Assembly: GCA_001600415.1 (NCBI GenBank)
Contig: BCJX01000002.1
Span: 1,868,513 to 1,932,512 of the forward strand
Origin: Pascua guehoae
Lineage: Eukaryota; Basidiomycota; Tremellomycetes; Trichosporonales; Trichosporonaceae
Length of the DNA stretch: 64,000 nucleotides
Reading direction: 5' to 3'
Shown piece after piece: positions 1-64,000 of this stretch. How positions within the stretch are numbered: position 1 is the stretch's first letter; every line of letters starts with the position of its first letter. Both the position numbers and the translations under genes were made by a program. The notes under the pieces are model-generated. The model saw only the letters and a program-made list of their open reading frames with translations, was not told where the DNA came from and did no database searches.

Positions 1-3000
1 GGGGGACCGTGATGGGGGGGGGGGGCGGGAGGAGTGTACTCTGTAGGGGAGGGGGACCGTGATGGGATGAGGGAGAGAGGGATGAGGGAGGGAGGGAGGG
101 GTTGAGACCAAAGCTAAGGGAAATGGCAGCAGCTCTGGCGCACCGGGTGGGTAGGTGGGTTGGGTAGAATGGGTAGAATGCAATGGTCGGCCTGGCTGCA
201 GCCTGGCTGGCTGGCTGGCTGGCTGTTTGGGTGGTGAGGGAAGAGGGAAGGGGGCTGGGTTGGCTTGGCTGGCTGCGGGGGGCTGCGGTTGCATTTGGCA
301 TGGAACCGTGCCGGGCCCGAATTCAAAAATCGTTCAATGGCTGCCGCATGGCTGCACAAGCCCAATTTGCTTTTTTTTTCACCACCACCACCGCCCTCGT
401 CTGTCTAATCGAAATTAAATTTCATATTACTTTGGCAAGCACATGCAAGCTGGCCTGCCGAACAGCATGCAGCACAGCACAGTAGCATGGCAGCATACGG
501 TAGCATACATACAGGCTCAGAGCTCAGAGTCAGATGTACCTGGGCCAGGGAGGGGGAGTCTGACGGTGCGTCCTTGTTTTTTGTCATGGCTGGCTGTCTG
601 GGTGTCTGGGTGGGTGCCCTTTGGTCCCGGCCCTCTGGCTCAGGGGCAATCGACGAGTGGAGCCCCAATTTCGAACAGCAATGCCATGTACCAAAACGCC
701 AAGACACCATGCGGTGCAGCTCATCCACGCGACCACGCAGCTCATTCTCTCCATGCATACCAGGCAATATGCACAGCAAGGTACGCTTCATACTGTATGC
801 TCATGCTCCGTGCAGCTTGTCCAACTCCTTATTCATAGGTATACCGTGCATTTCCGAATCCTGCACAACCAGAACAGCTCTGCTTGGTACTAACTGCAGT
901 TTTGCGACCTATTTGAGCGGGATCAAACCTCTCGATGGGCCATCCCATCCCATCCCATCCATCCATCCATCCATCCAGCGCACGCCAGCATGCCGAACAC
1001 AGGCCGTTGTGGCCATTACGTGGCGGCAAAAGCGCTAGCGATCGGGTCCATGACAGTTGAACAGAGACTAGTCGACACTTGTTCCCCTTGTAACCCCTTG
1101 CGAGGCGTGCAGTCACGAATAGCCTTTGTCCAAACCCCGCGACCAAAACGCACCGCCCACAGGGCACAGGTTTGTGCAATCGTACGGTAGTGCCAGGCCA
1201 CCGTGACCGACGCGTCTCCGTGACCTTCACACAATAAGTACAGTCCTCTACGTGACGGATACGTTTAGGAAGCGAGAGAGGGGGTATTAGACGTCGCTTT
1301 CAGTTGTGTGCCTGCCGAAATATACCGTGAGACAAGAGGGCGGTGTGGGGTGCCACGCGACCACACAGTATCCATCCATGGCCCATGGGAACTGATTCAC
1401 TCCGCTGCGCAGTTGTGGGTGCCACATGCCAGTGTGTGAGGCTCGACCGGCAAACTCAGCCAACCAATGTCGTCGGATGAGCAGCATATGCCAGTCCCCC
1501 ACCCCCTCCATCCCCGGCCCCCGCTACTTTATTCCAGGGGCTGCGCTACTGGATGCGGTATGTGTAACGTCCCAAAGATAGCCAGGCTCGCTCCTGGGCA
1601 CCGTACTACTGGCGTCTCACTTCAAGGTTAGCAGACCGGGGCAGTGGATGGTCTGTGCCTTGGCGACCAATCGCCATTACATCGACGCCAAGCCACACTT
1701 GTGCCAGACGAGGTTATTAAAGTGTGAACCGACGCGTATCTCGTATCTTGCGAAAGTCGTCGTGTACTCTAGTGTATGTTTCTCACGTTGAGAAGGCTTG
1801 TCAAGGTTTTCCTCTCACAGTCAGCGTTTTGGTGTGTGTGCTTATTGTTGAGTGGCTCCCTACATCTGACGTGGGTTTTGATATCCGTACTTTCCGGAAA
1901 TGCTCATATCAAGCGCGCATGACGCTCGGAACCTCACCTCTCGATGCGGCAGGGCGCCGGTATGCGGCGTCACCAGAGCCGCCGGCTAACATACGCGCCG
2001 GCGTATGGATGTATGGAGGCTGTTTGAGGCTGAAAGCTGTACATGCTGGGCAGTGTGGTCCCCCATTGTTGTCTGCCCCCGCCTGCTGCGCAAGTGGCGG
2101 TTGGTGCCGCATGGCTGCACCCTCGTGCGGGGTCTGTAGCGAGGTGACCGGCGGCCATTTCCGCCAACTGGAAGAAGCTGACTGGGACAAGTTGACTGTG
2201 AGGATTGGACTTTGCGCGACTCGGACAAGCCTCTGCCTTGAGTTGGCAGGTCGGCGTTCAAACGCGGTCTTTTCTCAGCGTCTCGTATCGTCCCGCGACT
2301 GAGGTCGTACATGCCGCGGGCAGAAAGACGAATGGCGGCTTGGCGGAGGACTCGAGGACCAGAATCGTGGGGGAGCAAGACAACAGGAGGGCGTCCAGTC
2401 CACCCGCTTCGAGTACAGACGCTGACTCTGTCTCCTGCGGCAGTACAGGGGCATGCTGACAGCTGCAGGCAGACTGCTGTGGTTCTTGTTGTTAAACGAA
2501 GCAACCGCCTACCTCGTGACCCAACCGATGCGGGAAGGCGATTCAGCCGCTGTTTACTCGGGTGGAGGTATCCTCAAGCTCCAGTTCCTGTTGAGAGTAC
2601 CCAAGCACCACTCCTGCCGAACGACCAAGTGATACCCTCAACTACGACGCTTGCCAAACACCACGGACACAACATGGGACGCTCTCGTGCAGTCAACCTC
2701 GTACACTCGGGGAGCACCGCCAATAACACTCGATGGATGTGCGCCATCCGCAAGCGATCCACCGCTGCGTGTCGTGGATCAACAAGACTCCCAGGCTAAT
2801 GTTCGAAACTTGGGCATTGCTATCTGTGGATCCTCGGTGGGCAAACGAGATCTGCTCGGCGAGCTCGGCGTATCATCCTTATCCTAGCGCCTTTGCCCCC
2901 TGGCAGCGCTTGTCTTGTCGAGGCACGCTAACTGGGTACTGAACAGGTAATAAAGCTGGTCCCTGATGGGCGTCTACTTTACAGCGGAGGCGTCGAGACT

Positions 3001-3560
3001 GGGCTGGAGCAGAATGGAGCGGGCCGGGCCGTACTAAGCTTCGTAGCCGAGCTTTGGACTCGAAAAGCCGTGGTGGGCCCTTTGGCCGCAAGGCCGAACG
3101 GCAAGGAATCAGGCGGTACCTTCGGCCCAGGGCCATAGTGTGGCAGTTTGGGTAAACCCTCAGTTTACAGCATTCTCAGGATATCAGGATCCCAATGTCG
3201 TAGTCTCTCATAAGGGCTGGAACCTGACATCGCAAATAAGTTTTCGGTCGGCCGAGGGTGGGATTTTCCTGCTTTTTCCTGCCCTCCAGATGCCTCGGCT
3301 TTCTTGCCTTGGGCCTGTCTTTGTTTTGCCTTCGAGATTGCCTTTGCAGCTGGATTTTTTTTTTTTTTTTTTTGCGTGATCGTCTTTGGCTGGCAGGCAC
3401 GGTGGGGCATGAGGGCTGAGCGAGTGCGTAGCGGCGGCATTTGGTGTGGTGTTGACGCATAACGAGGTTAGGACTACTGTTGATACTTTTGTCAGCACGG
3501 CACCCAAGCAGAGCAGCAGAGGGGCCGAGGACAGCAGATTTGGATTAAGAAATGGCCATG
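1..3560. other. Gene-free left end
   Basis: I see no open frame with convincing family similarity or a splice-connected exon chain here. The first 100 bases are purine-rich, with the phrase GGGGGACCGTGATGGG occurring twice (from positions 1 and 52). A GGCT tetranucleotide run lies near 200-225, CCAT repeats near 940-975 and a T-run near 3354-3373. The many frames that stay open on both strands reflect GC-rich low-complexity DNA. Nothing distinguishes the stretch as a decayed gene or transposon by eye. Confidence 0.5.
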
Positions 3561-6500
3561 GATGATGGAATGCATGACCTGGGTGGTCCCTTTCCCCCCC
3601 TGTCCTCCATTCTCGCCAGTCCCTAACAGGAAATATTATCCATTAAGCCCTACTCGGTTTTGGCCCAAAAGGCCTCGCTGTGCCGCGCCCCCCTTACTGG
3701 TCGCACAGCCTCCCCCCAGCATCGCCTGGCTGTCATGCTGCGCCTGTCCTCGAAAGTTGAGTCTGGTGCTGTCGACTCCATGCTGCTTGCTCGCTTTCTC
3801 TTGCAAAAGAGCTGCTTGTTCAGGTCCTCAGGACATCATCAGCCTTACACCGCCATGTAATGTAGCTATGCATGCATCTGACCCACATGCAGCAAAGCCA
3901 GATATCCTCCGCCTCTGCCTCCGCGCCTCGGCGCCTCCGCCACGTCGTGGCGCATGGTCACAGGTCGGCGCACGCTGTGGTGGCATGACCGCCGCGGGCA
4001 GCGAACCCATTGGAAAGAAAGCGGAGCAGAATAATCAGACCGAGCCAGACCGCGAGTGAGCTGGGCAGAGGGGCAAAAGGGGAGGAAGCAAAGGGGCTCA
4101 GAAGCCTTACTGGAGGCTGTTACGTGCTACTGGTTGGCTTGCTTCTGATGCATGTTGCGCTGTTGCATGCTGGTGCACCCAAGTCGGGCCGAACCCCAAC
4201 CCAACCCCATGCACTTCTGTCCGCTGCCATCACCAGTACTCCGGCGGTTAGGCTTCTTTGGACCTCCTCTTCCTCATCAATTGCCATCTCCATCCCACCA
4301 CCCCGCAGTACACGGCTACACGACTCGTCATTGTTATCGAAACTACTTTCGAGTACTCGACGACTCTTGCCCGCCCAGAGCTTAAAGCAGACCCGCACGT
4401 CCACTGCTCGTTTCGCTTGTCGCCTACTGTACAGGCATCTGCATCCCCCCCTCTACGCCCCCCTCCTCCCTCGGCCAGCGCACACACTGCCAGCCCCTCT
4501 CTCATCCTCGCCCCCCGACTTCCCGACTGCACAGCTGCACGGACACTACTGGCGACGTGAACGCTACAATTACTCCGGTCGCTCGTTCACCACGACCACC
4601 ACGACCACTGGTCCTGTCCACCAGCTCCTTTTGCAGAGGCCAACCCACTTTCCTTGTGTCCTTGCGTCCTTCCTTCTTTCCTTTTGCGCCCTTTCCTTTC
4701 CTTTCCCTCGAGCCCGTCGCCCTTTGCAAGGACAAGTCGTCTTTTGGTTCGGGCCGTGCACATCAGTCCAGTCCCAGTGCACTGTATCGATCGCCAAGCG
4801 AGTGGTATCGTATCCGGCACCTTTTCCGAAAAGTTCGATCGAGCGCTTCCCGGGTCGTTGGCAACAAAAACAGCCCGTGCTCTCTTTCGGCCCACCATTG
4901 ACACTGCGCCTATCAACAACAGTCTCCCGACCATTCGAGAGGCTCGGACCACTGTCGCTACACGCCATTGACAGCTTGCAGCTGTGGTCTCTACAGGTTG
5001 AGCACCAACACTGTTGAGTCTTGGCGACATCCCGTGGCGTCTTTGCGCATTCCCCGACGCGTACCACCGGGCCTGATTGCAGGGCCAGCGTGACTACACC
5101 AGCACGCGCACCAAGTGCATCACGTACAGCACTACTGGAACACTGGGTGATCCAGATCTCCAAAGTTGTCTCGCTTTTCCGTCCTTGCATCCAGCACTCG
5201 TGCAGCGCAGCACTGATTTGTGATTGTTGATCACTCTTTTACCACCTGCACGCACACACGCACACCGCCCACCAACAACACACCCGCCCACCCCACACCC
5301 AGCGCTCCTCCCTCCACCCTAGACCGCGGTGCATTCGCGCCACCCGCCCCCGGGGCCTACGGCAAACACTCTACACAGACACACGCACACGCACTCACAT
5401 CCGACCGCTGCACGCGTCAAACACGTCGTCGCCGCTGTCGTCGTGTGCATCAAATTCGCTTCGAGGGCTTGCATTCACATTCCTCCAAGGTTTATCCTGG
5501 CCCAGGTCATCCACCTGCCAGGCCGACCCAGCCCGCCAGCCAGCCAGCGGGCTCATTTTGCTCCCTATATCCACTCGTTTCTTCCTTCCTTCCTTTATTC
5601 CTCACCACCCTTTTCCTTTCGACACATTCTCTCAATCAACTTGCACTCGCATCCGACACAGCGCCCAGCCTTGCTGCTGCGTGTCTCGCGCACTCGACTC
5701 GTGCACTGTGCACAGAGGTTGACCCACTTTTGAGACTACGACTGCTTCGGTGATACCCGTCGGGGCATTCAAGGTGAGCAGGAGAAAAAAAAGTCGTGTT
5801 TTGCCCCCCTTCTTCCAGCATTGCTCTCCCCCCCCCTTGATCCTGTCCATCCATCGATCCAGCGATCCTAAGAGAATGGGGTAAAAGCGGTGGCTTCCTA
5901 GACGCACAGGCCATTGCCCCCCCCCCCCCCCCGCGTCGAAAAGCCGATGCTTTTGGATGTGTTTGAAAAACGCGCCCGCCCGGCCGCCCGCCCAACCCGA
6001 TAATGCTTGCTCGGTGGGCCGGGGTGGATTGTGGATCTACACCTCCACCCCCCACTTGCCTCTTCCCTGCCTCTGTCTGCCCTCTTTGGAGGGGGCCGCG
6101 CGCGCCCCTTCAATACTGGGTAGGTAAATCTTGGCCGTCCTGGGTTTGCCTTGCCTCGCGTTCTGCGCATTGGTTCGCTGTTGCACACTCTCTGTGTACC
6201 CGTGTCCGACGGGCCCCGACCCCGGCCATCCCGAACACGCACACTCTTGTTCGTCTGCTAGCGAGAGGCTGTTAGGCAAAAAGGGCTACCGAAGCGGGCT
6301 GTGCAGACCCCGCACCATCACCACCATGAATGCTAGGGGAGTGAGAACCTGGCACACCTGACGTTGCTGGCGTTACCGATGCCTGCCTCGTGTTCATGCG
6401 CGCGGGCGGGCGTGCGTTCTTTTCTCGCATGCGTGCTACCTGCCCCATGCAGCGCGAACGCCGGCATTGCTGCTGTGCTCGCTGCAGAAGCAAACGCGAG

Positions 6501-6566
6501 TAACACTTTTCCACCATTGCTGTTGTCCACACCCAGCCCCGCGTCTTTTGCACTCTGCGTCCTTCG
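3561..6566 (+). promoter_or_regulatory. Pyrimidine-rich upstream region and probable 5-prime leader of the 6567 gene
   Basis: About 3 kb with strongly C/T-biased plus-strand sequence, especially 4240-5700, where CCCACC, TTCCTT and CACACA words recur. Such CT-rich stretches are common upstream of highly expressed or long-leader fungal genes. I infer promoter plus 5-prime UTR of the gene starting at 6567. No coding exon could be linked to the 6567 frame by good splice signals, but a short upstream coding exon cannot be excluded. Confidence 0.4.
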
Positions 6567-9500
6567 ATGCCCCCAGCACCGCGGCAACCGTCGGCGTCAC
6601 GACTAGCGCGACGCCAAACATCCCGAACACTGCTGACGCCGCCTCTCCCCAGCCTCGACTCGGTCATAGCCACAGTGTCGTCCACCCCTCCCTTCCCGGC
6701 GTTTACGTTCTCGTCAAACGCGTACGCCTCCGCTGGCGCGCCCTTTGGGACTGCCCAGCAACAAGACCCGTCTGCCAACGGCTACTTTTCCGAACAGCTG
6801 CTCAGCGACCCACCTGGGTCGTGCGGTGTCAAAGCGGACGTCTGGATCGGCGCCCAGTTGAGTTCTCCGCCGTCCCCAGCCACGTGAGTTCCGAATCAAA
6901 AGGGCCGTTGTGCATTGGGGTGCGGTGCCGCCCACAGACACTTTTTTAGTGTCTTCCTGCAAGCCACAGGTTTTGGAAACAACGCTGACAGAGATGCAGA
7001 ATAGATTCACACTCTGCCGATTCTCAGGCAGGGGGGGAGTACTTCCCCCCTTCGTCTGAAAGTGGCTGCGGTGACTCGCCCTCGGCTCCTCCTCATCTCC
7101 GCCGCGCCAACCTCAGCTTGAACATTTCCGGGCTCTTGCCCAATTCGGGGGCACTCGGTGCTGGGTTCTCTCCGGCTTCACTCGTCAGCTCGAGTGCCCC
7201 TTACACTGCGGATCCCCTCACGCTTGGGATGGATCCCGCAGACGACTACTTTCACTTCAATGATGCTGCCTTGGCATCCATGGGCGCTGGAGACGTGGCC
7301 ATGCGTGAGCAGGCTTCACAGCCTCCCTCCGCAACCACATCCGCTCATACTACTCCAGCTCTCGCCCACCAGCATCCCTCACGCCCCACACCCACCACTT
7401 CGGCAACCATGCCATTGACGGCGCCTTCCACTACCGGCACTTTCCCTTTCCGTCACCCGGCATCGCAACCCTCGAGCCCTATCCGAGGCGTCTTCATGTC
7501 GGGCCAGCAGGCGTTTGCCTTTTCGCCTGTAGCTGGCCGGCCACGCGGCGCCACCGTTAGCGGCATGTCACCGTTTGAGGCGAGCTTCCCGCAAGTTTCG
7601 CTACCTCCTCCCGCTATCAACGGCATGTCCCCCTTGACGCCTGTCACTGCGACGCACACGCCAACGGCTGTACCTGCACACCTCACGTTTACCTCGATCC
7701 AGCACTCGCCAAACGGCACACCGGGATCTGTGGCAAACGCCTCTCCAGCCCCCGATCGCGCACAGAACAAATCGGCCCCATCGGGCATCTTCATGAGCAG
7801 CGAGCAGCAGAATCAGGCACAAACAAATTCGGGTCTGGGCGTCGGCGGTGGCGATGTCACCATGGAGGATGTGTCGCAGCCGTCGAGCATCCCCAGTCGG
7901 CGATCCTCGGGAAGCCAACAAAATGCCACTGCGCCATCCGTGGCCCCAGCGGTGGCGTCGGCGCCGACGACGTCGGGGGGACTGCAAACGAGTGACATTA
8001 CAGAGAAGCTCACTTTGGATCGTTTAACAATGCTCGACAAGTAGGTATCTCCTTTTGTTCTTTCATTCTCTTCACCCATCCATCACCACGCTGACCAGGC
8101 AGCATTGTTAGCCAAGCGCAATCTGCAAAGGAAGCCTTGTTGCGAGGACAAGAAGATCGACTACCCGAAGCTCTGGGCAACATCAGCAATCAGCTAGAGA
8201 TCGCCAACGACCTCGGCGTCGGACCCATGCCCACTCCGCGCGAGACGACGCCCAACTCTGGATCCCAGGGCTCGCAAGCTCTCTCGCCGTACTCGCCTAC
8301 CAACCCATCGACCATGTCCAACGCCCAGCAGGCTAGCATGACCACCGCCGCCATGTCTGCTGGCATGCAGCAGCTGCAGATGAGCACTGCTGTCCCGTCT
8401 CTTCCAGGCAACCTCCTCCCCTCGCTCCCTGTTGGCCAGTCGGGGGCCCCATCATCGGCTCCTACGTCTACAGCGACGCCGACAGGCAACTCGCCTGCTG
8501 CCATGCCAGCTCCCGTCATGATCCAGCCGCCGCCTGCTGGCGACTTTATTCCCGTGGCCACCCAGCAGCTGGTCTACAACAATGGTGGCGGTAACCAGAT
8601 TGCCAATCAGATGTCTCAGGGCATGTCGGCGACAATGCCCTCCACACCCGTCAATACCACCTTTGGCCCTGGGGTCGTCCATGCCCCCATGGTCTCGTCT
8701 CCACTCGCCGTTTTACCTCCGTCGCGCGCGTCCAGCCCAAAGCAATACAACACGTGGCTTCCGGAAAACGTGACCGCCGCGTCAGCTGCTGTCGCGGCGG
8801 CCACTGGCGCCCAGTCATTGGTCGATGGTCAGCTGGCACAAGCCCAAGCCCAGGCGCAAGCCCATGTGCAAGCCCAAGTGCATGCACAGGTGCAGGCGCA
8901 GGTGCAGGCCCAAGCGCATGCCCACGCCCACGCCCACGCCCAGGCTCAAGCCCAGGCTCAAGCCCACGCGGCCCAAGCGCAAGCCATGGGCCAGCCCAAC
9001 CCGTCCTCGACGGGGTTTGAGAACCACATGTCGCACCCGCCGTCGCGCCGCCCTTCTATTGACCACCGCTCTGATGGTCGCCCCATTGCTCGAGGACGCA
9101 GCTCGTCGAATGCCAAGCCCGGTGGCTCCAACCTGACGTTGACATCGTCGGCGTCGGTGCCGCCCTCGGTGTGGCAGTCTCGCCAGGGTTCACCTGTGGA
9201 CGACGATGACGACGACGACGATTCCGACAATGAGGGCGGCACTCTGCCTCGCCGTACCAAGCGTAGGCGCAGCTCGGCGGGTCTCGAAGTCAATGAGGGT
9301 CCCAACGAAGCTTCGACTGCCATATCCGACGACATTCGCTCCCAGCTCGACCAGATTTTCAAAGAGTTCCTTAACAAGATCTGCATGGATCGTGAGTAGC
9401 ATGGGCGTGATCTACGGTTTTGTTTGTTGTCCTGACGTATCTAGTCGACAGCTGTGACGCCAAAGGCGAGAAGATTCACCAAGTCCTCATGCCCAAGAAG

Positions 9501-10474
9501 ATGGCACGCCTGGATGAGTCGACCGACTACCGCCCCTTCAAGTTCCGTATCCAGGCGTTTACCAATGCCTTTTTAGAGGAGCTGCAGGCGCGTGGGATCA
9601 CAGACGATACCATGTCGGGCAAAAAGGTCAAGGTATACCTGTGGCACCAGGAGCTCATTTCGCGCTTCAACCAGGACGGTAAAAAGGCAAAGTCCAAGGG
9701 CAACCACATTTGGCATGTCGAGGCAAAGAAGCTGCCTGGTGGCGGCTACATTTTCCGCCCTTTCAAGCGCAAGATTATTGGCATCCCACCTACTGTCGTG
9801 TAAGTCGTAGAGGACGTATTGCCGGTGGCTGACATGTAATAGCGCCGTCAACACAAAGTACGAATGGGAGCCCAAGATCTGGGACCCGATGGCGCCGTCT
9901 GCGAGCATCAAGCCGACCTTTTCGTCGCCCCCCGGTTCGCTCCCGCACTGGCTGCACTGGGAGGACGGTACGAGGCTCGTCGGCGTTCCCCCAGAACCAT
10001 GTCCACCCGTCCATGTCATGTGTACTGCAGAGGTACGTGTTGCTCGAGGATGGAGTGTTGACCTCGAGCCTGGTGGCTGACAGCTCTACAGTTCATCGAT
10101 GGCGCAGGCAAGCAGGCTTCGGCAGAGACCAACTTTGTCATCCAGGTCGTCAACATGCCGCAAGTCGACTACCAGGCGGCGTCCGTGCCGCAGTACTACG
10201 ATCCCCTTGCGGTAGCGGCGGCAGGTGTAGTCAATCCTGGCTCTGTTGGCGCCCCGGGTATGCAGGGCATGCCCATGCAGGGCGTCGGTGTTGTCCCGGT
10301 TCAGCAGGTCCAGCTTCAGCCTGGGTAAGTGTTCCGCGTAGAGTGGGGCGTGTCGACGAGGGACTGGCACGACCACTGCCAAGCGCTGGCGAAAAGGAGA
10401 CACGGTGCTGACGCCACAGTATGGGCTACCCAGCGGGGATGCCTATGTACCCGCAGCCGGGGTACCATGTGTAA
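6567..10474 (+). CDS. Low-complexity nuclear protein with conserved C-terminal domain, putative transcription regulator
   Basis: Seven exons join in frame: 6567-6883, 7000-8040, 8103-9391, 9445-9799, 9843-10032, 10092-10324 and 10420-10474 (about 1159 aa). Residues 1-860 are Ser/Pro/Ala/Gln-rich. They include an Ala-Gln/Ala-His dipeptide run near 697-747, an Asp tract near 818-828 and a basic cluster RRTKRRRSS near 835 that looks like a nuclear localisation signal. From about 865 the sequence becomes well-ordered: a region rich in YRPFKFRIQAF, LWHQELISRF and SKGNHIWHVEAK type motifs, followed by a tryptophan-containing segment (HWLHWEDG) that could be an Ig-like fold, then a Gly/Met/Gln-rich tail. 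The layout suggests a DNA-binding or co-regulator protein, and the motif style recalls the CudA-type family of amoebae, but I cannot name an orthologue. The ATG at 6567 is the first in the open frame; an upstream start exon remains possible. Confidence 0.75.
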
Positions 10475-11201
10475 AACAACGTGTATTTGGTCCGATCAGA
10501 AGCGCCGCTGGTGCGGCTATACATTCATTTGATACAGGTCACAAAAGGGCTCGCGGGACGCGCGCATTGTCATACTTGCTGTAGATGAACGGCATACTCT
10601 GTATCTAGATGAGCAGTTTTAGAGCGTGCGCGGTGCAGGTGTGTGGTGGAGGGGGGGGGTTGCAGGTGCAGGAAGAGAGCGTCTAGATGTGGAAGCCTGG
10701 GTCAGCAGACGCGTCCAAGGATAACGAAGGCCTTGAGTTTGTCCAGAGACTGAAACGCAAGTGAGAGCATGCCAGCTTGTTGTTTCATCAACTCATGTGA
10801 TCCTTCGGCGAACCTTCAGCGGCACTCAGGATGCACATGTGCGACAGGCAGGCGATGTCGCATAACGTCCTCACTCTCGTCCGTCACCAACGGGCCAGGC
10901 TGGGACAAAGACAACCCCGCCCGGCGCTCACCGGGCCCTGGCACAAGCCACGGCTATAGTTCTTGGCAGCGATCTCGACAAGCGGCAGCTCCCCCAGCCG
11001 TCTGGACACAGCCCTTTGCATGCGCAGAGAACCGAGAACCATACTGCTCGCGAACAATGGGTGCAGTCAACCGGGCCGAAATCCACCCAGATAACCAAGA
11101 TCACACGAGCACCAGCCTCGCAACCATGACACGCACGGAACACGCCCACACGCCCGCCGCCAAAGCCGACACGACGCGAGGGCAAAAGAGAAGCGTTGCG
11201 C
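10475..11201. other. Intergenic, 3-prime side of the putative regulator
   Basis: No gene recognised. It holds the presumed 3-prime UTR of the gene ending at 10474 and a G-run near 10650. The next identifiable feature is the tRNA gene on the opposite strand. Confidence 0.5.
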
Positions 11202-11291
11202 TGACGTTTGACAGGGTCGAACTGCCGACCTCATGCGGAGCACGAATGACTCGTGTTAAGCATGCGCTCTAACCAACTGAGCTAAATCGCC
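11202..11291 (-). tRNA. tRNA-Val(AAC), with 16-nt intron
   Basis: The reverse strand folds as a complete tRNA. The acceptor stem GGCGATT pairs with AAACGTC (one A-A mismatch, one G-T). The D-arm starts TAGCTCAGTTGG (A box). The anticodon stem CATGC/GCATG closes the loop TTAACAC with anticodon AAC. The T-arm GGCAG-TTCGACC-CTGTC contains the B box. Sixteen extra bases sit between positions 37 and 38, the canonical eukaryotic tRNA intron site. A TTTT run follows about 17-20 bases downstream as Pol III terminator. The acceptor mismatch slightly lowers confidence that it is functional. Confidence 0.8.
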
Positions 11292-11520
11292 GATGCACGT
11301 TTGGGTTGGCTGAGAAGGCGCATGGGGGTGAGGGTGTGGCGGTGTGGTGGTGGGGAAGAGGTGGGTGTCGAGAAAACCAGCTGCCGATGTGACCTCGATG
11401 TTTGATGCCGGTACATACGTAGGGATGACCTTCGGAGGTGTGAGGTGCATACTTGATGTAGGCTATTGAGGATTGACGACTTGGTGTGTGCCCGCTCGAG
11501 ACGTGGAGTTGGAACGAGGC

Positions 11521-11799
11521 GGTGTCGAGAGGTTGGCTGTCGAAACACCGGCTGTTGAGAGATGGGCTGTGAAGAGATGTCGGGGGTGAACAGTCTGGAG
11601 ACGAACAGTCAAGAGGCGGCCTGCCGAGAGGTACGGTAAGCTGCCAAGGGATTAGCTGTCGAAAGGTAAGCTGTCAAGAGATGAGCTGCCAGGAGTGTCA
11701 AGAGGTAAACAGTCAAGAGGTGACCTGTCGAGATACAAATTGCCAAGAGATGATCTGCCGGGAGATGATCCCACGAGTGATGAACCGTCGATTGTCGAA
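11521..11799. repeat. Degenerate short tandem repeat, GCTGTCRAGAGRT-like
   Basis: The words CTGTCGAGAG, CTGTCAAGAG, CTGCCAAGAG and CAGTCAAGAG recur at roughly 15-25 base intervals across about 280 bases, a diverged minisatellite. It begins about 230 bases upstream of the tRNA-Val gene (relative to that gene). No function is evident. Confidence 0.6.
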
Positions 11800-12925
11800 A
11801 TCAAAATCAAGCATTATGAAGCGGGAGGTGGCAATGAGCCCAGGTCTGATGTCGGTTCAGCCCTCAGAAATATCGGGATGCACAAAATGTGCTCCTGTGC
11901 GTGCGAATGGGGCGGCAATACGAGAATGAGAATAACTATGAAGAAACATAAAAGAAAACAACCAGTACACGACGCAACGCAACGCCTGTCGGTCAACATT
12001 CGAGCAGAAATTTAGCTATATGGGCACTCTATGGTTACACAGCGTACGCAGAGTCATGAATCCGCCGCCTCAAGCCTGGGGGCACGCTTATGCCTCTACA
12101 AGCGCCCCGCACAACTCGGGGTGGAAAAGGGAGGAATTGCCATTCGGTCCAAAATGTGGCCCCCCTTTTCGACCATTGTGGGATCGATACAAATAATACA
12201 ACAGCACAGCCTAGAAGCCCCAGTCACAGTCGGGGCCTCACTCCTTTCCCGACGCACCTGTACAGGCACGCTCGCAGACCTCGCATCGTAACGGGTTTCG
12301 TACGGAATGGAGCGCTCGATCGCGGGTGCCACATTTAGATCACGTCAGCGGCCGGCCGTCGTCGCGTGCTTGACCTCACTGCGTCGTGTTCACCCTGTTT
12401 TCTTTCTCGCCTTTAGATGTGGGTATTGCCCCAAAGGGGCACGCGTTGAGCTGGTGTTGTGCTTGGCTTGGTCGTCTCGGTGTCATCTGTGGTCGTCCTA
12501 ACGACATAAGATGCGAACCTCCCAGCTACATATTAAGGTTATTTTGACCGCCTTGGTAATATCTGCTCGTCAGGGCTGGACCGTCGAGTGCAAATGGGGT
12601 GGGCATATGGTTGATCATTCCGCTGGATTGTCGTCGGGAGGGGTTTTTTTTTTTTGTGTGGGTCTGGGTGTTCATTTTGCGAGTCCACAACTTCACCATT
12701 TTGAGAGAGATTCGCAGAACAATACTGTAATCCGACTCTGACGCACAAGGTGGAATTAATCAGCATCCTAGAGGGCCAGTTGCTGACCTGCGTTCGCACG
12801 TGCACACCTGAGGCTCAAGAGGGGTTGCACACTGCCCACCAAAGACTTGCACGATGAACTCGACTAGAACCCCCCCACATGCAGCAGATTCGCACCCAAG
12901 GGGCTACAAGCCATCGAAACGATCA
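11800..12925. other. Intergenic, nothing recognised
   Basis: No supported gene. A T-run lies near 12643-12654. The short frames show no family similarity. Confidence 0.4.
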
Positions 12926-13024
12926 TCCAGAGCGAAGCAAGCCAAAGCGAAGCAAGCCAAAGTGAAGCAATCCAGAGCGAAGCAATCCAAAGCGAAGCAA
13001 TCCAAAGCGAAGCAATCCAAAGCG
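12926..13024. repeat. 15-bp tandem repeat
   Basis: About six and a half copies of a 15-base unit close to CAATCCAAAGCGAAG, with the early copies varied (CAAGCC for CAATCC). Because the period is a multiple of three it keeps reading frames open and would read Lys-Gln-Ser-Lys-Ala, but there is no gene context for it. Confidence 0.85.
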
Positions 13025-13770
13025 GGGCCCAGTCCCTGCAAGGAGCGGGCAGACCACACGACGTCAGCGCGAGTATGTCACTCGCCCCCAGACTAAACCA
13101 CACCAACCCGACCCCCGTTTCAGCCTAAACCATTTGAGCGATTGCTCATCACCCCCTTGTCAAGGTAGCCGAGCACATTATTCCTCTCGGCTGGACGGCT
13201 TGGTATCCCGACCCCGATTACGGTCGCGATCACGGTCACGGCCACCACGACCACGATCGGCACCAAACACCGGACATAGGACCCGCGAGTGACCTGCCAG
13301 TCCGTGCAAGATCATTTTACTAAGCAAAGACCACACCCCGACCAGGCGTACCCCGACGGCCATCCCTCGGCTGAACAAGCGCGCCAAGAATCGCACCCTC
13401 CACCCCCCACCGTCCACCCTCTTCACGAAACGCGACGCGATGCGACGCGACCCCGGTCCCCTAGGTTGGGTTCTGGGGCTTGGCAGGCAGACGCCCTGCG
13501 TCCCCGACGGCCATCGGGGGCCGGTACGTGCATGTCCCTTGCCATTGTCTTGTACAGCTGCGCTTGCATAGCATGGCTGGCTGGCTGGCTGGGTTGTTTG
13601 TCATGGGTCGGATCCCGGATCCGACGGACAGTGGGCAATGTCCGCAGGCGGCCGCCGACACATGGCTGAGCGGCACTGAGCCCTGTTTTGCGATGCGGTG
13701 GGCAGGGGGGTCAACGGGGCGCGCGGCCGGGGGTTGGAAACTCAGAGTGCGGAAGCAGTTGCACCGAGCA
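13025..13770. other. Intergenic, nothing recognised
   Basis: No gene. It contains a short imperfect GGTCGCGATCACGGTCACGGCCAC run near 13215-13250 and a GGCT repeat near 13573-13590. Confidence 0.4.
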
Positions 13771-13873
13771 GAGGAGCAACAGAAGCGAGGAGCAACAGAA
13801 GCGAGGAGCAACAGAAGCGAGGAACAACAGAAGCGAGGAGCAACAGAAGCGAGGAACAACAGAAGCAGCGAGG
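13771..13873. repeat. 16-bp tandem repeat
   Basis: About six and a half tandem copies of the 16-base unit GAGGAGCAACAGAAGC, with A for G in two copies. The unit is not a multiple of three, so all three frames stay open with a 48-base super-period. This explains the apparent long frames here. Confidence 0.85.
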
Positions 13874-14715
13874 AACAAAGCGGCCCAGTACATGTACAGT
13901 AGAATCCGACAAGACGGCTCATGAGGGGCTTGGGGACGGTCTCGTGCGTCTCGACCCCCAGCAGAGGTACAGTATCTGTAAAGGTCGGCATTCCCGCACC
14001 CACCGTGAGCCTTTGCCAGATTCAGTACAGGCCGAAAGACGCAAGGGGACAGGCCAGGACCAGATCCGCCCAGCCACACGGCATGTCTCACCCCCCGACA
14101 ACATGTCGGTGGCGCAAAATGGGCATGGCATGTCAGTGGCGTCTCGGCCTCGATTACTGTACCGTACCCCTGGGTCGCGGGCCGTTCCTGCTGAGTCACT
14201 TCGCCCTCCGCCCCATGAGATCTGTCGGGAAGGGTGGGGGGTTGAGGGGGCGTTGCCAGTCGGCCGCTGGGGTCGGGCGCGGGGGATGGAAGAAGGGGGG
14301 GTGGGAGTGAGGTCTGGGTAAGGGTGAGGCCTGAGCGGAGTGGAGGAGGGGAGGGGGAGGGGGAGGGGGCGGACCAGGGTGCCCGATGTCTGTGGGCTGG
14401 GCGGGTGAGGAGAGACGAGAGAGAAGCTACCCACGGCAGGGCGGGCCCGACGTGCTCAATACGCGTTCCAAGGTGTCACTGAGGGATGTGTGATGTTGGG
14501 ATGCTTCGGACAATGCTTCGTGCTTGGTTAGCAGGTTCGGAACCCATCCAACACGTAAGAAGATGACAAGTGAACAAGTGACGTGGGGTTTGAGCCATTC
14601 ATGACAGGATTCGCTTTCCAACCACGCCTCCCATGCCACTGACACCCTCTGCGACCGACCCACACACATCCCACAACGACCAACACACCCCCAGAGCATG
14701 CATAGAGCCCCAAAA

Positions 14716-14842
14716 AGGTCACGACGGGGATCGAACCCGCGATCTCCTGATCACTTCAAGTCGACGAGAGGGGATTGGATGCAACCACCTCCTGTGTCTC
14801 ATGCCTTCGTAGTCAGACGCCGTACCATTTGGCCACGCGACC
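14716..14842 (-). tRNA. tRNA-Arg(ACG), with long (about 53-nt) intron
   Basis: The reverse strand gives acceptor GGTCGCG paired to CGTGACC, a D-arm with GGCC...CGGC, and anticodon stem TCTGA/TCAGG around loop CTACGAA (anticodon ACG). The variable loop is AGATC and the T-arm is GCGGG-TTCGATC-CCCGT. The anticodon loop is interrupted after position 37 by about 53 bases, long for a fungal tRNA intron. A run of five T directly follows the acceptor stem (14712-14716), a strong Pol III terminator. All stems are consistent, so this looks functional. Confidence 0.88.
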
Positions 14843-17800
14843 GTGATGTCTGTGAGCGTCTCGCGGTGTAGATGAGTGCGAGGAAGAGAATGCTGCAGCA
14901 AGATTATGTGCAGGTTGCATGGGAGACAAGTCTTGGTGTGGGGTAGAATGAAAGTCAGTCGCAAATCCATGTCTGTGCGATTCCGATCCGTGTCTCCCAC
15001 AATACAACCTTTATGCCACATGCCACACACTGACACTGACAATCGACCTATCGCGATGAATGGAGCATATCCGCGCATTCCCCGATTACTGATCGTTCCC
15101 ACCAATGTATCTATGGCTCGAGATTGCCAGACATGCCGACACTGGCCGCCATTCCGCATCTCAATATCACCATCACGAGTGGCGGGTGTAAATGCGTGCC
15201 GCGGTTCGGCACAGAGGTTGACGATCGGCGACTGTGTTGACTGTGTTGACTGTTGTTGACTGGGCTGATTGAGCACCACCCACCCAGGCATGCAGCAGGC
15301 AGGCAGGCAGGTGTGGGGAGTGCTCACACATTGCCAAACTGTGGCCGGGGCTTGTTGCTGTGCTGTATGCTGTGCTGGGATCTGCGATCCGCTGGCTCCT
15401 GTACGGAAGGCGTCGAACTGGGACGACAAGCGCGGGGTTAGAGTGGCATGCTCTTGCGATCTTGCAAGCTCTATAGCTCCATGGCTAGCTCCACATGTAC
15501 ATGGGCTGGCATCCCTGCGCCGTTTCTCGTTCCTTTTCGAACACGCTCCGTATGTCTCCGTCACATGTTCCAGACAGAGAAGAGCAGGTTGCCCAACAGC
15601 TTGGGCTTGCCGATTTCCCGTCTCCGCCTCTCGCACCAGGGACGTTCAAGTAGATACCCACCTGGCCGCCCTCTACAGGGCCTCGGATCGTGCACACGAA
15701 CAAGTCATTGTCACGAAAGATGAATGAATCTGCTTGTTGTAAAGCAAGTGCTCGAGGCGAACGTTGTCCGACCTGGCCATTCGCACTGCTGCAACTCGGT
15801 CGGACCGCAACAAGAAGCACAAAAATGGCCCATCTCACAATGTTCCCTGCGTACCATCCATAGTTCGTCGACCTGGCCCTCACCGTTCTATTCTCTGTCG
15901 ACGAGAATGGTCAACGAGTCACCCGAGCAATCACGCCTTACCCCCGCCATCCTGGATCAGCAGCAACGTGTGCAACTTGCAAGGCAATTCACGGAGAACA
16001 GAGGCCACCACTGCCACAAGCTGACGTCACAGTGTGCCGGCTATTCCCAACCGCACGCATGAATAGCCATCCCTAGGTCCTTGAGCGGGCGAGTGCACCT
16101 GCAGGCACAAGCGTCACCTCCTCGCCTCCCACAGAGCTGCAGATTGCACCCATGCCCCCCCCCAACCTTATCGACACTGACTAAATTAGTCAAACCGTCG
16201 AAAGAAACAGGTCTAATATCACACAGTGGGAAGCACAGAGCACCGACCCTGGGTACCTGGGTGGCGTCGAGATTGCTCGAGCGCAACCTTCGATGGCTGC
16301 GGATCGAATCGATGCTCCTCCCCGCTCGATCCGCTCGATCCCCTCAATTCCCCTCAATGCCCGTCGCATCTGTCTCAGCGCCTGGGCCTGCGCCACGCAG
16401 AGATCCCTCGAGGCCTGGGCGGTTTCACAACATCCAACCGAACCGTACAACGGTAAAGTTGTGCACTGCAGGCCAGACGCAAGAGGCCAAGCGCAAGCCA
16501 AGGCGCGGGGATGGAGTGTAATGTGCCACAGTGGATACAGGGTGGACAGGGATGAGAGACTGGGCACGGCTGGGTGCCACTGCCCGCTCTGCGGCGTTGG
16601 CGCGGCGCTGTTGGCGGCGCTGGGCTTGGCGTCTGGCACCCCGCCACGACGTCGAGTGCGCGCTGGGCGGGCCCAGGCGCTGCGGCGTGCCCGGCCGGTG
16701 GGATATCTTGGAACAGTGCAAGGTTAGGGCGGCACATGCTCCGCTGGGATAGGACCTACCATTGCGATACTTGCCCTTGTCTTTGTCCTTGTCCTTGTTC
16801 TTCTTTGGGGTCTTCTTGGACGGCTTGGGGTTGGGACTGTGGAACACTCTGTCCCGCAGGGCGGAGACGATGAGGCGGAGACGATGAAGTGGGAGGCAGC
16901 TTGGCACTCGGCGTTGAGGGCCGTGCAGACGGGCGCCAGTGTGGCCAGTGTGGCCAGAGCAGTCAGAGGCTGCACTGCACGCCAATCCAGAGGCTCCAGG
17001 CCGGAGATGAGTGGCAGTATGGCTGCAATTGACGGCGTCGCCTCGTCTTGGCTGATACTTGGGCTTTGGGAGGGGCAATATCTGAAGCAGGGCGGACAGT
17101 GCTGTAGCGCGCTTGCAAGGGCGAGTCTGAGCTGAGAAGGTCGTCCAGTACCTCTGCCAGCGGAGCAGCGTACCACCATCCAATGTCTTTGTCGCTGCGA
17201 CACAATTTCCGTTTGTCGAGCAGCCACACAATTTCCGTTTGTCAAGCACCAATGCAGCAAGAGTGCCCAGCCCGCAACACCCCACACCAGAAACACCAAC
17301 CATCCCCACCAACACCAAACCCCACACCAACCCCAACCCCACACCACGCCAACCCCAGCACCAAACCACCACCAACGCGGTGCCAGACGAGGCTAGATCC
17401 CGTACTGCCCAGCCGGTTGCCCGCACCGGCCAAGCTGACGCTAGGCGTCACCACGCGCCACCACTCACATACTCACAAGACCGACCCGACACCAGCACAG
17501 CAGAGGCCAATCGCGAGCCCCCGATCCAGTCCAGACCCCATACGACCGCAGCCAAGATCCGCGTCCCACACGCGCCGCGCCGCGCGCGTCAATGGTGCCA
17601 GTGTGCCAAGCGGGGGGAGGACGCTACGCCCGAGTCGGAGGGGAATCAGGCCCAACTAGGCCTTGCCCATGTCCAGCTGTGCCAATCCTGTAGCTCATGC
17701 CATGCCCATGCCCCGCTTTCCCATGCCCAACTTGTCCGTGTCCAGCAGACCAACAGCTCATGCCAGCTTGCCTGTGCCAAACTGCCCAACATGGCCCTGC

Positions 17801-20720
17801 CCCTGCCCATGCCCGACATGCCAACATGCCCAACTACCCAAAATGAATGAATACTACTGTACCCAAAAGCGCCACTCCGCCGACACTCCACTCCAACGCC
17901 AGGCACTCCGACTCGTGGCACTCCGCTCCAGGTCCCACGTGCCAAGGTGGCCAAGTGAGCCGAGCGTGCCGAGCCGCCCCGGGATGCCAATGCCAATGCC
18001 AATTCTAATGTCGATGCAATGCCAATACCACTGCACTGCCACTCCGACTCTCTGCCACTGCCACTGCCTGCGCGCCTGCGGTGCACGGGGCCTTGCCACA
18101 GCGGACAGCGGACATTGCATCCCAGAGAAATGCGGAATGTCAAGCACCGCAGAATTGATTCGGAGTGCGCCTGCCAAGGCCCGCCAAGCTCCTCGGCGGA
18201 TGGCGGATAGCGCATCGAATCGAGCAATGGTGGGGGTCGTGCCATTTACTGTACTCTGCGATCTGGATCGGTGGGCTCCGCATACCGCGGCGCAGCCAGA
18301 TCCCCGCCGTAGCCCAGCACAGCGCGCAGCGCGCAGGCCGCAGTGCATCCCGCAGTGTGGGACAGCTGCCAGCGACGCAGTGGCTGCGGCCCCGTACAGA
18401 GTACTCAAGCTACCAAAAAGGACGAGCATGGCCAAATGTGGCGGCCGGGCCTGTGGGTATTCTCTATTTCGGATTCCGCGTGCCTCTCGGATCTCGACAC
18501 GACACACTGCACTTGGACTGTCTGTGCATTCAATAGGGGCTGGGGGCTTGGCACTGGCATGGCATGGCATGGCATGTTGACACGCGCACCGCACCTTGCT
18601 GCCGAGGCGCCGCGCGGCACCGACACGGGCACCTCACCCGGCCCGAGTCGAGCAGGGCATGGTGTGAGGTGCCTGCGGACATGGAGAGCGTGTCCGTGTG
18701 CGCATGTGACGTAGCTACTCCGTGCCGGCTTGCATCTGTGCGTCTGTGGCCCGAGCGATATTCGCGCCTATCGCAGACTAGCCACGAAACGAGCCCGGGC
18801 GAGGGCGAGTTAGCGAGCTCGCGAGCTGGGCTAGCGAGATAGAGTAGCGAGCTCTGAGCTGAGCTGAGCTGAGCTGGCTGAGCTTTGGCAGCTTTGGCTT
18901 TGGCGTTGGCAGTTTGAGCCCCGCGCCCGCGTGCGGTGCTTTGTCACACTACCCCTTTGGTCTCGCGGACGTGCAGTCGGTACACCAGTGGCGCTGGCAC
19001 TGCGGTAATGCTTACCTAGAGCGCAGGGGGCAGGGGGCAGGGGGCAGGGGGTCAGTGCCAAGCGTCCAGCAGCCCGGGATTTCCGTCTCGCTCGCGACCG
19101 GCAGCCAGGGGCGGGGTCGACTGGTGCGCTGCCCGCAGCATGCGGGCTGCATGCAGGCTGTGGGCAAGCTGCAAGCTGCAAGCCAGGATCGGGAAGGCGT
19201 TCCGCTGGCGCACAAGGTGCACCGCACCGAGGGATTTCCGCCGGTCGGGAAGTGCAAAGTGCGACCGGGGCGGCTCCCGGCTCCGAGCCAGTCTGATGCA
19301 TGAGCTGCATGCTGCATGCAAGCTTGCAAACTTGCAAGCAAGGTTGCACACACAAGGTTGCACACCCGGCCGCCAGCGCGCCAGCTATCGGATCGGCCGC
19401 CAGCCATCTCCGCCGATCTGTGCTCTGTCATCGTCATGGCGCGATGGACCATTTGTCAGCGGGCACGCCGGTGCTCGGTGGCTGGGGCGGCTCAGTCATC
19501 ATTGCAATGTTATTCAGAGTCGAACAAAGTCGCCGTCCGTGCTGCCGAGCGAGCAGGGCAGGGATAGGGCAAAGGGGATGGGTTTCCGATACAGAGTACC
19601 GTAGGCGAGTGTTTAGCGTCCATGGGCCATAGGTACAGCAGGTACGGTACAGGTACCGTACGCGCCAAGGTACACGACGGCGGCCATTGTGTGAGGCCTA
19701 GAGGTTAGAGTTGCCCGAGGCTGCAATCTCGGTGCCGCCAGCCCCTGGGTCTTTGGTTTGGACTCGCCTTGGACCCCCCTTTGGACTCGCCTTGGCGTCT
19801 GCACGGGTGCCGGGGGTGCCGGGGGTTCCGGGGTGCGCTAGGTTGGTCGTGGCTGCTTGCATCATAACGCCAGGGTCTCGGCGGACGCATCGGCATGTTT
19901 GTGAGTCATTCTATAAAAAAAATCAAGGGCCCAAAGAGCAAAAAAAAAAAAAGGTTGTCAGCAGAGGTCAGGCAAGGCACCGGACATGTCACAGGGCCCG
20001 AGTGTCGTCCGCGCGCCGCCCCGGCCGCCGGGCGCCGAGGATCTCCGTCTCGCCTTCGGCCCTCCACCTGAGAGCGGCACATGGGCGCGCGGGGGGTTAC
20101 GGACAGAGGGTCTTGCAGCCCGTCCTGTAGCCTGTGCGGACGCCGCAGATGGCAAACTGCTGCTGCGCATCAAAGATCTGATTCTCGAAATACTAGCCTT
20201 GTTTATGCTTGGCGGCCCTTCTTCCCCCCCGTCCCCGTACATACCGCATTTGCCGAACCGGGAGTTTGGTATCGCAAAATAGATGCAGCACGCTACAGTG
20301 CTCGCCTTGTTCGGCTGGTTCGGTTGCACGGCTTCGTGGCCGGCATGCATAGTAATACTATAGCTACAGTATTATACAAGTGGTGTGGGGTGGGGGTGTT
20401 GGCGCGCGGGGCATAGTGCCCGCGGCCAGCGAGGACGTCATGCTATTATGCACACGGTACGGCCGGGCGTTGCAGCGTTGCGTGGCATGGCTGTTCGGTC
20501 TCGTAAAGAGCAGGAAGGTATCCCGAGGAGTATCCCGAGGAGGAGGGGGAGGTTTTGGGTGGTGGTACGCGTCGTACATTAATGTGTTACACTTCGAGTT
20601 GTGACGAGGACGTGGGCGTGGTGGTGAGAATGCAGTTGTGTGGTGTGGGTGGGTGTGGGTGTGTTTGTTGTGGAGGTCACCGGCGCCGAAGACGATCAGT
20701 CCGATCGTCGGGGCAATGGT
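14843..20720. other. Gene desert with simple repeats
   Basis: Almost 6 kb without a supportable gene. There are C-rich and TGCC-rich stretches (17690-18060, words TGCCAATGCC and TGCCCATGCC), an AGCTG run near 18855-18885, a G-rich quadruplex-like motif (19023-19052), GTAC palindromes (19642-19661) and an A-run near 19940. Long open frames on the minus strand at 14719-15636 and 16425-17426 are low-complexity or overlap the tRNA-Arg gene. They lack splice-linked family motifs. Confidence 0.5.
19023..19052 (+). repeat. GCAGGGG repeat, G-quadruplex-capable
   Basis: Four tandem CAGGGGG-type units giving four runs of five G separated by two bases. This fits the sequence rule for an intramolecular G-quadruplex. 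No adjacent gene suggests a role. Confidence 0.7.
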
Positions 20721-22105
20721 CTAGAACGGCTGGGGCTGCTGTTCGTACATTGCAAGCCGACGTCGGAGTTCTGCGACCTCGCGGCGAAGCCGGGCATTCT
20801 CCTCACGTGCGACCTTTACCTCGAGGTCCTTTGCGCCCAGCGTGCTCTCCAAGCTCGAGAGGTGTTCCTTGCGCTTTGCGCGGAAAGTGCGTGCCGAGAT
20901 GCGGTTGCGGACACGCTTGCGTTCGCGGGCAGAGAGGGCGCGGTACTGCTCAACCTTCATGCCCCAGATCATGCCGTCGCGCTCGACGCCCTCGTCGTGG
21001 TCGTGCATGCTGTCGTGGTCGTGTTCAGACGGGTGCGAGTGCTGCGACGCGTGCGAGTGGTGCGAGTGCAGCGAGTGATGCGAGCGCGCGTCCTCGGCGT
21101 CCGGGTCGACCTCGCCGTCGGCATCAGAGTCAATCGACAGCTGCCGAGACGACATGGGAATGGCGCGGGGCATTTGCTGCTGCGACATGAACGACGACGA
21201 CGGGCCAGAGCCCAGTGGTGACGGCGTGGCGAGCGCCTTGTCCACCATGTCGAGCGACACGGACACGGGCGAAATGGTCGCTGGCGAAATGGACGAAGGG
21301 GCGGCCGCCGAAGCGGCCCCCGACGCGGTGCCGGCGAGAGCTGTGCCCTGGCCGCCCGTTGTCGGTGCGAGTAGCGAGGGGGCAATCGAGCCGCCATAGT
21401 AGTAGTTGTTCGCAGCCGAGGGGGCAGGAGTAGGCACATTGCCGAGGTTGGACCATGCGCTGAACAGGTCGTTTGTCGACGGTGACAGCGTGGCCTGGGT
21501 GGTGGCGGCCGTGTTGTCGTTGCCGAGGTTGGCGTTCAGAAGCCAGTCGGACGGAAGGTTGGGCATGACATTCTGGTACAGGTACGAGCCCCATGCTGGG
21601 TTCATGTTCTGAGACTTGTGGCGGTCAGCGAACATGTTGGAAGCGGGNNNNNNNNNNNNNNNNNNNNNNNNNNNNNNNNNNNNNNNNNNNNNNTAAGGGG
21701 GATGGAATGGATGATACGAGAGGCCAAGCCATGCCAATGCAATGCCAATGCATTGCCAAGTGCGGTGCAAGCTAGCACAAGGTGCTGTGCAATTGTGGTA
21801 CGAGGCATGCCAGTGGGGGGGGGGNGGGGTGGTGCAAAGTGGCTTGGTGGCGGCAACCGACGGCCAAGGAACCGCTCGGTGCCGAGGCCGAGGCCGAGGG
21901 TGAAGTCAAGGGACCCGTTTTATAGCAACATGGTCTCCACTTGCCCTAGAAGCGAGCGAGCCGGCGACCGGGAGCTTACTACTGCGACTACTACTGCGAC
22001 TGCTACTGCGGCAAAAGGCACAAGTGTACTCACGAAAAGGTTGAGCTGGCCCTTTTCGGCGGGTCCAACGCCGGCAGCCATCGGGGACGCGGTCAGAGCG
22101 TCCAT
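20721..22105 (-). CDS. bZIP transcription factor
   Basis: Two exons: 22105-22034 (24 codons, ATG start) and 21608-20721, giving about 319 aa. The donor is GTGAGT at 22033. The acceptor is CTCAG just before 21608, with a CTGAC branch. Residues about 25-240 are Ser/Ala/Thr-rich and contain a His/Ser-rich acidic stretch. From about 254 a basic region (RKRVRNRISARTFRAKRKE) carries the bZIP signature N-x7-R, with Ser-Ala after Asn-Arg-Ile. It is followed by a Leu/Arg/Glu coiled coil ending at the Pro-Gln-Pro-Phe terminus. Such factors bind DNA as dimers in the nucleus. The single intron (about 425 bases) contains the assembly gap, so its true length is unknown. The leucine spacing is imperfect. 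I cannot assign a named orthologue. Confidence 0.85.
21648..21693. other. Assembly gap (46 N)
   Basis: A run of N inside the intron of the bZIP gene; a single N also lies at 21825. The flanks carry TGCCAATGC repeats (21725-21760), which may have caused the break. Confidence 0.95.
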
Positions 22106-25100
22106 TCTTGTCAATGTGCGGTCAAGACGTGCGGTGCGTCTTGGCGGAACAGAAATTGGTAAAGCCCAGTGGCGGTGGGTTTGGTGTGGTCGTCGTCGTG
22201 CGAAAAGCCGTGGTATGCCGCTCTGGTTTGTTTTGAGGGCTGGTGGCGTCGTGTGTGGCAGTGGGTGGTGGGAGTGGGAGTAGTGGTAGACACAAAACGT
22301 GTACAGATAGGTAGGTGAAATGTAGATCGGGATAGAGGTTCACTATAGGCCGTCACTATGTATGGAGGCGAGTGTGTGAGACAATGGTGGTTGTGGTGGT
22401 GGGTACTTGATGGGGGGGGGGGGGGGGGGGGATTGTGTTGCGGGGAATGGGTGGTATCTATTTATGCGGCGGCGACTGCGAGTCGAGGGGAATGCTTTTG
22501 AATAAGTGCGTGTGCACGTGTACAGAGCCCCCAAACGGCAGGAATGAATGATGATGTCTTGGACCTGGATTGATATCGGGGTGTTGGTGGGTGGATGAGT
22601 TTGATTACTCGTTGGCTCTCAGGCGTCTCAGGCAGGCGTCCCAGGCGTTGTCGGGGCGCTACCCTAAGGGTCGAGTAATGGCGACGGGGGCCGCGGAGGA
22701 CGTCTGCTGGCATGCTGACAAGCCTTTGTCAAGGGGGGAGCGAGGGAGCGCGTGCGGTTGCGGATGCGGCAAGCGGTTGGCGGGCAGGGACGAGTCACTT
22801 CGGCATGCGCCAAGGTCGGTCGGCATGCGCTAGAATAAAATGCGCGCGATCTGTGGCTCTGTCCTGGGTTGGTTCGGGACACTCGGGCGTATGGGAGGGT
22901 ATGGGGGGCTTACGAGTTCGGACAAGGGCTCGAGCCAAAACCCCGCTTGGCCTCGTGATACCCAAGACCGCCACCGCTGCAAGTGGCTTTGCGGCACCCG
23001 CACTCTCTGCTCTGCTCTTGCTCTTGCTCTTGCTCTTGCTCTTTTGCTGGCTCGGTCATGACAACGCACCCGGCGCCGGGCGTTGTAATCTATACATCCG
23101 GGTCGCTAGAGTGACGATTCCCTTGAACCAGGGAATGGAGTATGAGACGAACGAGCCATGCACAAACCGTAAGGGTGCTGCCGTAACGGCCGACCCATGC
23201 ATTACCTACTCGCAGCTTACCTTTTCGATAACCAAAAAAGAAAAAAAATCCCACCACACCCCATCTCGGACCTTCATGACCCCTTGAAACCCCGAGTCGC
23301 AACCACAAGCGTCACCTCTGAACATCCACCACCTTGATAGCATAGTTGCAAAAAAAAAAAAAAAAAAAAAAGGACCACGGTGGCTGCCTTCGAGCGCACG
23401 TAGATCATACATACGGATATGTCATCCATCCGGGACCCTGGCCTGGAACGACCCACCGGCCGCTGTCGGGTGTCTTTCACGCAACAAGTGGCGTTTGTTG
23501 GCTCCCAAGCAAGCAGCTCCCATGGTTTGACCCTGTTGATGCCATCATTTGCAGCCACCACTACTGCTAGACATCAGATAGAAGGACGACTGTTCCATGA
23601 CCACTATGTATGTATGTATCTACTGCCCACTTGGCTGCTCCACCGCCACCACAACCACCCGGCTGCCGATCCCTTTGCAGGTACGACCTGGTGGGCCTTC
23701 GCGGTCGGTCGGTCGCCAATGTCGCCCCTTGCATGAGCAGAAGGCACGACGCCAAGATGAGCATGAGCATGAGCACAGGAGTGTCTCTGTGCTCGATGAA
23801 TGAATGAACCTTGGGGATAGTAGAATCAGCGCCACAGACAAACCATGGACGCCCAGTGCTTCCTTCCCCTCTCGGCCGCGCGCCTGACATGTCCGAACGC
23901 CATGCACGGTGCAAGTTGCCCAAGTTGTTGGACCTAGAGTACTTTGGGTACCTTTTCGTGTGCTGCCACCGCGTCATGCATGTGTACACAACCCCCCCCT
24001 GGCGCTATTGCTCGGCATGCTCGGCCAACCTGGCGTGCCCAAAATCTCCCAGAATAACATGCATGTCTTAGGGGCGAGCCAGACCTGCCAAAGGCAACCT
24101 TTGGTTCAAACACAAAGGCCAGCTTCTGGACCCCCTTGCAGTCCTTACGCCCGTCCCCGCGGCGGCCGAAGTACCACTTTTTCCTCTCCATGCATGCATA
24201 TCCAGAAGCGGACTGTCCGAGGCGCCGCAAGGCCGCCGAGATGTCCCGAGCTGCTATCGGCATCGGAGCAACAGGCCGGGCAACACATACTGCGCCCAGC
24301 CATCTTGCCCCTTAGTTTTTTTTTCTCTTTGTTCACCTTGATTGTGTTATCCCCGAGGTTCTTCCCGCGCCTCTGCTGTGAGCAGAGGCCGCTTGTCTCC
24401 CCTGGGTTTCGTACTGCAAGTCAAGTGATTGTCTTTCTCACACGCGCCGCCTCCTTTTCGCGCACATCGGGCACCCCAACCGAGAGGCAGCAGACAGACC
24501 TCCGACGCCGGCATGCAAGCAGACGCCGGTGCCGGTACGGAAAGTAAGATCCATGTCGGGATTGGTGCCACCTCACATGACTATGGCACGCGCGCACGCA
24601 CACACAGAGTATATGTTTCTACCGCATTCCGATTTCCACGCGTCCCATTGCGCCGTGTGTCGTGGTAGTATGTGTGTGTGTGCATGTGACGAGGAGTGTC
24701 TTGTTGTTTACCTGAATTGTGGTAGTGATGGCCGACTGGCCGACCTGGCTGGTGCGCGTCGTGGCAAGCGTGCGACGCTCGAGCATGTATCAAAGAATCA
24801 GCGTCAACCAGCGTTTCACAAGGCCCATGCAAAGGTACACCGGTCATTGCACGCCTCGGCAAACAAAGTGCTTGCCGCAAGCCGAAGCGCCGAAGAGAGA
24901 GGCAAGCTTGCCGCTTGGAGGCAGAGCAAGGGGTTGTCGCACACCACTGTCCTGCGCAAGTCCGAGTCATACTCGATCTATGTGGTGCTCAAGTGTACGC
25001 GCTACCTCGGCGCTCCGTCGACGGCAAAATGCCAATCCCCAATGGCATATGAATTTAGCAGGGTCCGCCGCGTCCTTTGTTTCCGACAAGAATGGAGACC

Positions 25101-27301
25101 CACTTCCAGTACATACTACAGGTAAGCACCACCCGTCGTAGGTCAATGCCGTATCTCATTTTCCCACCAGCATCCGATCCACTACGACCAGGCAATGTTG
25201 CATCATAGGAACCGCTCCCGGCGTCCAGCCCAACCCTATCATTAACTCTCATACTACTCTACGACGTGTCCAGACTCACCTCCCTCAACTCGGCGACGTT
25301 AGTTGGCGGACAATGACATCGATTCCAGTTACTACCCGGTGTCTCGGTGACGGCGTGCGACTCCTCGGTGTGGGAGGCAAGGTTTCGTACCGTAATCTTG
25401 GATAGCCTTATCCTCCGACACACCTGGGGAAGTAGTCTAGTCTCGACGTGGCTGGCATCCACTGACGCTGTCAGCCAACAGCGTAGTTGGCGTTCCCACA
25501 CCGATTGGCCACCGAGGGATATGCATGTAACTGACCTTTTGTTGTCTGTCAGTGATTCCAGGCTCAGGAATACCATTGACATCCCACGCTCACACGCACC
25601 GGGAGATCAAATCAGCCTAGTATACTCGCCACAGGACACGCCTCACCACAGGACACGCCCCGCGACAGGACACGCCCCTCTACGCGACCGCGACTGTCAT
25701 TCCGCGGTTCGAGTGGAACAGTAGCTTGGTTCCATCTTGTTCGACCACGGCCCATCGTCGGTTCCAAACTCACACGACCAGACCACCGCCAACAGCCACC
25801 ACTGACCCGGTTCTTGGCAGTACCCGAAACGAGGACGAGGGCGCGTCTTTGGAAATGGACGTGACATAAGGGGGTTACTCGATAGTCTGCCTCGTGTGGG
25901 GACCAACATGTAAATGTGCGTGAACAAGGAAGGACGGTCTTGCCAGCCGACAGACGACACGAGAGCTCGAGAAGTTGAGAAATCAGTCGGGCGTGACAGG
26001 TACGGCAGTCAGTCACGTTACAGAAGCCTCTGGAATCAGTACCGTACACGACTGTATCTGAACTGGGGCCCCTTCCACCGTTCAAACCACAGAGCTCTTG
26101 AATTGTTGACCCCAAGGCCATGTCCCGCCGTACCGCCGTAGAGAAAGGTTGGAAGAGCACATGCTCGCCACGGGAGCCGGCGGCATCGACCCCCGGCGTC
26201 CATCAGTGCCTGCAACAGCCGCCCGCTGACCTAAATACAGTATTGTAACCCGCTCGCCTCGCACTGTTGTCCGCCGGCCATCTATGATGCACCCGCAGCA
26301 GCTCCTCCTCTCCACCCCTCTCCACCCTCCACCCTCCACCCTCCACCCCACCTCTGCACCCACTCCACCCATGCCATGCTGCGCGCCAAGACGCCAAGGC
26401 TCGCGGCACCCAAAAGCGCAGCTGGCAGCTGGCAGCTGCGCTTTTGACCGTTGGCTCCACGGCACGCGGTATGGGTCCCGCCATGCCATCTGCCATGTGC
26501 CCATCGCACGCGTCACGACACGGCATGCCGGCAGCGGCACGGCGGCACCCACCGGCGGCCGCCCCATGTACCCCCTTGCCCGCAGCGGCCAGGTAGGACC
26601 CGACAGAGCCGAGCGATACGACCCACCCGAGCGCGGCCGTCCCTCCACATTACAAGTTATAGATGGCAACGTTAAAGAGGGTATCGAGCAGCGACAAGAG
26701 CAAGTGACATGCAGCATATGACCATGCGATGCTGGCCTTGTGCGGCACTGCGGCACTTTTACTCTACTCTAGACACTTGTGCATGCCTCGGCATCCCTGG
26801 CGCCCTGTTCCTTTTCAACCCTAGGTGGCAGCTGCGGATCGACGTCCAGTTCGCTGCCGCGTGCGGTGCGGCCTCCGCACCCCGCTACTGCAACGGCCGC
26901 AAGTCGAGCCTCGGGCGCGAATCCCATTGCTCGGCCGCTCCCGGCCGAGGCGGCAACGACAATACCCCGCCGCACCCTCCCAGCCAGACGCCAGAACCCG
27001 TGATATGGACGGCCAATTCAGATTCTGCTTCGGTGTAGCGGGGAATTCGCGAGTCCGAAGCCAAGTCGCCGAGGCCGAGCAACGCGTAACTCGGGCGTTT
27101 GTGGTGGGCTCGACTCGGGCATCTGAACTGGGCATGCTTGCATTGTTTGAGAGCTCATGCTCGTGTTTTGTTTCGTTTTGTTTCGTAGATGGTGTAGCTT
27201 ATCAAGCACGCCGCGCACAGATGCGGGTCCAGGTCTGCTCGCTTGCTGTGTACTGCGTGCGTTTCTACAGCTCGACGGTTTCTATGTTTCGACCGTTCAA
27301 T

Positions 27302-27361
27302 GGTTCAACGGTTCAACGGTTCAACGGTTCAACGGTTCAACGTTGCAACGGTTCAGCGGTT
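27302..27361. repeat. 8-bp tandem repeat GGTTCAAC
   Basis: Five clean copies of GGTTCAAC followed by degenerate ones (GTTGCAAC, GGTTCAGC). A short minisatellite in non-coding DNA. Confidence 0.85.
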
Positions 27362-27850
27362 CGACAGCTTGACACGTTCGACTTTCCGTCCGTCATTCGC
27401 TGGCTGGCTTGGTTTTCCGACCGCCGCGGCGTGATCTGACTGGCCTGACCTGACCAGACGCGACGCACCTGACGCGACCCGACCTGACCCCACCTCATGG
27501 CGGCGAGCTGCACTGCCCTGCCGCAACCCTCACGCATTTCCGAGCTGGCGTGTTCCACTGCGCGTTTGGGACCGTTTCGAGGACAGCATTCCTCGATGCG
27601 AAATGTAGCAGTGGGATCCTCCACTGGCCCGAGTTGGTCGTAAACAGCGAGGCTGCAGGTGGTAGGTAGTCGCCAGTGTGACGGAAAGTATGGACATGGA
27701 CGAGGACGTGGACGAGGCCATGGACCCGGGTGCCACATTGAGCTCTGACCCAGTATCGGCCGGCATGGCCTGGCGCCGCGCGTCATGACGCCAGCTCGCC
27801 AGTGCGCCAGTGCACAGAAACAGAAACACGCGCCCTGCAGGCCTGCAGAA

Positions 27851-27890
27851 TTCAGAAGCTCAGAAGCTCAGAAGCTCAGAAGCTCAGAAG
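27851..27890. repeat. 8-bp tandem repeat CTCAGAAG
   Basis: Five tandem copies of the unit, the first with T for C. Non-coding. Confidence 0.85.
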
Positions 27891-28778
27891 CCAGCACGCG
27901 CAACACTGGCCCGAGCGTATCCATCCGAGCTCTGTGGCGTACACTTTCCGGTCACATCTGCACACCATGGACACCATGCCCCTCGTCCGTGAAGCCGCAG
28001 CCAGTAGCCAGTGACGAGTCGCAGCCACAGCCACACGCCCCGAAATTCTCCCCCCCCCCCCCCCCCCCCCAACCCTCACCCCTCACCATCTCACCCCCCC
28101 TGCGCTCGTAATGGCGCCTGTGCCATCGGCGCCGACACGGACAACCCAACCACAACCACCCCCTCGCGCCACGGACAACCACAACCACAACCCCCCCGCG
28201 CCACCGCCACACACACGCCCCGCCCCACCTGCAACACCTCCTCGTGTAACCTGCAACCTCCACCCGCCACCGCCACCGCCCGTGCGCGAGGGCAAAGCCA
28301 CCAGGAGATAAAACCTTGGGCCCACAGTACCTTGGGTCTTCGGTCGCCGTTTCTGTCTCCCCCGAGTCCGCCTCTTCCGCCCCCGCCTCCGCCTCCGCCT
28401 CGTCCTTGTCCTTGTCCTTCCCCGACCCAGTCCCCGACTCCGACGACCCCTTGCCCAACCTCTCCCCGACCCCGAGGTCTCCGACGACCCGCCCCCGACG
28501 CCAGTCCGACGTCTCCGAGCACCCCCGGTTCCAGTGGACTTTGCGCCGCTGACGATCACCCAGCCTCCCCCCCACCCTCATACACCCCTCTGAACAGCGC
28601 CTGTAGCCCTTGCTTGGGCAGGTACAGGCACAGTGACGTCCAGGCACGGCCGCCGGCAACGGAGAAAACTACCCCCCTGGCCCAAGCCCAGCGTCCCTCG
28701 CTTGCAGCTCAACTTTCCTCAATCACCCGTGCGCACCTATGGCCAAGCGAACACGACAGGCTTCCTTGTCCAGGACAG

Positions 28779-28886
28779 CAGGACAAGCAGGACAAGCAGG
28801 ACAAGCAGGACAAGCAGGACAAGCAGGACAAGCAGGACAAGCAGGACAAGCAGGACAAGCAGGACAAGCAGGACAAGCAGGACAAG
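28779..28886. repeat. Perfect 9-bp tandem repeat, 12 copies
   Basis: Exactly twelve uninterrupted copies of CAGGACAAG (108 bases). The 9-base period keeps frames open and would read Gln-Ala-Gly or Gln-Asp-Lys, which explains several spurious overlapping frames. The perfect identity points to recent expansion. Confidence 0.93.
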
Positions 28887-30098
28887 CGACAAGAGCAATG
28901 GTGGGGGCTGTTTTCCTGCCTTGCTGCCTTGCTGTTCCCTTGCACTTACTCTCCGCGCTTCCCTTGCACTTACTCTCCGCACCGGACTGGCCCTCCCTGG
29001 CCGCACTGATCGTCGTGGAATCCAGAGAGCAGGCGGCGAGCGCCGCCCGTCGCCCTGCCAAGATGCTAGCTGCTATGCCACGCTGCTGGCACTCTGCAGC
29101 CCGCATGGGGGTCAGGCAGCCTCGGTCTAGCGAGGGTTGACTGTTCATCGCATGAAACGAGAATTAATCCCCGAGCGCATACCCGCGATCATCACCCAGA
29201 AACAGAAACCACACACTGCAACCGAGCGAGTACCGAGGCATCACCGAGGGCGTGAGTAGAATTGTGCACTCTGGGCCTCCAGTTCGCGCACACTGGGTGC
29301 TGTTCGCGCACATCGGGTACGCCGTGCCTGTCGCAACTAGAATTCGCAGTATGGTCGTCGTTGTGGCCGTGGTTGAGGCCGTCGTTGTGGCTGTTGGCTG
29401 GACTTGTGAGCGTGGTTATGACTGCCAGCGAGTGATTCCACCACGTGCTCGTTCCTCGATATCTTTCTCACGTCTTCCGTCACGACCTCGATTCTGCTCG
29501 GTTCCGTCCCGTTCCATCATACCTCGCATGGTATTTTATGAACCCCCCTTCACACTACTGGCTTTTGCGTCCGGGTTGGTTCACAGGACCAGGGACACGG
29601 CACGGCACGCGGCACGGAAAGTAGAGCCAGAGCCGTCCCAGAACTGGTTGGCTTGTTCCCGAGTCGCCCGTTTCCCACCCCCTCTCCCTCTCACTTCACA
29701 TGTCTGCTGGTCCTCTGGATATTGGGCGTTGTGATCGTCCTTTGTTCCTCTGTTCGTCCGTTCTCGTTGCTTCGTTCTGGTTCCTCCGCTCGTTCCGTTT
29801 CTCAGTTTGGGTCGACCCAGAATCCGTACGCACCGCCCATTCCTCCCGCTCGGCACGGCGTCATGTCGACTCATAGCCCACTGGATTCTGGGAGAATAAA
29901 AATACAAATCCAGAACTCTTGTACTCGACACGGCACGGGGTATGCTGCACACTCCACTGACGCCACGGGCATGCTGCTTGACATGCTCGCGCCGGCATGT
30001 TCCAGCGACCCTTTTGGTGCCACTCCACAATGGGAATCATCTCGAGTACAGCACGCTGTGCTGTACGCTGCACGTTGTACGCTCCCCTCGGCCCACTT

Positions 30099-30138
30099 CA
30101 TATGCTACCCACTCCATATGCTACCCACTCCACATGCT
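30099..30138. repeat. 16-bp tandem repeat
   Basis: Two and a half copies of CATATGCTACCCACTC. Non-coding. Confidence 0.8.
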
Positions 30139-30578
30139 GGCATCGCGTGCTGGCACTCCGAAACAGACACGTTCCCGCTCCACAGACGTGCGTTGGGTGT
30201 CCGCGGCCGCGGCAATCTGTTCCCGGGCTACCAAGTCGACACTCAGTTTGGCACCAATATGCTGGCATTGACAAACACGATCCCACTCCACATGGACACT
30301 CTAGACACATTCCCCACATGCGCTCCAGTGGACGCGCCTGCGTCAATGACACGCACCGCTGGCACGCGGCATTCCCACATCCGTCACGCTCACGGCAACA
30401 ATCCAGGCTCGCAATCGCGCGAACGGCGCTGTACAGGCACGCAGACTAGCACGTCCATATCTGTAGGCACTGCATTCCATGGATGAAACTGTGCATGACG
30501 CCCTGATGCTATCTTCCATTCGGTTCCTTGTATCCCACACCTACTGTATACTGCTTACTTGACACCCCGCTGCGCGCC

Positions 30579-33500
30579 CTAGTCAAGGGCGGCCTCGATA
30601 ATCTCCTCGACCTCCTGCTTGTGCCACGCGCCCACGCCCACCGCCGTGGTCGCGCTGGCCTTGCGGCCCGCGTACGTCGCGGGCGCGGCACCGACATCGT
30701 GCAGGATCCTGTCGATGCGGGGCTGGACAAACGACCACGCGCCCTGGTTGGCGGGCTCCTCCTGTGCCCAGATGACGGGCGTCGAGGGCGGGTAGTTTGT
30801 GAGCGCGTCCTTGAGCTCGGCGGTCGGGAAGGGCGAGAGCTCTTCGACGCGGATAAAGGCCACATTGTCGTCGCCGCGCTTGGCAGACGCCTCGCGGAGC
30901 GTGTAGTAGTGCTTGCCCGTGCACACAATGATCCGGTCCGGCGTGCCCTCGACCGGGTCGGCGATCACGGGGCGGAACTTTGTGCCCTCTGCCATGTCGG
31001 CGATGGGCGACGCGGCCGCCTGGGAACGGGATCAGTATCGGCATGTATCGGGAAGTGTCGGCGAGGTGAACCAGGCAGACTTACTGGAGAACGCAAGAGA
31101 CCCTTGGGGGAAGCAATGATCAGCGGCTTGCGGTAGTTGCGGAGCAGCTGGCGGCGCAGCAGGTGGTACAGCTGCGCCGGGGTCGAGGGAATGGCCACCT
31201 GGAGGTTGACATCATGCGGAGGGTGTGCGCCGCCGTCGTCTGTCAGCTGCAGGAAACGCTCCACCTTGCACGACGAGTGTTCCGGTCCAGCTCCCTCAAA
31301 CGCATGGGGAAGCTGCATAACGAGACCAGTCTGCTTGAGCCACTTTGCTAAAAACGTCAGCTCCAAAGGTGTATCATTGTGCACGTGAGGGTACACGTGG
31401 AGGTGCACGTGGGGGTACACGTGAGCCAGTGTCGACGCCTCGTTGCTGCCCAGAATCTGACGACAGGAACGACGCGGCCACTCGGCTTCTTTCCCCTCCA
31501 TAATGACGACGTACCTTGCGAGCCCACCAGGAAAGTGTCGATCATGCTCTGCGCGCCATTGTTAAAGTCGCCAAACTGCGCCTCCCAAATGGGGAGCAGA
31601 CGTGGGTTTGCCCAGCTCATGCCGATTTCAAAGCCGAGCACGGCCATCTCGCTCAGTGAACCTGTAATAGTCAGTCTCTTGTCACCTGATGTATGTGCGG
31701 CTACACGTGACGGTCCCTTACTCACTATTAGCGAGCTCGAGCTTCCCAGGCGCCTGGAGTGCGTCGTTGAGTGGCACGTAGCACGATTCGTCCTTCTGAT
31801 CGACAAACATTGCATGCCTGGTAGACGTCAGTATCGGAAGTGGGAATCAAGCAGCAATTTGGGATCAGGCACATACCGCTGAGAGAAGGTCCCACGTCCG
31901 ACGTCCTGACCCGAGATCCGCACATCATAGCCGTCCTCCATCAAGGTTCCAAACGCCATGGCCTCGGCGGTGGCAAAGTCAACCTTGGACTCGAGACCCT
32001 TGAGGCGCGCAGAGATGTGGCGCTTGAGCCTCGAGTGGACATTCTATAGAGTCAGCTAGAACAAAATAAACAGCCCTTTCCTTCCCACACTCACAAACGT
32101 CTCCGGGAGCGTGACACTGGCGCGGCCCACCTCGACGAGGCGCTCAGCCGGCAGGCCAGTGTCTGGGTCGGGCTGCGCCTCGTTGGACGCAGGCCACACA
32201 ATGTCCTTCCACTTGCCACCGAGCATCTCGGACGAAGGCTTGAAGCCGTCCACAGCCGCCAGGGCGTCGTTGAGCTGTCCGGCGTAGTCGGCGCGACCGG
32301 CCTTGGCATCGGCCTCGCTGAGCACGTCGTCGGCCTACTCGGTCAGCTAAACCTGAAACATTTCTCACACACGCACCAAAAGGCGCTCTTCGTACAACTC
32401 AGGCACAGACTTGCGCGAACGGATCTTTTCGTACATGAGGGCTGCGATGTCTTAGTGCGCATTCTCGGACGTGCGTTTTTGTTAGGGATGGCTTGTTTCT
32501 GTCGTACTCCTCGTACGTTTACTGTTTCCCACGGGTCGTACTCACGCTGCGTGTATCCAGGCTCATCGAGCTAGGTGTGCGTCAGTCACCACCCCCAACA
32601 GACAATTCCACCTCCACTCACCTCGTTGTGGCCCCAGCGGCGGTAGCAGATGAGGTCAATGATGACGTCCTTGCGGAACATGTTGCGGTACTGGAAGGCA
32701 ACATCGACGGCACGGACCACGGCTGGGCATTAGCAACGGCGTCATGAGCGTCAACAAATCCGTCGGGCATGTTGTGTGACCGCAACGGTAGAACGGCGTA
32801 CCCCCGCTCGTCACTTCGCTCATCGTCACAATAACCCCAACGACTTGGATGGGGGGGTTGGTGTTGCCAAAAGCTTTACCCTCAGCAGCACCTCGACCGA
32901 CGTCATCCAACGCGTCCTCGGTGTTATTTGTGGCGTTGCCAATGACACTGGTCACCTGAACTCAAACATGACGGTAGAAACGGTGCCAAGAGATCTGGTT
33001 GTAGGTCCATGACTGTTCCATGGTAGTTGACATTTGAGGTGTCCTCGATGTCACCCATGTCGTCATTGGAAGTCACCCAGGAATAAACTTGGTGTGGCGT
33101 CTTGGAACATGGTTCCAACAGGAAAGAGGGTGGCGTCCAGACACAGTAACAGCAGCCATGCTTCAAACCAAACAAGTCCCCAGAGCTCCAGGCAAGTGTC
33201 TGCCTCGCGATTCTGCACTCACCCTCTGGGTAATCGCCATTGACGTGGAGGATAGGAGCGCCGATGACCTTGCCAATGTCGGATGCATACACGCTCGAGC
33301 GGGAGAAGGTGGCTGGTGTGGTGTATCCGATGTTGTTGCTGGGTGCGTCAGTCGCGTTGTTTACCGTGAGTGTGTCGACGGCCATGGCTCAGCCGCCACG
33401 GGTCTACTCACTTGACAACAATGTGCACGGTTCCACCGCTACCGTAGTGGGGCAGGCCGCTCAAACCCAAGCTCTCGGCGACGACACCCTGTCCGCTAAA

Positions 33501-35087
33501 CGCGGCATCGCCGTGGAGCTGGACGCAGAGCACGCGGTCGCCGAGCTGACAGTCCTGCGGCGACGACTTGAGGAGGTTCATCTGCTTGGCGCGGGTAATG
33601 CCCAGCGCGACGGGGTTGACGGCCTCGAGGTGGCTGGGGTTCTGGAGGACCTCAATCTTGGTCTTGTTACCGTCATAGTCGCACTCGCGGATCGCGGCCA
33701 AGTGGCTGATCACGTCGCCCGTCGCGCCCGGCGCTGTCGCGGGGTCAAACTCGGGCGCACCCTTGACCTTTGCAAAGAGGCCCGAGAGGTTGTACCCTCC
33801 GAGAGTCGGCTCGGTGAGGAGGTTGAGGCGACCGCGGTGGGGGAGCGAGACGACCACGTCGTTGAGCCCGGCTACTGGTCAGTATGCGTCTAGGTGGCCT
33901 TCATGGTCCTGTCTACTGGGTTCTTCTTGCTCAACCCTCGACATCTTTGGTTCTCCTCCGCCTTGTTCTCCTCCCCTCTTCTCCTCCGGGATTTTCCTTC
34001 CTGTGTTACGCTCTCTACCTCTCTAGCCGCGTGCTCCTCTCCTCGCCCTCACTCTTCCCTCAACCATCCAAGGAGACAATGGGTACTCACCGCGGGCACT
34101 GAGGTCGAACAGCGTGTCGAGCGCAGGGAGCATGCTCTCGGCACCCTCACAGCCTGCCGTCAGTACATATACACCTCGTGCTGACCCAGCCGACGACGCG
34201 AGCACCGCCGCCGCCGTCGAACTCAAGCTCAAGCTCACCGTAGCGCTTGAGGTTGGGGAACTTCTTGGCCATGAAGCGGTCAAACTCTTCTGAGCGCGCG
34301 AGGAGCTCCCAGAGGCGCTTCCGCCGCTCCGGGGTGAGCGGGCCCGCGAGCTCTGGGCTCGTCGAGTGCGTCTCGACGTGGTGTGCAAACCACAGCCGCT
34401 CCCACTTGTTTGGGCAGTGCTGGAACTCGTACCCGATACGGTCGACGTACACGCCCATGAGGTGCGCGCGGATATCGCCCAGCGCCATCGACGTGTCTGT
34501 GCCCTCGCCCGCAGCCTCGCGCGACGCCGGGGACTCGGGCAGGTGCATGATGCCCTGGAGCGGGTAGTCGGTTGCGTCGTCGAGGCCGTACCGCTCTGCG
34601 TCGAGAGCCGAGACGGGACTGCGGTTAGCGACGGCTCCGGATGGCCACCAGGCAACAGGGACGGCTGGGTAACCAGGGCACTGGGTGTGGACTCACTCGC
34701 GTTCCATCAGGTCAAGCGGGTCCACCTCGCGTCGTCAGCACGCCAACGGAGAAAGCACGGCCACAGTACCTACCTTTGCAGCGCGGTGGCCGTGGCGGCG
34801 GACCATTTCGACATAACGCAGCAGTGCCGCGTTGGCATTGCGGTTAGACAACTCCTCGGCCGTGTCTAGATGTTAGCCAAGGATGACTACTGCTGCGGCT
34901 ACAACAAAACAGGCTGCGACCGACCACCAGGCCAACGGCCAGAAACAAAGGAGACACGTCTGAACGTACAGTCGGGCAGCTCGTACTTGCGGGGCACACG
35001 GTATCCAAAGCTCGCGTCGTCATGGTAGCGCCTGGCACTGACGCGCGCCAGGCCGCGACGGATGGTAGAGCGCGGAGCTCGGAACAT
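30579..35087 (-). CDS. 2-oxoadipate/2-oxoglutarate dehydrogenase E1 component, DHTKD1-type, mitochondrial
   Basis: Sixteen exons join in frame to about 932 aa: 35087-34970, 34865-34774, 34725-34697, 34618-34239, 34153-34091, 33871-33412, 33338-33223, 32722-32622, 32570-32546, 32441-32377, 32334-32095, 32043-31877, 31817-31726, 31661-31515, 31347-31085 and 31019-30579. The Arg-rich N-terminus ending ARRYHDD looks like a mitochondrial presequence. Family motifs in order are [25 protein letters not shown] (about 240), [10 protein letters not shown], the thiamine-diphosphate segment [10 protein letters not shown]...NN (about 350-382), [29 protein letters not shown] and [11 protein letters not shown]. 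Length and the lack of the long OGDH N-terminal domain favour the DHTKD1 branch (lysine/tryptophan degradation, decarboxylating 2-oxoadipate to glutaryl-CoA with E2/E3) over KGD1. Substrate preference is inferred from subfamily only. Intron 7 (32723-33222) is 500 bases, much longer than the rest. Confidence 0.93.
31382..31423. repeat. Four CACGTG palindromes at exact 12-bp spacing, inside an intron
   Basis: CACGTG begins at 31382, 31394, 31406 and 31418, inside intron 14 of the E1 gene. The intervening bases are G/T/A-rich. CACGTG is the core E-box bound by bHLH factors, so this may be an intronic regulatory array or simply a 12-bp minisatellite. Confidence 0.75.
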
Positions 35088-35785
35088 GGTCACTGGGGAG
35101 GGAGGGGGGGGGGGGTGAGCGGTGATGAGAGAAGAGTGAATGAGAAAGTGGGAGAGTGGACGGAATGGTACAACTACTGTGGACGGGGTAGCGCGGGGCC
35201 GCGGGTCCCGGTGGCGTGTGGGGATGCGGAGCTCCCGAGGCTAGACAACAGTAGCCCAGTGAGGAGAATGGAATGCTACACGTTGCAGGTCGAGAGACGC
35301 GTCCTGGCCGCTGTCACCGGGCCACCTTGGCACAATCAGCTAGCCGCCCACATCATATCAGCCCTGCCAGGCGCCATAACACGCGCGGTTGAGGGGCCCA
35401 CCAGCATGCCAGTTGGGCAGGAGGGTCCTAGTTCCGGTCGCAGGTCGGGATGTCGGGATGTCTGCTGCACTGCACGCTGCGGCTGTCGGTCATGTGCGAG
35501 CAAGCGCGCAGCAGACAGTTGAATGAGTCGACGGCAGCGGGGTCGCGCGCGATTGTGCAAAGCACCATGTGGACGGACATGGCCGGATCTTGGTCGCCGC
35601 CGGCATAGTGACGTCATTCATTCAACTGCTCACCCATTCTTTGGAATCTGCCACGTTATCAACCCCACCCAAGCTAAAACGATCGGCAGCACTAGATGAG
35701 GTGAACAGGGTACCATTCGTTCAACATCTAAACATGCATCACCATCTATAGTCCACATGCGATCTTCTCCTCCTATCCTCCTCCT
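35088..35785. other. Promoter of the E1 gene plus 3-prime end of the membrane-protein gene
   Basis: About 700 bases between two minus-strand genes. A G-run at 35107-35116 lies directly upstream of the E1 start codon. No further gene or RNA is seen. Confidence 0.5.
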
Positions 35786-37038
35786 CTAGTCCCACACGAG
35801 CTTTCCTTTGCTGTCGAGGGATGCAGTCGCGCCGCCACCAATAACCCGACCGTGCTGCTTGACCACCTTCTTTTGCTGCGAGTAGATCTCATTGATGCGT
35901 TCACTGCCGTCAGCTTCCGTCGATCGGGTCTGGTCGTGTGCAGCCTCTCAGCGCTCCGTGACTTTGCGACTCTACAACTCCGGGTCGTCGTCTGCTCTGC
36001 CCGCTCGTGCGCGCGTCCGAGCATTCCAAGGTGTACGTACCGTTCCAAGTCGCGCTTGTGCATCGCCAGGCGGCGCAGGCGGTCGGCTTCCTCGGCCGCC
36101 CGCGCGGCCTTCTTCGCCTCGGCCTTCTTTGCATTCTTCTTCTGCAGCTTGGTCATGCCGTCGTCGCTCGAGTGCGCCGACGCTGCCGACCTGCTGCCAC
36201 CGATCGACAGAGAAACCGACTCTGCAGCGTTAGTGACCTCCCGCATCTTTGGCCTCAACGCCACAGTTCTCCACCTAATCTCCCCCTCTCCTATTCCAAC
36301 CGTCCCGCCCTCTCCTATCCCCAAATGCGACGCACTCTTCTTGGCCGCAACGACATTCCACCCGTCGTCCTCGTTGCGCGTGTCGTCGCCGGTGCCTGAG
36401 TCTGATGCCGATTCAACGTAGTCGTCCTCAAACTTGGGTACCTTGACAGGAGCGGGTTGCGATGGCGCGCCGTCGTCCGCGGGCGTGATCTTCATGACAC
36501 GCGCGAGCTGAGGGGGGCGGTCGTGCTCCTCGAGCATGCTGAGCCGTTAGATGCCGCTCCTGCCGATGTTTGCAGATACTCACTCGTCGACTTTCGTCTT
36601 GCGGGGCTTGGGGACGAGCTTCTCCGCGAGCGTCTTGGGCTTTTGCTGTGCAGGCTGGGCCTTGGCAGCAGCAGCAAATGAGGGCGGCTCCTCGGCCTCA
36701 GGCGCAGACTTCAGCTCTGGGCGAGGTGCTGCGGGCTTGGCCGTCTCGGCGGCCAGTGGTGATGGTGTCGCAGGAACATTTCCCTTTGCCTTGCTCTTTC
36801 CCTTGTTCTTCTTGCCTGACCTGGGCGCGGCGTCCGACTCGACTTCACTCGCTGTCACCGACACGGGGTCATCGTGTGCGCTGGCACCGGCGCCCGCCTT
36901 GTTCTTCTTTGTCTTCTTCTTATTCTTCTTCTTTGCGGCCGTTTGTGCTCCGCCTTCCGAGTTGAGGTGCTGGTACCCGAAGGCGATGACGACGAGGAGT
37001 GCCGCTGCGACGAGTGCTTCTGTCGAGATGTAGGGCAT
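35786..37038 (-). CDS. N-terminally membrane-anchored lysine-rich protein, unknown function
   Basis: Three exons (37038-36584, 36538-36041, 35903-35786) give about 356 aa. Residues 5-22 form a hydrophobic helix (ALVAAALLVVIAFGY). A Lys-rich stretch follows (about 36-47), so it should be a single-pass protein with a cytosolic body, probably in the ER or nuclear envelope. The middle is disordered, rich in Ala/Pro/Lys/Glu. Near 210 there is a DGWNVVAAKK motif of a kind seen in other fungal membrane-anchored proteins. A Lys/Ala/Glu/Arg-rich coiled-coil-like segment follows (about 270-320), then a Gly-rich basic C-terminus ending KGKLVWD. I do not recognise a family function. Promoter sequence is shared with divergent VPS1. 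Confidence 0.75.
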
Positions 37039-37694
37039 GTGGGTTGTTAAAAGAGTGTAGAGGGTTGGACAGAGCTAGCAGCGGTGCAGAGAGATGTGCA
37101 ATGCGAGTGATGGTCAGTCACGAGTGGTGCTGCGTGGCTATTGTACTGTACCGTCTTTTGGTGGCGTCAAGTGCCCAACAAGCTACAGGAAACGAGGTGG
37201 AGGGCGGTGCGTTCAAATTGCCTCTTTTGGTAATAATGAAACCCAAGGCCCCCGTTGCCGAAGTGCCACGATGCCATCGCAGCCGAGGGTGGCCTGGGGT
37301 GGATTGGATTTGGGTGGCGTGGGCTGTGGGTGTGGGCTGCCAGCCAGCGTGTCATTGTCACGATCGCTTCTTTCAACCCCCTCTCAAACGAACACACACT
37401 CGTACTCCTCCATCCTTTTACACCCCACCCACCCCAACCTCTCTTTTCATCGTTCCATTGCCGATAATCACCCTGTTAAAGACTTAGACGAGTGACGAGA
37501 GGACAAGCAGAGCGCGAACGGATACCCTTGTGCGTCCATTCTTCCCCCGTCCTACGCGTTCCCACTCCGCTCCACGTCCACCACGCTGGTCGTGCGACGA
37601 ACGGGCCGCCCTATCTCGTCCCCCTTACACAGGCAGCAGTTGCTGACGTCCATCGCAGTTCACGACCCACCCCAATCCCAATAGACTGTTCACG
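37039..37694. promoter_or_regulatory. Bidirectional promoter region
   Basis: The membrane-protein gene starts leftward at 37038 and VPS1 starts rightward at 37695, so this 656-base interval must contain both promoters. It has a C-rich/T-rich plus strand near 37375-37470, typical of fungal core promoters. No specific binding site is assigned. Confidence 0.6.
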
Positions 37695-40368
37695 ATGGAT
37701 CAGCAGCTCATCTCGCTTGTCAACAAGGTACAACGCTGCATAGCGCGCGCGGTTCACAGCTAACAACCTCAGCTTCAAGATGTCTTTGCGTCGATCGGTG
37801 TCGCCAACAACATTGTGGGTGGCGCGGAAACTGACAATGGTATGAACCGCACTGACATTATGCAGGACTTGCCTCAGATCACTGTGATCGGTTCGCAGTC
37901 GAGCGGAAAGTCGTCCGTTCTCGAGGTGAGCTCGGAGACACCGCGCCGAGATGGGGACATACTGACCTTGCAGAACATTGTCGGGCGCGACTTCCTTCCC
38001 CGTGGCACTGGTATCGTTACGCGTCGTCCTTTGGTAAGGCAAGGACACCTGGACCCAGCTAACCCCGCAGGTGCTCCAGCTGATTAACCGACCCGCCGCG
38101 TCCAAGCCCAATGGCGCGGACAAGAAGGATGAGAAGCCTGGTGCGTTTCGTGTCTCATCGGCTCCAGCTGACGTTGCAGAGGACGCTATGGCCAAGACCA
38201 GGATTAATGAGAACAACCCAGACGAGTGGGGAGAGTTCCTGCATCTCCCGGGACAGAAGTTCCACGACTTCCACAAGATCCGCGACGAGATTGTTCGCGA
38301 CACCGAGAAGGCGACGGGCAAGAATGCTGGTGGGTTGGATGACGCCTAGCCAAGAGGGCGTCTGAGCGCGTTGGAAGCTAACGTCAGGTATCTCGCCCAA
38401 CCCTATCAACCTGCGTATCTTCTCGCCCAACGTCCTTACTCTCACCCTCGTTGACTTGCCCGGCTTGACCAAGGTGCCCGTTGGTGACCAGCCACGTGAC
38501 ATTGAGAAGCAGATCCGCGACATGCTTCTCCGTTACATCTCCAAGCCCAACGCTATTATCCTTGCCGTCACCGCTGCCAACACTGACTTGGCCAACTCGG
38601 ATGGTCTGAAGCTTGCGCGCGAGGTCGACCCAGACGGAACGCGTACCATTGGTGTTCTCACCAAGGTCGACTTGATGGACCACGGTACCGACGTCGTGGA
38701 CATTCTTGCCGGCCGTGTTATCCCCCTTCGCCTCGGCTATGTCCCAGTTGTCAACCGTGGCCAGCGTGACATTGACCAGTCACGGTCAATCGCGTCGGCG
38801 CTCGACGCTGAGAAGAAGTTCTTCGAGAGCCACCCCAGCTATGCCAGCAAGGCGCAGTACTGCGGTACACCGTGGCTCGCACGCAAGCTCAACATTATCC
38901 TCATGCACCACATCCGCAACACCCTGCCCGACATTAAGGCACGCATCAGCCAGCAGCTCGTCAAGTACCAGACCGAGCTGGCGGCGCTCGGCGGTGCCCA
39001 GGGCGAGGTTAACCCGGGAAGCCTGGTTCTCGCAACCATCACCGAGTTCTGCGCGGAGTTCCGCTCCGCCATCGACGGTAACACCAACGACCTCTCGGTC
39101 AACGAGCTTTCGGGCGGTGCGCGTATCAGCTATGTCTTCCACGAGCTGTACAACAACGGCGTCAAGAGCATCGACCCCTTTGACCAGGTCAAGGACGGCG
39201 ACATTCGCACAATCCTTTACAACTCGTCTGGTTCGACACCATCGCTCTTTGTCGGCACTAGCGCGTTTGAGATTATTGTCAAGCAGCAGATCCGCCGCCT
39301 CGAGGACCCGTCCCTCCGCTGTGTCGCCCTCGTGTACGACGAGCTCATTCGTATCCTTGGCCAGCTCCTGAACAAGACAACCGTCTTCAAGCGCTACCCC
39401 GAGCTCAAGGAGAAGTTCAACATGGTCGTCATCAACTTTTTCAAGAACTGTATGGCTCCCACAAACAAGTTTGTCGCAGACATGGTTGCCGCGCAGTCCT
39501 GCTACATCAACACCACCCACCCCGACTTCCTCAACGGCCACAAGGCCATGTCGATCGTCCAGGACCGCCTGAACGCCAACAAGCCGCCTGAGAAGATTGA
39601 CCCGAAGAAGAACCAGTTGCCCAAGGACCTCGAGCCTGAGAAGAAGGAGGAGAGCTTCTTTGGCAGTTTCTTCAACAAGGACAAGCCTAAGCGCAAGGGT
39701 GCCGCCGCCATGGAAGCTCCTCCGCCTGTCATCAAGCCCGTCAGCCAGTCGCTCAGTGAGCGCGAGCTCATGGAGACGGAAGTGATCAAGCTGTGAGTCG
39801 AAGCGCGCCACTTCTACCAGGAGCAGAACAGGAGTGTACTATCCACGTGCTGCGCCACCCACTCCTCGTCAAAGAAAAGAAACAAAACAGCCAACCAGCC
39901 ATACCCCATCTCCATCTCCACGTCCCCAACCACTTCAGTCGCGCATGCTAACACCCAAAAGCTTGATCCGCAGCTACTTTAAGCTGGTGCAGCAGGAGAT
40001 GATCGACATGGTCCCCAAGGCCATCATGCTGAACCTGGTCGGATACTCCAAGGACAACATGCAGAAGGAGGTGGGTCGATCCGACCTTCGGCAACCGACC
40101 GTGACTGACATCTAGCTTCTGGAGAACCTGTATGCGAAGCCCGAGGTGCTCGAGGAGATCCTCAAGGAGGCGCCAGAGGTTGTGGCCAGGTGCGTAATCT
40201 GCTTCACCTCTACTCTATCCGTCCGCAACCCACTATCACACTCGACATTCTTCGCCCTCTTTCCTCGTCTTCTCTACGTCTTCAACGCGCTAACGTCGCA
40301 GGCGACAGGAGGTAACTCGGATGCTTGTCGCGCTCGGAAAATCCGAGCAGATCGTCTCCGCTGTCTGA
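37695..40368 (+). CDS. VPS1: Dynamin-like GTPase Vps1
   Basis: Ten exons: 37695-37727, 37773-37814, 37866-37925, 37974-38033, 38071-38140, 38180-38329, 38388-39792, 39962-40070, 40116-40189 and 40302-40368, giving 689 aa, the usual Vps1 length. G1 is GSQSSGKSS (about 34-42). Switch I lies in [10 protein letters not shown]3 is DLPG in [11 protein letters not shown] (about 160) and G4 is TKVD (about 229-232). The middle/stalk region follows, then a variable Lys/Glu-rich insert, and the GTPase effector domain from about 600, ending [10 protein letters not shown]. There is no PH or Pro-rich domain, as in fungal Vps1. The protein self-assembles on membranes and acts in vacuolar sorting, endosome and peroxisome fission. 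Introns 2 (51 bases) and 5 (39 bases) are multiples of three without stops. The end of the last exon is duplicated 8 kb downstream. Confidence 0.96.
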
Positions 40369-40502
40369 GCAGACGTCTGAGCAGCGTTTATACAGTAGAA
40401 GTTGCAAACGTGTTGCATATACCATTGTCGTGGGAGCAGGCGCTTTGTTGCGTGTGGGAGTGGTGCCACATTCAGGGAGTGGTCCACATTCAGGGACTAC
40501 AT
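40334..40502 (+). repeat. Direct repeat copy A: VPS1 3-prime end and 3-prime UTR
   Basis: Starts at TCGGAAAATCCGAGC within the last VPS1 exon and runs through the stop (40366-40368) into the 3-prime UTR, to ATTCAGGGACTACAT. It matches 48418-48589 along its whole length with substitutions and a few indels, in the same orientation. Copy A has a 12-base internal duplication (AGCAGACGTCTG) just after the stop that copy B lacks. Confidence 0.9.
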
Positions 40503-40752
40503 CGTCTCGGCCGTGTGAGCAGCCACTTCCCAGTAGAAGTTCGCGGGCTTGATGCAGAGGTTGGACGCGATGCGAACATGCTCTTTCATACAGGGCTGGC
40601 TGTCTACAACTAACTACTCGGACATCTAAGTACCATCTAAAGTATACGCACATCTACGCGTCAACAAGTCACTGGTGTCCGTGCTAAGTGTCCAGTCCGA
40701 GACCACTGGATGTCAGCAGTGATCGTACAGAACTCGCTTACCTCTCCTTCTA

Positions 40753-42088
40753 TTACATCTGGTTTACATCACGCTCCCCCATTGGTGTCTTGCTCGCCGA
40801 GGCACGCCGGGGCGCCTTGCTGCTCTTGCCTTTCTTGCCGCTCATGCCACCCTTGGCGCCCGTACGACGTTTAGCTGGAGCTGTAAAGCTTCAGTAGTGT
40901 TCCGATGCAAAGCTGAAACCTACGCTTGTCGCTCGTGGGCGGTTTCGACCTCTTCTTGGTAGAGGACTCGGCTGCTGGAGGATCGTCCACTTCCATCTCC
41001 TCGTCCTGGTCCCCACCCCACCACTGTCCCTCCGACTCCAGCTTCTGGAGGTCCTTCTGGTAACCTTGCACCCGTGACTCCCACAAAACGGTCCAGTCGA
41101 GCTGTTCCGGCTTTGCCGGCTGGTAGCGTTTGGCGTTTTTAATGGCCCAGGGGTGTGTCGGGTACATTGCCGTAAACATCTTGTTGTGAGCGAGGCAATA
41201 GCAGATCACTCACGCGATGAATCCACTTCACCGGGTTGTATTGTGTGGAGAACCAAGTCGGAATGTCAAAGTGTACCGCTACCAATGGACTGTTCTGGTA
41301 GCTGCCGAAGGGCACCGTTGTGCCATTCAAATGTTCCAGTACTGTCTCCATCTTGGCATTTTTGATGTTGTCCGGCGCCACGCGGAAAGCGTCAGCGAAG
41401 CGGCGCAATACCTCGAGCCTCTGCACATGTTAATGAGATACAGCGTTCGCATACCCACCATGTAGTACGGGACGAACACCCTGCAGGTAGGGTCAGAACG
41501 CGCGTAGTTCTTGTCCTGGGGCCATATCATGTGCAGGGGACGAGACTCGGCCTGTGCGCGTCCAAACTCGACCTCGACTGCGTGCGCAAACTGAGCAGCT
41601 AATACCAGCGGCCTCATGGCAAAGTCGTGGCCCATCATCAAAGTCCCTCCTACCCTGAGGTAGTTGGGATCGACATTGAGCTGGGACGCCAGCTGGTGCA
41701 CACGGCCGTGGCGCTTGAAAATGGCGGGATCGCATTGTTTCTGGAGGGACACGACATGTCCGGCTCCTGCGCCGCGTAGCTTGATCTGCTCTTCGTGAAA
41801 CAGCTGGTTGGTTGCAGCCCCGAGAAGGTAGATGTCATGGGCCTCCAGGGGAAGAACGGTTGCGTACTGCGTGTACGTCCACTGGTAATCCACGTCGTTT
41901 TCGGGCTCCTCGGAAATGGTCCCGTAGACTTCCATTTCGAATGCTCGATATTGATCTGCAGCGCTGTCAGTCTGACCACTACCACAGCTGCAAGCCCAAG
42001 CGTGGTGCAAGTCGTACAGTGCGTTTGTTGGGTGACGGAGAAGCAGGGAGTGGGTTGTGTCTGAGAACGTCGTCAGCTCGTCATACAT
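40753..42088 (-). CDS. Unassigned protein with basic C-terminal tail
   Basis: Four exons (42088-41459, 41420-41214, 41179-40924, 40880-40753) give about 406 aa from ATG (MYDELTTFSD). The frame extends further upstream without a better start. The body is mixed alpha/beta in composition, with many Trp, Tyr and His (for example HMIWPQDKNYARSD, FDIPTWFSTQYNPVKWIHR). The last 90 residues hold an acidic patch (DQDEEMEVDDPP) followed by a long Lys/Arg-rich tail (STKKRSKPP, KKGKSSKAPRRAS) that resembles a nuclear localisation signal or nucleic-acid-binding tail. I recognise no family. It is convergent with VPS1 and belongs to the block bounded by the VPS1-end repeats. Intron 2 is only 34 bases, so that junction is the least certain. 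Confidence 0.6.
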
Positions 42089-42965
42089 GACCCTAATTGA
42101 CCCAGACCTCTCATCAAGACTTACAAGCGGTGCAGGTTTGAGCAATATGAATCGAAAGGAGTGGGCTGTGAGTGGCAAAACGCTAGAGGATGAATGAGAA
42201 AACAAAACCAACGCGGGTTGACGTGTGCATGTCATGAGAACTAGCATATGGGCCCAGGCAGGCCACAGGGCAGAGGGTCTGGATTCAACAACAAGCCATG
42301 CACCAGGTGAATTGAATACCCTGGAAGGGTGCAAGTCAAAAGACCACTCTGTGCTGTGTGCGTCAGCTTGTCAGAAATCAGCCACTCAGGGAATCGCGCG
42401 CCACATTGAACGCCAGGGTGCTGTCCATCGCCGACAGCTGTGCGATCGTGCAGCACCGAGACGACCAGCCGAGCGCACCAAGGGTTGAATAATATCGCGG
42501 CTTCCAAGCAGTAGTGCAGTACAGGACGGAAGTGTGTTGTACAGTAGTGACATGGATGGTAAGCGCTTGCGGGGGCATGCTCATCGTTGCCCTGCTCCTA
42601 CAGTATAGTAGTTGCTCAAGTGCATGTATTGTGTCCAATTGGGGCGGAGAATCCTTAGACGTCTACGAATGCAGAGTAGGAACGACGCTACCTACAAGCC
42701 ACGGGGACAGTGTTAGAGTGGATAGTCTATCAAGTTGCGTTGAAAAAGGGCGACGTTACTTGGGACATGCGGGGTGGTTGATTTCTTTTGTTGGTGGGTG
42801 GCGGTTGACGGTTGGGTTGTGACGTCAGTGACCACTGGGTCGTTTTTACGGTTGACCGTTGCGCTAGGCGGATGGAGCATTGACGACTTGCACATGGCCG
42901 ATGTCGCATTGTGAAATTACATGTGGTTGCGTGGGGATCGTGAGACCCTCCAGCCGGGTTCACAT
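42089..42965. other. Intergenic, nothing recognised
   Basis: Upstream of the 40753-42088 gene and up to the first hairpin repeat. Short frames only; no family similarity. Confidence 0.45.
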
Positions 42966-43868
42966 GTAACTGGAAGATGACCAGTCGTATAGGCATGTGT
43001 GACTGGACCCAGGAGCAGTGGTATAGACTTGAGCGACTGGTCGCAAGAACAGTCGCACGTTGTGGGAGATTTTCCTCGGCACTCCCGATTCTCTGGGCCT
43101 TGCTCTAGAGACTACTCGCACACACTCCTCGACTCTCGTACAACCAGGACTTGCCCCCTCGCCTCACTCATTTCCCGAGAACCGTATACCGGCGCTACGA
43201 GTCTCGTACGGTGGGATTTTCCTAGGTTCGGGTTCCCCACCGTACGGTTCTCGTAGTTGGCCTCTCCGACTCTCGAGGGTTTTCCTCTCAGACTCTCGAC
43301 AAAACTCACTAGGATTCTCGTACGGTGGCTCCCGCCACCCCACGAATCTCGTGCTCACCGTCCCGGTACTCGTACGGTGCGCCTTCTCTTGCCTTGCTCG
43401 TTCTCCGAGTCTCGTGGTCGATCCTCAGAGAATGTCGGTCAGTGTTCCCCCGATTCTCGGTGACGCCCCGGAGAAGTACACGTGTCTCGTTAATTTGGCG
43501 CCAGCCTCCACCGAACCTCGGTGGGTGGACATTTTCCACCACAACGTCCTCAATAGCAGGTTCGTGTAACTGGAAGATGACCAGTCGTATAGGCATGTGT
43601 GACTGGACCCAGGAGCAGTGGTATAGACTTGAGCGACTGGTCGNNAGAANAGNNANANGTCCTCAATAGCGGGTTCGTGTAACTGGAAGATGACCAGTCA
43701 TATAGGCATGTGTGACTGGACCCAGGAGCAGTGGTATAGACTTGAGCGACTGGTCGGTCACAGAGAAGTCACACATCCTCGATTGCCCATCCCTACTGGA
43801 GGATGACCAGTTGTATAGGTTTGAGTGACTGGACACGGGAGCAGTGATATAGACTTGAGCGGCTGGTC
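42966..43868 (+). repeat. Array of GACCAGTC hairpin repeats (4 copies) with an inserted TCTCG-rich module
   Basis: A unit of about 78 bases starting GTAACTGGAAGATGACCAGT occurs at 42966-43043, 43566-43643 and 43679-43756, and in diverged form at 43793-43868. In copy 1, GACCAGTCG (42979-42987) and CGACTGGTC (43034-43042) are perfect inverted 9-mers around a 46-base loop, so each unit can form a hairpin or looks like a small element with inverted ends. Copies 2 and 3 are 113 bases apart and share the upstream phrase CCTCAATAGCRGGTTCGT. Between copies 1 and 2 lies an unrelated 522-base module. N characters at 43644-43658 indicate assembly uncertainty, so true copy number may be larger. Confidence 0.88.
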
Positions 43869-43912
43869 ACAGAACAGTCACACATCCTCGTCGCGGCTAA
43901 AACTACATGTTG

Positions 43913-43984
43913 CAACATGAGACTGCTCAGCGACCAGTCATGTCTTCTCAACATGGGACTGTTCAGCGACCAGTCATGTCTTCT
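43913..43984 (+). repeat. 36-bp direct duplication
   Basis: Two adjacent 36-base units beginning CAACATG and containing CAGCGACCAGTCATG, differing at two positions. They share the GACCAGTC core with the hairpin array just upstream and may derive from it. Confidence 0.88.
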
Positions 43985-44047
43985 CAACATTGCTCTCATG
44001 TCATATCTCATCGAAAGTATGTAGCACACAAAAGATGTACATGCTAG

Positions 44048-46005
44048 CTACGTCTCGTCCTTGGCAAGCCTCACTTCCTCCTCGATGTAGCCCCGCAAGC
44101 GCTCAAGGACTTTGGGCGGGTAGTTTTCGTCCAGCGAGAGCAATCCTCCGTACTCCCTGCGCCGGAGGTAGTCGGCTGAAGCAGGCAGGGGCCGTTTCCC
44201 GTAGCTGTCGAGCGTACCCTGCGTGACGGATTGCGCCTGCAAGCAGGCGCGGAGAGCTGGCAGTTCCAGGCGCTGTGCTGCGCGTTTGCGGAGGCAAAGT
44301 TTGGTGACGTCGACCATCACGCCCACAGAAACCGGTACATCGTCGTCGAAGAACGGCTTGACCACGATTCCCCATCCCTCGAGGTCGTGCGTTGGTGGGA
44401 AACGCACGTCCTGGTGCTTGGACAACACCCTGTCCCACACGACGAGCATCTTTCGCACAAACGGCGTGCTGAGGATGGTGGCGTATGTAAACTCATCATA
44501 AATATTCACATTGAGCCCATTGTCGGATTCGATGGTGAGATGAAACGCGGCGAGGACGAATTGCTCGACAGAGAGGAGGGCGTACATCGGGAGGACCACG
44601 CTGCTGTCGTCCGGACACACGAGGTCGAAAAAGACCTTGTGGACCCAGTCGGCACGTGGTTTGGTTTGCGTCTCCATGGCAGCTACTCGCGCGTTAACCG
44701 CCTTCCAGCGGTGGTACCACGATCGACCGTCCGTGTGCTGGGTTTGTCCGCCGTATGTGGGAATGTCCTTCGACATTAGCAGTCTTTCTTTCAAGTTGCA
44801 AACTCACGGCTGGGTCTCTCTCGGCCTCTTCTAGGTCCCCGCCTCGGACCGCCTCAATCAAGCCCTGGTCGCATGAAGGGCCAAACGCGTAGAGAGAGGC
44901 ACCGTGGTGTTCCGACGCCAATGTCCGGCCAGCAAAAAGAATCGCACGAAGCCGCGACAAGTCCCGCCCTTCTTCCAAACTGATCAAAGTTAGCGCTTCT
45001 AGCTGGGTATTTGATCGCTCCTCACGCATCAAAGAACACTTGAATGTAGTCGTGTTCCCTATTCCAAAGCCAAGCGACGAATAGATAGACCAGGGGAAGC
45101 TCGATGCCCCTCCCGGCCTCGTTTGGGTCGGCGATGCGCAGCAGGTAAAGGGAAGCGTAGCCTCCCAGCGGGTGCAGGAGCCCATTCTTTTCGCTTGAGG
45201 GATGATCAGCATCTTGACGGCTTGCAATCGCGGACTGCATACCTAAACAATGACCCTTCCTTTCCAAAGGCCAGCTCCAACATGACGTTCTTCCAGGGGG
45301 TCCGATACTTCCTCACAAACTGTAGGATTAGATGCTACGGCTAGAACCGGACGTGAAACACATACTTCTTTCCACAGTGCCTTGGTCGCCTCGACAGCAA
45401 CAAACTCGTTCGCAAACGTGTAAAAGTCCAGAATGGCCTCTTGCCATTGGGGTGTGGCCCTCTCAAAGTTTGGAATCAGCGAGGACACAAGCTGAAAATC
45501 GTCGCCATCGAGGTCGACCTCGTCGCCTGGTGCTTCGAGGAGTGGTTCGTCCTTGTCGTCACTCGGCAACAAGTCGTTGGATCCCAAGGCCTCATCTTTC
45601 AACTCTGCCCAAACGCTGCTCTTGAACAAAGAAATTAGCATTGTCCGCAGGTTAGAAGGACTCACGTCGTCCATTACTGCCTCTATCCCAGCCCGACGTT
45701 CGCTCGGCGGTGCCAGGGAGGGATGAGCCTTAGGCGTTAGCTGGATCCAGTCCCATTGTACCTTCGATCAACGTACGCTGTCATAGTGCAGGCGGTGCAC
45801 AAGGAGGTTCTCGGTCTTCACTTGGGGGCGAGTGGGGATAGTCGGCGACCAGTTGGTAGTTGCACCAGTAGGGAGCTGGAGGAGTCAGTCCTTCCCTCCC
45901 GGATGGATATCACAGCAGTCTTACCGATGCAGACGGACGCAGGTTGCCAGGAGCAGGGTGCTGGTAGTGCCTTTCAGGGACCGTCCCGTGCTTTTTGCGC
46001 ACCAT
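44048..46005 (-). CDS. Unassigned multi-exon protein
   Basis: Exons were traced by frame and splice signals: 46005-45925, 45875-45777, 45728-45666, 45620-45366, 45319 to about 45246, about 45190-45032, about 44980-44809, then about 44779-44048 (stop TAG at 44048-44050). That is roughly 530 aa starting MVRKKHGTVPERHYQHP. A central acidic linker (DDKDEPLLEAPGDEVDLDGDD) separates an N-terminal basic piece from a helical body rich in aromatic and charged residues. Segments such as AILDFYTFANEFVAVEATKA, LVYLFVAWLWNREHDYIQVF and NVNIYDEFTYATIL look like a folded soluble protein; the hydrophobic one is interrupted by charges and is probably not a membrane helix. I recognise no family. It is divergent from the gene at 46413. 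Intermediate exon edges are approximate. Confidence 0.6.
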
Positions 46006-46412
46006 CCTGGGGAATAGTGTTTGGGAATGAGAGGAGTCGGATGAGTAGTTCAAGTGGGAAGATTGAATGCGAGGGGATAACGCATGAGAGTCCAAGTCTG
46101 CATGCAAAGTGATACCATGATTCTGCCATGGGGTGCTACGTGGAGGGTGCTGGAAGCTGGGACGATCCTGCATCGCCTTCTGCGCCCAATGGGCTGCGCA
46201 TTGCGCCTGCCTCCGCGATCTGCTGCGCACCAAGTGTGCTCCACACAGCATTACCCCGTAGGCGTAACTTTGCTGACCAAGTTTGAGACCCCGTGCGACA
46301 CCTAAACGAGTAGTTTGGCTGTTGCGAGTCCCCAAAACGCAAGGTGGCGTATCTTCCCTCGCACTTTGTTACACTCATCTTTCAACAGCTCTACCTTTCA
46401 CAATCGACCATC
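46006..46412. promoter_or_regulatory. Bidirectional promoter of the two unassigned genes
   Basis: The 407 bases between the start codons of the leftward gene (46005) and the rightward gene (46413). No recognised motif; inferred only from the divergent layout. Confidence 0.5.
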
Positions 46413-48417
46413 ATGGAGCCACTTGTTATCCACGACCCATTCAAGGACGAACCGGCGCTGTGAGCAAACCCGCACTGTAGTTCCAGATGGTTGACGCTGA
46501 CCGATGAGCGCCATTGCCGCCCTCGAGCGTCTCCGGCGTCTGGTCGGCGTTAGCACAATGATGCTGGCGTACATAGTTCGGAACGTGTCCATGAGTAATA
46601 ACCCCATCGGACTTTGGGTCCACCATCTACTTCAGGTGGACGTCAAGGACCACAAGTCCGACAAGTCGAACGAGACTTTTAACAGAAATGGATTGCAAGC
46701 GGTAGCCAAGAAGGACCTCGGAAAGGTCGCGAGGTATGTCAATTCCATCAGCCCCAGTTGCCAGTGATAAGGCCCGATGTCGTGCATCCCAGGCATCTTT
46801 GGGCACATCCTTGCTGAGAAAAAGGAAACTGACGCTGCCCTAGCGACTACAATACACTTTGGAACTTTTCCCGCGGACGCTTTCACACTGCCGAGGAGTG
46901 GGCTCTTTCGTGGCGCCGTCAAGCCGCGGCCATGGATCTTCTCATTTCGGTGAGCAACCTGCTAAGTGACGGGATTATATAAATATTACGTAAATACGCC
47001 AACGGCCTGCTGGACACGTCACTCTGGACGCGACAGAGGCGCTACATGCGGCGCCGCGTCTCGTTTCTCTGTTGTGGCAGAGGTATAGTATACCTCTACG
47101 CGACACGTTTCGGCCTCTAAGCTGAGGTGCAAATGCGCGTGGCGCTGACAATAGTACTTTGAGGGCATCACGCCGGATGCCATCTTCTATCTGGTACACC
47201 TGTATCAGTCAAAGACAACCGACCATGTGCGCGATGTTTGGCAGACGACATACTCCGACGTCATGCTGCGAGTGATCGGGGGACTCTGTCATTGGGTACT
47301 TGGTAAGTCTCTCAAACTCTGCTCTGCCTCGAGGACACAAAAGCCTTCCCGCACTTCAACTCTCCATCCTTGTGGGCGGGTCGGGACATAAGGTGTAAGT
47401 GCATGGTTGGCAGGGCCGTGCCCTAGTCGAGTCCCAGCTACCACCCGTCAGCTTCCACACCCTCTGTGATCTCTATGTCGCACCTGAGCACCAACCAGTT
47501 AGACTTGCTGACTACAGGCCGAGTAATGGGCTACCTGAATGAAGATAGCCCTAGCCCTGGCCTTTCGCCCGACGTCATATCCCAAACCCCATCTCTATGG
47601 AAGAGCTCGCCATTTAGCTCTCCGGGTTTGAACCAGCGGCGAGCCTCACGGATGCTGCACCTCTTCTTCTCGGTCCAGTTTGATCTGGCGCTTCTCCGTC
47701 ACGGGAAGGGCATCCTTCCTTTTGAGCCGTGTGCCGAAGCACACATTTACAGTTTTTACGAACGATGGCAGAGGGACCAAGACGGCAAGGCGGTCGAAGC
47801 GGCTTTTGCACGGGCCTGTACAGTGAGTCAACAACGTTGTTAGAGCGGAAGAGGAGCGCGGAGTAGAATCCTGAGGGCTGATTTTACTCTCGTTAGAACT
47901 TTGAGGTGTCAGTGAACGAGGCACGACGCGAGATTCGCCTCGCTCAGTACTACTGGGTCCGCCACTTTACCAACCCTCAAGAGGCAAGTCTTGGGATGAG
48001 GATGGTCGATTTCATTAGTAAGCGTCGATGGTGGACATGGCTAACTCCCTTGTTCGTGACATTCAGACCCATACTGGACGCGGTTACGGGAGCGTTGAGA
48101 TCATTTGGAGGCGAATCACGCAGTACCTCGACTCGAAAAGTATGGTAGCTCTCGACAAGCGCGCCATCAACGTATCAAAAGAACAAGAGCCGGTTGTCGC
48201 CAAGTAGGTAGCATGAGGGAGTTCCAGGTCTAACCGTCAGACTTCGCTATGACGAAGATATGATTGTATCGCCACAGGAGCTGGACCGAGCGTTCCCAGA
48301 CATCCCCTTGGCCAAGGTTATTCAGACTGCTTATAAGCTGCCGGTAAGTTGTGCAACAGCAGACGGGTGCTCGTATCTAGTCGATACTAAGACACTCTCC
48401 AGCGCCGTGGAAAGTAG
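46413..48417 (+). CDS. Unassigned multi-exon protein whose last exon abuts the VPS1-end copy
   Basis: The start is MEPLVIHDPFKDEPA at 46413-46459, then an exon from about 46509 (ALERLRRLVGVST...DLGKVAR). Further exons follow at about 46846-46949 (TLWNFSRGRFHTAEEW), about 47155-47301 (YFEGITPDAIFYLVHLYQ), one or more between 47450 and 47822 (LFFSVQFDLALLRHGKG, EAHIYSFYERW), 47898-48020, about 48067-48203, 48241-48343 and finally 48403-48417 (Arg-Arg-Gly-Lys-stop). The region 47300-47830 has ambiguous splicing. The protein is helical and Trp/Tyr-rich, with no family I recognise. The final intron and 5-codon exon lie within one arm of an inverted repeat, and the TAG stop directly touches the start of the duplicated VPS1 end at 48418. 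That suggests the 3-prime end of this gene was remodelled by the rearrangement. Confidence 0.55.
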
Positions 48418-48863
48418 TCGGAAAATCCGAGCAAATCGTTTCCGCTGTCTGAGTAGCGTTTATACAGTAGAAGATGCGGTCGTGTTGCATATACCATTGT
48501 CGACTCATTGAGGGGAGCAAGTTGTGGCGCTTCATCGCGTGTGGAGGTGGTGCCACATTCAGGGATTGGTCCACATTCAGGGACTACATTACAAAAACGC
48601 CACAAGGAAACAAATACAAGGGGGCACCCACAAGAAGGCAACCACCTGGTGGTACTGATACTACTGGCAGGAAGAGGTGTGGGCAGGTGTGTGTGTGGGT
48701 GGGTGGGTGGGTGGTGGGGGCGGGGGATGGATTGGGTCCCGGGGGGNGGGGAGAGAGGGGTGGGGGGTACGGCCGCGAGTCCACTTGGTTCCAACGACTT
48801 TCCGCGACGCTGGAGAGTGTGTTGGCATCAACAGGACACAACCCATCTGCTGTTGCACGACTT
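48346..48863. repeat. Inverted repeat of about 75 bp enclosing the VPS1-end copy
   Basis: The left arm 48346-48420 (AAGTTGTGCAACAGCAGA ... GACACTCTCCAGCGCCGTGG) matches the reverse complement of 48791-48863 (AAGTCGTGCAACAGCAGA ... ACACTCTCCAGCGTCGCGG) at most positions. The internal 370 bases hold the VPS1 3-prime copy followed by a purine-rich GTGGG microsatellite (48680-48735, with one N). The arrangement resembles a small non-autonomous element with terminal inverted repeats carrying a captured gene fragment. No clear target-site duplication is visible at the arm ends. Confidence 0.8.
48418..48589 (+). repeat. Direct repeat copy B of the VPS1 3-prime end
   Basis: Matches 40334-40502. In its VPS1-equivalent frame it still reads [10 protein letters not shown]-stop. 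The two differences from VPS1 in this coding part (CAG/CAA and GTC/GTT) are both synonymous third-position changes. The 3-prime UTR part is more diverged. It is a fragment, not a second VPS1. Confidence 0.9.
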
Positions 48864-49144
48864 GCCAGCAGCCTGCTAGCAGTCCGAATAACCGGCCAAG
48901 GGGATGTCTGGGAAGGCTCGGTCAGATTGTTGCCGCTATCTGGTTTATACGTCCTTTTAGAAGCACCGTCTACATGTGGGTGGCTTGATGCAGCTTGAAG
49001 TTACATGTGAACATGGTAATGCATATTGCCTGGGTGCTAAAGGAGGCTGTACTTAAAAGCACATCATTTTTACATTGCAAGCACCTCTTCCAACTGGCTA
49101 TACTCTTCCGACTGGCTATACTCTTCTCATAGTCCCCTATGTCT
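48590..49144. other. Convergent intergenic interval
   Basis: Includes the GTGGG microsatellite (one N at 48727) and the right arm of the inverted repeat. No gene seen. It separates the converging ends of the 46413 gene and the RNase III-like gene. Confidence 0.5.
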
Positions 49145-50270
49145 CTACTCGTCAACGATGAAAGGGTCGGTGACCGTGCCCGAGCCGCGCAGTGGCCCCT
49201 TGCGTGCAGTGGCGGCAACGGGCTGGGCGTTGTTCGCCTTGGGTGCGAGGAGCCGAACAGGGCGGGGCCGGTAGGAGTCCAAGAGCACGCAGCGCGATGG
49301 TTGTGAGGCCACAGCACGCGCAGGTACCGGGCGGACCGGAGAAGACTCGGGTCGCTGCGACGCCGGAGTCGGGTTGGCCTTGTTGGTCTTGTCCTGGGCG
49401 ATTGGCTGGGCAGAGATCTTGGCTGCGCGACTACGGGCGTATGGCTTGGGAGCATGGCGACGCTTCGGGGCGATGTGGCGCTGTTGGATGACAGCATCTA
49501 CCCACGGCTGCGCCAACGACTGGAACCAGCGGCGAGCGATGTCGGGCCCTGATATTAACACCGAGCTCACTGTCATGACGGTTACACTCACCCAGGGCTT
49601 GCTCAGTGGCAGCCAGCACCGCCTCCATCAGATCTCCTGGGAGCTTCTGGCTGTCAGCGCTATGCTTGCACACAAACCGTACTGGAGGGATATTATCGAG
49701 CTTGCGCCTGTTCCCGGGTGCTCGACGGAGGGCTTCTGCAACGATTCCGGCCTCGATACAGATCTGGCCCAGCGTGGCATTACTGCCGCACTCCGAGACG
49801 AGGGTCTGATGTCAGTCTAAGCACCTACAGTGAGGAAGGGCATGCCGGGGAGCTCTACTCACGTGGCGCTGCAGGAGATTCATATTGAGCTGCTTGCCGA
49901 GACCAACCAGTACGCTGTGCACAATGTCGTCGCCGTCAAAGGCGAGCTGACGGTGCTCGTTGTTGCCGCGCACGTCGTATGCGAGCTCGTTAAAGCGGGG
50001 AATCCAAAGGAACGGCGCTTCCAGTGCCTGGCGCAAGAGCTCAGAGCCCACTGCGGCCGTCTCCGCCGAATACAGGCGAGGATGGGGGTTGGTGGCAGCG
50101 TGCTCCAACTCTAGCAGGAACAGAGGCGTCGATGGAGGCCAGGTCGATGGCAGATGAGCTGGTGCGTGCCGTACTTGAGGCCAATGACGGGGAAGTCGGA
50201 GGAGGCGGCGTGTCGCGCGCACCGGCCGCGGATCCTCAGCACTGCGTGGAGGCGACATACGGGGCATCAC
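49145..50270 (-). CDS. RNase III-fold protein, probably catalytically impaired
   Basis: Three exons (50270-49863, 49805-49592, 49548-49145) give about 341 aa. The middle resembles one RNase III domain. FNELAYDVRGNNEHRQLAFDGDDIVHSVLVG corresponds to the signature helix (family: E-R-L-E-F-L-G-D), TLVSECGSNATLGQICIEAGI to the LVSN-x-x-L segment, and LPGDLMEAVLAATEQALG to the second metal-binding helix (D-x-x-E-A). The second Asp of the signature and the D/E pair of the last helix are present, but the first catalytic Glu aligns with Ala (LAFDGD). The C-terminal 100 residues are basic and Pro/Ala-rich, without a visible double-stranded RNA-binding domain. The possible role is RNA binding or ribosome/mitochondrial RNA processing. 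The family call rests on motif reading only. Confidence 0.6.
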
Positions 50271-51124
50271 GACGGGGTGCGTTTGTCGCTATTGTCCGAT
50301 GAAAAGGTGATGACTTGAGCGCGCGATGAGTAGTGGAGAGTTGAGGGAAAGGGAAGAGGGGGTCGCGAAGGAGTGTGAGGGTGGTGAGAGAGGAGAAGGG
50401 GGGGAGCAGAGCAGAGGGAATGAATGAATCACTACACGAAACGAGAGAGGGAAGAGGAGGGAGAGGGAATAGAGAGGGAGGTAGGGAGGGTGATGAAAAG
50501 AAGGAAGGGAGAGGAAGGGGATAAGAAGAAGGTAAACAGAGACAAACCGAGCTGGTGACTCGTGACAACTGACTCACGGGTGGCTGGGCAGGCCATGGCG
50601 AGTGCGTGACGTGTATATGTGTGTAACCGTGCAGGGCCCCACACCCCACTTGTCTGGTGGCACTTCATATAAAGCATGTCAAGTGCAACTCGCGCCTCAC
50701 ATATTCACCGTGCAATGAGAAAAATAAGAAGAATAAAACAAGCACGGTGCTAGAGCAGAATCAGACACGCAATCAATGTCCTCTGAAATCCGCAGAGTTG
50801 CCACCCAGAAACCCATGGAATCCATGCCTACTGCACACTACACCCGTTTCTGGACCCTTTGCTGGTGCTTGTGTCCTCCCGTCTCCCCCTCCATTCCGCC
50901 GCAAAACACCACCCATACGCTCAACACCGCGGCAAACCCCATCTTTCTCTGTATGTTATAAGATCATGCAAGTAGGTCTAGTCTACAATCTAGTTCCATA
51001 TCACCCCAACCACGATCATGCTTGACCCAGCTCCCCCGCTCGCCTCTGCGCGCCGATCTACAAGCCTGCGCTCCAACACGTTTCTATCGCGTTTCTACAC
51101 GCGTCTCACGTCAATACTCGCCGC
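50271..51124. other. Promoter of the RNase III-like gene and 3-prime flank of the karyopherin gene
   Basis: The interval between two minus-strand genes. 50330-50530 is strongly purine-rich on the plus strand (GAGGGA words), hence pyrimidine-rich on the transcribed strand, a common fungal promoter/leader character. No further gene. Confidence 0.5.
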
Positions 51125-54100
51125 CTACGCGAGGAACTTTTCGAGCGAGTTCTTGGCACCTGCATCGGCCTTGTCCCAGTACGGACCAAGCCCGACCGCG
51201 CCAGCGCGCGTAAGCACGTCGACAACAAACGCGCGAAGCGGAACAGCGTAGGCCGGGTCGGCGCTCTCGAGCTCGGCGCGGCGCACACCTTCCGGAGTGT
51301 GCTCAATTTCGCCCCAGTACATCCCATTGTCGTCCTTCCAGTGGTTCACTGTGATCCTGAATGTCAGTCAGATACAGGTGACGGGCACGTACTCTGGGGC
51401 GCCGGGGTTGCCTTCAACGGGCTGGACCTCGCCAAGCACATCGAGGAACATGTTCACTGGATACTTGTCAGCACACCTCACAAAACGCACAGCAAGTACT
51501 CACGGAACTCGCCGTCAAGGCGCTCCAGGGCCTGTTGGTGGCCCGTGGTCAGGAGCGAACCCACGCCCATTGCGACGGCCTTGCGGGACCGCGCACCGCC
51601 GACGTAGTCAAAGTTGCGCCACATGGCGTCAAGGACCTCCTCGAGCAGCTTGTGGCCATCCTTGTGGGTGACACGCGCCTGCTCGGACACAAGCTGGAGG
51701 AAGATTGTGGGATCGCGCATTGCGATGCGGGCGAGAATGTCGAGGTAGGCGGCGAGGACGGTGCCAGACGCCTTGTCGTCCTCGAGCGCAGTAAGAATAT
51801 GGCTGAAGAGACCCGACTCGAGGAGCACGCCGGCAACAGCCTGCAGAGGGGCTGTGCGAACAAAGAGAGACACCGTGGCGAGAATGCGCTGCACATTCTG
51901 GTAGTTCTTGCCAGACGTCACGATAGCCTTCATGAGCGAAGCGCCAATCACTGGGCCATAGTTCTGCAGTGATCAGCGATGTTGTTCCTGACATCACAGG
52001 TACTCACCTCAACGATTCCCGCCGCATCGAGAAGAAGGTACGAGTCGAGCAGCGGCAGGAACTTGGTCAGAAGGTCCATGTTTTCGCTGATGGCCCCAAC
52101 CAGACCGGGCAAAAGGCGAACGAGACCAGTCTGCGGGGTAGGCTGGTATGGCGAAGCTGCGTTCCACAGCGCGGTCTGCCACCTGGTATGTCAGATGCTG
52201 TCTTTCAGCAAGGGATTCGCAACTCACAGAATAATCCCATCCTCCTCAAAGTAGTCCTTCGCAGGCTGCTGCAGACTCTCCTCGATAAGGGGAATAACCA
52301 GCTCCATGAGGTTGCCAGACGTCTCCTTCGCGGCCTGGTTGATTAGCACGGTAATCACCCCAGATACTCACGGCCACAATCTTAGTCGTCAGAACAACAA
52401 GGGACGCCTTGAAGAGCCATTCGCCCTCCAGACCCGTGGCGCTGTGCCAAAGGCCGGGGATGGCCTGCGCAAGGGTAGCGACGTAAGGCAGGATCTGGGA
52501 GAATGTTAGCCTCCGCACAAGCGTACTCCTGCTCGACTGACCTTGTCTTCCACACGTTCGATAATCACACCGATCGTCTCGTTCACGTAGCGCTTGCCGT
52601 CAAGGGTAGCGGCCTCACCCAGAAGCTTGATCCTGCGGTGGTTAGAATACACGACCTTGTAACCACTCACAGTTCTTCGACCGTCTTTTGGATGTACGGC
52701 ACAAAGTAGGCCACCTCGAGCTCCCATAACTGCAATGTTAACAATTGCAGCCATAACAGCAGCAAGCACACTCACGTCGACACACTCCTTGATAGCGATC
52801 GCGGCAGTGAGGTGCACAGCCATGTCGGTAGACTCGGACCGCTCCGACAGAAGGTGGATGAGGAGCTGCCAAACCGCATCGAGCTTTGCGCACTCCTCAT
52901 CCGAGCCGACCCACTGACCGACGAGCCACGCGACACGGCGCTTCAGGATACGGTGCCTGTATGGGTTAGCACAATCAGTCGCACCGAACTCACAGAGGAA
53001 GACCCTGGCCCATCCACGAGCCGATTCCATGGAGGAAGGTGTTAAAGTTGATCCCGCCGTGGGTTGCCAGCGAGCGGCTTAAGCGTCCGACAGCGCAGTA
53101 GACGGCCTCCTTGCGGAGAATGTTGGGGAGGTTGTCGGGAGAAAGTGCCTCGGCTTCGGCGAGGATCTTGAGCATCTCGGGTTCAATGGGCTTCCTGTCG
53201 GCGGGGAGATTGCGGCATGCATTGTTGAGTGCAATGAGAACACGCTCCGCGCAAGGCTGGCAGGTTAGCACGATGTGGACTGGGCGGCACCTACCCTGAA
53301 CTCGAATGCCCAAGCCTCGCCGTCAAGGTTCTCCGCAACCAGCCACTCTTCGGGCTCGTCCTCGAGGGACTCGAGGTCCGTAGAGTTAAGTGGCAGGAGC
53401 TTGTCGATTAAGAGGTGGAGGGCGGAGAGAATAAAGTCGCGGGTAAAGACTGGTGAGTTAGCAACATACTAACAAGGATAACTCACTGTCCTGGTGATCA
53501 ACGGCAAGGATGGGAAGGATGTCCTTGAAGAGGAGCATCCCGAGAAGGAGGAAGCGCTTAGGGTAGGGGTTGGAAGGTTCGTCTGCGGTGTCAGAGGTCA
53601 ATATTGCCAGACTGTGCTTACCATCATTAGAAATAGCACCATCTGTGCCGGCCATGACACCGCCCACAGCCCCCCACCACCAGCCGACACCGTTTGTCGC
53701 GCCCTCGAGACGGCAGAAGCCCTTGGCATCGAGTGCGATCATGGCACGCCACCACTTGCCAATTGCGCGGAGGTGCTTGATGAGCGAGAGGGCGAGCTTG
53801 GAGAACTCTGGTGGGGTGGGGTTCGGGACATGCTGGAGGATGCGGAGACGGTGCTCCTGGATTATGGGAGCGAAGTGCACCGAGTGCTGGAGGAGGAGGC
53901 GGATCTGATCGCGTCAGCCCAAGCCCTGCCGCTGTAGACTTACATGTTCGACGCCCTTGGCAGACTGGAGGTTCTTGGCCTTACCCCAATGCCACTGACA
54001 GAAGCGCGCGAGGATCCTGAAAGCTGGTCAGCAGATGAACATGGGGTGGCAGCTTACTTGAAGGCATAGCGACCTGCTTCGCTAATGACCCAGTCAACAT

Positions 54101-54803
54101 CCCCACTGCGCTCCTGGTTGCTCCAGATCTCGAGAATCTTGCCGATTGGGCCGACAAAGACCTCCTCGAGGCTCTGCATGACCTGGGCGCCGACTGTGAG
54201 CTTGACGCTGCGCCACTCCTTGACGAGGGCATTGATAGTCCAGATTGTGTTTAGGAGGACAGTCTGAGTCGACGAGGAAGATGCAGCAGAAGGCGACGCT
54301 TCGAGCTGGGCGATGCAGGTGAGGAGCGGGTTGAGGAGGAGCTGGGGAAGGTTGGGGAAGACCTTTGGATACTCGATGCGAGCAACAGCAACGAGGAGGC
54401 GGAGCTGGGGCCGTGCAATCTGTGGCGTGTCAGTTGACTCGACTATCGTGGACCATCATGGGCGGCTGATGACACGCCCACACATCGCCGGTCAACTCAC
54501 AGCAATGTCTTCCTCCTCGAGGAAGGTGAACAGACGCTCGCGGACCTCGGGTTTGCGCTGTTCGGGGACAAGGAGCTTGCTGCGCCACTTCTTTGGAAGC
54601 TCGCGTCCCGTGATGACCGATGCCAGCTGGCGTTCCGGTCGCGACAGGTTGCGATCGGCAGCGAGAGCCTGGAGGACGATGAAGAACTCTGGCTGCTTGA
54701 AGAGGTCGGACAGAGTCTGCTGGTCGCGCGCGTATGCCTCGTGGGAGATGGGGTTTACAACCGACCACAGGAGGTGGTTGACCTCGATGTGCGACATGAC
54801 CAT
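51125..54803 (-). CDS. Importin-beta family karyopherin, importin-11/Kap120-like
   Basis: About fourteen exons run from ATG at 54803 to TAG at 51125. The first are 54803-54501, 54419-54058 and a short exon encoding ILARFCQWHWGKAKNLQSAKGVEH. The N-terminus carries the importin-beta N-terminal segment (SDLFKQPEFFIVLQALAADRNLSRPERQLASVITG...LPKKWRSKL). HEAT-type helical pairs follow to the C-terminus. The central segment HRILKRRVAWLVGQWVG and the sequence HFAPIIQEHRLRILQH fit the importin-11/Kap120 subfamily. The C-terminus is an acidic/aromatic piece ending in KNSLEKFLA. These proteins carry cargo through nuclear pores with Ran-GTP. Subfamily assignment is by eye; another large karyopherin is possible. 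All introns are short (about 45-90 bases). Confidence 0.85.
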
Positions 54804-57009
54804 TGTGGCGGCGACGACGATGACGAACAGAGAAGCGAGAAGAATGTAACAGCCAAGGTGGCCAAAGGTGACGAAGGTGACGGGGTTGACGGTGGTGGTC
54901 ACTGCGTCGCTGCATTCGTCCTCCACACACGCGTACCGCCGCCGCCACAGACAGGATCTGCCATCCTCTCGCACCAGACCGATCCCGTGACTTTGATACT
55001 ATTGAAATTTAACCCCACGTCATTACCTTGTAAAAGTTGAATGGGCCTTGGGCAAAAAATGTTGATGTGCTGCCATGTGCCTGAAAAGAGTCGAGCTACT
55101 GTAGTCAGAGGTCGCGAGGCACGACAAACTGGCATCTCTGTGCCAAGCCATTCCGTCAGCCAATAACGGCCAGTCGGCAGTCGGCAAATGCGCCGCCGCC
55201 CCGTCTCACCCAAGAACCACACACAGACATTCGTGTCGCATGCAGGAAAAAAGAAACAAGCGACGTGCATAGAGCGATGTGTGATCGCGTGTGACAAGTG
55301 CTCGCTTTAGAACGCTGTGGTGCTAACAGTCTTAGGTGTCGACTAGGCTTTTTATTAGTCACCTGCTAGGAATGTCACTAGGCATGTTGATGCAATAATG
55401 TCTCAGTGGGATCACTCATGGAATGGACCAGGAAGAGGTGCGATGGACAGGAACCTCCCGAGACGCGTCTGAGAGACAAACCCTGCAGACGCCATCCGCC
55501 ATTAGCGTGTCCCGAAAAATCGCGTCTGTACATACATGCGTCGGGCTTTTGGGCCCGCGTTGCATCGGTGGCTGACTGTACAGAACGAAATACTTAAGCG
55601 GCGCGCGAGTGAGTGAGTGACAGAGTGAGTGCGAGGTGAGCGGACGAGGTTGATCCGTTGGATCGCTGGATTGCCAGGCGAGTTTAATTGGGGACTGCGA
55701 CACCTGGCTTGTGCGCTTGGCATTGATGCGCAGCGCCCGTCCCTGCGCCATGAGAGCGCCCCGTGAGGTCGCATGCTCGCACCCAGCATCACCTTGTGCT
55801 AAAGAACAATGGTGCATTTGCGCTCAACAAGATCAGGGAGGACATTGCGTGGCTCCAGCCACAGAACCATCTCGACGTCCGACACGGAGGTTGCGACTTG
55901 TCAATGCTCATTTCGACTGACACAAAACTCTGCAACTGCGCATCCAGCATGCCAACCGTTTGAAAGTACTAGAGTAGTAGTAGGAAAAGCGACGCTACTG
56001 GATACTGGAGGATACTCGGCCATGAGTGCCATGTGGAGCGGGGAGGCACAAAGTCACCAGGCTGCCCGAGGCCAACCTCGGTACCTCGGTCGGTCGGGTG
56101 AGTCGTGTGGTGTTACCACAGAGTAGTGGTAGTGGTGCAGTGGTGCCTGCCATCTGGCATGACGACGACGAAGTCGTCGGCGAATTGGTGCCGTACCCAA
56201 CAGGCCCGATTGTGGCGGACCTGGCGGCTGCTGGCACGCGATTGCTTGAGCGATTCAGTCGTTAGCCTCTGTCCTGAGATGCCAGAAAGGGGCGGTCAGC
56301 CAAACACACGACCTAGCCGCCCGCTGCACCAGTTGAAACCCTGTTTGGGGGTGTATCCGGGGAGAGTTGGAGGATGGTGACAGGACGATGCATTGGATGT
56401 CGTAACGGCATGCATGCGAGTGCCGTTTGTTGCACAGAGAGAGAGAGAGAGAGAGAAAGTTGGTTGTGATGAGGAGTGACATCGGCCGAGGTCGGAGTTA
56501 CAGACAAGGCCAAAGTCACCGCAATGTGGCCCTTGTAGGCGGCGGCTGTTGTGGCGGCGCGCGGAAGGGGCGGCGGCAGAGGGCGGCCAGGCGCGCCAGG
56601 GAAAGCAAAGGCCCAAGGCCTGGTTGCGAGTTGGTTGGTTTTGGCACGCGGACCCAGCCTGACTCTGTCTGACTCTGTGTGTGCAGCGTGGTTCATTTTA
56701 TCAGATAACACGGGGCGGTCCCTTCCGCACATTCACCCTCCCCCCCCCGCCCGGGTTTTGCNNNNNNNNNNNNNNNNNNNNNNNNNNNNNNNNNNNNNNN
56801 NNNNNNNNNNNNNNNNNNNNNNCCCCCCGCCCACCCATCATCCACCACCACCCAGCACCAAACTTGGGCCCAGCAACTTCCGGCCTTCTTTGCATCTTGT
56901 CGTTTTCCGATATTCATCCACACCACCTGTCCAGCGCCATCCTCTGCCAACCATTCTCCATCCACCACTCAATCGCGGCCTCTGTGCCGTGCACCCCATC
57001 CTTCCCACC
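54804..57009. other. Intergenic between karyopherin and zinc-cluster genes, with assembly gap
   Basis: About 2.2 kb of divergent promoter space for the karyopherin (leftward) and the zinc-cluster factor (rightward). It contains a GA repeat (56437-56458) and 61 N at 56762-56822. The C-rich sequence after the gap is probably the 5-prime UTR of the 57010 gene. No gene seen. Confidence 0.5.
56762..56822. other. Assembly gap (61 N)
   Basis: A run of N flanked by C-rich sequence (CCCGCCC on both sides), upstream of the zinc-cluster gene start codon. Its real length is unknown. Confidence 0.95.
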
Positions 57010-60000
57010 ATGGTGGGATCCAGCCAGTCCTCGCCCCGGCAGGTGTCCAACTCCACCCCGACATCCTCGACTCAGCGTCCCATCGTGCCCAACCTAAACA
57101 CTAATGTTCCACAACGTCGCGACTCGTATCCATCCCATCCCCCATCCGCACTGTCTCAAGTATCTTCCCCCGTCGCCACAACGAGCTCTGCTACCCTCAA
57201 ACGACCTCTCGCCCCAGCCACAGAGAGCTCCGGCAGTGGGCGACCCGCTGGGCCCGAGCGGAAGCCAAACGATGGTCGGTCTCAGAGCGTCATCGATCCA
57301 ACAACGGGCAAGAAGAAGCGTATTAGCCTCAGCTGCGCACAGTGTGAGTAGTACAACATGGCACAACGAGGCTCGACCCTGCTCTCGCTATCATCAGAGT
57401 CTTTCTTGCCCTTCCTTTGTATTCCCAAAATGGCCATGCTTGCATACTGACGCCCATCAACAGGCGCCAAAAGGAAGCAAAAGGTAAACTTCGGAAGATC
57501 GGCAAAAACGGTCCGGGCTGCTCACTGACATTTCTTTCACAGTGCAACCGAGAGTATCCATGTCAACACTGTGCGTTCTCTTGCTCTTGATGTTTTGTTT
57601 CCTGTGCTTCCATCCATCCCCATACTGACCATGCACAGGTCTTGGTGAGCACGGAGAAAAATGCGATGGCCTGCATGGCCGTCACTGGCCGGTACACTGG
57701 TAGCCAAAATGACCCTTATACTGACCCCTGGTGCAGCACGCAAAGTCCCTGAACTATGTGTGGGTATTATTCCTCATTGCTCGCCCGCACTCTATTCCTC
57801 CACTGGCCGTGTCATGCATACTGACGTCGTGTTTCCCAGGTGCCATACACACCCCAACCATCGAATGCGGGCTCTGGAGGCCTCGACCAAGCGACCACCG
57901 AGCGGATAGAACGGATGGAAAATGTTCTGTCAGTTGTCGTGCGCCACAACCCTGGTATGAGCGGGTACGACGCCATTCGCGAGTGGCATTCTTGTGAGTT
58001 CTCAAGTCCCATTCATGTCATCGTCCTCGAGGTGCTATCATCTACGCTTCGAGCGGTGGCCTTGTGACTGTTTTAATTAGGATTGTATGCTTATGCCAGC
58101 CCCGGCCTTTACGAGATTCCTCGCATCCACCCCATCCACCCCGGCATCCCCATCCAACCTTATTCCCCACCATCTCCAACATCCACCATTGCCTGCCCCG
58201 CCTCGCCCAAAGGTGATCACAGGGGGCGACCCTATTCCGCCAGAAGACATAGAGCATATGGAGCGGGGCGGCTCGTCCGAGGATGACGGCCACCGCGTGG
58301 GAAAGGGATGGCTCGGCGATCTCGAGGGGTGAGTGCAGAGCGCGACATCTTGTGATGCTGAGGCTGACGGCATTTTTTTAGTGGTGTCCCGGAGAGCGTG
58401 CGTGCACTGAACTACTGAACGACCCCCATTATGCTAACTTTGCGTGCAGATGAAGACAGAAAATGACATTCGCATGCGCCACGACTTTCACGGGACACCA
58501 GCAGAAAATCTCCAGAGACTCATTACCGATTGTGGAGTCAGCCCACACAAGGTTGGTAGTTGTACTTATTTTCTACAGCCTCTTGGGCTCTCGATTCGGC
58601 CAGGCTGACGCGCGCCAGGTCCAAGAGCTTATCCAGGAACTGCCACCAAAGCCGTTTGCCGACCGCATTGTCGACTGGTTCTTTTCGCACCTGAATCTCG
58701 TGCGGTATCCTATCGACGAGCGCCTCTTCCGAAACTGTGAGCATTAACAGAACTCGCCTCTGGCATTTCTAGGCATTGAGCAATGCATTGCTAACAAGTA
58801 GCATATGAGGACTTGTACAATCGGACCACGGCCGTTGACCCCGCCAACGTCCGTGCTCTGCCACTTGTGTTCATTGTTCTCGCGATGGCCGTCCGCCTCG
58901 CGCCATCAGAATGGGCTGGGGATGACCAGACACGCAAGATTGCCAGCTTGCGGATGTACTGGAGCTGTAAGCAAATTTATCTCGACGCGAAACGCAATCT
59001 AATGGCCAGCACGGCGAAGTATCCTGATTGCGACCGCGCTGCAGTCCGAGTCGATCGAACTGGTCGTCACGCGTCTTCTGGTGTGTAGCTCTCAACCTTG
59101 ATTCTTGCATCGGCTCTCGTTCTAATTCTCCCAGAGTGCCATGTACCTGGTCCAAATTCACGACCGCCGCTTGACAGAATGCTGGTCCCAGCTTGGCGCA
59201 TCCTTGCGCACAGCCCAGGCCATTGGGTTGCACCGCGATGGATCAAAGTTAGGACTAGAGTGAGCAATGGCCCTTCTGTCCTACAAGCCCATGACCTAAC
59301 GTTTCAGCCCATTCCAAACAGAGTATCGTCGCCGCCTGTGGAGCTACCTCTATCACGCAGACCGACTGTACAGCCTCATCCTCGGACGACCGCCAAGCAT
59401 TTCCGACAGCTACACAGATACCTTGTGAGTCGACTACCTTTGCTCTCCTTCCCTGTTACTTTATCCTGGTGACATGCTCCTTCCTTTCCTCATCATTATA
59501 TTCTCCCTCGCTACATTCCTTGTAGCTTTTTCTTCCTTTCCACCTTGTCCTCCCCTGAGACCTTCTCCTTCCTTGAGATTTTCCCCTTCCTTCTTTTCAC
59601 GTTCCTCCTTGCTACGTTCTTCCTGTTACATTATTCTTGTTACATTCGCCCTTCTCGTTATTTTGAGCTCGTCGTATCCTTCTTTAGGAAAACCGATCCT
59701 AACACACAGGCCACCATGCAACGTAGAACTCTCCGAGTACGACCTGACAAACCTCAACTCGCCGTTGCCACAACCACGGCCGCTTTCCGAGCCCACGACA
59801 GCCACCTTCCTCATCCTCCGGCGGCATCTGAGCGGTATCATCGGCCGCATTGTGCACCACTTCCAGAAGCTCAACGAGCCAGCGCAGTATGGCGACGTCC
59901 AGCGCCTGCAGGAGGAACTCGACACTTTTACCGCCGGCCTTCCACCGCATTTCCGCATGCACGACCCAGACAAGACCTTGGATAAGAGTGAGTTGCGGCT

Positions 60001-61422
60001 CCAGCCGTCGCTAGGTCAACTCACACTTCAGACTATTACTGGATCCCAGTGCACCGATTCATGCTCTTGACCGAAATTCTCGTGACGACAATTATTCTAC
60101 ACGTGGGTGTCATCATGTGACGTTTTCTGACCTACCAGCGTCCATGGCTCCTTCGTCGGTTGTCGAGCAACCGCTATGCTGTGAGTTTAGCTTTAATACC
60201 CCCATGCTCAGCTAACCACCAGGCGTCGCGTACTGCATGCTTTGAGTCTGCCAAACTCGACTTTGAGATCCGGTAAGTCGTCGTCTTCCTTGTGCTGTGC
60301 CTATTTTTGTTGTCAGCGCACTCGTGTGCATTATGCGGGCCCTTTTTAAACCACTTGTCTTTCCCTCCACCCAGCGCCACTAACATGCCCAGTCAAAACT
60401 TCCAGCGCGAGGTGCCCGACTTCCGTCTGTACGCCATCACGGGGCAGTACAAGATGTTCAACAGCGCCATGATTGCGGGCATCTCGGCCATTATCGACCC
60501 GCGCGGCTCGGACGCGGACCAGATGCGGCGCATCCTCACGACCTTTTTGGAACAGCACCCGTGGGCGGAAGTGGCGCAGCTCGACGAGACGACACGCAAG
60601 GAGGTACAGATCATTCACACGCTATCGCGGCGCGCGGCCCAGATATTCGAGGACACGATGGCCCCCGGCGAGCTGAACGCGCACGACAAGGACAGTGTGT
60701 CGCTGCTGCTCGCGCTGCGCCAGTCTGGCGCCGGAGGCGACTTTGGCTCCACCCCGGCTGGTCCAGGGAGTGTATCCGCGAGCGCGACGCCGGTGCACGA
60801 GGCGCCCACGCCGCGGGCATCGGCGCCGCACGGCCTGCCCTCTGCTCTGTATTCTGGCACCTCGCTGGCAAAGTACGTGGCGGGCCACGGGCCCTACCCT
60901 GGGCAGGTGATGCAGAGCCCGGCATCCTCGGGCGGGCAGGAAGAGGACCACTCGCAGCGTCTCCTCGACCACTGGCTGAGCGCCAACGCCAACCTCGCAG
61001 TCGGCCTCGGCGGCGACGCCAGCATGTACATTGCACCCACACCGGGTGCGGGACCAATGGGTATGGTGCCCTTTGGCCCCTCGATGGGGTTTGCAAGCAC
61101 GCCCGGCGGGCCCGGGGGATTCGCCGCGCCCCCACCCACACCCACGGGTCATGGACACACGCCGCACGGGTCCACGAGCGCCCCGGCATCCGCGGCGCAT
61201 ACCCTCGGCATGAACATGCCCTGGACGACGACACCAGACGACATGCTCGTGCGCGAACCCTCGTTTGCGTTCCCGCCCTCGGCAGGCCTCGACGGCACCG
61301 TCCTCGGCGTCGGCAACGTGGGCATGGGCGTAGAGGGCGGCGGGGAGAATTCAGACGAGTACTGGAACACGCTTATTGATGGCATCCTCGGCACCACGGG
61401 CGGCGGCGGCGGGAGCAGCTAG
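57010..61422 (+). CDS. Zn(II)2Cys6 fungal transcription factor with fungal_trans domain
   Basis: Exons: 57010-57343, 57464-57483, 57543-57570, 57639-57644, 57737-57759, 57840-57993, 58100-58328, 58382-58397, 58450-58551, 58619-58736, 58802-58966, 59010-59080, about 59135-59258, about 59309-59424, 59710 to about 59988, then four more to the TAG at 61420-61422. After a Ser/Pro-rich N-terminus and a basic KKKR, the spliced zinc cluster is C-x2-C-x6-C-x5-C-x2-C-x8-C (about residues 110-138), spread over five exons including a 6-nt one. The middle homology region follows (LPPKPFADRIVDWFFSHLN, ATALQSESIELVVTRLL, RRRLWSYLYHADRLYSLILGRPPSISD), typical of fungal_trans. The C-terminus is a Gly/Pro/Ser-rich activation-like tail. 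It should bind CGG-type half-sites in the nucleus; targets cannot be inferred. Confidence 0.9.
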
Positions 61423-62069
61423 CACGCCAAGCCATGTCACGAGGAGAAATGGCAATGCGAGCGGGAGCGGTAACGACGACGAGGACGACAGCGCAGCAGA
61501 GACGGCAACGTACGAGTGCGCACGGCGACAGAGGGTACACGGGCCACCGCTAGAGGTTAGACAACGTGCCCAAGACGAAATACAACGGATGATACCAAGA
61601 CGACAAACGGTTGACGGCTCGCTTGGCTTCTTTTTTTTTTGGTCCCTTACACATTGCTCAGTCATACACATACAGCACTGCATGTATCGTATAGTTTCGC
61701 CGGGCTACAGTGGGCGGATTCGTGCAAAGTTGCCAACTAACGACGTCGTACACTTTCTCATTCAGTCTCGTATCCCTCCGCCTCTACAGCAGCTTGCTGG
61801 TCTGCAAGTCGGCATTTCCGCATGGCCACAGGTCTCTACTATCGGCCATTCTCAAAGTTGTCTCTGGGTGTGGCTAAACATCTCGGCGTAATCTCGTCAA
61901 AAGTCGTAGACTGGTGGGGTGGGGTCAGGGTGTCGCTCGTGTGGTTCGTGGTCGGTAGTGCACCGCTGGGGGGCCAAACCCTTGGCGTGTGGCACAGTCG
62001 GGTACGCTTGTGGCAGCCTTGTGACAGCCTTGTCTCGGACTGCGGGCAAGCGGGCAAGCCATGTCAGCC
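61423..62069. other. Convergent intergenic interval
   Basis: The 3-prime flanks of the zinc-cluster gene and the kinase gene. A T-run is present at 61630-61641. No gene recognised. Confidence 0.5.
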
Positions 62070-64000
62070 TCACCGGCTAGTCGGCGACTCGACCTCGGGC
62101 ACAGGCGTGAGTGCCTTCTGCAGACGCGCGGCTACCCGGTCCGTGTCGAGGGTAAACTGGGCGTCAAAGTCGGCCTCGCCTGGAGAGTCAACCTGGACGG
62201 GCGAGTCAAACTGCGCTGGCGAGTCAACCGCAACGGGCGAGTCGACCTGAGCGGGTGAGTCGACCTGTGCAGGCGAGTCCACTTGGGCAGGCGAGTCGAC
62301 TGGCAAGGGCGACGGCACCTTGGAAGGTGACTCGACAGGCATGGGCGAAGCAAACTCTGCTGGCGAGTCGCACGCAAGGGGCGAGGACACTTGCATCGGC
62401 GATGCGACTTCGTCTGGCGACGCGACTTGGGCTGGCGACGCGACCTGGGCCGGCGACGCTACCTTGGCAGGCGAAGCACTCTTCACGGGTGACTCCATCA
62501 TTGATGGCTCTTCTGTCATTGTGGAAGGTAAGTCGGTCTTGATGGGAGTGGCCGAGTCGAACGGGTCGGTACGCTCGTGTGCGGTAGCCCCTGCAGAGCT
62601 CATGGATGACTTTGGAGACTCCACCAAGTTGGCAGTATTGCTCGATAAGCCCTCTGTCACTGGCCCTGGCAGTTTGTACGACTCGGACGGTTCTGATGAA
62701 TCGCTCGTGAAAGAGTCCAACGACGACAGGCGGGCCATCGTAAGGTGACGCATCCTAACGGGTTAGTTGCAGTTAACTTTGTGCACGGGATTACCTACTT
62801 TTGAACAGCCCGAACGACAGTACTGTCTTGTCAGCTACGCCTCGGACGGGAAAGCAAGTCGAGCAGCACTCACAACACACTGCGCAATGACGTAATGGCG
62901 CTCTTGACCTCCTCGTTGGTGGGCTCCTCGAAGACCTTGCCAAAGTAGAACAGGTTGTCCTCGGTGGGGAGCAGCGGCAGGCTGCCCCACTCGATGACCC
63001 ATGGGTTTTCCTAGACGGTCAGCACTGCAGCAGGATGGAGCACTTACCCTAATGTCACGAAGCGTCCATCGCTTGTCGGGGTTCTTTTCCAACATTCCCT
63101 TGACAAGGGCCTGCAGGTCCGGGTGCCACTCGGACGGAATGACAGGGCTGGGAGAGTCAGTAAAGACGTCCCAGGACGCTGAACCCTTTGAACCCACTCC
63201 TTTTCGCGGACCATCTGGAACAGCTCGATAGGGTTTTCGACGTTGAACGGCAGGTGGCCTGTCAGCAAGCAGTACAAAGTGACGCCTGGTTGGTTAGCTG
63301 GGAGCGAGGAGGAAGCAACCAACCGAGAGCCCAGATGTCCACTGGCCTGCCGTGCACTGGAATGGCCGACCCTCCAAAGCACTCGGGGCTGAGGAATGCT
63401 GGGGTGCCACCTGCGTTGCGCAAGCTGTCGTCGCCCGTGGTAAACATTTCGGAAACACCAAAGTCGGCGAGCTTGACCATCTCGCGGTCGGCGCTGAAGA
63501 GGATGTTGTCTGGTTTGATCTGCGGGCGGTGTCAGCTCGTGCGGATGGGGAATGATGGAGGGATGCGTTTAAACATACGTCTCGGTGGGCAATACCATTC
63601 TCGTGGAGGTACTCGAGACCGAGGACGATCTGACGGAAGTACTCGCGCGTTTGGTATTCGGCAAAGGGAGGTGCAGTTTTGGACTCGTCAACACCCGCCG
63701 TGACCTGCATCAGTACGCCGCCAGGCAGGTACTCGAGCACGAGGAAGATGTCGTCGGCGTCGGGGACGGAGATGGCCTCGTAGAGTTTGGTGACCTGTTA
63801 TCGGTCAGTGTCTAGCCTTTGGGGCGGGCGATAGCGCGCGGCAACATACGTTGGGGTGGCTGGGCACGTCAGTACCAGTTCCAAGACAACCTAATGGGGC
63901 GATGACACAGCAACGCACTCTAGCTTCTTCATGACGGCAATCTCGCGACGGATGAGGCCCAGAGGGTCCTTGTCGTCTTCTGGGTCGTCCATACTGGCGC
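62070..64000 (-). CDS. CaMKK/Sak1-like protein kinase (5-prime end beyond window)
   Basis: The partial gene enters from the right edge. Exons from there: 64000-63919, 63859-63850 (10 nt), 63794-63579, 63519-63324, about 63282-63200, about 63148-63050, about 63012-62875, about 62833-62802, then about 62755-62070 (TGA). Visible motifs are REIAVMKKLDHPNVTKLYEAI, hinge FLVLEYLPGG, catalytic HRD with IKPDN on the next exon, DFG in LADFGVSEMF, the activation segment GGTPAFLSPE, and DIWALGVTLYCLLTGHLPF. This pattern (PHPN, DFGVS, GTPAF) fits the CaMKK/Ssp1/Sak1 group that phosphorylates the AMPK/Snf1 activation loop. After the kinase fold comes a segment like the CaMKK regulatory region (SLRSVFTVVRAVQKMRHLTM). 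The last 200 residues are a Ser-Pro repeat tail (VASPAQ, VDSPAQ) with many potential proline-directed phosphorylation sites. Confidence 0.88.

What the first reader, a model, noticed from the sequence alone, without database searches (positions are those of the whole stretch)
40334..48589. An 8-kb block of unassigned genes is bracketed by two direct copies of the VPS1 3-prime end
Positions 40334-40502 (last 35 bases of VPS1 coding plus 3-prime UTR) and 48418-48589 are homologous over about 170 bases in the same orientation. Everything between is three genes I cannot assign plus a repeat array, while recognisable conserved genes resume outside. The coding part of the distal copy differs from VPS1 only by two synonymous third-position changes, as if it derives from a working VPS1 of another allele or lineage. 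This is formally like integrative elements that insert at a gene 3-prime end and restore it. The alternatives are a tandem duplication followed by decay, or capture of a gene fragment.
Basis: partly seen in the sequence, partly recalled or inferred. Interest (0 to 1): 0.82.

Follow-up and report, generated by a model that had tools for sequence, protein, structure and literature searches.

The report
Duplicated VPS1 tail around orphan genes
In a yeast-like fungal genome, the last few codons and the untranslated end of a housekeeping gene (VPS1) occur again about 8 kb downstream, on the far side of three genes with no recognised relatives; it looks like a scar of local DNA duplication or insertion rather than a mobile element, although the comparison with related genomes that would settle this could not be run.

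Summary
Positions 40334-40502 (35 coding bases of VPS1 plus 3' UTR) recur at 48418-48589 in direct orientation: 157 aligned bases, 14 substitutions, 3 gap runs, E 1.3e-37. The genome search lists only these two places. Between them lie three spliced genes without recognised domains: A (406 aa), B (544), C (403). C's stop codon abuts the distal tail, which may serve as its 3' UTR.

No recombinase was recognised; A and C have no other full copy. Best reading: repeated repair- or replication-based local duplication/insertion at the VPS1 3' end. A dedicated integrative element is not excluded but lacks positive evidence. The synonymous-only argument is weak for the distal tail alone (P 0.085). No empty-site test was possible. 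By size the genome is probably Pascua guehoae, where about a third of proteins are unique, so orphan status is expected.

The parts
37695..40368 (+). VPS1 gene (dynamin-like GTPase), intact; the last 35 coding bases lie in the repeat
   Evidence: Spliced model; 83-85% identical over full length to VPS1 of Cutaneotrichosporon, Apiotrichum and Vanrija. The 706-aa model retains one in-frame 51-base intron (37815-37865), judged by comparison with the 688-690 aa Trichosporonales relatives.
40334..40502 (+). tail 1: proximal copy of the VPS1 3' end (35 coding bases plus 3' UTR)
40501..40541 (+). tail 2 (probable): short third VPS1-tail copy (ATC GTC TCG GCC GTG TGA = IVSAV-stop, 3 synonymous differences), starting where tail 1 / tail 3 homology ends
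   Evidence: Score 29 against a maximum of 26 in 4729 tiles of 47 bases (stretch placed by hand). With the zone begun at 40503: score 25, reached by 10 of 400 shuffles and 6 of 872 1-kb segments, maximum 27. BLAST of the longer tail: E 0.54 in 260 kb, where one unrelated place scores better, E 0.044
40753..42088 (-). gene A, 4 exons, 406 aa (start codon uncertain), no recognised domain, no other copy found
42955..43890 (.). 113-bp tandem repeat array, interrupted by a TIR element
43061..43543 (.). MITE-like element inserted in the array (ends TGTGG...CCACA; ACGT on both sides of this copy); four other full or partial copies in the genome
44048..46005 (-). gene B, 8 exons, 544 aa, no recognised domain; decayed fragment B' at C2:1786922-1787347 and distant relatives at C2:916163-917262
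46413..48417 (+). gene C, 10 exons, 403 aa, no recognised domain, no other full copy found; stop TAG 48415-48417 directly abuts tail 3
48418..48589 (+). tail 3: distal copy of the VPS1 3' end; by position a likely 3' UTR for gene C (inference)
   Evidence: GGAA at 48420-48423 shared by C's end (judged by C') and VPS1
48789..48923 (-). C': inverted, decayed copy of gene C's 3' end including its last intron
   Evidence: 135 aligned bases, 22 substitutions, 2 gap runs; E 2.2e-28; a genome search with 48284-49140 lists no further copy of C or C'
48923..48950 (+). tail 4 (doubtful): VPS1-tail-like stretch, QIVAAIW, at the edge of C'
   Evidence: Against tail 3 it scores 25: reached by 0 of 4726 tiles, 2 of 400 shuffles, 6 of 872 segments; against tail 1 only 20; not listed by BLAST at E up to 10

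Best explanation
The block is the product of repeated, error-prone local rearrangement at the VPS1 3' end: repair- or replication-based duplication/insertion with short homologies, followed by decay. It is not a dedicated mobile element. A stretch from downstream of a VPS1 gene carrying A, B and C (itself beginning with a partial VPS1 tail, tail 2) was joined so that VPS1 keeps a full 3' end (tail 1), while the end of gene C was fused to a second VPS1 tail (tail 3) through about 4 bp of homology. VPS1 is intact today. Gene C ends directly against VPS1's last codons and 3' UTR and so probably uses that UTR and its poly(A) signal. Shown: tails 1 and 3, C', B', open reading frames, the junction sequence; probable: tail 2. 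Inferred: microhomology as cause, order of events, UTR use by C.
For: Tails 1 and 3 and a probable third tail at the end of their homology. Inverted C'. Decayed B' elsewhere. Divergences are of the same order: tails 8.9% (CI 5.0-14.5), C/C' 16.3% (10.5-23.6), B/B' 13.0% over 216 bases (8.8-18.2); tails against C/C' Fisher p 0.07. C', taken as the older form of C's end, shows GGAA shared by both partners at the C / tail 3 junction. No recombinase recognised and no other full copy of A or C. Yeast segmental duplications arise in part by template switching at microhomologies or microsatellites (PMC2518615, abstract and passages seen); a GGTG-type tract lies at 48686-48718.
Against: A plain tandem duplication predicts homology continuing beyond 40502/48589; none was found. 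So a second event (loss or replacement) or an insertion with flanking duplication is needed. C' and B' are both inverted relative to C and B and lie on opposite sides, which one simple event does not give. A 4-bp microhomology is easily chance, and is shorter than the 5-10 bp given for yeast in the paper cited. Tail 2 is not significant in a plain BLAST of 260 kb (E 0.54).
Confidence: 0.6

Rival explanations
1. A DNA circle carrying a VPS1 tail plus A, B and C (closed where C's end met VPS1's tail) integrated by one homologous crossover at a resident VPS1 tail of a diverged lineage. This gives VPS1-tail-block-tail in one step.
For: Predicts a block between direct tails with a short-homology closure at C/tail 3 and different right flanks. 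Synonymous-only coding differences in tails 2 and 3 fit tails from working genes. Precedent for circular intermediates in yeast: region B of wine yeasts (PMC3053389, abstract and passages seen).
Against: No circle, donor or empty site seen. The precedent integrated by nonhomologous recombination, with 2-3 bp in common at four of six insertions and no long flanking repeats. Gives no account of C' or B'.
Confidence: 0.17
2. Tandem duplication of a larger unit (block plus VPS1), then loss of the second VPS1 except its last 35 coding bases and UTR.
For: Tail 3 coding changes are synonymous; decayed partial copies of B and C exist.
Against: No other VPS1 sequence was found in 40560-50500 (best hit 19 bases, E 0.27). 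The 2-of-2 synonymous pattern has P 0.085 under random change, so it demands no functional second VPS1.
Confidence: 0.13
3. A site-specific integrative element that targets the VPS1 3' end and restores it, with A, B or C as an unrecognised recombinase; tails 2 and 4 and C' are relics of earlier insertions (accretion).
For: Serial same-direction tails and a second C relic at one gene end.
Against: No domain above cut-off, no PDB relative at E 0.1, one site in the genome, no defined att core, tails of different length.
Confidence: 0.06
4. Assembly artefact (collapsed haplotypes or misjoin).
For: A few N letters inside the region show imperfect assembly.
Against: Tails differ by 9% plus indels and the C / tail 3 and tail 1 / tail 2 junctions are free of N; the VPS1 protein search gives no second near-identical VPS1.
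Confidence: 0.04

Closest known systems
Segmental duplication by microhomology/microsatellite-induced replication in yeast (PMC2518615, abstract and passages seen)
   Same: Local direct duplication, short homology at a junction, joined gene ends, microsatellite nearby
   Different: Here the copies no longer match beyond the tail, there are extra short and inverted relics, and the copies are diverged
Region B of wine yeasts, spread through extrachromosomal circles (PMC3053389, abstract and passages seen)
   Same: Multi-gene block inserted mostly between genes
   Different: Region B shows circular permutation and many sites with little or no homology at breakpoints; here one site flanked by about 170-bp direct repeats
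Bacterial integrative elements / genomic islands at gene 3' ends (recalled)
   Same: Gene 3' end duplicated around the block, gene kept whole
   Different: No integrase recognised, no second site, no empty site shown, eukaryotic spliced genes
Starship giant transposons (PMC12289983, search listing with start of abstract only)
   Same: Multi-gene blocks in fungi
   Different: The listed abstract places them in Pezizomycotina; no tyrosine-recombinase domain found here; 8 kb only

Membership tests
Integrative element at a gene 3' end | Direct repeat of the gene 3' end at both ends, gene restored | tested here: met
   Tails 1 and 3, intact VPS1
Integrative element at a gene 3' end | Encoded site-specific recombinase | tested here: not met
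   No Pfam match above cut-off in A, B, C; one sub-threshold hit in A (E 0.13) to an unrelated family. An unrecognised enzyme is not excluded
Integrative element at a gene 3' end | Empty site or same element at other sites | tested here: inconclusive
   No other full copy of A or C in the own genome; no relatives' DNA available
Replication/repair-based segmental duplication | Direct copies with short homology at the junction | tested here: met
   GGAA at C/tail 3, judged through C'; weak because short
Replication/repair-based segmental duplication | Homology continues through the duplicated unit | tested here: not met
   No match between about 2 kb after tail 1 and after tail 3 beyond 12-base words, E 0.5; could be lost by decay
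Replication/repair-based segmental duplication | Remnants of a second copy of the unit | tested here: met
   C' beside tail 3 and B' 126 kb away, both inverted
Circle integration by homologous crossover | Circular permutation or circle intermediate | not testable with these tools
   Needs relatives or eccDNA data
LTR or TIR transposon | Transposase/pol gene or terminal inverted repeats with target duplication bounding the block | tested here: not met
   Repeats are VPS1 tails, no TE domain recognised; the TIR element found is the nested 0.48-kb one
Starship | Tyrosine-recombinase captain at one end | tested here: not met
   No such domain by Pfam in A, B or C

The most novel reading that the evidence does not exclude
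The VPS1 3' end is a recurrent integration target in this fungal lineage: elements carrying gene C-like cargo and their own VPS1 3' end have entered at least twice (A-B-C block, C' relic), each time handing VPS1 a new, working 3' end and leaving an older tail behind. This would be a eukaryotic counterpart of accretion at bacterial gene 3' ends, driven by an unrecognised recombinase among A, B and C.
Probability: 0.06. Interest if true: 0.82.

Novelty: new member of a known kind. Interest (0 to 1): 0.3.

Why it matters
If ordinary, it is a readable scar of how orphan genes settle beside a housekeeping gene and how a gene can acquire a ready-made 3' UTR. If the novel reading held, fungi would have integrative elements that use and restore protein-gene 3' ends. 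Comparing the VPS1 downstream region between strains of this species and its relatives would decide it directly.

Tried and rejected
Hybrid genome with a second VPS1: rejected; the protein search gives one near-identical VPS1 and weaker dynamin-like hits, and the tail matches two places.

Retrotransposed copies: rejected for C' and B', which keep intron sequence. The tails start inside the last exon, so they say nothing.

LTR or foldback element: rejected. The C/C' inverted pair with tail 3 between its arms has no further copy in the genome search.

Viral origin: exon pieces of A and B found no relative in viral contigs; C was not scanned.

Structure prediction of A exon 1 and B last exon from single sequences failed (mean pLDDT 29.3 and 33.5), so no fold search was made. 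PDB sequence searches with A, B and C were empty at E 0.1. NCBIfam was not run (one search failed); PHROGs and PADLOC were not tried.

Base composition: the block is 54.7% G+C against 58.3% for the window. Of 222 8-kb stretches (1-kb steps) 15 are at or below it; by their listed positions 14 of these overlap a long N run and the other is the block itself, so the block is the lowest-G+C stretch there. GC3 is 0.69, 0.70 and 0.64 for A, B and C and 0.78 for VPS1. This would fit foreign origin but equally weakly constrained orphan genes, so I gave it no weight. Introns are mostly short with CTAAC/CTGAC-like motifs near the acceptor, as in VPS1.

Paper searches for fungal integrative elements at gene ends and for segmental duplications with truncated copies and orphans listed nothing to the point; these are only two queries in the open-licence library. 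Seven papers name Pascua guehoae; of these I read parts of PMC7026411 and saw passages of PMC12820176.

Full report
What was checked. They align over 157 bases with 14 substitutions (10 transitions) and 3 gap runs; the coding part holds 2 substitutions, both synonymous transitions. In a self-comparison of 230 kb (window plus 17 of the 20 fetched stretches) this pair has E 1.3e-37. The other repeats listed with at least 50 columns are the array, the C/C' and B/B' pairs, and other dispersed or tandem pairs. I saw no second duplicated gene 3' end among them, but I did not annotate the genes outside the window. In the whole genome (33,646,469 bases, 28 contigs) the 169-base query lists only these two places. 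The VPS1 protein finds one near-identical gene; the hits on C12 and C4 are dynamin-like at 46-60%.

The genome. No name is given. VPS1 is 83-85% identical over its full length to Cutaneotrichosporon cavernicola, C. oleaginosum, Apiotrichum porosum and Vanrija humicola, which points to the order Trichosporonales. (One C. oleaginosum entry covering 88% of the query is 88% identical, and the entry ranked first by bits, labelled Quercus suber, is 66%.) The size fits Pascua guehoae JCM 10690 (33,698,914 bases, 35 scaffolds) in Table 1 of PMC7026411 (section 3 part 1 read). That table gives it 3,277 unique proteins of 10,065, the highest count in the table. The assignment to P. guehoae is my inference from size alone. 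If right, lack of relatives is common among genes of this genome and is no mark of a foreign block.

The block. Hand-made gene models give A (4 exons, 406 aa, minus strand), B (8 exons, 544 aa, minus) and C (10 exons, 403 aa, plus), all open, with GT-AG introns (one GC-AG in C). Pfam finds nothing above cut-off; A has one sub-threshold hit (E 0.13). PDB sequence searches are empty at E 0.1. In the 5.8-billion protein collection C (4886 candidates) and B (7997 candidates scored) had no hit at E up to 1. VPS1 served as a control and showed that proteins of the order are held there; that search is limited to proteins sharing exact 5-residue words. In the own genome A and C match only themselves by protein. 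B has a decayed fragment B' (C2:1786922-1787347; 216 aligned bases of its larger piece, 13.0% substitutions, 7 gap runs) and distant relatives at C2:916163-917262. The array of 113-bp units at about 42955-43890 is interrupted by a TIR element with four other full or partial copies in the genome.

First, the homology of the two tails ends at 40502, and there another VPS1 tail seems to begin: 40501-40518 reads ATC GTC TCG GCC GTG TGA (IVSAV-stop), three synonymous differences from VPS1, followed a little later by CAGTAGAAGTT as in the UTR. Placed by hand on 47 bases it scores 29, against at most 26 in 4729 tiles. In the less favourable test with the zone starting at 40503 it scored 25, which 10 of 400 shuffles and 6 of 872 real 1-kb segments (both strands) reach, their maximum being 27. 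Against it: BLAST with 40300-40520 gives this match E 0.54 in 260 kb, and one unrelated place scores better (E 0.044). Its place at the very end of the homology is the further argument, and I regard it as probably real. Second, 48789-48923 is an inverted copy of the last part of gene C including its last intron (135 aligned bases, 16.3% substitutions, two gap runs). Third, a stretch at 48923-48950 resembles the VPS1 tail again (QIVAAIW; the seven VPS1 relatives fetched end in IVAAV, IIAAV or IVASV). Against tail 3 it scores 25, reached by 2 of 400 shuffles, 6 of 872 segments and 0 of 4726 tiles; against tail 1 only 20. It is not among the BLAST hits at E up to 10. It overlaps the edge of C' and may be chance.

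The junctions. Gene C stops with TAG at 48415-48417 and tail 3 starts at 48418. C' gives an independent view of how C's end may once have continued (GTCGTTGGAACC). VPS1 reads GCGCTCGGAAAATCC and the junction reads GTAGTCGGAAAATCC, so GGAA is shared by both partners. This fits joining by microhomology but is short. Beyond the tails there is no similarity between the two right flanks (12-base words only), and no other VPS1 sequence was found in 40560-50500.

The synonymous argument. With transitions weighted four times transversions, a random change in the tail is synonymous with probability 0.29-0.31. Two of two has P 0.085, three of three in tail 2 P 0.029, jointly 0.0024. The distal tail alone does not show descent from a working gene; with tail 2 the hint is fair, but the joint figure ignores that tail 2 was found because it matches.

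How it most likely arose. The facts to join are: two clear and one probable same-direction VPS1 tails of different length, one block with open genes, decayed inverted relics of C and B, junctions without long homology, no recognised recombinase, and one site. Repeated local rearrangement by repair or replication template switching explains these with known processes. In yeast, about half of the spontaneous segmental duplications studied arose at microhomologies or low-complexity tracts, and such joints can make chimeric genes (PMC2518615, abstract and passages seen). The remaining difficulty is that a plain tandem duplication should leave homology beyond the tail; a second event, or an insertion with flanking duplication, is needed. 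Integration of a circle carrying a VPS1 tail is a neat one-step rival with a precedent for circles (PMC3053389, abstract and passages seen), although that precedent integrates without long homology. A dedicated integrative element would need a recombinase and an empty site; neither is shown, and the second could not be tested because no relatives' DNA was available.

Consequence. VPS1 keeps its last codons and UTR. Gene C ends directly against a second copy of that UTR and probably uses it (inference; testable by 3' RACE).

Verdict. The integrative-element reading is unsupported but not refuted. The best-supported class is an old scar of local duplication/insertion in a genome rich in lineage-specific genes.

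Noticed in passing
43061-43543; other copies C8:8094-8578, C4:568691-569173, C20:507790-507955, C8:1069520-1069613: An element of about 483 bp with TGTGG...CCACA ends sits inside the 113-bp array with ACGT on both sides; other copies are 87-89% identical (two nearly full length, two partial), and their flanks show no clear identical 4-bp duplication. A MITE-like family.
   Followed up: partly
49851-50645 and 10.7-11.6 kb left of the window start: The unassigned region downstream of the block has an inverted relative about 60 kb away at 66-70% nucleotide identity.
   Followed up: no
5.6-15 kb right of the window end (69597-79028 in window numbering): A cluster of tandem or dispersed direct repeats at 65-100% identity, perhaps a local gene family.
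   Followed up: no
37815-37865: My first VPS1 model kept an in-frame 51-base intron (17 extra residues compared with relatives); VPS1 is then about 689 aa, close to its relatives.
   Followed up: partly
51478-51933: An importin-11-like exon (Pfam TPR_IPO11, E 2.1e-29) lies to the right, so a recognisable conserved gene resumes there.
   Followed up: no
48686-48718: A GGTG-type tract lies between tail 3 and C', a possible fork-stalling site.
   Followed up: no
C2:916163-917262 (L023): Distant relatives of gene B (26-30% identity), about 1 Mb from the window, so B belongs to a small family in this genome.
   Followed up: partly
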